Source: Candidatus Kapaibacterium sp. (lineage in GTDB: Bacteria; Bacteroidota; Ignavibacteria; Kapaibacteriales; WFXC01). From it: a DNA stretch of 46,885 nt. The stretch spans positions 1 through 46,885 of the forward strand of contig JALWJX010000077.1 in the NCBI GenBank assembly GCA_026996895.1, given 5' to 3'. The translations under genes and the position numbers were made by a program. Positions 1 to 46,885 of the stretch are shown here, one piece after another (the stretch's first letter is position 1; each line of letters starts with the position of its first letter). The notes below the pieces were generated by a model, which saw only the letters and a program-made list of their open reading frames with translations, ran no database searches and was not told the DNA's origin.

Positions 1-357
1 TGTTTTCTTGGTTGCTTTTTTCGTTGTTTTCTTGGTTGCGGTTTTCTTCGTAGTCGTTTTCTTACTGGAGGAGCTGGACTTCTTCTTTGCTACTAAGTCT
101 TTGAGCGTTTGGCCCGGATTGAATTTTGGAACCTTGCGGGCAGGAATAATCATTGGTTCGCCCGTTTTCGGATTCCGACCCTTGCGGCGGCCACGCTTAA
201 CAACTGTGAAGGTCCCGAAGCCAATAAGTTGTACCGGCTCGCCCTTCTTCAGAGCCTTTTGAACATTCGCAATAAAGGCGTTCAAGGCTGCTTCCGCCGC
301 CTTCTTGGAGAGCCCAGTGTCCTTAGCAATGGCTTCGATCAATTGCGTTTTGTTCAT
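1..357 (-). CDS. HU-family nucleoid DNA-binding protein with Lys/Thr-rich tail (3' end missing)
   Basis: Small histone-like protein that binds and bends DNA as a dimer in the nucleoid. Reading from the ATG at 357, residues 1-90 are a standard HU/IHF fold: it starts MNKTQLIEAIAKDTGLSKK, has the core GFGTFTVVKRG, and the DNA-binding arm RNPKTGEPMIIPARKVPKF. Beyond residue 90 comes an extra tail of alternating Lys, Thr and Ala (KKTTTKKTATKKTTKK type) that leaves the window, so its full length is unknown. The tail is encoded by imperfect DNA-level repeats (positions 1-65). Tails like this, resembling eukaryotic H1 C-termini, occur in some HU proteins and probably add nonspecific DNA affinity. A strong promoter lies just upstream. 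Assignment to the HU family is secure; HU versus IHF subtype is not. Confidence 0.93.
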   Translation of the reverse strand, partial: MNKTQLIEAIAKDTGLSKKAAEAALNAFIANVQKALKKGEPVQLIGFGTFTVVKRGRRKGRNPKTGEPMIIPARKVPKFNPGQTLKDLVAKKKSSSSSKKTTTKKTATKKTTKKATKKT

Positions 358-399
358 CGCACTACCCCATTTTTGTTGATAAAAACTTTTAACGCATCG

Positions 400-430
400 C
401 AAATATATGGTTTTTTTTGGAATTGTGCAA
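400..430 (-). promoter_or_regulatory. Strong promoter for the HU gene
   Basis: Read on the minus strand: -35 TTGCAC (430-425), a 17-bp spacer, and -10 TATATTTG (407-400). This fits a sigma70 promoter and also the TAnnTTTG -7 element described for Bacteroidota. The spacer contains an A8 tract. It lies about 43 bp upstream of the HU start codon. Function is inferred from sequence. Confidence 0.65.
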
Positions 431-644
431 GAACTTTGTGCTCAGAATTCTTGAAAAATCGTATTGCACGGCAGTTTTTGATGGGGAAATGGCTACAGAA
501 TCCAGCAATTGAGAAAGGTTCATTAGGCGCATTCCGGGTAAATGAAGACAGACAAAAAGAGCTGTTCGATAGGAGTAATTGGTTGAGTTTTGCGATATTT
601 GCAGGCTGGTAAATGTGATAAGTGCAATAACAGGGAAACGCAGG

Positions 645-1703
645 ATGACGCGATGGGTATTGGTATTGCTGATCGGTAGCCTTGTTGCTGGATGGTCGCA
701 GACCTCAGAGTTTCAGCCTTCTGGTAAACCAATTTTAACCCTGTTCGGCGACTATTTCTATAAAGTCTCTGGGGAAGAGCATGCGTATAGTAAAGCTGTT
801 TTCAGTGATGAACCAAAGGATTTTCAGGCATTCCTGATTCGGCGAGTGTACTTAGGATACCAGTATCGTTTCACGCCGCACATTTTGGGCAAAATCATTA
901 TTGAAGGGAACGACGCCATTCTGAATAACCGGGGTTCGCGTAGCGTTTATGTGAAGTATGCGTATATTGATGTGCAGAATGTCATACCGCTGCCTTTTGT
1001 GCGGGGATTGGAGATCGGTGCCATCTATACACCCTCGTGGCGCTTTTCAGAAAAGCTTTATGGCTATCGGTTTTTAGAGCGAACGCCATTTGATATGCGA
1101 AAGTTTGGATCTTCGAACGATGCTGGAATAAAAGTGTATGGAAGCTTTGACCAGAATGGAGCCGTGAATTACGAGATTATGGTCGGCAATGGGCGGAATG
1201 GAAAACCAGAAAATAACAAGTACAAGAGGTTCTATGTTTCTTTGCAGGGAAAGGTGCTGGCGAAAAAGCTCTGGTATCAGCTCTATGGTGATTATGAAAA
1301 TATGCCAGTGGAGGAGGAAGATCGAACGGTTATTGGTGCACTGACTCATTGGAAAGTGTTTGCTGGGGCAGATCTTGGAGCAGCAAAGGCTGGATTTGAA
1401 GCGGCATATCAGCGGTTGAAAGGAGAAGCGACAGAAAAGTCGTCGATGGTGTTGAGTGCTTTTGTGCGTTATGCTATTGCCTCACAGTTGGAGTATCTGG
1501 TGCGAGCAGATTATTACGATCCCGATGTACAGGCTGAGCAGAAGTATACGGAACTCTTTGTGGTGACAGGACTTCGATGGGAAGTTGCCCCAAAGGTTGT
1601 ACTGATGCCCAATGTATGGATCAATAGCTATCGCGCTTTGGGAGGTGTACCAACAACACCAGCAGATGCGGTATTGCGCCTGACTTTTTACTGGAAATAC
1701 TGA
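645..1703 (+). CDS. Porin-like outer-membrane beta-barrel protein
   Basis: Predicted 352-residue outer-membrane barrel. The ATG at 645 is chosen over an upstream in-frame start at 579 because it begins directly with a signal peptide (MTRWVLVLLIGSLVAGWSQ) and has AGGG nearby. The mature part has alternating hydrophobic/polar strands, many Tyr/Phe/Gly residues, and ends LRLTFYWKY, with the terminal aromatic typical of barrels recognised by BamA. It resembles phosphate-selective or general porin-like proteins, but no substrate can be named. It sits 4 nt upstream of the archease gene, so it is probably cotranscribed, although a functional link is not obvious. The preceding 287 bp contain the HU promoter on the other strand and no recognisable gene. 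Confidence 0.8.
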   Translation: MTRWVLVLLIGSLVAGWSQTSEFQPSGKPILTLFGDYFYKVSGEEHAYSKAVFSDEPKDFQAFLIRRVYLGYQYRFTPHILGKIIIEGNDAILNNRGSRSVYVKYAYIDVQNVIPLPFVRGLEIGAIYTPSWRFSEKLYGYRFLERTPFDMRKFGSSNDAGIKVYGSFDQNGAVNYEIMVGNGRNGKPENNKYKRFYVSLQGKVLAKKLWYQLYGDYENMPVEEEDRTVIGALTHWKVFAGADLGAAKAGFEAAYQRLKGEATEKSSMVLSAFVRYAIASQLEYLVRADYYDPDVQAEQKYTELFVVTGLRWEVAPKVVLMPNVWINSYRALGGVPTTPADAVLRLTFYWKY

Positions 1704-1707
1704 CCGA

Positions 1708-2130
1708 ATGCCATTCTGGATTTTACCCCATACTGCCGATGTACGTCTTCGCGTAGAGGCTTCATCGGTGGCGGAGCTGTTTGCTGAAGCGATGCGTGGT
1801 ATGATGGAAATTGTACTGCCTGGATTTTGTACCCAAACATTTCCTCACTGCCGCCTTGTAGAGCAAGATGTTAGGGTGCAGAGCGTGGACCAGAGTGCAT
1901 TGCTCATCGATTTCTTATCGGAAGTGTTGTACTGGTCTCAGGTTCAGCACGCTGTTTTTTGCGCTGTACGGTTCCAGCAGTTAGATAAGGTTTCCCTTCA
2001 AGCGAGGATTGAGGGATGTGAGGTAGAGCAGGCGTTTGAAGAGGACATTAAAGCGGTAACATATCACGAAAGCTTTATTCGTCAAAATCCCAGCGGGCGA
2101 TGGGAGACTGTGGTCGTGTTTGATATTTAA
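1708..2130 (+). CDS. Archease (RtcB cofactor protein)
   Basis: Archease family (formerly DUF101), 140 residues, full length. In archaea and bacteria it helps RtcB RNA ligase reach and reload its guanylylated state. Seen here: the N-terminal HTADVRLRVEA motif with the conserved His and Asp, and the C-terminal segment KAVTYHESF ... WETVVVFDI, which contains the conserved ThyH-like stretch and the terminal acidic residue that bind metal. It lies 11 nt upstream of rtcB, the classic archease-RtcB pairing, which strengthens the call. The start ATG follows the porin stop by 4 nt, suggesting translational coupling. Confidence 0.93.
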   Translation: MPFWILPHTADVRLRVEASSVAELFAEAMRGMMEIVLPGFCTQTFPHCRLVEQDVRVQSVDQSALLIDFLSEVLYWSQVQHAVFCAVRFQQLDKVSLQARIEGCEVEQAFEEDIKAVTYHESFIRQNPSGRWETVVVFDI

Positions 2131-2141
2131 GAGAGATCGAG

Positions 2142-3602
2142 ATGCCAGAAGTTGCCACCGGATCGATCAAAGCAGCACTTCGCCGCATCGAACCTTATTT
2201 GTGGGAGATCCCGAGCAGTTTTGATCCGGCAATGCGGGTTCCTGCCCGAGTCTTCGCAACTGCACGAATGCTGGAGGAAATCATTCAGGATCGAGCGTTG
2301 CTCCAGCTGGTGAATGTTGCTACCCTTCCAGGTATACAGGGGGCTGCCATTGCGATGCCCGACGTTCACGAAGGCTATGGTTTCCCTATTGGTGGGGTTG
2401 CTGCAATGGACTATGAGACGGGCGTCGTTTCTCCGGGTGGTATTGGATACGACATCAATTGTGGCGTGCGTTTGTTGCTGACAGATCTGCACGATGCAGA
2501 GGTCAACAAATGGTATCCACAACTGGCAAAAGAATTGTTCCGAAAAGTTCCTTCTGGAATGGGTAAAGGTGGTAAACTGAAGTTGTCGATCAAAGAGCTG
2601 GATGCTGTGTTGAATGGAGGGGCACCAGCCGTTGTCAAGATGGGTTTTGGGACAGAAACAGATATTCAATATCTGGAATCTTTTGGATGCATTGACTTTG
2701 CCGATGCTGGAGCCGTTTCTGCCCGTGCCAAGGAACGTGGTAAAAATCAACTTGGAACGATCGGTAGTGGCAATCACTTTGTAGAAGTAGATCGAGTGGA
2801 GGTTATTTACGACCACGCAGCGGCAAAAGCGCTGGGACTGTTTCACGGTCAGGTCGTTGTTTTGATCCATACGGGATCTCGAGGACTGGGGCATCAGGTT
2901 GCCACGGATTACATTAAAACAATGCTCCACTCGCTGGATCGCTATGGAATTCGCTTGCGGGATCGGGAGCTGGCGTGCGCTCCGATTCAGTCGGAGGAAG
3001 GACAGCGGTATCTGCGCGCAATGGCAGCAGCGGCGAACTTTGCGTGGGCGAATCGTCAGGTAGTGACAGCAGAGGTTCGAGAAGCCTTCCGGGCGTTGTT
3101 TGGCTCGGATGTCAAGATTCGGATTTGCTATGATGTGGCGCATAATATTGCAAAGGTTGAGGAGCACGATGTTGAAGGAGAACGGAAAAAAGTTGTTGTG
3201 CACCGAAAGGGAGCAACCCGCGCCTTTCCGCCGGGACATCCGGAGGTGATTGAGCAGTATCGATCGGTAGGGCAGCCGATTCTGATTCCCGGCAGCATGG
3301 GTACTGCTTCGTATGTGTTAGTGGGGGCGCCGGGGAGTATGAAGCGGAGTTTTGGATCAACCTGCCACGGTGCCGGGCGGAAAATGTCACGTCGCAAAGC
3401 ATTGAAGACGGTTCGAGCGGCAGAGTTGCTCAAGGAGCTGGAATCAGAGGGTATTTATGCTCAGGCAGGATCGATGCGCGGGCTGGCAGAAGAAGCACCG
3501 ATTGCCTATAAGGATGTGCACTCCGTGGTAGATGTGGTCGATCGTGCGGGTATTGCCCGCAAAGTTGCACAACTACGTCCTGTTGCTGTGATCAAAGGCT
3601 AA
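2142..3602 (+). CDS. rtcB: RNA-splicing ligase RtcB
   Basis: GTP- and Mn2+-dependent ligase that joins RNA 2',3'-cyclic phosphate or 3'-phosphate ends to 5'-OH ends (RNA repair, tRNA splicing in archaea). The 486-residue length is normal. Visible motifs: the metal-binding GYDINCGVRLL with Asp104 and Cys107; GSGNHFVEV; HTGSRGLGHQVATDY; HNIAKVE; and STCHGAGRKMSR, where His409 matches the histidine that becomes guanylylated. All catalytic elements are present, so it should be active. GAGAG-type ribosome binding site. Paired with archease upstream and followed after 31 nt by the ComM-like gene. Bacterial RtcB usually repairs stress-cleaved RNA; the target here is unknown. Confidence 0.97.
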   Translation: MPEVATGSIKAALRRIEPYLWEIPSSFDPAMRVPARVFATARMLEEIIQDRALLQLVNVATLPGIQGAAIAMPDVHEGYGFPIGGVAAMDYETGVVSPGGIGYDINCGVRLLLTDLHDAEVNKWYPQLAKELFRKVPSGMGKGGKLKLSIKELDAVLNGGAPAVVKMGFGTETDIQYLESFGCIDFADAGAVSARAKERGKNQLGTIGSGNHFVEVDRVEVIYDHAAAKALGLFHGQVVVLIHTGSRGLGHQVATDYIKTMLHSLDRYGIRLRDRELACAPIQSEEGQRYLRAMAAAANFAWANRQVVTAEVREAFRALFGSDVKIRICYDVAHNIAKVEEHDVEGERKKVVVHRKGATRAFPPGHPEVIEQYRSVGQPILIPGSMGTASYVLVGAPGSMKRSFGSTCHGAGRKMSRRKALKTVRAAELLKELESEGIYAQAGSMRGLAEEAPIAYKDVHSVVDVVDRAGIARKVAQLRPVAVIKG

Positions 3603-3633
3603 GATTTCCTTCAAAAGATATAGGAGCAACGCA

Positions 3634-5187
3634 ATGTTCACCCGAATTTTTGCTGCCTCCACCTTTGGTATTACCGCTTTTGTGGTGGAAATCGAGACGC
3701 ATCTGGAGAATGGATTGCCCAATTTTACAGTGGTTGGATTGCCCGACTCTGCCGTAAAGGAAGCACGAGAACGGATTCCAGCAGCACTGAAGAATTCTGG
3801 TTATGCCTTTCCGCAGAAACGGATTACAATTAACCTGGCACCAGCAGATGTAAAAAAGGAAGGCAGTGGGTTTGATCTCCCGATGGCACTGGGAATTCTG
3901 GCTTCTGCTGGTGTCATCAATGCGGACAGTGAGCGGTGGCGGACAACACTGGCATTGGGGGAGTTGGCGCTGGATGGGGAAATTCGAGCGATCCGCGGTA
4001 GCCTGCCTATCGCCCTTTGTGCAGCAGAACATTCGGAGATTCGCACGTTTTTACTGCCGGCTGCCAATGCTTTTGAAGCAGCAATGGTGGAGCAGTTGCA
4101 GGTTGTTCCAGTACACACGCTGCAGGAAGCAGTGGATTGGTTCAATGGAGCACTGGATATTCCACCAGCGTCGGTTGATCGCCGGGCTATTTTTGAGGAC
4201 CGCAAGGATCAGTATGATGTAGATTTTGCGGATGTGAAAGGACAGGAACACGTGAAAAGAGCGATGGAGGTAGCAGCGGCTGGAGGGCACAACCTGATTA
4301 TGATTGGACCGCCGGGATCAGGTAAAACGATGCTGGCAAAACGCTTGCCAACTATTTTGCCGCCGCTGTCATTTGAAGAAGCCATCGAGACCACAAAAAT
4401 TCACTCTGTAGCAGGCTTGCTGCCGCAAGGAGAGGCGCTGGTGGTAACTCGACCCTTTCGTGCTCCGCATCATACCATTTCGAATGCTGCTTTAGTTGGC
4501 GGTGGAATGACCGTGATCCGTCCGGGAGAAATTTCCTTAGCACACCACGGGGTGCTCTTTCTGGATGAATTGCCAGAGTTTCCACGAAATGTCTTAGAAG
4601 TACTGCGACAGCCACTGGAGGAAAAGAAAATTACCATTTCTCGATCCCGGATGACTGTCGAGTATCCAGCTAATTTTATGCTGGTCTGCTCAATGAATCC
4701 GTGTCCTTGTGGCAATCTGGGAAATCCTCGACAGGTGTGCCATTGTACACCGCGGCAGGTTCAGCGATATGTATCGAAAATTTCTGGACCCTTGTTAGAC
4801 CGCATCGATATTCACGTTGAAGTTCCGGTGGTACCCTATGAGCAGTTGGCAACAAAATCGGAAGGGGAACGATCGGTAGTGGTGCGAGAGCGAGTGGTGA
4901 AGGCGCGGGAAATCCAGCAGCGGCGATTTTCAGCGGTGCCAGCTGTCTATAAAAATGCGGATATGCAATCAGCAGATGTTCGTCGCTTCTGTCAAATTGA
5001 TAGCGAAGGGGAAGCGATGATGCGGATGGCAATGCGCCAATTAGGACTTTCAGCCAGAGCCTTTGATCGTATTTTAAAAGTAGCTCGAACGATTGCCGAT
5101 CTGGATGGCGCAGAAAAAATTGCTGCGCATCACCTTGCGGAGGCGATCCAGTACCGAAGCTTAGACCGACAATACTGGAATGCGTAA
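3634..5187 (+). CDS. comM: ComM/YifB-family Mg-chelatase-like AAA+ ATPase
   Basis: 517-residue AAA+ ATPase. The family member ComM is a hexameric helicase that drives branch migration during natural transformation. Domain order: an N-terminal Lon-protease-like fold without catalytic residues (about 1-170), then the Mg-chelatase AAA+ core with Walker A GPPGSGKTMLAKRL and Walker B LFLDELPEF, a cysteine-rich zinc-like segment (MNPCPCGNLGNP ... VCHC), and the C-terminal helical domain containing LSARAFDRILKVARTIADL. Excellent ribosome binding site AGGAG seven bases upstream. Likely the last gene of the porin-archease-rtcB unit. The family assignment is secure; a role in DNA uptake is inferred from homologues. 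Confidence 0.95.
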   Translation: MFTRIFAASTFGITAFVVEIETHLENGLPNFTVVGLPDSAVKEARERIPAALKNSGYAFPQKRITINLAPADVKKEGSGFDLPMALGILASAGVINADSERWRTTLALGELALDGEIRAIRGSLPIALCAAEHSEIRTFLLPAANAFEAAMVEQLQVVPVHTLQEAVDWFNGALDIPPASVDRRAIFEDRKDQYDVDFADVKGQEHVKRAMEVAAAGGHNLIMIGPPGSGKTMLAKRLPTILPPLSFEEAIETTKIHSVAGLLPQGEALVVTRPFRAPHHTISNAALVGGGMTVIRPGEISLAHHGVLFLDELPEFPRNVLEVLRQPLEEKKITISRSRMTVEYPANFMLVCSMNPCPCGNLGNPRQVCHCTPRQVQRYVSKISGPLLDRIDIHVEVPVVPYEQLATKSEGERSVVVRERVVKAREIQQRRFSAVPAVYKNADMQSADVRRFCQIDSEGEAMMRMAMRQLGLSARAFDRILKVARTIADLDGAEKIAAHHLAEAIQYRSLDRQYWNA

Positions 5188-5284
5188 GGAAATACAATAT
5201 AACCGGCATTGCTCGTTATAAGCGCAAAATGGGAAGTGAGGTTGATAGAAAAAGTTTGTTTAACAATATTGAAGGTGTGGAGCA

Positions 5285-5515
5285 ATGATCTGGACACCTG
5301 AGCTTATCTCATTTCTGGAAGATGCCCCTTTTCCAGCAACGAAGGAAGAGTTGTTGGATTACGCAGAACGAATTGGTGCCCCGTTGCAGGTGATTGAGAA
5401 TTTACAGGAGCTGGATGATGAACTGATTTATGAAAGCCTGGAGGACATCTGGCCCGAGTATGCGGATCAGGATTTGTTCTTATTTGGTGAGGATGAAGAA
5501 GAAGAATTTGAATAA
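5285..5515 (+). CDS. Small acidic DUF2795-like protein
   Basis: 76-residue protein matching the pattern of the DUF2795 family: a hydrophobic start, then FPATKEELLDYAERIGAP, then LQELDDELIYESLEDIW. The family has no established biochemical role. This copy ends in a strongly acidic tail (GEDEEEEFE). ATG with GGAG three bases before it. It stands between comM and the Omp85 gene and lies 39 nt upstream of the latter, so the two may share a transcript. A TTGATA box at about 5242 could belong to a local promoter, but its -10 is unclear. Confidence 0.75.
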   Translation: MIWTPELISFLEDAPFPATKEELLDYAERIGAPLQVIENLQELDDELIYESLEDIWPEYADQDLFLFGEDEEEEFE

Positions 5516-5554
5516 TCGATAACCCGGTAACAAGCGGGGCAATAGGAGGAGAAG

Positions 5555-7771
5555 GTGTGGCAATCAGGGAGGTTGCGGTTTGTCCTTGGGATCCTCTGGA
5601 TATTTCCATCCATTGTTTTCTCATCTGAGCAGTGGGAAATCCATCAGGTCGTATTTGTTGGTAACGAATTTTTTACGGATGAGCAACTCTTAGCGGTTAT
5701 CCATCTGAAGCCGACAGAGTATGGGATAGCAGATCAGTTTCTCCTGAACTTTGCCCATCTGGTCCTGCGAACGCCCCAGGCGCCGGAGTGGCTTCGCAGT
5801 ATCAGCTGGAAAGTAGAAGAAGAAATCCGTCAGGCTCGTCGAAGTTTTTATAACCCCACCGTTGCAGAAAGTGATCGCCAGTTATTACTGCAGCTTTATA
5901 ATGCTTACGGATTCCACGATGCGGATGTTACAGTACGTTTTGTGCGCGATACGACCTATCATTTGAATACGGTGCTCTTTGAAATCTGGGAGGGACAGCG
6001 AGCAAAATTCGATACGATCGTGCTTCGGGGGCTGGAAAAACTCCAGCCGCTGATGCAGCAGCACATTCAGCGCCTTTTTGAGCCGCTCCGCCACCAGCCT
6101 GTTGTGATGCGACAGCTCAACGGCGTTGCGCAGCAGGCGGTGACACTGCTGCAGGATTCAGGGTATTTTGCTGCAAAGGTGGATCCTCCAGTGGTGTCCT
6201 ATAATACAGCGACAAAATCGGACAGTGTTACTTTGCTGTTTTCGCCGGGGAAACGCTATCGGATCGCTGCTGTGCAAATACAACTGGATACCAGAGGACA
6301 GAAGCCAGTATCGAGGAGGTTGATCCAGGAACAGATTTTGATCCGGGAAGGACAGTGGTATCAGCGATACCGAGTGATTGAGACCGAGAAACAACTGCGG
6401 CGCCTGGGCAATGTATTTGAGTATGTGGAAATTGATACTGTCGCAAGGGCGCAATGGGAGCGTGATTCGCTTTTGGGATTGCGAATACGGCTGCGGATGC
6501 GGAAAACTGAGTCTGTGGAAGCCAGTTTGTTTTATGCAAAGTACCCTTTAATAACCTCGTGGGATTTTGGGGGTATCGGAGAGTATCAGCATTTGAATGC
6601 CTTTGGGGCGGCACAGCGGTTACGTTTGTACTTCCGAGGAGCACTGCGAGACCCGGTCGGCGTCTTTACTGGAAGTATTGCTCCTTTTTATGAGTTACAA
6701 GCGGGGATATCGCTCCAGCAGCCGTATTTGCTGAAAGTATGGGGCTATCCAGTCGCAGCCCAAGGTGACATTGTCGCAGCACAGCAGTTTGTGACGCAGC
6801 AGTTGCAGCTTCAGCTTTTTCAATTCGGCGTTGCGCTACCAGTGTATTTGCCGAAACAGGATTTTTTCAACTCAATGCAGTTCGGGGTCAATATGCAACG
6901 CGTGAAGCCTTTGAACTTTGCTGCTGCTTATGCTGAAGCCCTGCAGAGAGCATTGTCGAAAGAGGACTCGCTTCGTATCCGCCGCCGGTTGTTTTTATAC
7001 GCTGTGCTGGATACTGTGATGAATCTGGAAAAGTCGTTCTTTACAACTTCCCTGTTGGAGTGGCAGATCAGTGGGGATACGCGGAATCATCCGTTTTTCC
7101 CATCACGAGGCCACTTTGTAGCATTGGGGGTGGAAGCAGCAGGCATTTTCCCCTCCTTCCTTCGGGGTAATTCACAGTATGTACGCCTGCAGGCTTATGG
7201 CAGTTTTTTCTTTCCTTTGAGCCGACGTTGGGTTTTGGCTTTGAAGCAGCGAGTGGGACATATCTTCTGGATTGACCGATCCTCCTATGTACCGCTGGAG
7301 AAGCATTTTTTTGCAGGCGGCAGTAGCAGTCTGCGAGCGTGGGCAACTCGAACATTATCTGCATATCCCATTGCTGACGATGCAGAATTGGCACAGTGGA
7401 CTGATATTATTGGCGGTGGGTCCGTGCTGGAAGGGAGCTTGGAATTTCGCTTTCGCTTCCGCCATCGAACGGAACCGGTAACTTTTCTGGAATCCTTAAT
7501 CGATAAGGTGTTGGGATGGACGTTTTTTGTAGACTGGGGGAACATGTTTAATAGTTTTCTGGCTGGTCCACAGCAGTATAACAAGGAAAAGATTATTCCC
7601 AATATTGCCATGGATGCTGGCGTTGGTATTCGATTAGGAATCGAAACAGCACCACCGGTGCGAATCGACTTAGCATTCCCGGTATACGATCCGCACCGGC
7701 AGTTGTGGTTTTTTCAGCGATTCGCGCAACTACCATTTCGATGGCAAATTGCTATTGGCGAAGCCTTTTAA
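5555..7771 (+). CDS. Omp85/BamA-TamA family outer-membrane protein
   Basis: 738-residue envelope protein. GTG start at 5555 with an excellent AGGAGGAG site; an N-terminal hydrophobic segment (residues 1-24) is a signal peptide without a lipobox cysteine. Residues 25-330 contain POTRA-like repeats (for example VVFVGNEFFTDEQL and YRIAAVQIQLDTRG). The rest is a 16-strand-type barrel with FFAGGSSSLRAWATRTLS, equivalent to the lid-loop motif of Omp85 proteins, in the SLRAW/SIRAW form common in FCB bacteria, and a C-terminal phenylalanine. It could be BamA itself, TamA/TamL-like, or a surface-antigen insertase. The relatively few POTRA domains make TamA/TamL more likely than the main BamA, but this is inference. 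Confidence 0.88.
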   Translation: MWQSGRLRFVLGILWIFPSIVFSSEQWEIHQVVFVGNEFFTDEQLLAVIHLKPTEYGIADQFLLNFAHLVLRTPQAPEWLRSISWKVEEEIRQARRSFYNPTVAESDRQLLLQLYNAYGFHDADVTVRFVRDTTYHLNTVLFEIWEGQRAKFDTIVLRGLEKLQPLMQQHIQRLFEPLRHQPVVMRQLNGVAQQAVTLLQDSGYFAAKVDPPVVSYNTATKSDSVTLLFSPGKRYRIAAVQIQLDTRGQKPVSRRLIQEQILIREGQWYQRYRVIETEKQLRRLGNVFEYVEIDTVARAQWERDSLLGLRIRLRMRKTESVEASLFYAKYPLITSWDFGGIGEYQHLNAFGAAQRLRLYFRGALRDPVGVFTGSIAPFYELQAGISLQQPYLLKVWGYPVAAQGDIVAAQQFVTQQLQLQLFQFGVALPVYLPKQDFFNSMQFGVNMQRVKPLNFAAAYAEALQRALSKEDSLRIRRRLFLYAVLDTVMNLEKSFFTTSLLEWQISGDTRNHPFFPSRGHFVALGVEAAGIFPSFLRGNSQYVRLQAYGSFFFPLSRRWVLALKQRVGHIFWIDRSSYVPLEKHFFAGGSSSLRAWATRTLSAYPIADDAELAQWTDIIGGGSVLEGSLEFRFRFRHRTEPVTFLESLIDKVLGWTFFVDWGNMFNSFLAGPQQYNKEKIIPNIAMDAGVGIRLGIETAPPVRIDLAFPVYDPHRQLWFFQRFAQLPFRWQIAIGEAF

Positions 7772-7790
7772 GCTTTCCGCTCGAGAGCAC

Positions 7791-7815
7791 AATGTCTCAC
7801 TTTTGGTTGAGCATT
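7791..7815. terminator. Weak stem-loop between convergent genes
   Basis: AATG-t-CTCA (7791-7799) can pair with TGAGCATT (7808-7815) across an 8-nt loop. It lies between the convergent Omp85 and glnN genes and overlaps the glnN stop codon. There is no clean T-tract on either side, so termination activity is doubtful. Confidence 0.25.
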
Positions 7816-9997
7816 ATTTAAGAAAAAGCATTTCCTGATACGTTGGTAAATGCCATAGCTCTGCCGGAATAAGAGTTTCTAAGTTATCGCACAGGGTCCG
7901 AATTTCAGCTAAAAGCGGTACCAGCACGGTTACAGCTTCCTGAGCTCGTTGTTGCGTGTCTGGCAATTGTTCAATGCGCGCGACTTCTTGATCCAGCGCT
8001 TGCGTTTTTTGCAGCAGTTGCTCGATCAGGAGTGCAAAATGGTCGGTATAAACTTCCAGAGGAATGTTGGAATTGAAGATGTTTGCTGTTTCTCGCAATT
8101 GTCGACCGTAGTGAAAAGCGGCTGGTAGTACGGATTTACGAACCAGAGATAACAGGGTAAGCGATTCAATAATGCGAGTTTTGGCATATTGATCCAGGAA
8201 AATTTCTTCCCGGGCTGCCAGCTCCTTTTGAGATAAGACACTGTGACGCTCGAAGAGCTGGATAATCGCAGGATCGTGAAGCTGCTGAAGTGCTGTGACT
8301 GAGTCGGGAAGCTCCAGCAACCCCCGCCGCTGCGCCTCTGTTCGCCACTCAGGCGAATAACCATCACCGTTGAAAACGATACGGCGATGCTGCTGGTATA
8401 CTTCCGCCAGCAGGGATCGGAGAGCAGATTCTAAGGAAGAGCCTTCATTCAGTAGCGTCTTCAAACGTTCATTCATACTCGCTAAAGCATCAGCAACGAT
8501 AGTGTTGAGAATGGTGAGGGGCCAGGAAATGGTTTGACTGGCGCCAACAGCTCGAAATTCAAACTTGTTGCCTGTGAAAGCCAGAGGCGAAGTGCGATTC
8601 CGATCTGTGGAGTGACGTGGCAAAGAGGGTAAAATGGGCGTTCCTAAGCCCAGCAGCCCGCCTTCCAGTTGTTTATGCTCCTGTCCTTCGACGATGCGTT
8701 CAAAGATGTTGCTCAGCTCCTCGCCCAAGAAGATCGACATAATGGCTGGCGGTGCTTCGTGCCCCCCAAGGCGATGGTCATTCCCCGCAGAGGCAATGGA
8801 AGCTCGAAGCAATCCCTGATATTGATCAACTGCTTTGATAACCGCAGCAGCAAAGTAGAGAAAGATCAAATTTTCGTGTGGGGTTTTGCCGGGATCCAGA
8901 AGATTCAATCCAGTGTCGGTTGCAATGGACCAGTTGAGATGCTTGCCACTGCCGTTAATTCCTTCGAAAGGTTTTTCGTGCAGCAAACAAACCATATCGT
9001 ATTTGGGAGCAGTGGAACGGAGGATGTTCATAATAAGCTGCTGATGGTCTGCCGAGATATTGGCGTGTTCATACAGAGGAGCAATTTCATACTGGCTGGG
9101 AGCAACTTCATTGTGGCGAGTTTTAATGGGAACACCCAGGCGATAGAGCCGATATTCGACTTCCCGCATGTATGCCAATACTTTTTCCGGGATGGAGCCG
9201 AAATAATGGTCTGCCAGTTCTTGTGATTTGGCAGGACGGGCACCGATAAGTGTTCTGCCAGTCACAACTAAGTCTGGTCGGCGATTGTAGAATTGTTGAT
9301 GGATGAGGAAAAATTCTTGTTCGGAGCCTGCGGTGGCGAAGCATTTCTGAGCCTTTTCCTCACCTAAAAGTCGGAGCGCTTCCAGGGCTTGCTTGTTCAG
9401 TGCTTCAATCGAACGGAGCAAGGGGATTTTGTAATCTAAGGCTTCACCGCTCCAGGAAGCAAAAGCAGTGGGGATACACAACGTAGCCGTATTGCCAATG
9501 CGCATTACGAAGGCTGGAGAGCTGGGGTCCCACGCGGTGTATCCTCGTGCCTCAAAGGTAGCACGCAATCCTCCACTGGGAAAGGAAGACGCGTCCGGTT
9601 CACCCTGGATCAGATCTTTCCCGGAGAATTTAGCTACAGCGCCGCCACCGACATTTGGCGTAACGAAACTCTCGTGTTTTTCAGCCGTTCCACCGGTCAG
9701 AGGCTGGAACCAGTGAGTGAAGTGGGTTGCCCCGTGCTCGATTGCCCACTCTTTCATTGCTAAAGCAACCACGTCAGCAATATTGGGGTCTAAAGGTTCT
9801 CCCTGCTGCATCGTTTTTGCCAGTGAAGCAAAAACATCATCGGGCAAATAAGCTCGCATTGCTTCCAGCGAGAAGGTTTGAATTCCAAAAATAGCATTGA
9901 TGTCAGCAGGGAATTGCTCGTCCGATTGCGCAATCCCGTTGTGCCCCGCAGTCGTTTGCAAAGAAGCTGAAGAAAAGCTCATTGGTCTGTGTCCCAT
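7814..9997 (-). CDS. glnN: Glutamine synthetase type III
   Basis: ATP-dependent synthesis of glutamine from glutamate and ammonia in the cytoplasm. The 727-residue length is diagnostic of GSIII (type I is about 470). Signature motifs seen: TRHNEVAPSQYEIAP, the GSIII-specific NEVAPxQYE block; GSGKHLNWS for substrate binding; NRTSPLAFTGNKFEFRA; and the N-terminal HFTHWFQPLTGGTAEKHE. The start could be the ATG at 9997 or the ATG five codons later (MSFSSAS); neither has a clear ribosome binding site. It follows an Lrp/AsnC regulator by 23 nt on the same strand, probably one operon, which suggests amino-acid-responsive control of nitrogen assimilation. Common in Bacteroidota, Chlorobiota relatives and cyanobacteria. 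Confidence 0.96.
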   Translation of the reverse strand: MGHRPMSFSSASLQTTAGHNGIAQSDEQFPADINAIFGIQTFSLEAMRAYLPDDVFASLAKTMQQGEPLDPNIADVVALAMKEWAIEHGATHFTHWFQPLTGGTAEKHESFVTPNVGGGAVAKFSGKDLIQGEPDASSFPSGGLRATFEARGYTAWDPSSPAFVMRIGNTATLCIPTAFASWSGEALDYKIPLLRSIEALNKQALEALRLLGEEKAQKCFATAGSEQEFFLIHQQFYNRRPDLVVTGRTLIGARPAKSQELADHYFGSIPEKVLAYMREVEYRLYRLGVPIKTRHNEVAPSQYEIAPLYEHANISADHQQLIMNILRSTAPKYDMVCLLHEKPFEGINGSGKHLNWSIATDTGLNLLDPGKTPHENLIFLYFAAAVIKAVDQYQGLLRASIASAGNDHRLGGHEAPPAIMSIFLGEELSNIFERIVEGQEHKQLEGGLLGLGTPILPSLPRHSTDRNRTSPLAFTGNKFEFRAVGASQTISWPLTILNTIVADALASMNERLKTLLNEGSSLESALRSLLAEVYQQHRRIVFNGDGYSPEWRTEAQRRGLLELPDSVTALQQLHDPAIIQLFERHSVLSQKELAAREEIFLDQYAKTRIIESLTLLSLVRKSVLPAAFHYGRQLRETANIFNSNIPLEVYTDHFALLIEQLLQKTQALDQEVARIEQLPDTQQRAQEAVTVLVPLLAEIRTLCDNLETLIPAELWHLPTYQEMLFLK

Positions 9998-10020
9998 GGT
10001 TCGTGATACATACGGAGTTT

Positions 10021-10479
10021 CTATGAGTCATTAGCTGTTATCGGTAGTAATAATTGCTCTTTGTGTGTTGAAAGCACCAGTGAAGTGAACGTCCGCTTAA
10101 CCCCTTTCCATTTTTGAATGGTTGCCAGCAGACGCTCTAAGGTGGCGGTATTGGTTGTCCGGATTTTCAGCAAGTGCGATGCTTCTCCAGTAATAGCGTG
10201 ACACTCTAAGATTTCCGGGTGTTGCTGGCAACGTTCAATGAAGTGCGGATAATGCTGGCTCCCTTCGACAGTTACGAAGATAAAAGCTGTAATGTCGCAT
10301 CCCCAGTGTTTGGGGTCGACGTAAGTGGTGTATTGCTGAATAATTCCTTTCTCTTCCAGCTTTCGCAATCGCTCACTTATTGTTGCGATCGATACGCCTA
10401 CCGCTTCAGCGATAGCATTCAGGTGAGCGCGGCTATTCTGTTGGAGTAATCGACAAATTTTTCTGTCGATGGCATCCAT
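10021..10479 (-). CDS. Lrp/AsnC-family transcriptional regulator
   Basis: 152-residue regulator. N-terminal winged helix (MDAIDRKICRLLQQNSRAHL through ATISERLRKLEEKGIIQQYT) and a C-terminal RAM ligand-binding/oligomerisation domain (about 65-145), with the GEASHLLKIRT segment typical of the family. Proteins of this type bind DNA as octamers and respond to amino acids. It is the first gene of a probable operon with glnN. The ATG at 10479 has no obvious Shine-Dalgarno sequence because an 11-bp repeat element occupies that position. Autoregulation through the flanking repeats is inferred. Confidence 0.92.
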   Translation of the reverse strand: MDAIDRKICRLLQQNSRAHLNAIAEAVGVSIATISERLRKLEEKGIIQQYTTYVDPKHWGCDITAFIFVTVEGSQHYPHFIERCQQHPEILECHAITGEASHLLKIRTTNTATLERLLATIQKWKGVKRTFTSLVLSTHKEQLLLPITANDS

Positions 10480-10482
10480 AAG

Positions 10483-10554
10483 CTGTAAAATTTCTGATTT
10501 TTAAAAGCGCAAATTTAAGAATTTTCGGGAAAATGTCAAGTTTCTGTAAAATTT
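10483..10554. promoter_or_regulatory. Pair of 11-bp direct repeats framing the lrp-glnN promoter
   Basis: CTGTAAAATTT occurs exactly at 10483-10493 and again at 10544-10554, 61 bp apart (close to six helical turns), one copy on each side of the promoter. Lrp-type octamers commonly bind phased AT-rich sites, so these are good operator candidates. The repeats are directly seen; the binding protein is inferred. Confidence 0.5.
10510..10539 (-). promoter_or_regulatory. Promoter of the lrp-glnN unit
   Basis: On the minus strand: a perfect -35 TTGACA (10539-10534), a 16-bp spacer, and -10 TAAATTTG (10517-10510). The -10 again has the TAnnTTTG form seen at the HU promoter. It lies about 30 bp upstream of the lrp start codon and is flanked by the two 11-bp repeats. 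Confidence 0.7.
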
Positions 10555-10729
10555 TTCGATCTTGCGGCGAGGTGCTGATGCGAAATAGGGGGAAGGTGGG
10601 GATAGCTATCTCAGTAGATTTAAGGAATGAGGAAAGCGTGACGATAATAGCGGTTGAAGTCTTTTAGGAAGAAGAGTGTCCAGGACGGTACACAGGAAAT
10701 TTGTTGGATAAAAGAGGGCAGGATGTCCG

Positions 10730-13700
10730 ATGAAAACGCGTTCCATTCTTGTCTGGATGACCTTCCTTGTAATGTTCACTACGGCTCTTTCACAGGTATA
10801 TCAAGTTACGATGCGCCCGCGGCGGGCAGCAGATCAATTGTACGTGGAAATCTGGATCAAGTCGTTGACCAGCTCGGCCCCCAAACTGGGGGATGCATCC
10901 CTGGTAGTTCATTATAACAGTTCTTATTTGCAGCCTGCGGTAACCCAGGCACCATCCTCGACCGATTCGGTCCATTACAATGTGACGCAAGCAAACCCCA
11001 TCGTAACGATTACCTCGCAATTTCACGGTGCTAATGGGTATAACAATCTGGCGACCCAGGCTTATGGTGCACCCAGCGATGGGCTGTATTCGCTGGAAGT
11101 TCGGTTGGCTACCCTTGGATCTGGAGGAATACAGCCATCGTCAACCGGGCGCGGGAGCTTTGTAGGGAAATTGATTTTTGATATCATCAATACGCCGGAT
11201 ACAACGCAGGATGCAAACTTCCAGTGGAATACTTTGACTACTCTGGGTGATATTCGAATCTTTGATGTCGATGGAAACGATATTGAGAGTCAGGTGCAAT
11301 TTGTCAATCCTGGCAGTTTCCGAATTGTTGGCATTACCATTCTCAATCCGAATGGTCCCTCCGAAGTAGTCGATCGAGATGCTTCTTATTTGAATAACAC
11401 ATTAGTGGGCTATCCGATCTATTTTGAACGCAGTGGCTTTGCAGAGGATCAGGTAAGTTATGCAACGAATGCTACGGCATACGTGATTGAGATATCCCTT
11501 GATGGCGGAACGTCCTGGACAGAAGTAGGGCGTGTTGCGGAAACGACCTCGTCAACGGCTTCTCTGGTCAGTGGTGGGGTGCTGGCAAATCATGTATCGG
11601 GGGAAATTTCCACAACTGCTTCGACACACATTATCAGCACCTATACCGGAGCACCGTTGACATTATCCGCTTCAACGTATCGGAAGCCACTCCGTATTGT
11701 GTGGGCAACGAATCCTACCTTGGTGGCACGGTCAGAACAAGCACGACTTCGGATTACGCAACTGGATGAAACTGGATATAACAGTAACATTGCGACCAGA
11801 GGGCGGCTAACACCGTTTGATATTAGTGATGCAGATTTTGTGTATGGTCGAATTTTCTTCCTTCAGCTTGCAGGGAGTAGCAGTCAGGAATACTTTAAAA
11901 CTACCAAGAACTTCAGCACGCCCACGGAGTTTACAGTAGAGGCGTGGGTTAACCTGAATGAAGTTGTGAATGGAAATCCGGGTATTGTTGCTTCGAGTCC
12001 GGGTCCCGGAGCGCCGGAGGAAGGTGGATGGATTCTGTATTTGAAGGATGGAAAGTTTCCAGCCTTCCGGGTGCGAGAAGTACTGGGGCGTGGAACGAAT
12101 GGATACTTAGCGAATGTCGTAGCGTATGATTCTTTGATTGCAGTAAGTGATGCTGCTCCCTTAGGAAACAGTCATGCAGCTAACTGGCGTCACTTGGCGG
12201 CGGTGGTCAAAAATGATACCGTACGGCTGTTTCTGGATGGCGAAATAGCAGTAGAATATGTGAATACAAATGCTGCAGACATTCGACCGTTGCCAACGAA
12301 CCATCCGATTTGGGTAGGAGTAGATCCGAATAATACAACCAGTGCTACTATTCCAGCGGAAAATTACTTCCACGGTGGCATCAAGGGAGTTCGGATTTGG
12401 CGTTCTGCGTTGACCCAGGAAGAGCTCCGCCAGCGGGTTGCAGGCATTGATAATCCGACCAATACCAGTGGCACCGTGAATATTCTCAAGTCGCTGGAGC
12501 TCTACTTTAGTCTGGAAGGTACCAATACCGATTTAGCCAGTGAATCGTACTACCAGAATGGATCAGATACTTTGATTCACTATCTGGCGGGCAGCCGGAG
12601 TGACAATACGATTCGGTTTCGGCCAGATCTTCCGCATTTGCGCTTGACCGCCCCAGTTGGAGGGGAAGGTATTTCCAATCGACAAAATGTGACCTTTGAG
12701 GTGCGATGGGTCGGATATGGATTGAACAATGGGACAAACGCCACCGTGCAGATTGAGTACTCATTGGATAATTCGACGTGGAGTCATGCCTCATCGGCGA
12801 CTGGTACACCGCTCAACAGTGTTCTCTTAGGCAATGGCAGGACAACGTGGGAGCCTTATGAAAGTGCGGATCTCCGCAATTTGGCTGGTAGCGCTTATGC
12901 TGCGAACATCTGGGTGCGGATTCGGGGTGCTGTTGGGGGTGATACCAATGTGGTCTTTACCTCAGATGCAGCGACCGTGGCACCATACTTCTCGCTTTAC
13001 AAGAATAAATCTGACATTGTTGTGGTTGAAGATGGCAGTCCTTTTGCCATCACTGGCAATGATTTCTTTATCGAAGCCTGGATTCGACCGTATCGTTTCC
13101 CGACGGCTGCGGAGGGATATTTCCCCATCGTGAGTAAGGTGGATACAGCCCGGAAGTATCGTTATTATTCGCTGCGTCTTTTGTCGACCGGTCAACTGGA
13201 ATTCCGAATTACTGACACAGCGGGCGTAGAACGTATTGCAAGGAGCGATTCTACAAAGCCGCTGGAGAAACCATTGACCGTAAGCACAGATTCAGCCTGG
13301 ACGCACATTGGTGTCTATGTGAATCTGGGCAACGGTGGACAGTCGGATATTCGGTTCTATATCGACGGCGTGCCACAAAGCACTGATACTGCGATCACGA
13401 ACCAGTTAGGGAGCAGTCTGTATGTGAATATTAGCGACACCTCGGATTTCTACATTGGTTATGAGCCGAAGTTGGGTACGGGTGCTGATACGGTCGACGC
13501 TGGATTTATTGGAGAAATTCGGGAAATTCGGTTCTGGAAAGGATCTCCGAATTCTGAAAGTACTGCTGGAGCAGAACCAACATCGATGACTAAATTTGTT
13601 TGGGGAGCTCAGGCGGTCTACGGCAAAGATTTAACGTCGTCCTATAATGCCAATTTAGTCGCAGCGTTTGATTTCAACGGTGGGTCCTTCATTAACAACT

Positions 13701-16700
13701 CTGTCAATCGGAACTTTAACCGATCCTTTGCTTCCAGTAACAACAAGGTTATTGCTCGCTTCTATGGAGTGGACTCGTTGAAATTTGTAGCAAATGAGCC
13801 GTACATTAAAGTCGTAGAGCCAGTATTTAAGCAACAGGTAGTGAATACGACCGGTTCTACGGTTCGAGTCCGATGGGTTGGATTTCATTATACTGGCGTT
13901 ACCGGTGTTACCAGTGGATCTGTGGGTGTACCACCATCACTGGAATTTTCCATTCGAGGTGGTGGTGGAATGTTGATCCAGCCCTATCAATATGTCGGAA
14001 GTACATATTGGCATACAACCCAGACGATTGCATTTGCGCTGCCTTCCACCAGTGAGTATCGGTTTAACGGCACAGGTTCACCGGTTCAGTTTGCCGGAAG
14101 CTTAGATGCAGGATTGACCGATCCTGATCTGAATGATGATGGGGTGTATACCGATCAAGGTCCTATCGCGGCGGCTTTGACCAATGCCCGATTGCGCCTA
14201 AGTGTTACAACAGCAACAGTGATCGACACTGTGCGGGCAGAAAGCCCCTTGTTTACTGTGGTGCCGCGTGGTAACTTCACCGTGCGGGTATTACTGGAAG
14301 GATATCACATTGGAACTGGGGCAAATATTCAGGCCAATCTGGCTTCCACTTTTGAAAGTGGTGGATTGGTGATTAAGCTGTACAAAGATAATGCTGGATC
14401 GCCGGGACAGTTTATGGATTCTGCACTCTCGGTCAATGGGTATTCCGATTTGGATCCTGCCAATCGGAATGCTGGAAATAATAAGTATGCAAATGTACCG
14501 GTGCTCTTTACTACGATTCCCGAAGGAAACTACTGGGCGGTCGTGGATCATATCAACCACCTGCCGGTAATGTCCCGTCTTCCAGCGCCATTCCGTATTA
14601 GCGGTGACAATGAAGCTACCTGGGATATTGAATCGGGATGGGATTTCCAGACGTGGAATGGGACATCTGGAAATGTATTGCCCAGTACATGGGCGAATAT
14701 TACCATCACCACAGTACCATCCAGTGCGTGGCAAACAGCCGGCTATTACACGGCATATGGTCCGGCAGAAACCTCGCCGTCCGCTACTTACTATTCCAAT
14801 ACGGGACTGATCTACGATAATGGGCGGAATGGCGTTATTGGTGCCGTTGACGCTATTGCATCAATGGTAGCAGGTGATGTGGAACGAGATGGGCAGATCA
14901 ACGCTGCTGACCGGGTACGGGTGCGGTTGGATGCGGGAACAACGCTGGCGCGTTCAGATGTTACCGGTGATGGACAGGTGAATGCGACCGATCGCACCAT
15001 TGTCGATCGTAACTTCGGTAAGGTGTCCTCCATTTATGATGTGAGCTTTCCTGTTGGTATCCGACCGGCTGATTATGATCCGCTGGCAGTTGTATCGCCA
15101 GCCGATCCCTGGCGGTCTGAGAGGTTTAATGCGAACTATGAGCGATTTGCCAGCGCAGTGTTGACGCAAGAGATGGGTCCGGTCCACAAGGGTATTCGTT
15201 TAGGGAATTACGTGCTCAGTAATGGTGGAATTCAGTATCGTGTGCTAGCAGTTCCACGGCTTGTTGGCAATTACGTTGAGGTCGATGTGTACATCCAGAA
15301 TGAAGGGGAGCCATTTGCATTAGGTAATGCAACGTTCGCTTTGCAATACGATCCAACGAAGTTGCAGTTTCTGAATCTGTATAACACCAATGGTTCGCCG
15401 TTCCATAATAAGCCGCAGCGAGGGTATGCGCAAACGTATTCAGCACCGAAACCAGGATCGGACAAGCCGTTGCCCAATGTACGGACTATTGAGGTTGACT
15501 ATGACCAGTATGCACATCGTCCTGGCTCTCTGGTACCGGATTCCCCAACCTTATTGGGCACGTTGCGGTTTTTGATCAAGGATCGTTCTGGTATTATTAC
15601 TTTCCAGTGGTACGAAAGTACCGTGGTGCACACAACGGATGGGGCAAATGTCACCGATCAGGGTACCTTTGAGACCATTAAGCCGATCTTCTTCTTCACG
15701 GCTGAAGTTGTTGTTCCTAATGGTGGCGAGCAATGGCGTCCCAATCGTCCGTATCGGGTAAAATGGATCCATACGGGTGAAGAAAGCATCCGACTGCAAT
15801 ACTCCATCGATGGTGGCGAAACGTGGTACAACGTAGTGGATCAGGCACTGGATCCTGCAACGGGAGAGCTGTTGTGGACAGTGCCAGCCGGGATTGAGTC
15901 AGATCGCTGCCTGGTGCGTATCCTGGATGACTTTACAGGGATCGAGTTAGATCGGAGCGATGACTATTTCAGCATCGTGAGTGCCTATGCGCGAATTTTG
16001 AAACCTTCGGCTGATGATCCTGTATACTTCGGTGGTTCTACCGCTCAGATCCTCTGGGAAGCCAAAGGGCTGGATCAGGTGCAATTTGACTTCTCGCCGG
16101 ATGCCGGAAAGACCTGGGAAGTGAATACCTCGATCTTGAGCGCTTCGGCAAAGAACGCTTACTGGCGCGTGCCATTTGTCAATACCCGGCACGCACAGAT
16201 TCGGATGGTCGAAGTGCTGCCAGATGGATCTCGGGAAGTAATGGCAGTATCTGACGAGTTCCGTGTCCTGGCAGGACGCTTTACCTTTACCTATCCGCGA
16301 AAGGATGTCAGCTTGAAGGTTGGACAGGTTGCTCGAGTGCGGTGGACGATCCAGAACGCGGTGGAATACGTGGATATTCAGCTCAGTACTGATGATGGGG
16401 AAACCTGGACAACCGTAATGGCGAATGTGGATGCCAGCCGCCGTTACGTCGACTGGGTCGTGCCGCCGATGGAAGGCACCAAAACCGTTATTCTCCGCGC
16501 TATCTATCCGGGTGAACCTGCCCTGGAATATGACCGAACAGATCCATTTACTATCCAGGGAACCACCGAGGTTCCGGTAGCACAGCGCTACAGTGATATA
16601 ACACTGTACCAACCGCACCCGCAGCCGGCACACGATCAGCTTGTAGTGCGGTATGAGTTGCCAGAGCCAGTGCCTGTGGTGATCCGATTGCTGAATGTTG

Positions 16701-16858
16701 TCGGACGCCAGGTAGCAAAAGTAGCGACTCGAGAACTGAGTACGGCTGGCACTCACCGGATTACACTGGATGTCAGTATGCTACCGGCAGGCAGCTATAC
16801 GCTGGAGCTTCAAGCTGGCAATAAGCGGTATTACCAGCGTGTCCTCATTGTCCGCTAA
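10730..16858 (+). CDS. Giant secreted multidomain protein with cohesin-like, LamG, dockerin and T9SS sorting domains
   Basis: 2042-residue surface or secreted protein with a signal peptide (MKTRSILVWMTFLVMFTTALS). Approximate order: cohesin-like beta domain (22-200); Ig-like segments; LamG/concanavalin-like domain (377-600) with FTVEAWVNL; Ig-like (635-750); second LamG (754-985) with FFIEAWIRP; Ig-like (1025-1175); dockerin (1382-1431) with two calcium loops DVERDGQINAAD and DVTGDGQVNATD; second cohesin-like domain (1500-1655); three Ig-like repeats sharing the SxDGGETW pattern (1660-1945); and a C-terminal T9SS sorting-like domain (1960-2042) with PAHDQLVVRYELP and LPAGSYTLELQAGNKRYYQR. Probably exported by T9SS and attached to the cell surface; the ligand (polysaccharide, protein or other cells) is unknown. 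The ATG has an AGG at suitable distance. A terminator follows directly, so it is monocistronic. Confidence 0.92.
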   Translation: MKTRSILVWMTFLVMFTTALSQVYQVTMRPRRAADQLYVEIWIKSLTSSAPKLGDASLVVHYNSSYLQPAVTQAPSSTDSVHYNVTQANPIVTITSQFHGANGYNNLATQAYGAPSDGLYSLEVRLATLGSGGIQPSSTGRGSFVGKLIFDIINTPDTTQDANFQWNTLTTLGDIRIFDVDGNDIESQVQFVNPGSFRIVGITILNPNGPSEVVDRDASYLNNTLVGYPIYFERSGFAEDQVSYATNATAYVIEISLDGGTSWTEVGRVAETTSSTASLVSGGVLANHVSGEISTTASTHIISTYTGAPLTLSASTYRKPLRIVWATNPTLVARSEQARLRITQLDETGYNSNIATRGRLTPFDISDADFVYGRIFFLQLAGSSSQEYFKTTKNFSTPTEFTVEAWVNLNEVVNGNPGIVASSPGPGAPEEGGWILYLKDGKFPAFRVREVLGRGTNGYLANVVAYDSLIAVSDAAPLGNSHAANWRHLAAVVKNDTVRLFLDGEIAVEYVNTNAADIRPLPTNHPIWVGVDPNNTTSATIPAENYFHGGIKGVRIWRSALTQEELRQRVAGIDNPTNTSGTVNILKSLELYFSLEGTNTDLASESYYQNGSDTLIHYLAGSRSDNTIRFRPDLPHLRLTAPVGGEGISNRQNVTFEVRWVGYGLNNGTNATVQIEYSLDNSTWSHASSATGTPLNSVLLGNGRTTWEPYESADLRNLAGSAYAANIWVRIRGAVGGDTNVVFTSDAATVAPYFSLYKNKSDIVVVEDGSPFAITGNDFFIEAWIRPYRFPTAAEGYFPIVSKVDTARKYRYYSLRLLSTGQLEFRITDTAGVERIARSDSTKPLEKPLTVSTDSAWTHIGVYVNLGNGGQSDIRFYIDGVPQSTDTAITNQLGSSLYVNISDTSDFYIGYEPKLGTGADTVDAGFIGEIREIRFWKGSPNSESTAGAEPTSMTKFVWGAQAVYGKDLTSSYNANLVAAFDFNGGSFINNSVNRNFNRSFASSNNKVIARFYGVDSLKFVANEPYIKVVEPVFKQQVVNTTGSTVRVRWVGFHYTGVTGVTSGSVGVPPSLEFSIRGGGGMLIQPYQYVGSTYWHTTQTIAFALPSTSEYRFNGTGSPVQFAGSLDAGLTDPDLNDDGVYTDQGPIAAALTNARLRLSVTTATVIDTVRAESPLFTVVPRGNFTVRVLLEGYHIGTGANIQANLASTFESGGLVIKLYKDNAGSPGQFMDSALSVNGYSDLDPANRNAGNNKYANVPVLFTTIPEGNYWAVVDHINHLPVMSRLPAPFRISGDNEATWDIESGWDFQTWNGTSGNVLPSTWANITITTVPSSAWQTAGYYTAYGPAETSPSATYYSNTGLIYDNGRNGVIGAVDAIASMVAGDVERDGQINAADRVRVRLDAGTTLARSDVTGDGQVNATDRTIVDRNFGKVSSIYDVSFPVGIRPADYDPLAVVSPADPWRSERFNANYERFASAVLTQEMGPVHKGIRLGNYVLSNGGIQYRVLAVPRLVGNYVEVDVYIQNEGEPFALGNATFALQYDPTKLQFLNLYNTNGSPFHNKPQRGYAQTYSAPKPGSDKPLPNVRTIEVDYDQYAHRPGSLVPDSPTLLGTLRFLIKDRSGIITFQWYESTVVHTTDGANVTDQGTFETIKPIFFFTAEVVVPNGGEQWRPNRPYRVKWIHTGEESIRLQYSIDGGETWYNVVDQALDPATGELLWTVPAGIESDRCLVRILDDFTGIELDRSDDYFSIVSAYARILKPSADDPVYFGGSTAQILWEAKGLDQVQFDFSPDAGKTWEVNTSILSASAKNAYWRVPFVNTRHAQIRMVEVLPDGSREVMAVSDEFRVLAGRFTFTYPRKDVSLKVGQVARVRWTIQNAVEYVDIQLSTDDGETWTTVMANVDASRRYVDWVVPPMEGTKTVILRAIYPGEPALEYDRTDPFTIQGTTEVPVAQRYSDITLYQPHPQPAHDQLVVRYELPEPVPVVIRLLNVVGRQVAKVATRELSTAGTHRITLDVSMLPAGSYTLELQAGNKRYYQRVLIVR

Positions 16859-16897
16859 GCGTTTGCAATTCATCGTAACAAGTTTATCTCTACCAGG

Positions 16898-16930
16898 ACC
16901 GGATCCCTGCGGGGATCCGGTTTTTTGTTT
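16898..16930 (+). terminator. Rho-independent terminator after the giant secreted protein
   Basis: Perfect 10-bp stem ACCGGATCCC / GGGATCCGGT with a TGCG loop, followed by TTTTTTG. It lies 39 bp after the stop codon. The rest of the gap to 17162 contains no gene I can support, only a 7-bp stem at 17114-17136 without a T-tract. Confidence 0.92.
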
Positions 16931-17162
16931 GGTGTTGGTGTTTCAGTTTAGCTTCCACCCCTTGTTTGCTGATTTTTTTCCATCGACGCAACTACACTTT
17001 CCTTGTTTAGCTCTTGAGGGTATCTCTCTGCGTATTCCAGTAATGATCCTGATGGGAAAAGTGAAAAGGATTGAGCAGGAAAATTTGTTCATCAGAAAAT
17101 TTGAGTGCACACTTTGATCTCTTTCCGGAAGATCAACGCGTGAGTTGGATTTCGGAAGAGTA

Positions 17163-17852
17163 TTAGCAGTCAGTGGCATACCAGCGTACTTTGTACAGCG
17201 ATTCACCGCGCCGGGCATATTTGCGCTCAAAAGGGGTAAGGGAAGTTACCGGAGAGAACGCTGTGATTTCGGGTGTGCTGCCGGTGATATCCGTTGCTGC
17301 CAGCGCGAATTCCTGAGCATAGATTTTCCAGTTGGTGCGCAATTCGACGCACAGAGAGCACTGGAAAAGAAAGGGAAAAGCAGGATGCCCGTGCCACCGG
17401 CGTTTGAGGTGGCGAGACTTGGGCCAGGGATTGGGATACCAGAGAAGATGGTAATGAATGAGAATCTTGCGCTGGACCAACCATCGCCAGACGTCTTCAA
17501 TGATGCCGCGCAGCAGGAAGCAATTGCGAGGCAATTGGCCTGAACGCTTCCAGAGATTCTTCGATAGCTTGACCGCAGATTTATCAATGCCGATAACAGT
17601 GGCCCGGGGGAAACGCAGCGCCAGATGAACAGTGCTCATCCCTGTGCCACATCCTGCGTCGAGGATAAGCAACTCTGAGTGATCGTTCAAAATATGTTCC
17701 AGCGCTTCAAAGGCATCGGAGCTAAAAGGAGGGAAAGGACGCTGATAGGGAGCGTCAAGATGGCGCTGAAGCGTCTGTCGGAGCCGTGGATGGATGCCGC
17801 GCTGGTTGCTCGCAACCGAGCTATTGTTGGGTTGTATCATAGGGCGTTTCAA
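17163..17852 (-). CDS. trmB: tRNA (guanine-N7)-methyltransferase, TrmB-like
   Basis: SAM-dependent methyltransferase, 229 residues, most like TrmB, which makes m7G46 in tRNA. Seen: the SAM-binding motif ILDAGCGTGMSTVHLALRFP followed by VIGIDKS; the family signature YPNPWPKSRHLKRRWHGHP; and the C-terminal TPFERKYARRGE, equivalent to the T-x-(F/Y)-E motif of TrmB. It belongs to the WHGHP variant rather than the textbook DPWPKKRH form, so substrate identity is likely but not certain. Its start overlaps the 3' end of mtnA by 32 nt, so translation is probably coupled. A shorter start, four codons downstream at 17840, is possible. Confidence 0.82.
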   Translation of the reverse strand: MKRPMIQPNNSSVASNQRGIHPRLRQTLQRHLDAPYQRPFPPFSSDAFEALEHILNDHSELLILDAGCGTGMSTVHLALRFPRATVIGIDKSAVKLSKNLWKRSGQLPRNCFLLRGIIEDVWRWLVQRKILIHYHLLWYPNPWPKSRHLKRRWHGHPAFPFLFQCSLCVELRTNWKIYAQEFALAATDITGSTPEITAFSPVTSLTPFERKYARRGESLYKVRWYATDC

Positions 17853-18966
17853 CGGATGGTGCTATCTTGCTGCGAAGGGTATCCAGTTGCGAAGGGGCAA
17901 ACACGCCGAATTCGGTAATAAATCCCGTAATAAAGGTTGCGGGCGTAACGTCGAACGCCCAGTTGCGTGCCGGAGATTCCCGGGGAGTGATTCGGACGGT
18001 ACATAATTCCTGTGCACTGGCATTCCACCCAGAAACATAATGCACTTCGTCAGCAGAGCGTTCCTCGATTGGGATATCTGCAACGCCGTCGGAGAGTTCC
18101 CAGTGGATAGAGGAAGTTGGCAGGGCAACGTAAACAGGAATGTCGAAGTAATGGGCACACACAGCTTTTTCAAGGGAACCGATTTTGTTTGCTACATCGC
18201 CAGTGCGAGTGACGCGATCTGCTCCAATGATAACAATATCCACCATTCCACGCTGCATCAAATGGGCAGCAGCGTTATCAGCGATCACTGTATGGGGAAT
18301 ACCCTGCTGAGCCAGTTCCCACGCTGTCAGTCGTGCTCCCTGATTCCATGGGCGCGTTTCGTCCACCCATACGTGGAGTGGCAGTCCATGCTCCGCAGCG
18401 TGGTAGATCGGCGCCGTTGCGGTGCCGTAGTCAATGCAGCCCAACCATCCGGCATTGCAGTGGGTGAGAATATTGAGGGGTTGACCACTTTTCTTTTTGA
18501 TGAGCTGTTCAAGGATAGCAAATCCATATTGACCGATAGAAGCACAGCGATGCAGGTCTTCGTCCACAATTTTCCGAGCAGTTGTCAGCAAAGCAGCCAG
18601 CACGGTAGCAGGATCTGAATTTTCCTGGAGATAAGCCAGTTGTTGCTGGATAGCCCACTGGAGGTTAATGGCGGTTGGACGTGTCTGGAGGAGTTGTTGT
18701 GCCGCCTTTCTCAACGCAGAGTGAAATTCGGCAGGTGAGAGAGGTAGCGCCTGCCGGGCAGCTAAGACCATTCCGTAAGCGGCAGCCGCACCGATCAGTA
18801 CGGCGCCGCGAACGTGCATTTCCCGAATTGCTGTTACCATTTGTTCGACTGTGCGGATTTCTTCGATGACGAACCGATGGGGAAGCCATCGCTGGTCAAT
18901 AATGAAAACGCTTGCCCCATCTTTACTTTCCCATAGGGATCGGTACGGTTTTCCATTTACCAGCAT
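17821..18966 (-). CDS. mtnA: S-methyl-5-thioribose-1-phosphate isomerase
   Basis: Aldose-ketose isomerase of the methionine salvage pathway, converting methylthioribose-1-phosphate to methylthioribulose-1-phosphate. Signature segments: MHVRGAVLIGAAAAYGM, THCNAGWLGC with catalytic Cys170, TRPWNQGARLTAWEL, and IIGADRVTRTGDVANKIG with Asp250; the 80-residue spacing between the two matches characterised enzymes. I chose the ATG at 18966 because MLVNGKPYRSLW fits the family N-terminus. An in-frame TTG at 19023 would add 19 residues, and neither start has a strong ribosome binding site. No other methionine-salvage gene is in the window. Divergent from der. Confidence 0.94.
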   Translation of the reverse strand: MLVNGKPYRSLWESKDGASVFIIDQRWLPHRFVIEEIRTVEQMVTAIREMHVRGAVLIGAAAAYGMVLAARQALPLSPAEFHSALRKAAQQLLQTRPTAINLQWAIQQQLAYLQENSDPATVLAALLTTARKIVDEDLHRCASIGQYGFAILEQLIKKKSGQPLNILTHCNAGWLGCIDYGTATAPIYHAAEHGLPLHVWVDETRPWNQGARLTAWELAQQGIPHTVIADNAAAHLMQRGMVDIVIIGADRVTRTGDVANKIGSLEKAVCAHYFDIPVYVALPTSSIHWELSDGVADIPIEERSADEVHYVSGWNASAQELCTVRITPRESPARNWAFDVTPATFITGFITEFGVFAPSQLDTLRSKIAPSVETPYDTTQQ

Positions 18967-18985
18967 CTCGTGCACAGGGTATCGT

Positions 18986-19015
18986 TTGACAGTTATGGCG
19001 TGAGACGAATAATTA
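18986..19015 (+). promoter_or_regulatory. Candidate promoter for der
   Basis: TTGACA (18986-18991), an 18-bp spacer and TAATTA (19010-19015), about 63 bp upstream of the der start. The adjacent TACATTTC resembles the TAnnTTTG element except for its last base. It overlaps the 5' end region of mtnA on the opposite strand. Confidence 0.5.
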
Positions 19016-19078
19016 CATTTCAAAGCCTATGGATTCGTCCCTTTGCGACATTGACGAATGGATTGAGGAGGCAAGGGA

Positions 19079-20389
19079 ATGCGTACAATCGTCATAGTTG
19101 GGCGCCCGAACGTCGGAAAGTCGACGTTATTCAATCGGTTAGTTGGGAAACGGATTGCGATTGTGGAGGAACAGCCGGGGGTGACTCGTGATTACCTGGT
19201 TGGATACCTGGAGTGGCGAGATTTAAAAACTCGTGTTATTGACACCGGAGGTGTTATCCCGGATCCTCAGGAGCCGATAACGCAGGCTATACACCACCAG
19301 GTGGAAAGTGTACTGAGAGAAGCGGATGTGATATTTTTCGTGTGCGATGCCCGCTCAGAACTCACCGTTGCTGATACATATCTGGCAGATTGGATCCGCC
19401 CATTGCAGAAACCCGTTATTCTTGTTGCCAATAAATGCGACGATCCAAAGCACGATGTCGAAGCGTATGCATGTGCAGCGCTGGGGATCAGCGAAACTAT
19501 CGTTCCCTGCTCTGCTTTGCACGGACGCAATATCGATGTGCTGCTGGAAACGGCTTTGCCTTTTTTACAACAAGCATCTGTACCAGAGGAGGAAGCAGAT
19601 ATTCCTCGCATTGCTATTATTGGCAGACCCAACGTGGGAAAATCAAGTTTGCTGAACGCTTTCGCTGGTAAAGAGCGTAGCATTGTAACCCCCATTGCGG
19701 GGACAACACGGGATGCGCTGGATACGCGCATTCGGTTCTATGGCAAAGAACTTCTGCTCATTGATACGGCTGGATTGCGACGCAAAAGCCGCATTCGGGA
19801 TAACATTGAGTTTTTTAGTGCCGTACGCACCCGAGCCGCTATTCGGCGTTCCGATGTGGTCATTGTTGTGGTAGATGCCCTGGAGGGATTTCATAAGCAG
19901 GAAAAACAGATGATTGATGAGGCTTTGCAGGAAGGGAAAGGGGTTGTGATAGCTGTCAATAAGTGGGATGCGGTGCCTGCTGAGCACAAAAAGACAGATC
20001 ACTGGCGCAGGAGCCTGGCAGAGGCAATGCCCATCGTAGAATATCTGCCAGTGCTGTTCGTTTCCGCTCGTACGAAGCAACGGGTCCCCGCACTTTTGGA
20101 AACAGCATTACAGGTGTATCAGAAACGGCAGATGCGGGTTGCAACGGCAAAGCTGAATGAAATGTTACAGCAATGGGTTCGGAAAACCCCGCCTCCTTCC
20201 AGAAATGGGAAGGAAGTGAAACTAAATTATGTAACGCAGGTTGAAACAGCCCCACCACATTTTGTGTTCTTCTCCAATCATCCTCGATGGATCCCGGATT
20301 TTTATAAACGATATCTGGAGCGATCTTTGCGTGAAAACTTTGCTTTCGAGGGAGTTCCTTTGCGACTCAGCTTTCGTTCGAAGCATTAG
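19079..20389 (+). CDS. der: Ribosome-assembly GTPase Der (EngA)
   Basis: Essential tandem GTPase acting in late assembly of the 50S ribosomal subunit. 436 residues, normal length. First G domain: P-loop GRPNVGKSTLFNRL, switch GVTRD, DTGG, NKCD. Second G domain: GRPNVGKSSLLNAF, GTTRD, DTAGLRRKS, NKWD. The C-terminal KH-like domain is present (LNYVTQVETAPPHFVFF, followed by YLERSLRENF). The ATG is preceded by GAGGAGGCAAGGGA, a strong ribosome binding site. All G motifs are intact, so it should be functional. Confidence 0.98.
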   Translation: MRTIVIVGRPNVGKSTLFNRLVGKRIAIVEEQPGVTRDYLVGYLEWRDLKTRVIDTGGVIPDPQEPITQAIHHQVESVLREADVIFFVCDARSELTVADTYLADWIRPLQKPVILVANKCDDPKHDVEAYACAALGISETIVPCSALHGRNIDVLLETALPFLQQASVPEEEADIPRIAIIGRPNVGKSSLLNAFAGKERSIVTPIAGTTRDALDTRIRFYGKELLLIDTAGLRRKSRIRDNIEFFSAVRTRAAIRRSDVVIVVVDALEGFHKQEKQMIDEALQEGKGVVIAVNKWDAVPAEHKKTDHWRRSLAEAMPIVEYLPVLFVSARTKQRVPALLETALQVYQKRQMRVATAKLNEMLQQWVRKTPPPSRNGKEVKLNYVTQVETAPPHFVFFSNHPRWIPDFYKRYLERSLRENFAFEGVPLRLSFRSKH

Positions 20390-20400
20390 ATGGCAGAGTG

Positions 20401-20423
20401 TCCGGCTAAGTCTGGAATTTTTT
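20401..20423 (+). terminator. Possible weak terminator after der
   Basis: TCCGG / CTGGA (20401-20405 and 20412-20416, one G-T pair) with a 6-nt loop followed by ATTTTTTG. The stem is short, so activity is uncertain. Confidence 0.35.
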
Positions 20424-20437
20424 GTATAATTGAAAAC

Positions 20438-20466
20438 TTGTTAACGGTGTAAGTACGGGATAAAAT
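20438..20466 (+). promoter_or_regulatory. Promoter of the envelope cassette
   Basis: TTGTTA (20438-20443), a 17-bp spacer and TAAAAT (20461-20466), 31 bp upstream of the start codon of the first cassette gene. A TATAAT at about 20425-20430 is a second possible -10 but lacks a matching -35. Confidence 0.55.
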
Positions 20467-20497
20467 TTTTTCGTTTGTTTAAGCAGGAGCAACCGGA

Positions 20498-22744
20498 ATG
20501 GCAAAAGGTGGTGGTGCCGGGAAGGTGTATTTCGTGTTATATCTTGCGGTGATTCTGGAACTGTTGATTATCATTGTGGAGCGCGATGAAGCCGAAGAGA
20601 ACCTGATCCGTCGTCAGAAGGAGACGATGCGGATTGTAGAAAGTATCCTGGCGCAGTTGCAAATTGGCGCCGGGACCGAAGGCATTAGCACGCGTCCGCA
20701 GGATGAAATTACTTTGCAAGAGGTAAAGATTTCCGAGGGTCCGGAAATTAAGCAATGGCGGAAGTATTTTATTGAGGTTGGAGTTACTGATGTCGCGGCA
20801 GCGGCTGCGCAATTGGATCCGGAATCGGAAAACTATGAAGAAGAACTCCGGAAACTAATTCGATTAGGTAACGTAGAAGAGCTGGAATACCAGATTTTTT
20901 ACCATCCCAGTAATTCAGCTGAGCCACCGTATTTTCCTCCTGATGATAGCTTAAGAAATGTGGAATTTGACCAATTGAATCAGCCAGTTGGTCCGGTAGT
21001 TGACCGTGGGCAGTGGCGGCTGGTCTTTTTGCGTAAGCTGAAATTAGATCTTGAAAAGACCAAAGACTGGCAACATCCGGTGTATCAATACTACGTTAAA
21101 GAGTTGGGCTCAGCCAGAGACTTTGCGCCGGACTTTGCTGTGAAGAAAGACAGTATATTTGTGTACTCAGAGCAAGAAACGCAGCGATTAGCACAACTGG
21201 AAGGAGGGCGAATCCGGAAGCGAGCGTTCTTAGTATATTTCCAGCCACCGAATAAACCGGGATGGTATAAGTTACGTTTTGTTTCGCGCACAAATCGGAT
21301 TCTGGGAGTTACCGGCGATGTTGTATCGCCCGAGGAGTTGCCGCCCGATTTTACGGTCAATATTGGAACGGTCAAGCTGAAAATCAAGGATTTGCGAGTT
21401 GTGCAAAAAGAACTGCAGCGCTCTTTGGGTGCATTGAATTTACCCGGTGCGGAGGATCTGGCGCACGGCAAGCTGACTATTGAGGAATTTGGCCGGCTTT
21501 TGAACGAGGCAAAGCAGAAAGTGGTGAATGGCGAGATCAACCTGGATATGGAACCGACGGCGGTGATCAACAAGTTGGATCTGTACAGTTATATCGTTAA
21601 GTTGCTTACTCCCAATGCCTCGCAGTATTTTGAGCAGAATCGCCAGAGTTACCAGATTGACATTCGGGTGGTGAAGCCACCGATTACCATTGCAGAACCG
21701 TATGTGGAGCTTCCGGAAGCTATTTATACATTTGATGCGGTACCCATCATCTTTAACTTCGCTTCCGGTCCATTTCAAGGCAATAACTTCCCGACTGGCG
21801 AGGTGGTCGATCCTGCTACGTTGCAGGCATATCCTTTGATCATTCGACCAATCGATCAACAGGTAACGACGCAGCCAACAACACCAGGAACAGCCAAAGG
21901 TGGTAAGCGTTTTTATCAGGCGCGAACAGCAGAGCCAATTCCGCCGGGGACCTATGAAGTGCGGATTACGCAGACAAATATGGGGAAATCAACAGTGGGG
22001 AAAACGCCTCTGGAGGTGTTCGAAACAGGGTTGCAAGAGCAAAATCGGAAGGATTTAGAATTTCGATTGCGGAATATGTACTATGGGAATGCATTATTGC
22101 TCAATCTCAAACCAACCTCCGGGGGTAAGATTCCGGCGAAACAGTTCAAAATCTATGCACGGTTTGATCATGATCCGCAGACCCCGCCGATCCGAGGGCT
22201 GGATGCAAAAATACCACTGCCAGCGAAAGCGAATAATCTGTCACTTAAGTTAGTCTGGGAGCATCCATATACCGGCGATGAGGTAGAAATTCTTCCAGAA
22301 GTCACGCGTGAAATCAAGCAGGAACCACCGTACTTCCAGCTCCAAAATATGGGGGTATCGCAGCCGGAGTGGTTGTCTGGTGGGAAAGTTCGGCTCACAG
22401 TGCGAGATATCGATCTCATCTTACCATATATTGATACGGCTGGGAAGGTGGCAACGATGAAAGATGTGCAGGATCTGGGGGTGCAGAATGTGCAGTCAGA
22501 AGTTGCTGGATTTGAGGTCGATGAGGTGACTATTGAAGAGCAAGGGGAAGGCAAGGTGAAGTTGGATGTATTTCTCAAGGGCAAGATCCCGGCAGGTCAG
22601 CGATCGGTCAGTGGGAATGTTAGCATTACTATTGGTGCAAGGGTTCGCAATCCGATCAATGGCAAGGTTTCTGAACTTGGAATGGCAAGTATCAATATTC
22701 CCGTAGAATTGGAGCAGCAACGGCGGCGCCGCCGTCGACGCTAA
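20498..22744 (+). CDS. Membrane-anchored periplasmic protein, GldM/PorM-like architecture
   Basis: 748 residues. A single transmembrane helix lies near the N-terminus (about 10-27, VYFVLYLAVILELLIII), preceded by a short basic/glycine stretch, so the bulk is periplasmic. Residues 28-380 are helix-rich and charged; 390-740 look like successive beta-sandwich domains. It ends QQRRRRRRR. The layout (short cytoplasmic start, one helix, helical then beta domains) resembles GldM/PorM, the energy-transducing shaft of T9SS, and the window contains T9SS-type cargo. I see no decisive GldM motif and no GldL gene beside it, so function is an inference. First gene of a cassette with two barrel proteins, 63 nt ahead of the next gene. 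ATG with AGGAG at good spacing. Confidence 0.62.
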   Translation: MAKGGGAGKVYFVLYLAVILELLIIIVERDEAEENLIRRQKETMRIVESILAQLQIGAGTEGISTRPQDEITLQEVKISEGPEIKQWRKYFIEVGVTDVAAAAAQLDPESENYEEELRKLIRLGNVEELEYQIFYHPSNSAEPPYFPPDDSLRNVEFDQLNQPVGPVVDRGQWRLVFLRKLKLDLEKTKDWQHPVYQYYVKELGSARDFAPDFAVKKDSIFVYSEQETQRLAQLEGGRIRKRAFLVYFQPPNKPGWYKLRFVSRTNRILGVTGDVVSPEELPPDFTVNIGTVKLKIKDLRVVQKELQRSLGALNLPGAEDLAHGKLTIEEFGRLLNEAKQKVVNGEINLDMEPTAVINKLDLYSYIVKLLTPNASQYFEQNRQSYQIDIRVVKPPITIAEPYVELPEAIYTFDAVPIIFNFASGPFQGNNFPTGEVVDPATLQAYPLIIRPIDQQVTTQPTTPGTAKGGKRFYQARTAEPIPPGTYEVRITQTNMGKSTVGKTPLEVFETGLQEQNRKDLEFRLRNMYYGNALLLNLKPTSGGKIPAKQFKIYARFDHDPQTPPIRGLDAKIPLPAKANNLSLKLVWEHPYTGDEVEILPEVTREIKQEPPYFQLQNMGVSQPEWLSGGKVRLTVRDIDLILPYIDTAGKVATMKDVQDLGVQNVQSEVAGFEVDEVTIEEQGEGKVKLDVFLKGKIPAGQRSVSGNVSITIGARVRNPINGKVSELGMASINIPVELEQQRRRRRRR

Positions 22745-22807
22745 TGAGCCTGGATCATAGCAAGCAATGATACACTGGGAAAGCAACACAAAGAAGGACA
22801 GAGGACA

Positions 22808-24490
22808 ATGAGAATTTTTCAGCGAAGCGCTTTTTTGACGCTGCTGTATGCTTTGTTGATGATGAATGTGGCAGAATTGCCAGCGCAAAATGAGCTGAAG
22901 TCGATCCTGAAGTATTTTAAGAATTGGCGGTATGGGATGATTTCGCTGTATGATTTGCGCAATCCGACGCTGTCAAATGTGCGGAAACTACTAATACAGG
23001 AGGCAGGAGGCGGTGGAAATACGGCAGCGCTGGATACGCTGGATCCTGCTTTGCGCACCGCTGTAGAGCGGGCAGCACGGCTGAGCGGGGGCGTGAAAAG
23101 TCGGGCGATTCAGCAGTTGATGAATCAGGGGGTAGACCTGACACCGGCTATCGATGCAGCATTAGAGGAAGCAATCCGGCGATTGCAGGGACCAAGTAAG
23201 CGGATTGAAAACGTGTACATTGTTACGACCAGGGAATCAAAGGAAAACTTCCCTCCCGTCATCATTGCAATGATTGTTTCTTCACGGGGCAAGGCATATG
23301 TAGAGGATAATTTGCGTGCTGTACAGGAGGATGACATCTACACCATTGACGAGTTGCGGAGTATGACACTCGATACGTCGTATGGTGCCAGTACCCTGTA
23401 CGAGTATCTGGAAAATGCGATTGTGCAGGGAGCGGTGCGGAATGTAACGGCGGAAGCGCAGGGCATCGGAGACATTTTTACGAACTTTGCACCCAAAGTA
23501 TATGGGATCAGCGAGCCGCTGGAAACCTCACCAGACGATCCGTCCGACGTCGATATTCAGCGATATATGCGGGTATCGGAAGGGCAGGCATTAGATTATG
23601 CCCGACCGCAGGAAGTGCGGCTGAGTTACGATGTCATTAGCTATCGGCGTTATCCAGTTCCGGAAGATCTGGATTCGGCAACCTTAGCTGAAGGCTTGTT
23701 TGTGTTTAATGAAACCCTGCCCGAATATGGACTGGCTGTTCGCTATGGACTGGAGGAAATCAACTATCCTTCGCTGTGGAGCGAACGTCTGGCAGTGATG
23801 GCAATGTGGCAAAATGTCCAGTTGGGCGTAGTGCTGCCAACCCCCGGTTGGGCGTCGCTGGCATCCACGCTGGGGCAGGAGCGGAAACTGACATATGCTG
23901 GCTGGGGCGTGCAGGGAATGTTCGATTTCCCCATTCGCTTGATTCCTCGCAGCGGTGTTTTTCATCTGGGATTTAGTTATGTTTTCGATGACGCGCAGCC
24001 CAGTCCTTATAAAAATCGGAATACCGATCCCCTGACGTTTCGCGAAGATCCTGCTGATAATGATTACCTGATCCGTGCCCACGGGCAGCTGCATTACACC
24101 TTTGGAATGACCATTGATGAAGATCACTTACTACGCCTGGGACTTGGGGCTACCGTCTATGCACTGGAGTACTGGCGATATCAGCTTAAACAGCCGGAGG
24201 ATCCACGGGAAGATGTCAAGGTGGTGTTTCGTCGTGCGAAGACCGAAACGGTTGGAGGTATTTCCGGACGGCTGGAGTATATGGCGCGAAAATTCCCCAC
24301 ACCTTTTGGTGGCAGCATACAGTACTTTGATGAAGCATTGTCCTTTGGCGCATGGCTTCAGGTTCCTGTTATTGCTCAGGTTGCAGTGCGCCTGGATGCA
24401 AAGGCATACATCGTTGCTTTCCGGGATCCGCATCCGTGGGAGAACAAAAGCGTGTTCATTCCCTCATTGAGCTTTGTGTTGAACTTTTAA
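22808..24490 (+). CDS. Unknown outer-membrane protein with N-terminal helical domain and barrel
   Basis: 560 residues with a signal peptide (residues 1-26, ending ELPAQN). Residues 27-270 look mixed alpha/beta, including SLYDLRNPTLSNVRKLL and a stretch ENVYIVTTRES; residues 290-560 have the alternating pattern of a beta-barrel and end PSLSFVLNF, with a terminal phenylalanine. I do not recognise the family. The gene lies 63 nt after the membrane-anchored protein and 14 nt before another barrel protein, so the three are probably an operon. It may be an outer-membrane partner of the first gene's product. Start ATG at 22808 follows an AGAGGA site. Confidence 0.6.
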   Translation: MRIFQRSAFLTLLYALLMMNVAELPAQNELKSILKYFKNWRYGMISLYDLRNPTLSNVRKLLIQEAGGGGNTAALDTLDPALRTAVERAARLSGGVKSRAIQQLMNQGVDLTPAIDAALEEAIRRLQGPSKRIENVYIVTTRESKENFPPVIIAMIVSSRGKAYVEDNLRAVQEDDIYTIDELRSMTLDTSYGASTLYEYLENAIVQGAVRNVTAEAQGIGDIFTNFAPKVYGISEPLETSPDDPSDVDIQRYMRVSEGQALDYARPQEVRLSYDVISYRRYPVPEDLDSATLAEGLFVFNETLPEYGLAVRYGLEEINYPSLWSERLAVMAMWQNVQLGVVLPTPGWASLASTLGQERKLTYAGWGVQGMFDFPIRLIPRSGVFHLGFSYVFDDAQPSPYKNRNTDPLTFREDPADNDYLIRAHGQLHYTFGMTIDEDHLLRLGLGATVYALEYWRYQLKQPEDPREDVKVVFRRAKTETVGGISGRLEYMARKFPTPFGGSIQYFDEALSFGAWLQVPVIAQVAVRLDAKAYIVAFRDPHPWENKSVFIPSLSFVLNF

Positions 24491-24504
24491 AAGGGTTGTG
24501 AGCA

Positions 24505-25941
24505 ATGAAGGTGCAGAAAGTATTGGTGGTGTTCCTTGGAATTGGTTTGTTTGCGATCGCTCTGCTCTCGTCGGTCTCTGCCCAGGTGGTGGATCGCAAA
24601 GAGCTTATTGCAGCGTTAAAAACGATCGACACGAATATTGTCAAATATTTCCCTCGCTGGCGAATTTGCGAGCGTGATTTGCAGATCCAGATTTACCAGA
24701 CCTTTCTGCTGTTTGGCTATCCCAAGGAAAATCTGGATATGAACAACATTATCGTTACCGCAGCTCCGAAAGTGGAGCCGGGAATGCCCTACACACTGCT
24801 GCTGGTGGAGTGTGGCAGTGAAAAGATGGTTGCATCGGAAATTGATGCTTATATGGAGCGACTGGCAACAATTATTAGTGGTGATGTTGTCTACTCCGGT
24901 CCCTACAAAGGGGAGCCGGCAGATGGTAAACGAACATATTGCTACGAAGATATTCCACCGGAAATTCCGCCCACCGAAGCGCAGGCGGAAGCGATTATCA
25001 ATTTCCTGGAACCGACCGATGTGGATCACGCTTTTACACTATCCGTTTTTGAACAGGGATTGAAAATTGGAGATTCCGGGTTCTGGCTGCGGGCAAAATT
25101 AGGGACCGATGAAGTGGGGTATCACTTCTGGTCAGCAGGCGAGGCAAAGATTCTGTTGAAACGTCCCCTGATTGTGAATACGAATATGCAAACCCACAAG
25201 GCGATTCCGTTTCTGCTCAATGCTTATTTAGGTGGTGGATACCGATTAACCAGTGGGTTGGATCCCGGAAGTACGCTGTTTGAATTTGTTCCCGCTCGCC
25301 GGCTCAATGCTGGACCGGGTGGCAAAATTGTCGGTGGCTTTGAGTTCTTCCTTCCACTGCATCCTGCCTTTGGTGTCCGAACGAACATCGAAATTCCATT
25401 GCAAAGTGCAAATGGACAACAGATCAACCCGAAAACGTACGCAAAGTACCGGCGTTCTGGTGTGCAGTTTATTCGAGGTGGAGATCCTACCCGGCGCATT
25501 ATTGGTATCGCCCCATTGCTGCGAAGTACAGGGCAGATAGCATTGTTTTATCACTGGTGGATCAATCCAGCTGCACCGGAAAACTTCTTCCGTCTGGACT
25601 TAGGCGTTAGCTACGCTGAAATTCAGGAAATGGCAGTGGTTCGGGATACCAGCGGCGTTGTCCGTTTGCAACGTTCCGGCATCGCCGGGCTGCGAACGTA
25701 TCATCCGGATGAGTTCCTGGATTGGCTCTATGCTCGCTTAGAGTATCGGCATCAATCTTCGTATCCGTTCGGCGTCAGCGTTCAATTTTCTAACCAGATC
25801 CTGCTGGTGCACGGATATTTACCCATCGTTGGACGCTGGCTCTATCTGGAAGGCAAATATGCAACGCCGCTGCGTGATGCTTATCCGTTTGAGGTAAAGA
25901 ACTTTTTTATGCTCTCTCCGGTGTTGCGCCTGACGCTGTAG
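24505..25941 (+). CDS. Unknown outer-membrane protein, second barrel of the cassette
   Basis: 478 residues with a signal peptide (MKVQKVLVVFLGIGLFAIALL, cleavage probably after SVSA). An N-terminal soluble domain (about 28-235) contains two cysteines (RICERD and LVECGSE) and a third at TYCYED; the remainder (about 236-478) is barrel-like, rich in Gly, Tyr and aromatic pairs, ending LSPVLRLTL. Not recognised as a named family. It has the same overall plan as its upstream neighbour (soluble domain followed by barrel) although I see no clear sequence identity. Only 14 nt separate the two genes, indicating co-expression. The start ATG has GGGTTGTGAG upstream. Confidence 0.6.
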   Translation: MKVQKVLVVFLGIGLFAIALLSSVSAQVVDRKELIAALKTIDTNIVKYFPRWRICERDLQIQIYQTFLLFGYPKENLDMNNIIVTAAPKVEPGMPYTLLLVECGSEKMVASEIDAYMERLATIISGDVVYSGPYKGEPADGKRTYCYEDIPPEIPPTEAQAEAIINFLEPTDVDHAFTLSVFEQGLKIGDSGFWLRAKLGTDEVGYHFWSAGEAKILLKRPLIVNTNMQTHKAIPFLLNAYLGGGYRLTSGLDPGSTLFEFVPARRLNAGPGGKIVGGFEFFLPLHPAFGVRTNIEIPLQSANGQQINPKTYAKYRRSGVQFIRGGDPTRRIIGIAPLLRSTGQIALFYHWWINPAAPENFFRLDLGVSYAEIQEMAVVRDTSGVVRLQRSGIAGLRTYHPDEFLDWLYARLEYRHQSSYPFGVSVQFSNQILLVHGYLPIVGRWLYLEGKYATPLRDAYPFEVKNFFMLSPVLRLTL

Positions 25942-26156
25942 CCATAAAAGCTGTTGAGAGGCCGGTGCCGTTGTGGTAACAGTGCGTTTGCTCCCTGAAA
26001 TTATCACTGGCAGGGGAGAGCAGACGGGTGTAAAAGGGTGGAGTAGGTCACGGATAGCAAAGCGGAGTGGGAAGCATTTCTGGTTTGCTTGCATTTCAAC
26101 AATTTCCAACACCGATCGTCAAAGACCACGTTTTGGAGTATAAAAACGGAGAGGCC

Positions 26157-26528
26157 ATGCGGGGTTATAGTGTCAATCCAATTGAAGTTCGTCGCAAAGC
26201 CGCTCAGGAACACGGTGTTTACGCTTCGCTGGTGGCAATTTCCAAACGTGCCAACGGCATTATGGCGGAAATTAAGGAGCATATTTATGCCAAGTTGGCA
26301 CCCTACCTGGAACTTGGCGGAGAGAATTCCGATGATGAAGATGATACGATCGATCACGAACAGTTAGAAATTTCCAAAGAATTCGATACCATTCCCAAGC
26401 CGACCATCCTGGCAATGAAAGAATTCCTGGAAGACAGGTTGAAGTTCCGCATCGAGGAGAAAGAAGAGCCGCAGCGTCGACGTATTCGCCGTGTTCGTCG
26501 GCGAGGACGTCGTCGGTATCGGCGGTGA
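26157..26528 (+). CDS. rpoZ: RNA polymerase omega subunit with arginine-rich C-terminal tail
   Basis: 123 residues. It matches Bacteroidota-type omega (RpoZ/Rpb6): VYASLVAISKRANGIMAEIK corresponds to the conserved block that clamps the beta' subunit, and EISKEFDTIPKPTILAMKEFL is the C-terminal block of this lineage's omega. The ATG at 26157 is preferred over an in-frame GTG at 26067 because it has GGAGAGG upstream and fits the family length. Located upstream of coaBC, a neighbourhood seen in many bacteria, though here a terminator lies between them. Unusual: an acidic insert (SDDEDDTIDHE) and a C-terminal tail RRRIRRVRRRGRRRYRR that standard omega lacks. Confidence 0.88.
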   Translation: MRGYSVNPIEVRRKAAQEHGVYASLVAISKRANGIMAEIKEHIYAKLAPYLELGGENSDDEDDTIDHEQLEISKEFDTIPKPTILAMKEFLEDRLKFRIEEKEEPQRRRIRRVRRRGRRRYRR

Positions 26529-26563
26529 GATCAGGCAAGCTTTCGTTTTTGCAGCGGTTGCGC

Positions 26564-26597
26564 AAAGCACCAGTGAATTGCTGGTGCTTTTTTGTTT
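26564..26597 (+). terminator. Rho-independent terminator after rpoZ
   Basis: Perfect 10-bp stem AAAGCACCAG / CTGGTGCTTT, loop TGAATTG, followed by TTTGTTT. It lies 36 bp after the rpoZ stop. Confidence 0.9.
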
Positions 26598-26968
26598 CTG
26601 AGAAATTCAGTGCTGGTTAGCGACGATTATCGGTTCAGGGAAAGAAGAGACAGAAACTGTGCCATTGGCTGGCAGAGAGAACAAAGGAGGATGGAGGACC
26701 AGCACAGTACCAATGTGAGCAAGCTCGCTCCCCAGCGCCGTCGATCGTATCCGCAGAATGGAGAACCAGCGCAGTGCGAACGCAAGTGCTTGCAAAGATT
26801 GAGTCGTCCTCACACAAGGGGGCAGATCGAAAGCAGGGGCGGTTTCAGTGCTCACGGTTGTTCGAGGAAACTCTGATCGATAAACGAGGCAGCAGCAATG
26901 CTCGTCCTGTCTGCTGCCTGTGTCTGGATTAAGAAGGGCAAAGCAATTGGGCAGGAAGGGAAGTGTAG
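26598..26968 (+). other. Long leader of coaBC with possible RNA pseudoknot
   Basis: 371 bp without a supportable gene between the rpoZ terminator and coaBC. Short hairpins are present (GAGC-AA-GCTC near 26717; CAAG-TG-CTTG near 26782). Near the 3' end, ACGAG (26884-26888) can pair with CTCGT (26901-26905) while GCAGCAG-type bases 26889-26895 pair with CTGCTGC-type bases 26911-26917, an H-type pseudoknot topology; alternatively AGGCAGCAG / CTGCTGCCT forms one 9-bp stem. A structured 5' leader or small RNA is possible. No match to RNase P RNA, tmRNA or SRP RNA cores was seen. Confidence 0.35.
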
Positions 26969-28363
26969 ATGAGCAAACGCATCCTTTTAGGGGTCAGTGG
27001 GAGCATTGCCGCTTACAAAGTTCCCTGGCTGATTCGAGATTTACAGCGGGCAGACTGGCAGGTGCGGGTCGTGTTGACGCCAACGGCTGCCCGGTTTGTA
27101 TCTCCACTGGTACTGGAGAATTTAACGCGTACCCTGGTCCCGGTGGATTCTTTTGACCCCCGGCTGCAACCGGCAGCTTCGTGGCATGTCCATTGGGCAC
27201 GATGGGCAGATGTGATGATCATCGCTCCAGTTTCTTTGACCACCTTAGGAAAGCTGGTAGCAGGTATCGCTGATACGCCCGTGACTCTGACAGCTCTGTC
27301 TTTACCCGCCACAACGCCGCTGGGATGTGTACCAGCGATGGATGTGGAAATGTGGAAACATCCTGTTACCCGGCATAAAGTTGCCACGCTGCAGCAATGG
27401 GGGGTGCACTTTTTGATGCCAGAGGAAGGGGCTTTAGCCAGTGGTTTAGAAGGTGTTGGACGCTTGTCGCAAATTGAGGCTATCGTCGCGTTCGCAGAGC
27501 AGTTGCTCCAGCAGCGTTCGAGCGCACATTACCTGTCTGAAGGTGACGTTCAGCAGCAGGAGCAGCCAGCAGCGCAACAGAAGAAAAGTCCACTTGAAAC
27601 CCTTCTGGAACAGCCGACGGAAACGCTGGACGAAAGGGTAGAACAGCGGCAATTCGAAACAGATCTGGAGTGGACAGAATTCCAGCGGCGTCATTCTGTT
27701 TTGAAGGGTAAAACGGTTGTTATCACCGCCGGACCGACATACGAACCCATTGATCCTGTTCGATTTATCGGCAATCCATCGACAGGGACAATGGGCTATG
27801 CGCTGGCAGCAGAAGCGGTGCGGCGGGGTGCAAAGGTGATCCTGGTGTCCGGACCAACCCATCAGATGCCTCCGGATGGTGTGAAAGTCGTACGAGTACA
27901 AACAGCAGATGAAATGCATCAGGCTGTGCTCCAGCATTGGGATACGGCAGATGTGTTTATCGGCGCCGCAGCGGTAGCTGATTTTACTCCCGTGGAACCA
28001 GCAGAAACCAAGCTCAAGAAGGAGGGAAAGTCGGAACTGATACTCCGATTGAAACGAACGCCGGATATTCTGGAAGCCGTTGGAAAATCGAAGCAGCAGC
28101 ATCAGATAGTCGTTGGTTTTGCACTGGAAACCGATGACGGAGTAGAGGCGGCAAAGGAAAAGCTGAAGAAAAAGAATTGCGACTTCGTAGTCCTCAATTA
28201 CGCCAACCGTCCAGATAGTGGATTCGGAGAGGGGAAAAATACCATTACCATCGTGACGCCTGAGCGGGTGCAATCATACCCGCCGATGAGCAAGCAGGAG
28301 TGCGCTCAGGTAATTCTCAATCAGGTGGAGCAAATCGTACGGCAACACGTGCAAAAGCAGTGA
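26969..28363 (+). CDS. coaBC: Bifunctional phosphopantothenate-cysteine ligase / phosphopantothenoylcysteine decarboxylase
   Basis: Coenzyme A biosynthesis: CoaB joins cysteine to 4'-phosphopantothenate and CoaC decarboxylates the product using FMN. 464 residues. CoaC spans about 1-178 (ILLGVSGSIAAYKVP, the catalytic His75 in HVHWARWAD, VPAMDVEMW, ALASGLEGVGRL). CoaB spans about 245-464 (KTVVITAGPTYEPIDPVRF, NPSTGTMGYALA, AETKLKKEGKSELILRL). Two residues differ from E. coli Dfp: Asp125 in place of the Asn of PAMN, and Ser158 in place of the active-site Cys. From memory, similar PAMD and LASG forms occur in Bacteroidota. A 65-residue Gln/Glu-rich linker between the halves is unusually long. 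Strong ribosome binding site GGAAGGGAAG. Its stop overlaps the next gene's GTG start. Confidence 0.95.
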   Translation: MSKRILLGVSGSIAAYKVPWLIRDLQRADWQVRVVLTPTAARFVSPLVLENLTRTLVPVDSFDPRLQPAASWHVHWARWADVMIIAPVSLTTLGKLVAGIADTPVTLTALSLPATTPLGCVPAMDVEMWKHPVTRHKVATLQQWGVHFLMPEEGALASGLEGVGRLSQIEAIVAFAEQLLQQRSSAHYLSEGDVQQQEQPAAQQKKSPLETLLEQPTETLDERVEQRQFETDLEWTEFQRRHSVLKGKTVVITAGPTYEPIDPVRFIGNPSTGTMGYALAAEAVRRGAKVILVSGPTHQMPPDGVKVVRVQTADEMHQAVLQHWDTADVFIGAAAVADFTPVEPAETKLKKEGKSELILRLKRTPDILEAVGKSKQQHQIVVGFALETDDGVEAAKEKLKKKNCDFVVLNYANRPDSGFGEGKNTITIVTPERVQSYPPMSKQECAQVILNQVEQIVRQHVQKQ

Positions 28364-29508
28364 GTGTTTCAGTGGTACAACGGTCCCAGCAGCGGTTGTA
28401 TCTGTTTGATTTGCTGCGCCTGTTCGCCATCGTGGAGATGATCTTTGGGCATACGGTAACATCGATGGTGGTACCCCACCACCTTACAGCATTTCCGTGG
28501 ACACTATGGCAGGAGTTTCGCGGTTTCACGGCTCCACTTTTTCTGATCGTATCCGGCGTTGTACAGGTCTATGCAAACAAGCGAGATAGTCGAGGCAGAG
28601 TGCTTCCTGCAATCCTCTGGCGTCGCCTTCGCTGGGCAGTCGCCTTAATCCTCATCGGGTATTTGCTGGTACTTCCTGCGCGATCGCTGCACCATTTGCC
28701 GTATGTATCGGCATCGGTGTGGCAGTCGTTCTGGAAAGTGAACATTTTGCAGTTGATCGGCGTAGCTTTGATTCTCAATACCCTGATATTCGCTGCAACC
28801 GCCAGTGTGAAACAGTACCGGCGATGGGCGTTGGTCGCTGGTGCTGCTGTTGTTGGCGTAACGCCGATAATGGCGATATTGCCGGTTCACCAGTGGCTCC
28901 CGATGCCCATTGCTCAGTATTGCAGCTTTGCGTATGGATCATTCTTTCCCGTATTTCCGTATGCCGCCTATATGCTGCTGGGGGGATGGTTTGGTGCCTG
29001 GCTCTGGTCTATGCCGCAACAACATCACCCGCAGTACTATCGCAGGATGGTCGTACCACTCTTTGCAATCTGTACAGTGGCGGGTATCGCAACGTTCAAT
29101 TCCTCAGTTACCTGGCTGACCCCGTGGTTTGGATCGCATCCTAACTCGTGGTCTCTTTTTCTCTTCCGCTTTGCCGGCGTTCTGGGACTTGTTGCGGTAA
29201 GTGGATGGTTGTTGCCGCAGAGACTCCGCTGGTATTCACAGGCTTCACGGCTGAGTTCGAAGGCGTTTTTTCAGTATATTCTCCATCTGATTCTCCTCTA
29301 CGGTACGGCGTGGTGGGATGGACCGGCGCGCCGCTTCCCGCATTCGTTGTCGCTGGAGCAGGGGGTTGCAATGGCAGCAGGAATCATAGCACTGTGCTTT
29401 GCCGCCAGTTGGGGAATTACCTATGTGCAGCGTCGTTCCCTCTCGCTGTACCGCCTTGCTCGCTCCGGTATCGCTGCCATTGTGGTATTACTGCTCCTCC
29501 TGCCTTAA
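28360..29508 (+). CDS. Multipass membrane acyltransferase-like protein (DUF1624/HGSNAT or acyltransferase-3 type)
   Basis: About 382 residues and ten predicted membrane helices. The N-terminal RLYLFDLLRLFAIVEMIFGHT matches the opening helix, with its essential His, of the heparan-alpha-glucosaminide N-acetyltransferase-like and acyltransferase-3 families, which move acyl groups across the membrane onto sugars or lipids. The substrate is unknown. The GTG at 28360 overlaps the coaBC stop as GTGA, which suggests translational coupling; a second GTG at 28372 is possible, and an ATG at 28300 lies inside coaBC and is unlikely. The pairing with coaBC may be fortuitous, although acyl-CoA-dependent chemistry would fit. 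Confidence 0.8.
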   Translation: MSVSVVQRSQQRLYLFDLLRLFAIVEMIFGHTVTSMVVPHHLTAFPWTLWQEFRGFTAPLFLIVSGVVQVYANKRDSRGRVLPAILWRRLRWAVALILIGYLLVLPARSLHHLPYVSASVWQSFWKVNILQLIGVALILNTLIFAATASVKQYRRWALVAGAAVVGVTPIMAILPVHQWLPMPIAQYCSFAYGSFFPVFPYAAYMLLGGWFGAWLWSMPQQHHPQYYRRMVVPLFAICTVAGIATFNSSVTWLTPWFGSHPNSWSLFLFRFAGVLGLVAVSGWLLPQRLRWYSQASRLSSKAFFQYILHLILLYGTAWWDGPARRFPHSLSLEQGVAMAAGIIALCFAASWGITYVQRRSLSLYRLARSGIAAIVVLLLLLP

Positions 29509-29627
29509 GTCATAGCTTGCTATCATTCAAGCAATTTCTTTCGCGGTACTGAAATAAGAGGCTGAGAAGCTCACGATTTAGGACTATCCAGAGGTGCTGG
29601 GGTGCCCGACTTTCCCCAGTAAAGACC

Positions 29628-29692
29628 GGGAGCGCCGGCTTAGCTGGCAACGTGGCGAATGTGTAGGGGCAACCGGCCGGTCGCCCCTACGG
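29628..29692. repeat. Palindromic repeat unit, copy A
   Basis: A 65-bp unit starting GGGAGCGCCGGCTTAGCTGGC and ending in a near-perfect 28-bp palindrome (29663-29690): GTAGGGGC pairs with GCCCCTAC and ACCGG with CCGGT. A diverged copy (roughly 80% identical by eye) is at 30941-31006 in the same orientation. Part of a noncoding tract 29509-29878 that contains only such palindromes. Confidence 0.75.
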
Positions 29693-29694
29693 AT

Positions 29695-29717
29695 GGGCAG
29701 ACACGCAGGTCTGTCCC
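29695..29717. repeat. Small inverted repeat
   Basis: GGGCAGAC pairs with GTCTGTCC (one G-T pair) around ACGCAG, directly after copy A and before the cruciform-like repeat. Directly seen; role unknown. Confidence 0.5.
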
Positions 29718-29720
29718 TAC

Positions 29721-29820
29721 TGGGAGCGCCGACTTTAGTCGGCATACACACTGAAGTGTGCGCTCCCAGGCACGCTGCAAAGTGTGCGCTCCCCGGTGGG
29801 CGACCCGCCGGCGCCCCTAC
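29721..29820. repeat. Nested three-way palindrome and partial duplicates
   Basis: The outer arms TGGGAGCGC (29721-29729) and GCGCTCCCA (29760-29768) are perfectly complementary and enclose two inner hairpins: CGACT/AGTCG (29730-29741) and CACACT/AGTGTG (29747-29760). The sequence AAGTGTGCGCTCCC is then repeated at 29780-29793, followed by a diverged copy of the GGGCGACC...GCGCCCCTAC palindrome half. The arrangement could form a cloverleaf-like cruciform in DNA or RNA. Confidence 0.65.
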
Positions 29821-29917
29821 GGGTGTGCGTGGACAACGGGCAATACACCCTCAAGCATGCACTTCCGGCGGAATGTGACAGCGGGAGGTAATAGCGCAGT
29901 ATCCGAACGGCGGGCGA

Positions 29918-30586
29918 GTGGAGGTGTACCAGTCCGAAGCGCAGAAGTTTGGCAGAGGGGCGCGGAATGTCCACGACGAGATCCGCTCGCTGCTGGAGCA
30001 GGCAACAGAGCGGGCGGAGCAGTTGGCGCGGGAGGCGGAGATGACGCCAGAAAGGGTTGGAGCGATGAAGCAGTCGCTTCTTGAGAAAGTGATCCGGCAG
30101 GATGCGCAGGAGCAGGCAGAAAAGATGCGGCGGCGGCTGTGGGAAAAGAAACTGATACCGGAGCTGGAGGCAGCGAAGGAGATCGCACGCATAACTGGCT
30201 GGCACATTGTGCTGCGGGAGCCGGAAGCGTATGCGGAATATAAGCACGCAGATGGATGGCGGGAAGAGGGCGGCAGGATTAAGGAGATTCTGGAGATTAA
30301 GCGGGTGACGAAGGGAGCGAAAAATCTGAAAAGGGTTATAGAGGAGCGAATAGAATCTGCGTTAGAGCAACCAGGAAAGACGGTCGTACTGTTTGTTGAA
30401 CCTGGGTTTCTTGCCGAGCAGGCAGCAAGGGGAGAGCCGATGGATTTTGAGGCGATCAAAGCGGTTTTGCGCCGGGTGATCCGTGGTGGATGGGAGCGGT
30501 ATAAAGAGCGAAGGGATAAGGTGGTGGTGTTGGTTGCCGGAAATGTGATGGAAAGGAGGACATTGGAGGAGTGGTTGCAGAGATGA
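29918..30586 (+). CDS. Nuclease-like protein, possible C-terminal remnant of a Mu-like head protein
   Basis: 222 residues from a GTG start. Residues 15-90 are charged and helical; residues 105-200 carry a pattern seen in small nuclease domains attached to phage head-morphogenesis proteins and contact-dependent toxins: EAYAEYKHADGW, then ILEIKRVTKGAKNLKRVI, then ALEQPGKTVVLFVEPGF, where Asp/Glu and the E-x-K are candidate catalytic residues. The reading frame is open back to 29879, giving REVIAQYPNGGRVEVY, so the gene may be a fragment cut off at its 5' end by the palindrome cluster. No good ribosome binding site. Family membership is inferred from pattern only. Confidence 0.5.
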   Translation: MEVYQSEAQKFGRGARNVHDEIRSLLEQATERAEQLAREAEMTPERVGAMKQSLLEKVIRQDAQEQAEKMRRRLWEKKLIPELEAAKEIARITGWHIVLREPEAYAEYKHADGWREEGGRIKEILEIKRVTKGAKNLKRVIEERIESALEQPGKTVVLFVEPGFLAEQAARGEPMDFEAIKAVLRRVIRGGWERYKERRDKVVVLVAGNVMERRTLEEWLQR

Positions 30587-30654
30587 TGTTCACAATAAGC
30601 TGGGAATTTGCTTCGTCACACAATGGTGTTGGCTATGAACCGGTGTTTGATTTC

Positions 30655-30803
30655 TTAGAGTATTCCTGCTGGTCGGATCCAGAGAGCTCTGGGCGGGTAG
30701 CCAACTGACCCGTAGCTGCCGTTGCTCCCCGCCAATGGTTGCAGCGGAGGCTACGGAGGTTGGGGCTCGTCGAGGTAAGCCCTGGATCAAAAGATCAGCG
30801 GGG
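30655..30803 (+). ncRNA. Structured noncoding RNA candidate, possibly 6S-like
   Basis: A long rod-like fold: the closing stem GCTGGTC (30668-30674) pairs with GATCAGC (30793-30799, one G-T pair), extended by GATCC / GGATC across an AAAA bulge. A large internal bubble holds CTCGTCGAG on its 3' side, followed by GTAAGCCC. The apical arm has AGCC/GGCT, AAC/GTT, CCGTAGC / GCTACGG and CCGTTGC / GCAGCGG. A strong terminator follows at once. The rod with a central bubble, and a small 3'-strand hairpin followed by AAGCC, resembles 6S RNA (RNAP-binding), compared from memory. No SRP GGAA core and no RNase P core is visible. The 5' end and promoter are uncertain. Confidence 0.42.
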
Positions 30804-30843
30804 GCGAGTAGCTAAAGCGGGGATAGGCTGCTCGCTTTTTTTT
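30804..30843 (+). terminator. Rho-independent terminator of the structured RNA
   Basis: GCGAGTAGC (30804-30812) pairs with GCTGCTCGC (30827-30835, one G-T pair) with a 14-nt loop, followed by eight T residues. No protein gene ends just upstream, which supports a noncoding transcript. Confidence 0.85.
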
Positions 30844-30940
30844 ATGCCTTCCTGAGGATTCCCTGCCGTGTTTAAAGTTATTGCATTCCGGGTTTTGTTA
30901 TTAAAGGTTTTGGGTGTTTTGTTAAATAAGGGTGTCTGCT

Positions 30941-31006
30941 GGGAGCGCCGGCTTTCGTTGGCAATGGTGCGGATGTGAAGGGGCGACCGGTCGGTTGCCA
31001 CTACGG
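30941..31006. repeat. Palindromic repeat unit, copy B
   Basis: Direct-orientation relative of the 29628-29692 unit, starting GGGAGCGCCGGCTTTCGTTGG and including GGGGCGACCGGTCGGTTGCC. Its palindrome is more decayed than copy A. The surrounding 30844-31074 otherwise contains nothing I recognise. Confidence 0.65.
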
Positions 31007-31074
31007 GGCCCGGGTGGAAATAAATTCTCCGGAAAGGACGTTTACAGCGGTGGGAATAACCGAAGGGTCAAAGG

Positions 31075-31338
31075 ATGCGGCAGCGATTTCTGGAGTTTGT
31101 GAAGCAGCAGCCGGGTAGTTGTGATGCCGGTGGCACTTCAGAATGGACTTGGGATGTTCGGTACGGATCGGCGCGGCGGATAGTGATTTTCTGCATTGAG
31201 GGAAGCATCGAAGAAATAAGAGGGATAATGGATTCGATAGAACCGGTGGTGGTGAAAGTACCGCTAACGGTGGATGTTTACAGAGTGCGGCGGCAAAGAA
31301 TAGAGTTTGTTGGAACGTGGAGGTATGGCAATGGCTGA
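31075..31338 (+). CDS. Hypothetical 87-residue protein
   Basis: Unrecognised small protein with alternating hydrophobic stretches (ARRIVIFCIEG, VVVKVPLTVDVYRV) that suggest a compact alpha/beta fold, and a tryptophan pair in WTWDVRYG. No signal peptide or membrane helix. ATG preceded by AAGG. Its stop overlaps the start of the next gene by 8 nt, so the two are probably translated together. It might be a DNA- or protein-modifying partner, or an immunity-like protein, but nothing in the sequence decides this. Confidence 0.55.
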   Translation: MRQRFLEFVKQQPGSCDAGGTSEWTWDVRYGSARRIVIFCIEGSIEEIRGIMDSIEPVVVKVPLTVDVYRVRRQRIEFVGTWRYGNG

Positions 31339-32209
31339 AGAAAAGGAGCTGCTGGAAACTTATCGCCGCGAGATGTTGTTTATCCGGCTGCTGCTGGTGC
31401 CGTATGTTGTGGAGTTTAATAGCGATCCAATTTGGGAGGACTTTTGTATTTTGACGATCTACGTGTGGGAGGCACGCCATTTTGAGGGGTATATTCTGCG
31501 GATTCGTCCGAATGTGCAAACGCACGACCCGATTGGGAATGAACACGTCTGGATAGCAATTGATCGGCAGCGGCAATTGTTGTGCTATTTGAAGACGGGG
31601 AAGATGGTGCGATTTCAGGATTTGCCGGTATTTCGGGGAGCGAGCAAAAAGTGGATAGAATCCTCAGAAAGGGTGGAGGTGAAGAATAAGGTTTCGACTT
31701 TTCGCTATTGCGGTGAACTATGGGAATATGTTCTGGGGGAAATAAAATGGTTTCTTTTGTTTCGGGACAGCAGGATCATCACGTATGGCACGCATTTCTG
31801 GCAGGTGCAGCCTGTGGACTGGGAGTTGTCGGAGGAAGAGGTAGATTACTGGATTGATGTTGGATATTACGACGAGAATAACGAATTTTTGGACGAGTTC
31901 GATCAATACCAGAAGGTATGCAGCGAGCACAGCGAACCGTTGGACGAGCCGGAATGGATGCTGGAATTTCGACCTTATAATTCGGTCACAACACAGGTAT
32001 TGCATTTATCGCTTTACCCGGCGATGGCTTTAAAAGAAAAGGACTGGTGGGATGGGAGGGGGATGGAAGAATGGGAGCGGGCAGAAGAATTGCAGAAAGA
32101 GGTTCGGTGGCTGGAGCGGCTACGGGCGATGTATGGGGCGCAGCTTTTTGATGAAGTAGAGGAAACGATCCGTGAGGAATATCGCCGCGCTGGGGTATTG
32201 CGTGGCTAA
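31331..32209 (+). CDS. Hypothetical 292-residue protein
   Basis: Unrecognised, acidic and very rich in Trp, Tyr and Glu (for example WEDFCILTIYVWEARHFEGY, and YWIDVGYYDENNEFLDEFDQ). Helical charged C-terminus (EWERAEELQKEVRWLERLRAM). No membrane segments. The ATG at 31331 is chosen because GGAGG lies seven bases upstream; the ATG two codons earlier is too close to it. Overlaps the preceding 87-residue gene by 8 nt and the convergent gp37-like gene by 4 nt, indicating tight packing typical of phage or mobile DNA. No function can be assigned. Confidence 0.65.
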   Translation: MAEEKELLETYRREMLFIRLLLVPYVVEFNSDPIWEDFCILTIYVWEARHFEGYILRIRPNVQTHDPIGNEHVWIAIDRQRQLLCYLKTGKMVRFQDLPVFRGASKKWIESSERVEVKNKVSTFRYCGELWEYVLGEIKWFLLFRDSRIITYGTHFWQVQPVDWELSEEEVDYWIDVGYYDENNEFLDEFDQYQKVCSEHSEPLDEPEWMLEFRPYNSVTTQVLHLSLYPAMALKEKDWWDGRGMEEWERAEELQKEVRWLERLRAMYGAQLFDEVEETIREEYRRAGVLRG

Positions 32210-32607
32210 CTCAAATCATAGAACGTAGCAAATTCCACAGCAAGGACGACCTGGGAGGACGAGGCTTCCACTAAGTCGATCGTTAGGTTGCGCATTGGCA
32301 GGTGCGCCTGCTGGAGCGCGTGGATGGCTTTGCCTGCTTTTTCCGTAGCGTTTTTCAGCGTTTCGTGCAGCGCTGGCTGCGGCTTTGCGCCGATGTAGAG
32401 AATGACGCTTGCCAGTTGGGTGATCGCCGAGGTGGATTCGCTCTGGTAGAAGCTGCCGGGGAGGCAGTAGACAAGAAGAAAGGGCGGATGGAGCGGCAGC
32501 GCCTTGCCGAGCGTGCCGTAATCGATGTGGTCGGCATCGATGCCGATCGAAGCGGCGTTGCTTCGCAGCAGATTCACAATCGAGTCCCAAAGCTGCGCGA
32601 ACGTCAT
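32206..32607 (-). CDS. Mu gp37-like (DUF1834-type) phage protein, tentative
   Basis: 133 residues. The pattern of a helical start, then LPLHPPFLLVYCLPGSFYQ, then strand ASVILYIGAK, a helix, and a closing strand QVVLAVEFATFY resembles the Mu-like gp37/DUF1834 tail-associated family, which is built around a y-x-hP-x-x-x-LV-Y core. Similarity is by eye and weak. Its ATG overlaps TGA of an upstream open fragment as ATGA, the arrangement expected if gp36 preceded it. Convergent with the 292-residue gene. Confidence 0.5.
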   Translation of the reverse strand: MTFAQLWDSIVNLLRSNAASIGIDADHIDYGTLGKALPLHPPFLLVYCLPGSFYQSESTSAITQLASVILYIGAKPQPALHETLKNATEKAGKAIHALQQAHLPMRNLTIDLVEASSSQVVLAVEFATFYDLS

Positions 32608-32690
32608 AAGGAATTGTTCCGGAAGCGGGGATCTTCGGGCGTTTCACTCTTTATGGGAAGAGCTACCAGCGTCGCAGGTGCTGGAGTTTT
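32604..32690 (-). pseudogene. Possible C-terminal remnant of a gp36-like phage gene
   Basis: An open frame without a start codon reads TPAPATLVALPIKSETPEDP then RFRNNSL and stops at TGA (32606-32604), overlapping the gp37-like ATG by four bases. In Mu-like phages gp36 lies directly upstream of gp37, and gp36 (DUF1320) proteins often end with a short Arg/Phe-containing tail. The stretch also underlies the 3' end of a small membrane-protein gene in another frame. Speculative. Confidence 0.25.
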
Positions 32691-32874
32691 TGAGTTTTGA
32701 TCTTTGTGCTTCTTTTGCTTTGAGCTCTTGAAAGTACGCTTTGTAATATTGAACTACAGAGTCGATAGCCCAGATTATATAAGCGGGGATGCCGATGAAG
32801 ATGGCGATCAGCGAAATAACTACAAAGACATAACGCCCAATCTCAACACAAATATCAAAGCAGTCAGGCGACAT
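32644..32874 (-). CDS. Small single-pass membrane protein
   Basis: 76 residues with one strong hydrophobic segment (about 14-38, YVFVVISLIAIFIGIPAYII) and a charged C-terminus. Could be a holin-like or otherwise accessory phage membrane protein, or a decayed fragment. It overlaps the broken plus-strand coding region at its start and the gp36-like remnant at its end. No family recognised. Confidence 0.45.
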   Translation of the reverse strand: MSPDCFDICVEIGRYVFVVISLIAIFIGIPAYIIWAIDSVVQYYKAYFQELKAKEAQRSKLKNSSTCDAGSSSHKE

Positions 32875-33263
32875 AGCACGAACAGTCGAGTTTATACTGC
32901 GACTTCAGATCGAGACGCAGCAGGCGTGGAAATATTTTTTTGAAGAGAAAATGAGCAGCGATTTCTGGCAGCAGCAGCCGCTGGAAGAAATGGAGCGGGT
33001 GCGGGATTTTTTATCGGCGCTGGGAGCAGCAAGACCGGCGAATCGCCCAGGTGATGGATTATCCGGGCTGGTGGCGGATAGAATCGCGGCGAAGCGATGA
33101 GGAAAGCGATGAGATTATACCGATGGTTCCACCTTCCGAAGAGCTGGCACTGTTTGCAATGCAGTGTGCTGGCGGTGATCTTAGCCTTTTGCAGACTTTG
33201 TACAATCGCACCGACTTTGCCGAGCTGGTGTGGCTTTGGGCTCTTCGAGTCTTTGCGCGGTAG
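32873..33263 (+). pseudogene. Frameshifted coding region of unknown, possibly phage, origin
   Basis: Two frames read as one coherent protein if a base is lost in the T6 run at about 33007-33012. Frame one gives ARTVEFILRLQIETQQAW, then EEKMSSDFWQQQPLEEM, then ERVRDF; frame two continues YRRWEQQDRRIAQVMDYPGW, then SDEESDEIIPMVPP, then SEELALFAMQCAGGD, ending at 33263. A natural start is missing: the position that would encode Met reads ATA, and the first usable ATG is at 32951. A homopolymer sequencing error, a pseudogene, or recoding (+1 or -2) are the options. Confidence 0.45.
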
Positions 33264-33417
33264 TGGCATCGGTCAGAATCCAGATGCCGGCATCTTTGTC
33301 AGGGTTATAGAACAGATAGTAAAGAGCAACAAAGGGCAAAATAAAGGCAAAAGCAATTGCTGCGACAATGTGGATGGCTGCAAAAACATAGAACATCAGA
33401 TCATAGAACCATTCCAT
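33181..33417 (-). CDS. Small membrane protein
   Basis: 78 residues from the ATG at 33417, which has GGAG eight bases upstream; a longer frame back to 33579 is less likely. It has two adjacent hydrophobic stretches (LMFYVFAAIHIVAAIAFAF and ILPFVALYYLFY) and a polar tail. Overlaps the end of the frameshifted plus-strand region. Similar in size and plan to the 76-residue membrane protein 300 bp away, so the two could be related. Function unknown. Confidence 0.45.
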   Translation of the reverse strand: MEWFYDLMFYVFAAIHIVAAIAFAFILPFVALYYLFYNPDKDAGIWILTDATTAQRLEEPKATPARQSRCDCTKSAKG

Positions 33418-33583
33418 TTTTCTGCTCCGGCTATGCGACTGATAGACGAAACGAACGATGGCGCGCACTATTGAGCTGATATTGCGGATCATCACCGAGC
33501 CGGCACGCAAGGAGATGAATAGTAAGTAGTACGATCTCTGCAAGAAGGGATCAAGAGCAGCAATCCTTAAGAGGAACAAAAAG

Positions 33584-33629
33584 TGTCACAAAATCTGCAA
33601 AACTCCGTCGTATTTTTTGCAAAGTGACA
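33584..33629 (-). terminator. Large inverted repeat, probable terminator of the DUF58 gene
   Basis: TGTCAC (33584-33589) pairs with GTGACA (33624-33629), and inside them TGCAAAA (33596-33602) pairs with TTTTGCA (33615-33621). On the minus strand the stem is followed by CTTTTT. It lies about 27 bp beyond the DUF58 stop and also marks the right boundary of the suspected island. Confidence 0.5.
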
Positions 33630-33656
33630 GGGGGAATATTTCCTGCGCTTCTATCC

Positions 33657-34595
33657 CTATCCCGCGATGCGGCGGCGCTTGTGGAGAAAATGACGAAGTG
33701 CTAAGTCGAAGGGTTGGGCGGTGTCGAACAGGACGTAGTCGATGGAACGCTCTCGACATTCCCGCTGGAGAAAACGGATGTGGCGCTCCATTGCTTCCTG
33801 ATAGCTCTTCTGAATGTGCTGTGGATGAGTCGTGATGCGCTCGCCCGTTTCCATATCTTCAAAAATGGCACTCTGAGTGAAACGGAAATCGCGCTCCCGC
33901 GGGTCCAGAATGTGGAACACCAGCAGTTCGTGATTGCGATGGCGGAAATGCTTGAGGGCACCGACAATTTCTTCTGGCTGGTCGAAAAAGTCGCTGATCA
34001 AGACCACCAGGCTGCGCCGTTTGAGTCGTTCCGCAATCTGGTGCAGCGCTGTTGCGGTACTGGTTTGCTCCGAAGGCGTGACCTTTTCTAAGACCGAGAG
34101 GATAGCATAAAGGTACGAGAGTTTCGAGCGCGGTGGGAAGTAGTGTTGCAATGTGGTGTTGTACAGTGCAAACCCGATGGCATCCTGCTGACGAAGCAAG
34201 AGGTATGACAGCGCCGCAGACAGGTACGTGGCATATTCAAATTTGGAAATGTTGCCCGCCGAAGCATATCGCATCGAAGCACTGGAGTCCAGAATCAGCA
34301 GCGCCCGCACATTCGTTTCTTCTTCGTACTGTTTGACGTAAAATCGGTCGGTGCGTCCATACACTTTCCAGTCTACGTGCTTCAGTTCATCTCCCGGCAT
34401 ATACTGTCGATGCTCTGCAAATTCGACGCTGAATCCGTGGTAAGGCGAGCGGTGAAGTCCCGTGAGGAAACCTTCAACGACCAGTCGAGCTTTAAGCTGG
34501 AGCGAGCCAAGTCGGGAGACTACGTCGGGGCGAAGGTATTTACGAACATCGGGCGCAATGCTGGGCATATTCAGCGTTTCCTGTTGGTTGACCAA
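33657..34595 (-). CDS. DUF58 / VWA-like protein
   Basis: 312-residue cytoplasmic protein of the DUF58 family, found beside MoxR ATPases in many bacteria. Motifs: GLHRSPYHGFSVEFAEHRQY, PGDELKHVDWKVYGRTDRF (the family core), LILDSSASM (a von Willebrand MIDAS-like motif), and LVVLISDFFDQ. Such proteins act with MoxR in maturation or envelope stress processes whose details are unsettled. No moxR gene lies next to it in this window. The start may be 34595 or the internal ATG nine codons later (MPSIAPDVRKYL). Divergent from lon with about 105 bp between. Confidence 0.9.
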   Translation of the reverse strand: MVNQQETLNMPSIAPDVRKYLRPDVVSRLGSLQLKARLVVEGFLTGLHRSPYHGFSVEFAEHRQYMPGDELKHVDWKVYGRTDRFYVKQYEEETNVRALLILDSSASMRYASAGNISKFEYATYLSAALSYLLLRQQDAIGFALYNTTLQHYFPPRSKLSYLYAILSVLEKVTPSEQTSTATALHQIAERLKRRSLVVLISDFFDQPEEIVGALKHFRHRNHELLVFHILDPRERDFRFTQSAIFEDMETGERITTHPQHIQKSYQEAMERHIRFLQRECRERSIDYVLFDTAQPFDLALRHFLHKRRRIAG

Positions 34596-34700
34596 TAAGT
34601 CGCAAAAGACGGGAAGGACAGGCTTTTCGTCTTGTTGCCTGACTTTCGAGCAGTATCCGCTGCTGGGAGCATATATGTACCATTGGAGAGGAGGTTGGTG

Positions 34701-37175
34701 ATGGAAAATCGGTCGGAATTAGCGCTCAAAGAGCTGGATGAAAAAGTCCGGGAAGTCGAAGCAATCCCGACGGTGCTTTCTGTGTTGCCACTGCGTAACA
34801 TTGTTGTGGTGCCGTTTGCAATGTATCCGATCCTCATTGGTCGAGCTTCTTCGCTCAAAGCAGTGGCAAAGGCATTGGAGCGAGGGAAGTTTATCCTGCT
34901 GCTGACGCAGAAAGATGCTGAAGAAGAAGAACCGACCGCTGAATCGTTGTATCGAACGGGAACCGTTGGCAAAATTCTGGAAGTTGTTCGCCTGCCGAAC
35001 GATTTGGTCAAAATTCTGGTGGAAGGATTGGTCCAGGCGCAGGCGACCAGGTTATACAAAACCGCTGAAGGGTACTGGGAAGCAGAAGTTCAGCTCAACG
35101 TGCAGGAAGGCATTGATCCTACGGACAAGGAGTTGCAGGCGTTGATTCGGCACGCCCGCGATCTCTTTCACCAGTACGTACAGTATCACCGAGAGGTGCC
35201 GCCGGAAGTTGCAACGGCATTTGATAACATTGATGATCCGGTCAAGAAACTCTACTATGCCGTGGCAAATCTTCAGGTGGAAGCGGAGCAGAAGCAGAAA
35301 ATCTTGGAGCATTTCAACCTGAAAGATCAGTACTTTGAACTCATTGCCCAGTTAACGGCAGAGATCGATGTGCTGAAACTGGAACAGGACATTGATCAGC
35401 GGGTGCAGGAAACGATCCAGAAAGCGCAGCGGCGATATCTTATCCAGGAGCAGATTCGGGCATTGCAGCAGGAACTGGGTGAGGAAGCAGAAGCGAATCC
35501 GGAGCTGGCAAAGCTCAAGGAGGCAATTGAAGCGGCAAAGATGCCGGAAGTGGTGAAAGCCAAGGCGTACGAGGAATTCGAAAAGCTGAAGAAGATTCCG
35601 CCGATGGCGCCAGAGTTTACGGTTGTCCGCAATTACCTGGACTGGCTGGTGTCCCTTCCCTGGGCAGAAGCAACGCCGGATAATCTGGATATCGAGCACG
35701 TGCGGAAAATTCTGGATGAAGATCACTATGGGCTGGAGATGGTCAAAGAACGGATTTTAGAATACATTGCAGTGCTGAATTTAATCCGGGAGGTGCGAGG
35801 GCAAATTCTCTGTTTCGTCGGTCCTCCGGGCGTTGGTAAAACGTCGCTGGCAAAGTCGATTGCGCGAGCGCTGGGGCGCAAATTCGTGCGCATTTCCTTG
35901 GGCGGTGTGCGGGATGAGGCGGAAATCCGGGGGCATCGTCGAACGTACGTAGGAGCGATGCCGGGCAAGATTATTCAAGCGATGAAACGTGCAGGGACGA
36001 TCAATCCAGTGATCTTGCTGGATGAAGTGGATAAGATGGGTATCGATTTTCGCGGCGATCCTGCGGCTGCCTTGCTGGAGGTACTGGATCCGGAGCAAAA
36101 CTATGCGTTCAACGATCATTATCTGGAAGTGGACTACGACCTGTCCAAAGTGCTGTTCATTGCCACTGCCAATGTGAAATTTGACATTCCCCAGCCACTG
36201 CTGGACCGGATGGAGCTCATCGAGTTGACCAGTTATCTGGATTTCGAGAAGCTGGAAATTGCCAAACGACACCTGATCCCCCGACTTTTGAAGGCGCACG
36301 GATTAGAGCGGTACCGGATTCGATTTCACGATGCAGCGATTATGGCGATTATTCAAGAGTACACCAAAGAAGCGGGGGTTCGAAATCTGGAACGGCAACT
36401 GGCATCGATCCTGCGAAAACTGGCAAAGCAAATCGTGTACGAGATTGCCCAGAAGCAGCAGGAATTGCAACTGGAAGCGCAGTCCAACGGGCAACAGCCA
36501 GAAGAAAAAGACTGGCATACGATTGCAGAAGAAGAAGTTCGTCGCCGACGCATTTCGATTCGCAAGCAGGATGTGTACCGCCTGCTGAAAGCACCGCCAT
36601 TTCGCCGCCGACGCGTGCTGCTCAAACCGCAGATCGGCGTTGCAATGGGGCTGGCGTGGACCAGCTTCGGCGGAGACATTTTGCCCGTTGAAGTGATTAT
36701 GATGCCCGGCAAGGAACGGTTGCTGTTGACTGGAAAGCTGGGCGAAGTGATGAAAGAATCGGCGCAAGCGGCGCTGTCGTTTGTGCGAGCGAATGCGAAG
36801 CGATTGGGAGTGCCGGAGCAGTTTGCAGAAAATACGGATATCCATATTCACGTGCCGGAAGGGGCAATTCCCAAGGATGGACCATCGGCGGGCATTACGA
36901 TAGCCGTCGCTCTTATTTCCGCAGCAGCTCAGAAGCCGGTGCGTGGTGATGTCGCAATGACAGGGGAAATTACGCTGCGGGGAGCGATCTTGCCCATTGG
37001 CGGACTGACGGAGAAACTCGTTGCTGCCAAACGGGCGAAGATGTCGACCGTTCTGCTGCCCGCTGATAACGTCCCCGATCTGGAGAAAATTCCGGATCGA
37101 GTGAAAGAAGGGCTGGAAATTGTGCCAGTAAAACATCTGTTTGACGCAATGCCGTACGTATTTCCGAAGACCTGA
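34701..37175 (+). CDS. lon: ATP-dependent protease Lon
   Basis: 824-residue cytoplasmic AAA+ serine protease that degrades misfolded and regulatory proteins. The ATG at 34701 has GAGAGGAGG upstream; an in-frame ATG at 34632 lacks one. Order: LAN substrate-binding domain (about 25-230, from VLPLRNIVVVPFAMYPILIG), coiled coil (240-330), AAA+ module with Walker A GPPGVGKTSLAKS near residue 374 and ILLDEVDKM, then the protease domain with Ser729 in PKDGPSAGITIAV and Lys772 in GGLTEKLVAAKRA; the 43-residue spacing matches known Lon. A Gln/Glu-rich segment of about 40 residues sits between the AAA+ and protease domains. Fully intact. Confidence 0.97.
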   Translation: MENRSELALKELDEKVREVEAIPTVLSVLPLRNIVVVPFAMYPILIGRASSLKAVAKALERGKFILLLTQKDAEEEEPTAESLYRTGTVGKILEVVRLPNDLVKILVEGLVQAQATRLYKTAEGYWEAEVQLNVQEGIDPTDKELQALIRHARDLFHQYVQYHREVPPEVATAFDNIDDPVKKLYYAVANLQVEAEQKQKILEHFNLKDQYFELIAQLTAEIDVLKLEQDIDQRVQETIQKAQRRYLIQEQIRALQQELGEEAEANPELAKLKEAIEAAKMPEVVKAKAYEEFEKLKKIPPMAPEFTVVRNYLDWLVSLPWAEATPDNLDIEHVRKILDEDHYGLEMVKERILEYIAVLNLIREVRGQILCFVGPPGVGKTSLAKSIARALGRKFVRISLGGVRDEAEIRGHRRTYVGAMPGKIIQAMKRAGTINPVILLDEVDKMGIDFRGDPAAALLEVLDPEQNYAFNDHYLEVDYDLSKVLFIATANVKFDIPQPLLDRMELIELTSYLDFEKLEIAKRHLIPRLLKAHGLERYRIRFHDAAIMAIIQEYTKEAGVRNLERQLASILRKLAKQIVYEIAQKQQELQLEAQSNGQQPEEKDWHTIAEEEVRRRRISIRKQDVYRLLKAPPFRRRRVLLKPQIGVAMGLAWTSFGGDILPVEVIMMPGKERLLLTGKLGEVMKESAQAALSFVRANAKRLGVPEQFAENTDIHIHVPEGAIPKDGPSAGITIAVALISAAAQKPVRGDVAMTGEITLRGAILPIGGLTEKLVAAKRAKMSTVLLPADNVPDLEKIPDRVKEGLEIVPVKHLFDAMPYVFPKT

Positions 37176-37194
37176 GCGAGGAAAGAAGTAAAGA

Positions 37195-39177
37195 ATGGCA
37201 GGACCCGATCGGAACACAGGGATAAGCATCGCTGCGCGCTTGGTCGGCGTCTATCTTGCGATCTTTTTAGCCGGGCGAGGTCCCCTTGGTGCGCAGCCGA
37301 CGGATTTTACGCCGCCGTCCGGGACGGAATTCGTTGGCGGCGATGAAATCCTGTGGCAGTGGAACGCAGCGCCGGGATGGACAGTGACGGTATTGTACCG
37401 AACGGATCAGATGAGCGATTGGGATACGATCGCTACCGATGTGGCAACCGCTTCTTTCCAGTGGACTATCCCCTTCTGGAAGCAGGTGGATTCCGTCTTT
37501 GTTCGCTTTGTTGCAACGGCGCTGCAATCCCCCGTTTTGCTTTTTGACTTACCCAATGCACACGCGGCGGAAATTCGCACCGTGCGATTTTCGCCTTCCG
37601 GACGTTATGTGTTGAGTGCAGGTAAAGATGCACGGGCGAAAATCTGGGACGTCAAAACGCAGCAGGTCGTTGCGACCATTCCAGCAGATTTGCAGCAGTT
37701 GTGGCAAAATACCGAGCCAACGGCTTTTCAAGGAGAATTCTGGCATTCCCCCGATACGGTGCTGTTAACAGTTGGCAGGCAGTTGGTGCGATGGTTGCCG
37801 TTTGAGGGGAAATGGGAATTTGTTCCAATGATCGGCGTTGCATTGCCCGATGATGATTTCATTCGGGCCATAGCGATCTGGCAAGATCAACTGGTATTCG
37901 GTACGGATGATGGAGTACTGGTGTGGCTGCGGCTTGTGAACGGGATGATGGTGCAGGCTAAAGTGCTGCAACAGTTTACACCGCCGCGTATCTATGATGT
38001 TGCCTGGGCACCCGATGGGAACAGCATCTTCGCTGTGGGTAGCGATGGGAAACTCCATCAGTATTTCCTGCCGGGTCTTGATCCGCAGGTTTATGCCGGG
38101 GAACACGGCAGGGATGGGGGATCGAAAGTGATCTGGTCGTGTGATGTTTCGCCCAATTACCGATGGGCACTCACCGGTGGTGTGGATCGCCGTTGCCAGC
38201 GATGGTCTGTCGCGCAGCGGCAGGTGGTGGAAACATTACCCCCAGCGCAAAGCCACGTTCGTGTTGTGCGCTGGGCGCCGCATCGCCAGGAATTCTTTGC
38301 TGCTGGATTGGATGGGAAACTGCGGCAATGGTGGCTGGCTGGTGATATTTCACAGCCGGTTCCCTGGCAGCCGATCGATCATCAGGCACCGATTATAACA
38401 GCCGAATACGCACCATCGGGCGATACACTGGCAACAGCCGGCAGGCAGGATTTTACCATTCGCTTCTGGCGCAATGGGACCGTGGCACAACGGGATACGG
38501 TGCTGCGATATTCCTATCGGCTGCCGCTGTGCGTTTCGCTGCCCGTGCTGTACACAGTGCCGGAGCGGAATGAAAGGATTCCGGTGGTATTGCATTGCCC
38601 TCCGGTTGAGTATCGAGAAGGAGATAGCGTCCGGGTGCAGTTGATAACGCCTTCGGCACTGCTGTATCCGTATAGCAGCACTTTTGATTCGGAAATTCGC
38701 TATGGGTATCCGCAGGATACCATTCTGTTTGCTTTTGATCCTTCGCAATTAGTGGCAACAGATACCATCGGATGGCTTCGGGTGCGAGTGCTTCACGGAC
38801 CATCCAGCGGGGATTCGCTGATCGTTCGCAGTGTTTGGGCGCGAGACTATCGAGATCGCTCGAAGAACGGTTTTGTGTTGTTGCAGGATACCTGTCGCTT
38901 GCTGGACTCCGTAGCGTTGGTGTCCGGCACGGTTCGACTGCGTATTACGCCCGTTGATGAAGGCATTCAGTATCGTTTTGCCATTCCCTATGATACTCCA
39001 TACCAGTTGTTGTTGTTTGATAGCCGGGGAGCGCTGGTGCAGCGCGTAGCGATGGGGAATACTGCGACAGTAGATGAAAAAACGGTTTCTTTTCGTCATA
39101 TCCCTCCGGGATGGTACTGGATCGTCCTTCGAACTGCCGATCGGACCATTGTACGACCGGTGCGGTGGATGCCGTAA
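37195..39177 (+). CDS. Secreted WD40-like repeat protein with T9SS-type C-terminus
   Basis: 660 residues. The N-terminus has a hydrophobic export signal (about 12-33, ARLVGVYLAIFLAGRGPLGA). After an Ig-like segment (35-115) come WD40-type repeats (about 120-440): AEIRTVRFSPSGRYVLSAGK with ARAKIWDVKTQ, then IYDVAWAPDGNSIFAVGSDG, then VRVVRWAPHRQEFFAAGLDG, then ITAEYAPSGDTLATAG. The end (590-660) has LLLFDSRGALVQRV followed by FRHIPPGWYWIVLRTADRTI, resembling a T9SS sorting domain, so it is probably exported to the surface. Ligand unknown. It follows lon by 19 nt and may be cotranscribed. Confidence 0.85.
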   Translation: MAGPDRNTGISIAARLVGVYLAIFLAGRGPLGAQPTDFTPPSGTEFVGGDEILWQWNAAPGWTVTVLYRTDQMSDWDTIATDVATASFQWTIPFWKQVDSVFVRFVATALQSPVLLFDLPNAHAAEIRTVRFSPSGRYVLSAGKDARAKIWDVKTQQVVATIPADLQQLWQNTEPTAFQGEFWHSPDTVLLTVGRQLVRWLPFEGKWEFVPMIGVALPDDDFIRAIAIWQDQLVFGTDDGVLVWLRLVNGMMVQAKVLQQFTPPRIYDVAWAPDGNSIFAVGSDGKLHQYFLPGLDPQVYAGEHGRDGGSKVIWSCDVSPNYRWALTGGVDRRCQRWSVAQRQVVETLPPAQSHVRVVRWAPHRQEFFAAGLDGKLRQWWLAGDISQPVPWQPIDHQAPIITAEYAPSGDTLATAGRQDFTIRFWRNGTVAQRDTVLRYSYRLPLCVSLPVLYTVPERNERIPVVLHCPPVEYREGDSVRVQLITPSALLYPYSSTFDSEIRYGYPQDTILFAFDPSQLVATDTIGWLRVRVLHGPSSGDSLIVRSVWARDYRDRSKNGFVLLQDTCRLLDSVALVSGTVRLRITPVDEGIQYRFAIPYDTPYQLLLFDSRGALVQRVAMGNTATVDEKTVSFRHIPPGWYWIVLRTADRTIVRPVRWMP

Positions 39178-39268
39178 GTGGTGTAGAGGTTGCACAGGGG
39201 ATGACTGATATGTTGTCCTGCTCGATTGTGTGAGGAAGGTCAGTGTCACAAAATAGGAGCTTCAACCA

Positions 39269-39577
39269 ATGCCAACGTACGAGTACGTATGCAAAACGTG
39301 CGGGAAAGTTTTTGAATACTTCCAGCCCATCACCGCACAACCGCTCGAGCGGTGTCCAGTGGAAATCTGTGAAATGCCAGCAAAGGGACAGGGAGAAGTA
39401 GAGCGCAAAATCAGCGGAGGTGTTGGGCTCATCTTCAAAGGCGATGGGTTTTACATCACCGACTACGTGCGTAAATCTCAGGATGGCAAAGGGAAGGCGC
39501 AGGAAAAGTCGGAAGAGGGAAGTTCGGGAAGTAGCACTGCTGAGAGTAAAACGAGTGCTACCCCGGCAAAGGATTGA
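39269..39577 (+). CDS. FmdB-family zinc-ribbon protein
   Basis: 102 residues. The N-terminus MPTYEYVCKTCGKVFEYFQP is the FmdB zinc ribbon signature: the first pair CKTC and the second pair CPVEIC. The middle GGVGLIFKGDGFYITDY is also typical. The C-terminal 30 residues are low-complexity Ser, Lys and Glu. Family members are annotated as regulatory proteins, but their function is mostly unproven. Ribosome binding site AGGAG is eight bases upstream. The 185 bp to the next gene contain nothing I recognise. Confidence 0.9.
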   Translation: MPTYEYVCKTCGKVFEYFQPITAQPLERCPVEICEMPAKGQGEVERKISGGVGLIFKGDGFYITDYVRKSQDGKGKAQEKSEEGSSGSSTAESKTSATPAKD

Positions 39578-39762
39578 CAGAGGAGAGAGGATTGCCAGGC
39601 TTGAGGTGTGAAGTATTCCGCTTGTTTGCGGTGATGCCCGGTGTTCTGGAGGTTTACATTATTGTCTGAAGCGCGTGTATTGCCTGACGCAGGGAGAAGT
39701 CGGGGATTCCGTCTGGATGACCCTGAGTCTGGGAGCTGGAGCGTTAAAGCGTAGGCGGAGGA

Positions 39763-41016
39763 TTAGCGGATAAGCTCCAGGACAAAGGTGAGAAGTAATC
39801 CGATCATTCCACCCACGAGCGTTCCGTTGATCCGGATAAACTGGAGGTCTCGTCCGGTGTAGAGTTCGATTCGGCGTACAAATTCCTGATCATCCCACCG
39901 TTCGACAACTGATGCAATGAAGGTGCGAAGCGAAGAGCGGTGCTGTGCGATGAAATCCTGGAGCATTTCGATCAGGGCTTTGTTCATAGCGGTGTTGACC
40001 GGATCCTGCTGCCGGAGGAACTGAATGACGGAATGGAGGAGCGTCTGTACTGCTGCTTCCAGTTTCTCCGGTGATTGCTCCACAAATTGGTACAGGGCTG
40101 CATTGAGCTGCTGGCTGATGTTCTGGATCATTGACTGCGCTTCCGGGTGTTCCAGAAGCTGGGAAAGGAGCGATCGAAGTTTTTCCTGATACACTTCTGA
40201 TTCCTGAAGCTGGGTTGCAAGATCCAGAAGGAATTTTTCGATTTGCTTGCGTAACGGGTGGTGCGGGTCATTGCGAACTTCTGCGATGAATCGCTCCAGC
40301 AGTTCCGTCAAATACTGAGCCACGTTGTTGCGGAAAGGGCGGGGAATGTACCACGGAATGCGCGACAGCAGAAATTCGTAGATCATCTGCCGATTCGCCT
40401 TCAGCCACGTTTCACCGTAGCTCAAAAGTTCGTTCAGCAGCAGCGTGTGCAATTGCTGTTCGACAAGAAAGGAGAGCAGTTTCCCGGTCCATCGACTTAT
40501 GTTCCACGCTGGAAGGAGCGATCGGAAGTGGTGGAGTAACTGCTCCATCCACCGTTCTTTATCCAGATGCTGAAGAAGTCGCTGGACGAAAGTCGTTGCG
40601 TATTGCTGAATTGCTGGCTGTGCCTGTTCCAGCAGGTTTGCGATGGTGTTCAGCAGGTTGAGTTGCCGGAGACGTTGTCGGAGGAGGGCTGGTTCGAGGA
40701 AGTTGTTTTCGAGAAAGATGCCCAGACTTTCCGCCAGTTGCTGCTTCTTTGCCGGTAGAATTGCCGTGTGAGGAATGGGCAGTCCCAGCGGGTGGCGGAA
40801 CAAAGCAGTAACGGCAAACCAATCTGCCAGTGCACCAACGGTTGCTGCTTCGGCAAAGCCGCGAAGAAAGCGCATCCAGGGATAGAGTGGTTCCAGCAAT
40901 GTAGCGAAGACTGCCAGGCTAAAGACGGCAAGAAGAAGCAGGGTTGCAACCGTCCAGATTCGTCGATATTGCTTCCAGAGTTGCTGCTCTTCGGCTGTGA
41001 GCGGACGTTCTGCCAT
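39763..41016 (-). CDS. DUF445 membrane protein
   Basis: 417 residues from the ATG at 41016; the frame extends further upstream but without a better start. Two transmembrane regions: near the N-terminus (about 20-45, TVATLLLLAVFSLAVFATLL) and at the C-terminus (LVGGMIGLLLTFVLELI). Between them lies the DUF445 core, starting GFAEAATVGALADWFAVTALF followed by RHPLGLPIPHTAILPAKK. Long helical middle. The family is widespread but functionally uncharacterised. It lies 52 nt downstream of the Yip1-family gene in a minus-strand run headed by icmF. Confidence 0.88.
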   Translation of the reverse strand: MAERPLTAEEQQLWKQYRRIWTVATLLLLAVFSLAVFATLLEPLYPWMRFLRGFAEAATVGALADWFAVTALFRHPLGLPIPHTAILPAKKQQLAESLGIFLENNFLEPALLRQRLRQLNLLNTIANLLEQAQPAIQQYATTFVQRLLQHLDKERWMEQLLHHFRSLLPAWNISRWTGKLLSFLVEQQLHTLLLNELLSYGETWLKANRQMIYEFLLSRIPWYIPRPFRNNVAQYLTELLERFIAEVRNDPHHPLRKQIEKFLLDLATQLQESEVYQEKLRSLLSQLLEHPEAQSMIQNISQQLNAALYQFVEQSPEKLEAAVQTLLHSVIQFLRQQDPVNTAMNKALIEMLQDFIAQHRSSLRTFIASVVERWDDQEFVRRIELYTGRDLQFIRINGTLVGGMIGLLLTFVLELIR

Positions 41017-41068
41017 TGGCGTTCCAATCGTGTTGCATTCCTCCGATAATTGCTGCCGGAAGTAGCGT

Positions 41069-41869
41069 TTACGACAGCATTTGCCTGAACATTTGCACCA
41101 GGAGTGCCGGGATGGCAATGACCAGCAGCTTGAGTGCATACACAATAGTGCCGTAGACGATTCCCCGTCCTCTGGAATACCCCAGAAGACCGGAAGTTGC
41201 CACGCCGGCAGCGATGTACGACCAGATGCTGAACAATTCCACCTGATTCAGCAGGCTGAACGTTAAGGGGGAAAGCTGGGTGATATCAGAAGTAAACAGA
41301 AGCAGCGATGTCCCATAGCGGAGCGATCCAGCAAAGTACATCGTAATAGCATTCAGAATGCCGCCGATGAAGATGATGCTCTGGGCAAAGCCTACGAAAT
41401 TTGCAATGAGCAGGAATGGCGGCATCTCAGCCGTTGTCAGGCGATAGAGAATCCAGAAGACCACCGCAGGTAAAAAGATACCCAGCACGCCTGAGACAAC
41501 TCCTTGAAAGGTAGCGCTGGTGAGCGAAAAAGTGGAAAGTCGTTCCCAGGTTTGGTCGATCATTTCCTCCACCTGGTCTTCCGGTAAATAATTTGTGACT
41601 GCTTCAATCGAACGCTTTGCCTGCTGAAAAACTTCGTTTAAAATGTCCGGATTGGAGGTCATCACATAAGAGGTCAGAATGGACAGGAGCACATTTAACA
41701 GGATTCCCACCATAATTGGGTAGACGCGAGGCTGAAAGTAGGAATGTCCTAACTGATAAGGAGCAATGAGAATGGTGAAAAAGCCCTGATGCCACGGCAT
41801 ATCGGAAGGAGGTGGCGTGAAAGAAACGTCTGATGCGCCGCTCGATTCGTGTAAAGGCTGGTCTTCCAT
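41069..41869 (-). CDS. Yip1-domain family membrane protein
   Basis: 266 residues. A soluble N-terminal 45 residues precede five hydrophobic segments, for example VYPIMVGILLNVLLSILTSY, VVSGVLGIFLPAVVFWILYRL and FVGFAQSIIFIGGILNAI. The layout and the amphipathic PPFLLIANFVGFAQ stretch fit the Yip1 family (PF04893), seen in bacteria as integral membrane proteins of unknown role. It begins 24 nt after the icmF stop, so it is in the same transcript. Confidence 0.78.
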   Translation of the reverse strand: MEDQPLHESSGASDVSFTPPPSDMPWHQGFFTILIAPYQLGHSYFQPRVYPIMVGILLNVLLSILTSYVMTSNPDILNEVFQQAKRSIEAVTNYLPEDQVEEMIDQTWERLSTFSLTSATFQGVVSGVLGIFLPAVVFWILYRLTTAEMPPFLLIANFVGFAQSIIFIGGILNAITMYFAGSLRYGTSLLLFTSDITQLSPLTFSLLNQVELFSIWSYIAAGVATSGLLGYSRGRGIVYGTIVYALKLLVIAIPALLVQMFRQMLS

Positions 41870-41893
41870 TGCGCTATCCTGCGTTGTTTTCGA

Positions 41894-44800
41894 CTACATC
41901 GTTCGTCGGTACTGTCCACCGACCTGATATAGGGCATGGGTAATTTGCCCCAGGGAAGCAACTTTGCTGACTTCCATCAGTTGCTCGAAGATATTACGAT
42001 GCTGGACAGCCGCTTGTTTCAGTTCCTCCAGTTTTTTCGGTGCAATAGCTGCATTGCGGCGCTGGAACGCGCGAAGATTTGCAATTTGTTGTTCTTTTTC
42101 TTCTTTCGTCGCACGTACCACCCGATCGGGAATCTGGTAAGGAGATCCTTCTTTGCTGAGAAATGTGTTGACGCCGATGATTGGCAACTTGCCGCTGTTT
42201 TTCAACTGTTCGTAATACAGGGATTCCTCCTGAATCTTGCTCCGCTGGTACATCAACTCCATTGCACCCAGGACACCGCCGCGGCTATTGAGTCGGCGGA
42301 ATTCTTCCATTACGGCTTCCTCTACCATATCGGTTAGCAGTTCGATGATGAAAGAGCCCTGCCACGGATTTTCATTTTTGGCTAAGCCCAGTTCTCGGTT
42401 GATGATCAATTGAATTGCCAGTGCCCGGCGGACAGATTCTTCTGTAGGGGTGGTGATAGCTTCGTCATACGCATTGGTGTGGAGTGAATTGCAGTTGTCG
42501 AAAATAGCGTACAGTGCCTGCAGGGTAGTGCGGATGTCGTTGAACGCGATTTCCTGAGCGTGGAGAGAGCGCCCGGACGTCTGAATGTGGTATTTCAATT
42601 TCTGCGAGCGTTCGTTGCCACCATATTTATGCCGAATCGCTTTTGCCCAGATGCGACGAGCAACACGCCCAATAACCGAGTATTCGGGGTCCATTCCGTT
42701 GCTGAAGAAAAACGAAAGATTCGGAGCGAAGCTGTCAATAGGCATTCCCCGGCTGAGATAGTATTCCACGTAGGTAAAGGCATTTGCTAAGGTAAACGCC
42801 AATTGGGTGATCGGATTTGCTCCCGCTTCAGCAATGTGATAGCCAGAGATCGATACGGAGTAGAAATTCCGAACGTTGTGGTCGATGAAATACTGCTGGA
42901 TGTCGCCCATCATCCGGAGAGCAAATTCCACTGAGAAGATACAGGTGTTTTGCGCCTGGTCTTCCTTTAAAATGTCTGCCTGCACGGTGCCGCGCACAAC
43001 TCGCAGTGCATCTGCCTTGATTTTTTCGTACACTTCTCGAGGGAGGACTTGATCACCCGTGACACCCAGGAGCATAAGTCCCAGCCCGTTGTGTCCTTTT
43101 GGAAGCTTTCCTTCGTATCGGGGGCGGGGTACTCCCAGATCTGCGTAGATCTGCTCAATCTTTTGCTCTACCTCTTCCTGGAGTCCGTTCTGCAAAATGT
43201 ATTTTTCACATTGCTGGTCAATAGCGGTGTTGAAGAAGAAGGCTAACATCATCGGAGCGGGACCATTGATGGTCATCGAAACAGAGGTTTTCGGATCGCA
43301 CAGATCAAATCCTGAATAGAGTTTTTTCGCATCATCCAGCGTTGCAACGCTAACGCCTGAGTTGCCAATTTTCCCGTAAATGTCTGGCTGGTAGTCCGGA
43401 TCTTCACCATAGAGTGTGACCGAATCAAAAGCGGTGCTGAGCCGTTTTGCCGGCATATCTTCGCACAAAAAGTGGAAACGTCGGTTGGTCCGCTCCGGCG
43501 TTCCCTCGCCCGCAAACTGGCGCGTGGGATCTTCATCCTTGCGCTTGTAAGGATAAATCCCTGCGGTGTACGGGAATTCGCCGGGGAAGTTCTCTTCCAG
43601 ACTCCAGCGCACAATATCACCCCAATCCTGAAATTTTGGAGTTGCTACCTTTGGAATCTTCTGGTGACTGAGCGATTCAGTGAAATTTTCAACCTGAATT
43701 TCCCGACCCCGCACAGTATAGGTGGCAACGGGCTTGCGATAGCGCTCCAGTTTGTTTTCCCAATTGGCGAGGATTTCTTTGACTTCGTCGCTGAGCTGAG
43801 ATTCCAGTTCCTGATAGCGCTGTTGCAGAATGCTGACATCTTCTCCTGCTCCAGATAACTCCTCAATAGCGCCCTTGAGGCGATAGAGACGCCGGGCAAT
43901 GGTGCTTTGCTCTTCCACGTATTGTTTGTATCGCTTATGTTCGTCTACGATCTCACCCAGGTACCGGGTGCGTTCGGGAGGAATGATGTAGACTTTGCGG
44001 GTTGTTGCTTCTGTTAACTCAGAGGAAGATTCCCACGGAACGCCCGTTTTGTTGCGAATTGTATCCATCAATGCACGGTAGAGTCGATTGACGCCGGGAT
44101 CGTTAAATTGTGAAGCGATAGTGCCATAGACGGGCATTTTCTCCGGCGGCTCATCAAAACGATGATGAGCACGGCGATACTGCTTACGGACTTCGCGCAG
44201 CGCATCTTCTGCCCCGAATTTGTCGAATTTGTTTATAGCGATCAGGTCGGCATAATCGATCATCGCAATTTTTTCCAATTGCGTTGGAGCGCCGTACTCC
44301 GGGGTCATCACGTATAGCGTGACATCTGCCAGCTCCACAATTTCGTAGTCTCCCTGTCCAATACCAGCCGTCTCGATGATGATGAAATCTACCGGGGTGA
44401 TTCGCAATAGATCAATGGCGGGGCGCAGCGTTGCGCTGATCGCACCGACCGCATTGCGAGTGGCAAAGGAACGCATATAAATGTTGGGCGTATAGATCGA
44501 GTTCATTCGAATGCGATCGCCTAACAGTGCGCCGCCGGTCTTCTTTTTCGATGGATCAACTGAGAGAATGGCAACGTGTTTATCAGGAAAATCGATCTGG
44601 AAGCGGCGGACCAGCTCATCCGTAAGGGAAGATTTGCCAGCACCGCCAGTTCCGGTGATCCCCAAAATTGGAATGGTGCGCCCGTCAAAGCGCTTGCGCG
44701 CTTGTTCCAGCAATTCTTGCGTCTCAGGGCGGTCGGCGTAGTTTTCAACAAAGGAGATGGTTTGCGCTAAGGTTAGATGATCGTTTTGCGCGATCAAATT

Positions 44801-45265
44801 CAGTTCGTTGCCTTCAAGCTGGGTTTTGGTGGGAAAGTCTGATTTTTCCAGCAGGTCGTTGATCATTCCCTGCAAACCCATAATGCGACCGTCTTCGGGA
44901 GAATAGATGCGAGTAATTCCATAGCGGTGGAGCTCTTCCATTTCATTGGGCAGGATAGTACCACCACCACCACCAAAAATTTTAATGTGATGAGCTCCCT
45001 TTTCTTGTAGCAGGTCGTAGAGGTACGTGAAAAACTCCATATGCCCGCCCTGATAGCTGGTAACAGCCACTGCCTGAACATCTTCCTGGATAGCTGTCTG
45101 GACAATCTCTGCGACTGATCGGTTGTGCCCAATGTGAATCACTTCAGCTCCCGATGCCTGCATAATCCGCCGCATAATGTTGATTGCCGCATCGTGCCCG
45201 TCAAACAGAGAAGCAGCAGTTACAATTCGCACATTGTTTCGGGGTCTATAGGGTGCTGTAGACAT
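41894..45265 (-). CDS. icmF: Fused isobutyryl-CoA mutase IcmF (B12-dependent acyl-CoA mutase with built-in G-protein chaperone)
   Basis: 1123-residue adenosylcobalamin enzyme interconverting branched and linear acyl-CoAs such as isobutyryl- and n-butyryl-CoA. Domain order is diagnostic: B12-binding domain (about 8-140, [18 protein letters not shown]), MeaB-like GTPase (about 190-420, P-loop [12 protein letters not shown]), linker, and mutase TIM-barrel (from about 555), with [29 protein letters not shown] and [19 protein letters not shown]. Substrate-pocket residues are Tyr571 in TAGIYPYKR (Phe in typical IcmF, Tyr in methylmalonyl-CoA mutase) and Gln772 in LKEDQAQNT (Gln in IcmF, Arg in methylmalonyl-CoA mutase). 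The ATG at 45265 is preferred over a TTG at 45301. Heads a run with the Yip1-family and DUF445 genes. Confidence 0.96.
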
Positions 45266-45372
45266 TGGATATACCAGCTTTGTCCCGTTACCTTTATCCA
45301 ACGTATGGACGGATGGTTACTTGCTTCAGTTTTCGTAAGTTAAGGTTTTAACAACAGTGTATACAAGCACAG

Positions 45373-46885
45373 ATGGGAAGCCGAAAGCGGAAAAAATCAT
45401 TGTTAGTTGTGGAATCGCCAACCAAAGCGCAAACGTTGCGAAAATATCTTGGAAAAAATTTTGTCGTTGAAGCTTCTGTTGGACATATCAAGGATTTACC
45501 ACCGCACCGATTGGGTGTGCAGATTGAAAAGGGATTCAAGCCAGTCTATCAACTGGTGCGTGGTAAGAAAGAGATTGTGGAGAAGATCTGTTCTGCAGCA
45601 AAGCAATCGGAAGAAGTATTGATTGCCACGGATCCGGATCGGGAGGGAGAAGCAATTGCCTATCACATTGCGGAAGAGATTCAAAAGCGGGCGCCGGAAG
45701 CCAGAGAGAAAATCAAGCGCGTGTTGTTTACGGAGATTACCAAATCCGGGGTGCAGAAGGGTTTGGAAGCGCCGCGGGATATCGACATAAATCTGGTATT
45801 GTCCCAGCAGGCACGCCGGGTATTGGATCGATTGATCGGCTATAAAATTTCTCCCTTTTTGTGGCGAATGCTGCCGGGCAAGTCGGAAAAGGTCTTATCA
45901 GCCGGCCGTGTCCAGTCTGTGGCGTTACGGTTAATTGTAGAGCGAGAGCGGGCAATTCAGGAATTTGAGCCGATTGCTTATTGGCTGGTGTTTGGTGATT
46001 TTGCACTGGAAGCAGAATCGGAGCAGACGTTCCAGGCACGATTGGTTAAAATTGCCGGAAAAGCATTGCAACGCCCAGAAGGGTCTGCCCGGGATTACAC
46101 GGAAGAAGAATTGCAAAAGTTGTTTTTTATTCGATCCGAAGAAGAGGCGGAGCGGATCATTGCGGAGCTGCGGGAAGTCCCGGAGTTTCGGATTGCTTCC
46201 ATTCAGTCCCGAAAAGTATTTCGCAATCCGCCGGCACCCTTTATTACCAGTTCTTTGCAGCAGGAAGCAGCCAATCGGCTGGGACTTTCCTCGCGGCGAA
46301 CGATGCAGTTGGCGCAGCGGCTGTACGAAGGTGTAGAGATTGGCCAGGAAGGGATCGTTGGCTTGATTACGTATATGCGAACGGATTCCCCGCGGGTCAG
46401 TGCTGAAGCGCAGCAGGAAGCGCGGGAGGTTATCGCTCAGAAATGGGGCGAGGAATACCTTCCTGAAACTCCGCCGCAGTATACTACGAAAGTGCCAAAG
46501 GCACAGGAGGCACACGAAGCGATTCGCCCGACATCCCTCCGGTTTACTCCAGAGTACGTTCGCCCCTTTTTAGATCCGCAAATGGCGGCGCTCTATGAGC
46601 TGATTTATCAACGCTTTATAGCATCACAGATGAAGCCGGCACAGTTGGAGCGGACGACCGTTACGATCAAAGGAGGAAAATTTGAATTCCGCGTGACTGG
46701 ATCTGTCGTGCTCTTTCCCGGATTTTTAGCCGTTTATCAGGAGGTGCAGGAAGAGGGGCAGGGCAGCGAGGAAGATCGAGAAGAGCAGCGATTGCCGGAA
46801 GGATTAACAAAAGACGCTGAAGTGTTTCCGAAGAAATTTTTTGCAAAGCAATCCCAGACGAAACCACCGGCACGGTATACAGAGG
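45373..46885 (+). CDS. topA: DNA topoisomerase I, 5' part (gene runs off the window)
   Basis: Type IA topoisomerase that relaxes negative supercoils. The first 504 residues are present. Toprim domain: SLLVVESPTKAQTL, then ASVGHIKDLP, then IATDPDREGEAIAYHIAEE with the metal-binding acidic residues. The cleavage domain has QSVALRLIVERE and the active-site Tyr334 in GLITYMRTDSPRVS, followed by QEAHEAIRPTS. The zinc-finger or Lys-rich C-terminal region lies beyond the window. The ATG at 45373 fits the family N-terminus. It is divergent from icmF across a 107-bp AT-richer gap that must hold both promoters; I cannot place them with confidence. Confidence 0.97.
   Translation, partial: MGSRKRKKSLLVVESPTKAQTLRKYLGKNFVVEASVGHIKDLPPHRLGVQIEKGFKPVYQLVRGKKEIVEKICSAAKQSEEVLIATDPDREGEAIAYHIAEEIQKRAPEAREKIKRVLFTEITKSGVQKGLEAPRDIDINLVLSQQARRVLDRLIGYKISPFLWRMLPGKSEKVLSAGRVQSVALRLIVERERAIQEFEPIAYWLVFGDFALEAESEQTFQARLVKIAGKALQRPEGSARDYTEEELQKLFFIRSEEEAERIIAELREVPEFRIASIQSRKVFRNPPAPFITSSLQQEAANRLGLSSRRTMQLAQRLYEGVEIGQEGIVGLITYMRTDSPRVSAEAQQEAREVIAQKWGEEYLPETPPQYTTKVPKAQEAHEAIRPTSLRFTPEYVRPFLDPQMAALYELIYQRFIASQMKPAQLERTTVTIKGGKFEFRVTGSVVLFPGFLAVYQEVQEEGQGSEEDREEQRLPEGLTKDAEVFPKKFFAKQSQTKPPARYTE

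Follow-up and report, generated by a model that had tools for sequence, protein, structure and literature searches.

A conserved three-gene envelope cassette in Kapabacteria and its probable relation to GldLM-type motors

Genes and features of the locus

The window analysed here is contig C77, a stretch of 46,885 nucleotides from a Candidatus Kapaibacterium sp. genome of 2.73 Mb. It contains three consecutive genes on the forward strand, designated P1 (20498..22744; 748 aa), P2 (22808..24490; 560 aa), and P3 (24505..25941; 478 aa), which are separated by intergenic gaps of 63 nt (P1–P2) and 14 nt (P2–P3). These positions and gaps agree exactly with those given for 20498–25941 in an earlier, sequence-only reading of this DNA. 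The dN/dS values of the three genes, calculated against two close relatives, were in the range of 0.02–0.06, which corresponds to strong purifying selection; P1–P3 are therefore genuine protein-coding genes.

The survey of 198 Bacteroidota genomes revealed P1 in all 16 sampled members of the same order, with weaker matches in further families of the same class; two loci encode P1 proteins with 97–98% identity to that of the window. The order P1–P2–P3 was kept at every same-order locus (16–21 kb read around each match), with P2 or P3 interrupted by contig ends at two of them, and is common to several families. Because the genomes compared are related to one another, the counts of adjacency and conservation given here and below do not represent independent events; gene calls in the relatives are mechanical longest-ORF calls. 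The proposal that the cassette is one conserved envelope unit is upheld by this gene order, which recurs in every same-order genome found.

The sequence-only reading had also assigned the cassette its own promoter. The corresponding feature is a single weak consensus match upstream of P1 (TTGTTA-17-TAAAAT; 20438..20466, forward strand), which in itself is no evidence of function; the region holds 12 such matches versus 6.5 expected. A terminator-like stem-loop of 12 pairs at 26564..26590 (forward strand), located 3' of the small gene that follows P3, is a possible transcript end and has the longest stem among the seven stem-loops of this kind in the region, versus 7.3 expected by chance. A meaningful operon of the cassette with the rpoZ-like and coaBC genes was considered and rejected; these neighbours are conserved only in two near-identical relatives.

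P1 has the layout of a GldM-like axle and shaft protein: its only transmembrane helix leads into a domain of mixed alpha/beta type, behind which Ig-like domains stand in tandem. Hydropathy and alignment place the sole transmembrane helix at residues 10–28 (20525..20581, forward strand; VYFVLYLAVILELLIIIVE), directly followed by R29-D30. This helix is the best-conserved part of the protein, with Y11, F12, L14–L16, L22–L23, I25, and E28–D30 being invariant (alignment A2). The AlphaFold2 model of P1 (mean pLDDT 84.6) comprises one helix (residues 6–56), a mixed alpha/beta part (approximately 68–380), and beta domains extending to residue 739; residues 382–739 (21641..22714, forward strand) are read as about three Ig-like domains on the basis of the model and Foldseek. 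The single helix and the beta part described earlier were thus recovered, but the domain behind the helix, formerly described as helical, is of the alpha/beta type.

As in GldM, one N-terminal transmembrane helix of P1 reaches into the periplasm, according to both the model and hydropathy. Behind the helix, the likeness is confined to the part corresponding to D2–D4: the helical D1 of GldM is not seen in the model, and P1 is about 235 aa longer. Neither P1 nor its relatives matched TIGR03517 or PF12081. Comparison of P1 with canonical GldM by hhalign was not significant (P 0.06), and the profile comparison still failed after divergent GldM proteins of family f26 were added. No GldM or PorM chain occurred among the best 50 structural matches of P1 in a Foldseek search of the PDB, which returned generic tandem Ig proteins. 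P1 is not a passing member of the GldM family, having neither a significant sequence match nor a helical D1. Accordingly, the shaft-like layout named in the sequence-only reading stands, but a complete GldM-like fold does not. That reading was to be abandoned if a GldM-like fold and conserved linkage of the genes were both lacking; the helical D1 is missing, but the linkage is very strongly conserved.

P2 and P3 are secreted proteins. The AlphaFold2 model of P3 (mean pLDDT 80.1) consists of a signal helix, a small N-terminal alpha/beta domain (residues 43–131; 24631..24897, forward strand) with a highly conserved YFPRW motif at residues 48–52 (alignments A4 and A11), and a predicted outer-membrane barrel of about 12–13 strands (residues 183–477; 25051..25935, forward strand; AlphaFold2 and Foldseek). 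The best 50 PDB matches of P3 were outer-membrane beta-barrels of many kinds, none of them significant. In P2, an N-terminal soluble region precedes a C-terminal stretch (residues 416–556; 24053..24475, forward strand) that is homologous to the barrel of P3 (hhalign 97%, P 8e-11), and P2 is by this homology taken to end in an outer-membrane barrel as well. The presence of two barrel proteins is thereby confirmed, by the model for P3 and by homology for P2.

No convincing family was found for P1, P2, or P3 in Pfam, NCBIfam, or PDB sequences, whether queried singly or as alignments, so that the barrels indeed fall outside any recognised family; P2 and P3 also gave no match to the GldN or PorP/SprF families. 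At the fold level, no family could be named for P1 or P3, with Foldseek giving generic Ig tandems for the former and generic barrels for the latter.

GldL-like proteins and their operons

A GldL-like core was detected in 27 of the 198 genomes of the phylum, all within the window's class. These proteins share two core helices, a GAA motif, a K/R residue 11 positions further on, and a glutamate in the second helix, which is invariant in all 24 GldL-like proteins compared. The layout and spacing of these hallmarks are the same as in canonical GldL, and the invariant glutamate corresponds to E49 of GldL, which is strictly conserved and essential (PMC8986121).

Three mutually related types (BLAST) were distinguished in Kapabacteria: GldL-A (about 450 aa) and GldL-B (about 330 aa), both with four predicted helices, and GldL-C (about 270 aa), which has two helices and is paired with its own GldM-like gene, GldM-C (about 500 aa). 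Unlike canonical GldL, types A and B possess two additional N-terminal helices and a cytoplasmic domain. The window's genome contains all three types, on contigs C67, C108, and C29, none of them linked to P1.

In the profile comparison with canonical GldL, hhalign gave a probability of 83–85% for GldL-C (P 6e-6 to 1e-5), but 29% for the mixed core of GldL-like proteins (P 6e-4). In the calibration of this comparison, three GldL-like clusters outranked the single unrelated one, four clusters being too few for a strong control. The match of GldM-C to canonical GldM was collinear but weak (P 0.0017). The Pfam models for MotA/ExbB/TolQ and ExbD/TolR did not match P1 or the GldL-like proteins tested. 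A search of PDB sequences with the short GldL-like profile was discarded, as it yielded only chance helical matches.

In other families, GldL-like genes occur next to genes of the cassette type. The Ignavibacteria-type operon opens with a short two-helix gene. Next come a gene for a GldM1-like protein, which comprises a helix and one short domain, a gene for another secreted protein, and a barrel pair, which sometimes occurs twice. P1 is homologous to the GldM1-like protein over the first 47 columns (hhalign 97.8%). In three further families, a GldL-like gene lies directly upstream of GldM-like and barrel genes. The adjacency to gldL that is typical of gldM was thus seen in relatives (families f7, f8, and f12), and in Kapabacteria the partner is unlinked. 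Three operons of this kind are present in genome G055: in two of them the GldM-like gene is fused and is accompanied by two barrel genes that match P2 and P3, while the third has the split form.

A search with the second barrel of the Ignavibacteria-type operon as query detected it in eight of the nine genomes with this operon type, the exception (G140) having a different barrel gene, and in none of 20 tested class genomes without a GldL-like protein. The barrels of Kapabacteria and those of G128/G164 are more distant and escape this profile.

The type 9 secretion setting

SprA was over the cut-off in all 42 class genomes tested, while canonical GldL (TIGR03513) and GldN (TIGR03523) were over it in none of the 42. 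GldN was found in two genomes, G170 and G166, and not in two others of the phylum that were searched. In a phylum-wide search for GldM, 48 other Bacteroidota genomes were over the cut-off and no class genome was among the matches listed. The motor parts are too divergent for the standard family models tested, in the whole class. Because the tested GldL, GldM, and GldN models find nothing, standard annotation offers no energy source for SprA in Kapabacteria and Ignavibacteria. Our literature search found no paper that connects Ignavibacteria to GldM, and Kapabacteria were mentioned together with type IX secretion in passing only.

In 12 of the 15 Kapabacteria with a readable flank, representing four families, the gene directly after GldL-A on the same strand encodes a C25 PorU-like sortase; G192, G196, and the window's genome are the exceptions. 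Only two full-length C25 genes are present per Kapabacterial genome. This adjacency in most Kapabacteria and the GldL-like operon heads in related families are the strongest evidence obtained, and both go beyond the sequence-only reading.

The window's genome encodes the SprA translocon, PorU-type C25 sortases, and sorting-domain cargo, with 53 sorting-domain matches over the cut-off singly and one more only together with its in-frame neighbours. The type 9 cargo setting assumed earlier fits these findings, with at least 53 sorting domains over the cut-off. In this genome, however, GldL-A is not adjoined by a sortase gene and P1 is not linked to any GldL-like gene; both observations speak against the motor proposed below. 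Also, 16 SprA-positive class genomes lack any GldL-like protein; SprA thus does not depend on a P1-type module throughout the class.

Possible function of the cassette

On balance, it is probable that P1 is the axle and P2/P3 the outer-membrane end of a divergent GldLM-type, proton-driven motor, most likely one for type 9 secretion or the movement of surface adhesins. What was directly observed in favour of this motor is the gene conservation, the presence of operons with GldL-like genes outside the order, the hallmark residues of GldL, the homology of the P2/P3 barrels, and the co-occurrence with SprA. Points against it are the non-significant profile comparison of P1 with canonical GldM, the lack of GldM/PorM chains among the best 50 structural matches, and the missing helical D1. 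P1 would act as a dimeric axle and periplasmic shaft, and GldL-like proteins, whose genes lie elsewhere in the window's genome, would form the membrane ring. Proton flow past the second-helix glutamate of GldL may turn or bend the P1 helices, and the shaft, through its alpha/beta and Ig-like domains, may transmit this movement through the periplasm to the soluble parts of P2 and P3. These two paralogous barrels would stand in place of GldK/GldN and the classical outer-membrane parts. We infer the ring stoichiometry, the rotation, the contact of P1 with P2/P3, and the cargo or process driven.

The GldL-like proteins resemble the ring protein of GldLM/PorLM in the two-helix core, the GAA motif, and the conserved glutamate of the second helix. 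P1 resembles the partner protein in its single helix, the acidic residues just past it, and the multi-domain periplasmic shaft with an Ig-like end. The Ignavibacteria-type operons keep the L-then-M gene order, and all this occurs in genomes of the SprA/PorU type. In contrast to GldLM/PorLM, nothing is over the cut-off for TIGR03513, TIGR03517, TIGR03523, or PF12081, the shaft protein is encoded by two genes in several families, and GldN was not found in the 42 class genomes. P2 and P3 are comparable to GldK/GldN (PorK/PorN) and PorP/PorG in their outer-membrane location and in being encoded next after the shaft gene, but they are barrels with fused soluble domains and have no GldN or PorP/SprF match.

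The sortase linkage and SprA favour a role in type 9 secretion or gliding, to which the P1–P3 motor is probably tied. This role is not proven, since 16 SprA-positive genomes lack the module and a second motor pair exists in Kapabacteria. GldL-C/GldM-C, with a GldL nearer to the canonical one, might be the real type 9 secretion motor. A tentative alternative is therefore that GldL-C/GldM-C energises type 9 secretion and that P1, GldL-A/B, and P2/P3 form a separate motor of the GldLM superfamily, driving another outer-membrane process such as transport or surface movement. The coexistence of two distinct motor pairs in Kapabacteria, the best score of GldL-C against canonical GldL, the 16 SprA-positive genomes without the P1-type module, and the failure of P2/P3 to match any type 9 outer-membrane family are consistent with such a division of labour. 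It is made rather doubtful by the position of the PorU-like sortase gene next to GldL-A and not GldL-C, by the occurrence of SprA with P1-type GldL only in most module-bearing Ignavibacteria-type genomes, and by the lack of any other apparent cargo. In the same, rather doubtful case, Kapabacteria and part of Ignavibacteria would possess a new, proton-driven envelope machine of the GldLM superfamily with its own pair of barrels, distinct from the type 9 secretion motor and, in Kapabacteria, present alongside it, and four-helix GldL would link GldLM to MotA-like motors. The sequence-only reading had left both a divergent type 9 core and a separate apparatus open; a type 9 setting fits, and the unit may be either of the two.

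All 5:2 motors have a one-helix periplasmic partner and a multi-helix ring protein (PMC9389320). This general plan, and the four predicted helices that Kapabacterial GldL-A and GldL-B have in common with MotA, would also suit an energiser of the TolQR/ExbBD kind or a complex for envelope integrity, lacking a rotary shaft, in which P1 pulls or tethers P2/P3, for example in lipid or polysaccharide traffic. Such a complex is very unlikely: the hallmark spacing and the profile score point towards GldL, and the Pfam models of MotAB and the other 5:2 motors (MotA/ExbB/TolQ, ExbD/TolR) gave no match to P1 or the GldL-like proteins tested. Least probable of all is an unrelated tri-gene envelope assembly, for instance for capsule or pilus export, in which the likeness to a shaft comes from a common one-helix/Ig-like layout. 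The generic Ig tandems matched by P1 in Foldseek and the non-significant sequence link of P1 to GldM agree with it, but in several families the first gene of the operon is GldL-like, and GldL-like genes and the barrels occur together.

If the divergent GldLM-type motor is real, much of the class gains the motor that it seemed to lack, with a pair of barrel proteins replacing the GldN-based outer-membrane end, and a new gap comes to light, namely the SprA-positive relatives without a recognisable motor. The four-helix relatives of GldL might then connect the GldLM motors in evolution with the MotAB/ExbBD family.

A fourth gene, encoding a VWA-OmpA protein, is located 3' of P3 in most relatives. 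Its product ends, like PorE, in an OmpA-type peptidoglycan-binding domain, to which the PorE match is restricted; unlike PorE, it carries a VWA domain in front. The orthologue in the window's genome (55% identity) lies on another contig, unlinked to P1–P3, which also differs from PorE. In the proposed GldLM-type motor, this protein would probably serve as the clamp to peptidoglycan.

Genes downstream of the cassette and a candidate T9SS cargo

The cassette encoding the GldM-like shaft protein and two outer-membrane barrel proteins (20498-25941) is directly followed on its 3' side by a small gene (26067-26528) and a CoaBC gene (26969-28363). The former displayed a weak match to RNA polymerase omega (Rpb6) in the Pfam search. 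The adjacency of these two genes to the cassette is not kept in more distant relatives. The family-model search also detected a T9SS type A sorting domain, scoring over the cut-off, in a 2042-aa protein of the window (10730-16858). This protein is one among many candidate T9SS cargo proteins in the genome.

GldL-like proteins and their gene neighbours

Types A and B of the GldL-like proteins of Kapabacteria possess two extra predicted N-terminal helices and a cytoplasmic domain (L081:7091-8446, L082:8864-9853, and L083:8301-9824). Their predicted four-helix layout resembles that of MotA. An AAA_16-type ATPase gene is located after GldL-B in the window's genome, and a related gene occupies this place in family f3 (L082:6855-8867 and L085:9645-14456). 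A second GldLM-like pair, type C, was identified on contig C29 of the window's own genome (L145:298-1851 and 1855-2736). According to profile comparison, type C is the GldL-like type nearest to canonical GldL. Genes named by eye as FtsX-like and LptF/G-like adjoin this pair.

Putative motor genes in other genomes

Three separate GldL-GldM-barrel-barrel operons were present within one compared Bacteroidota genome, G055 (L091, L195, and L196). Family f26 (L151-L153) has a divergent cluster of the canonical type, comprising GldL and a 380-aa GldM, which the GldM model matched over its second half only, i.e. without D1. The gene 3' of GldM in L151 appears GldN-like by eye. None of GldL, GldM, GldN, a GldL-like protein, or a module of the shaft-protein type was detectable in 16 SprA-positive genomes of the class Ignavibacteria, e.g. 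G124 and G132. A long gene for a PorU-like (C25) sortase lies directly upstream of SprA in G192 (G192:C43:65932-76091); elsewhere, it adjoins GldL-A.
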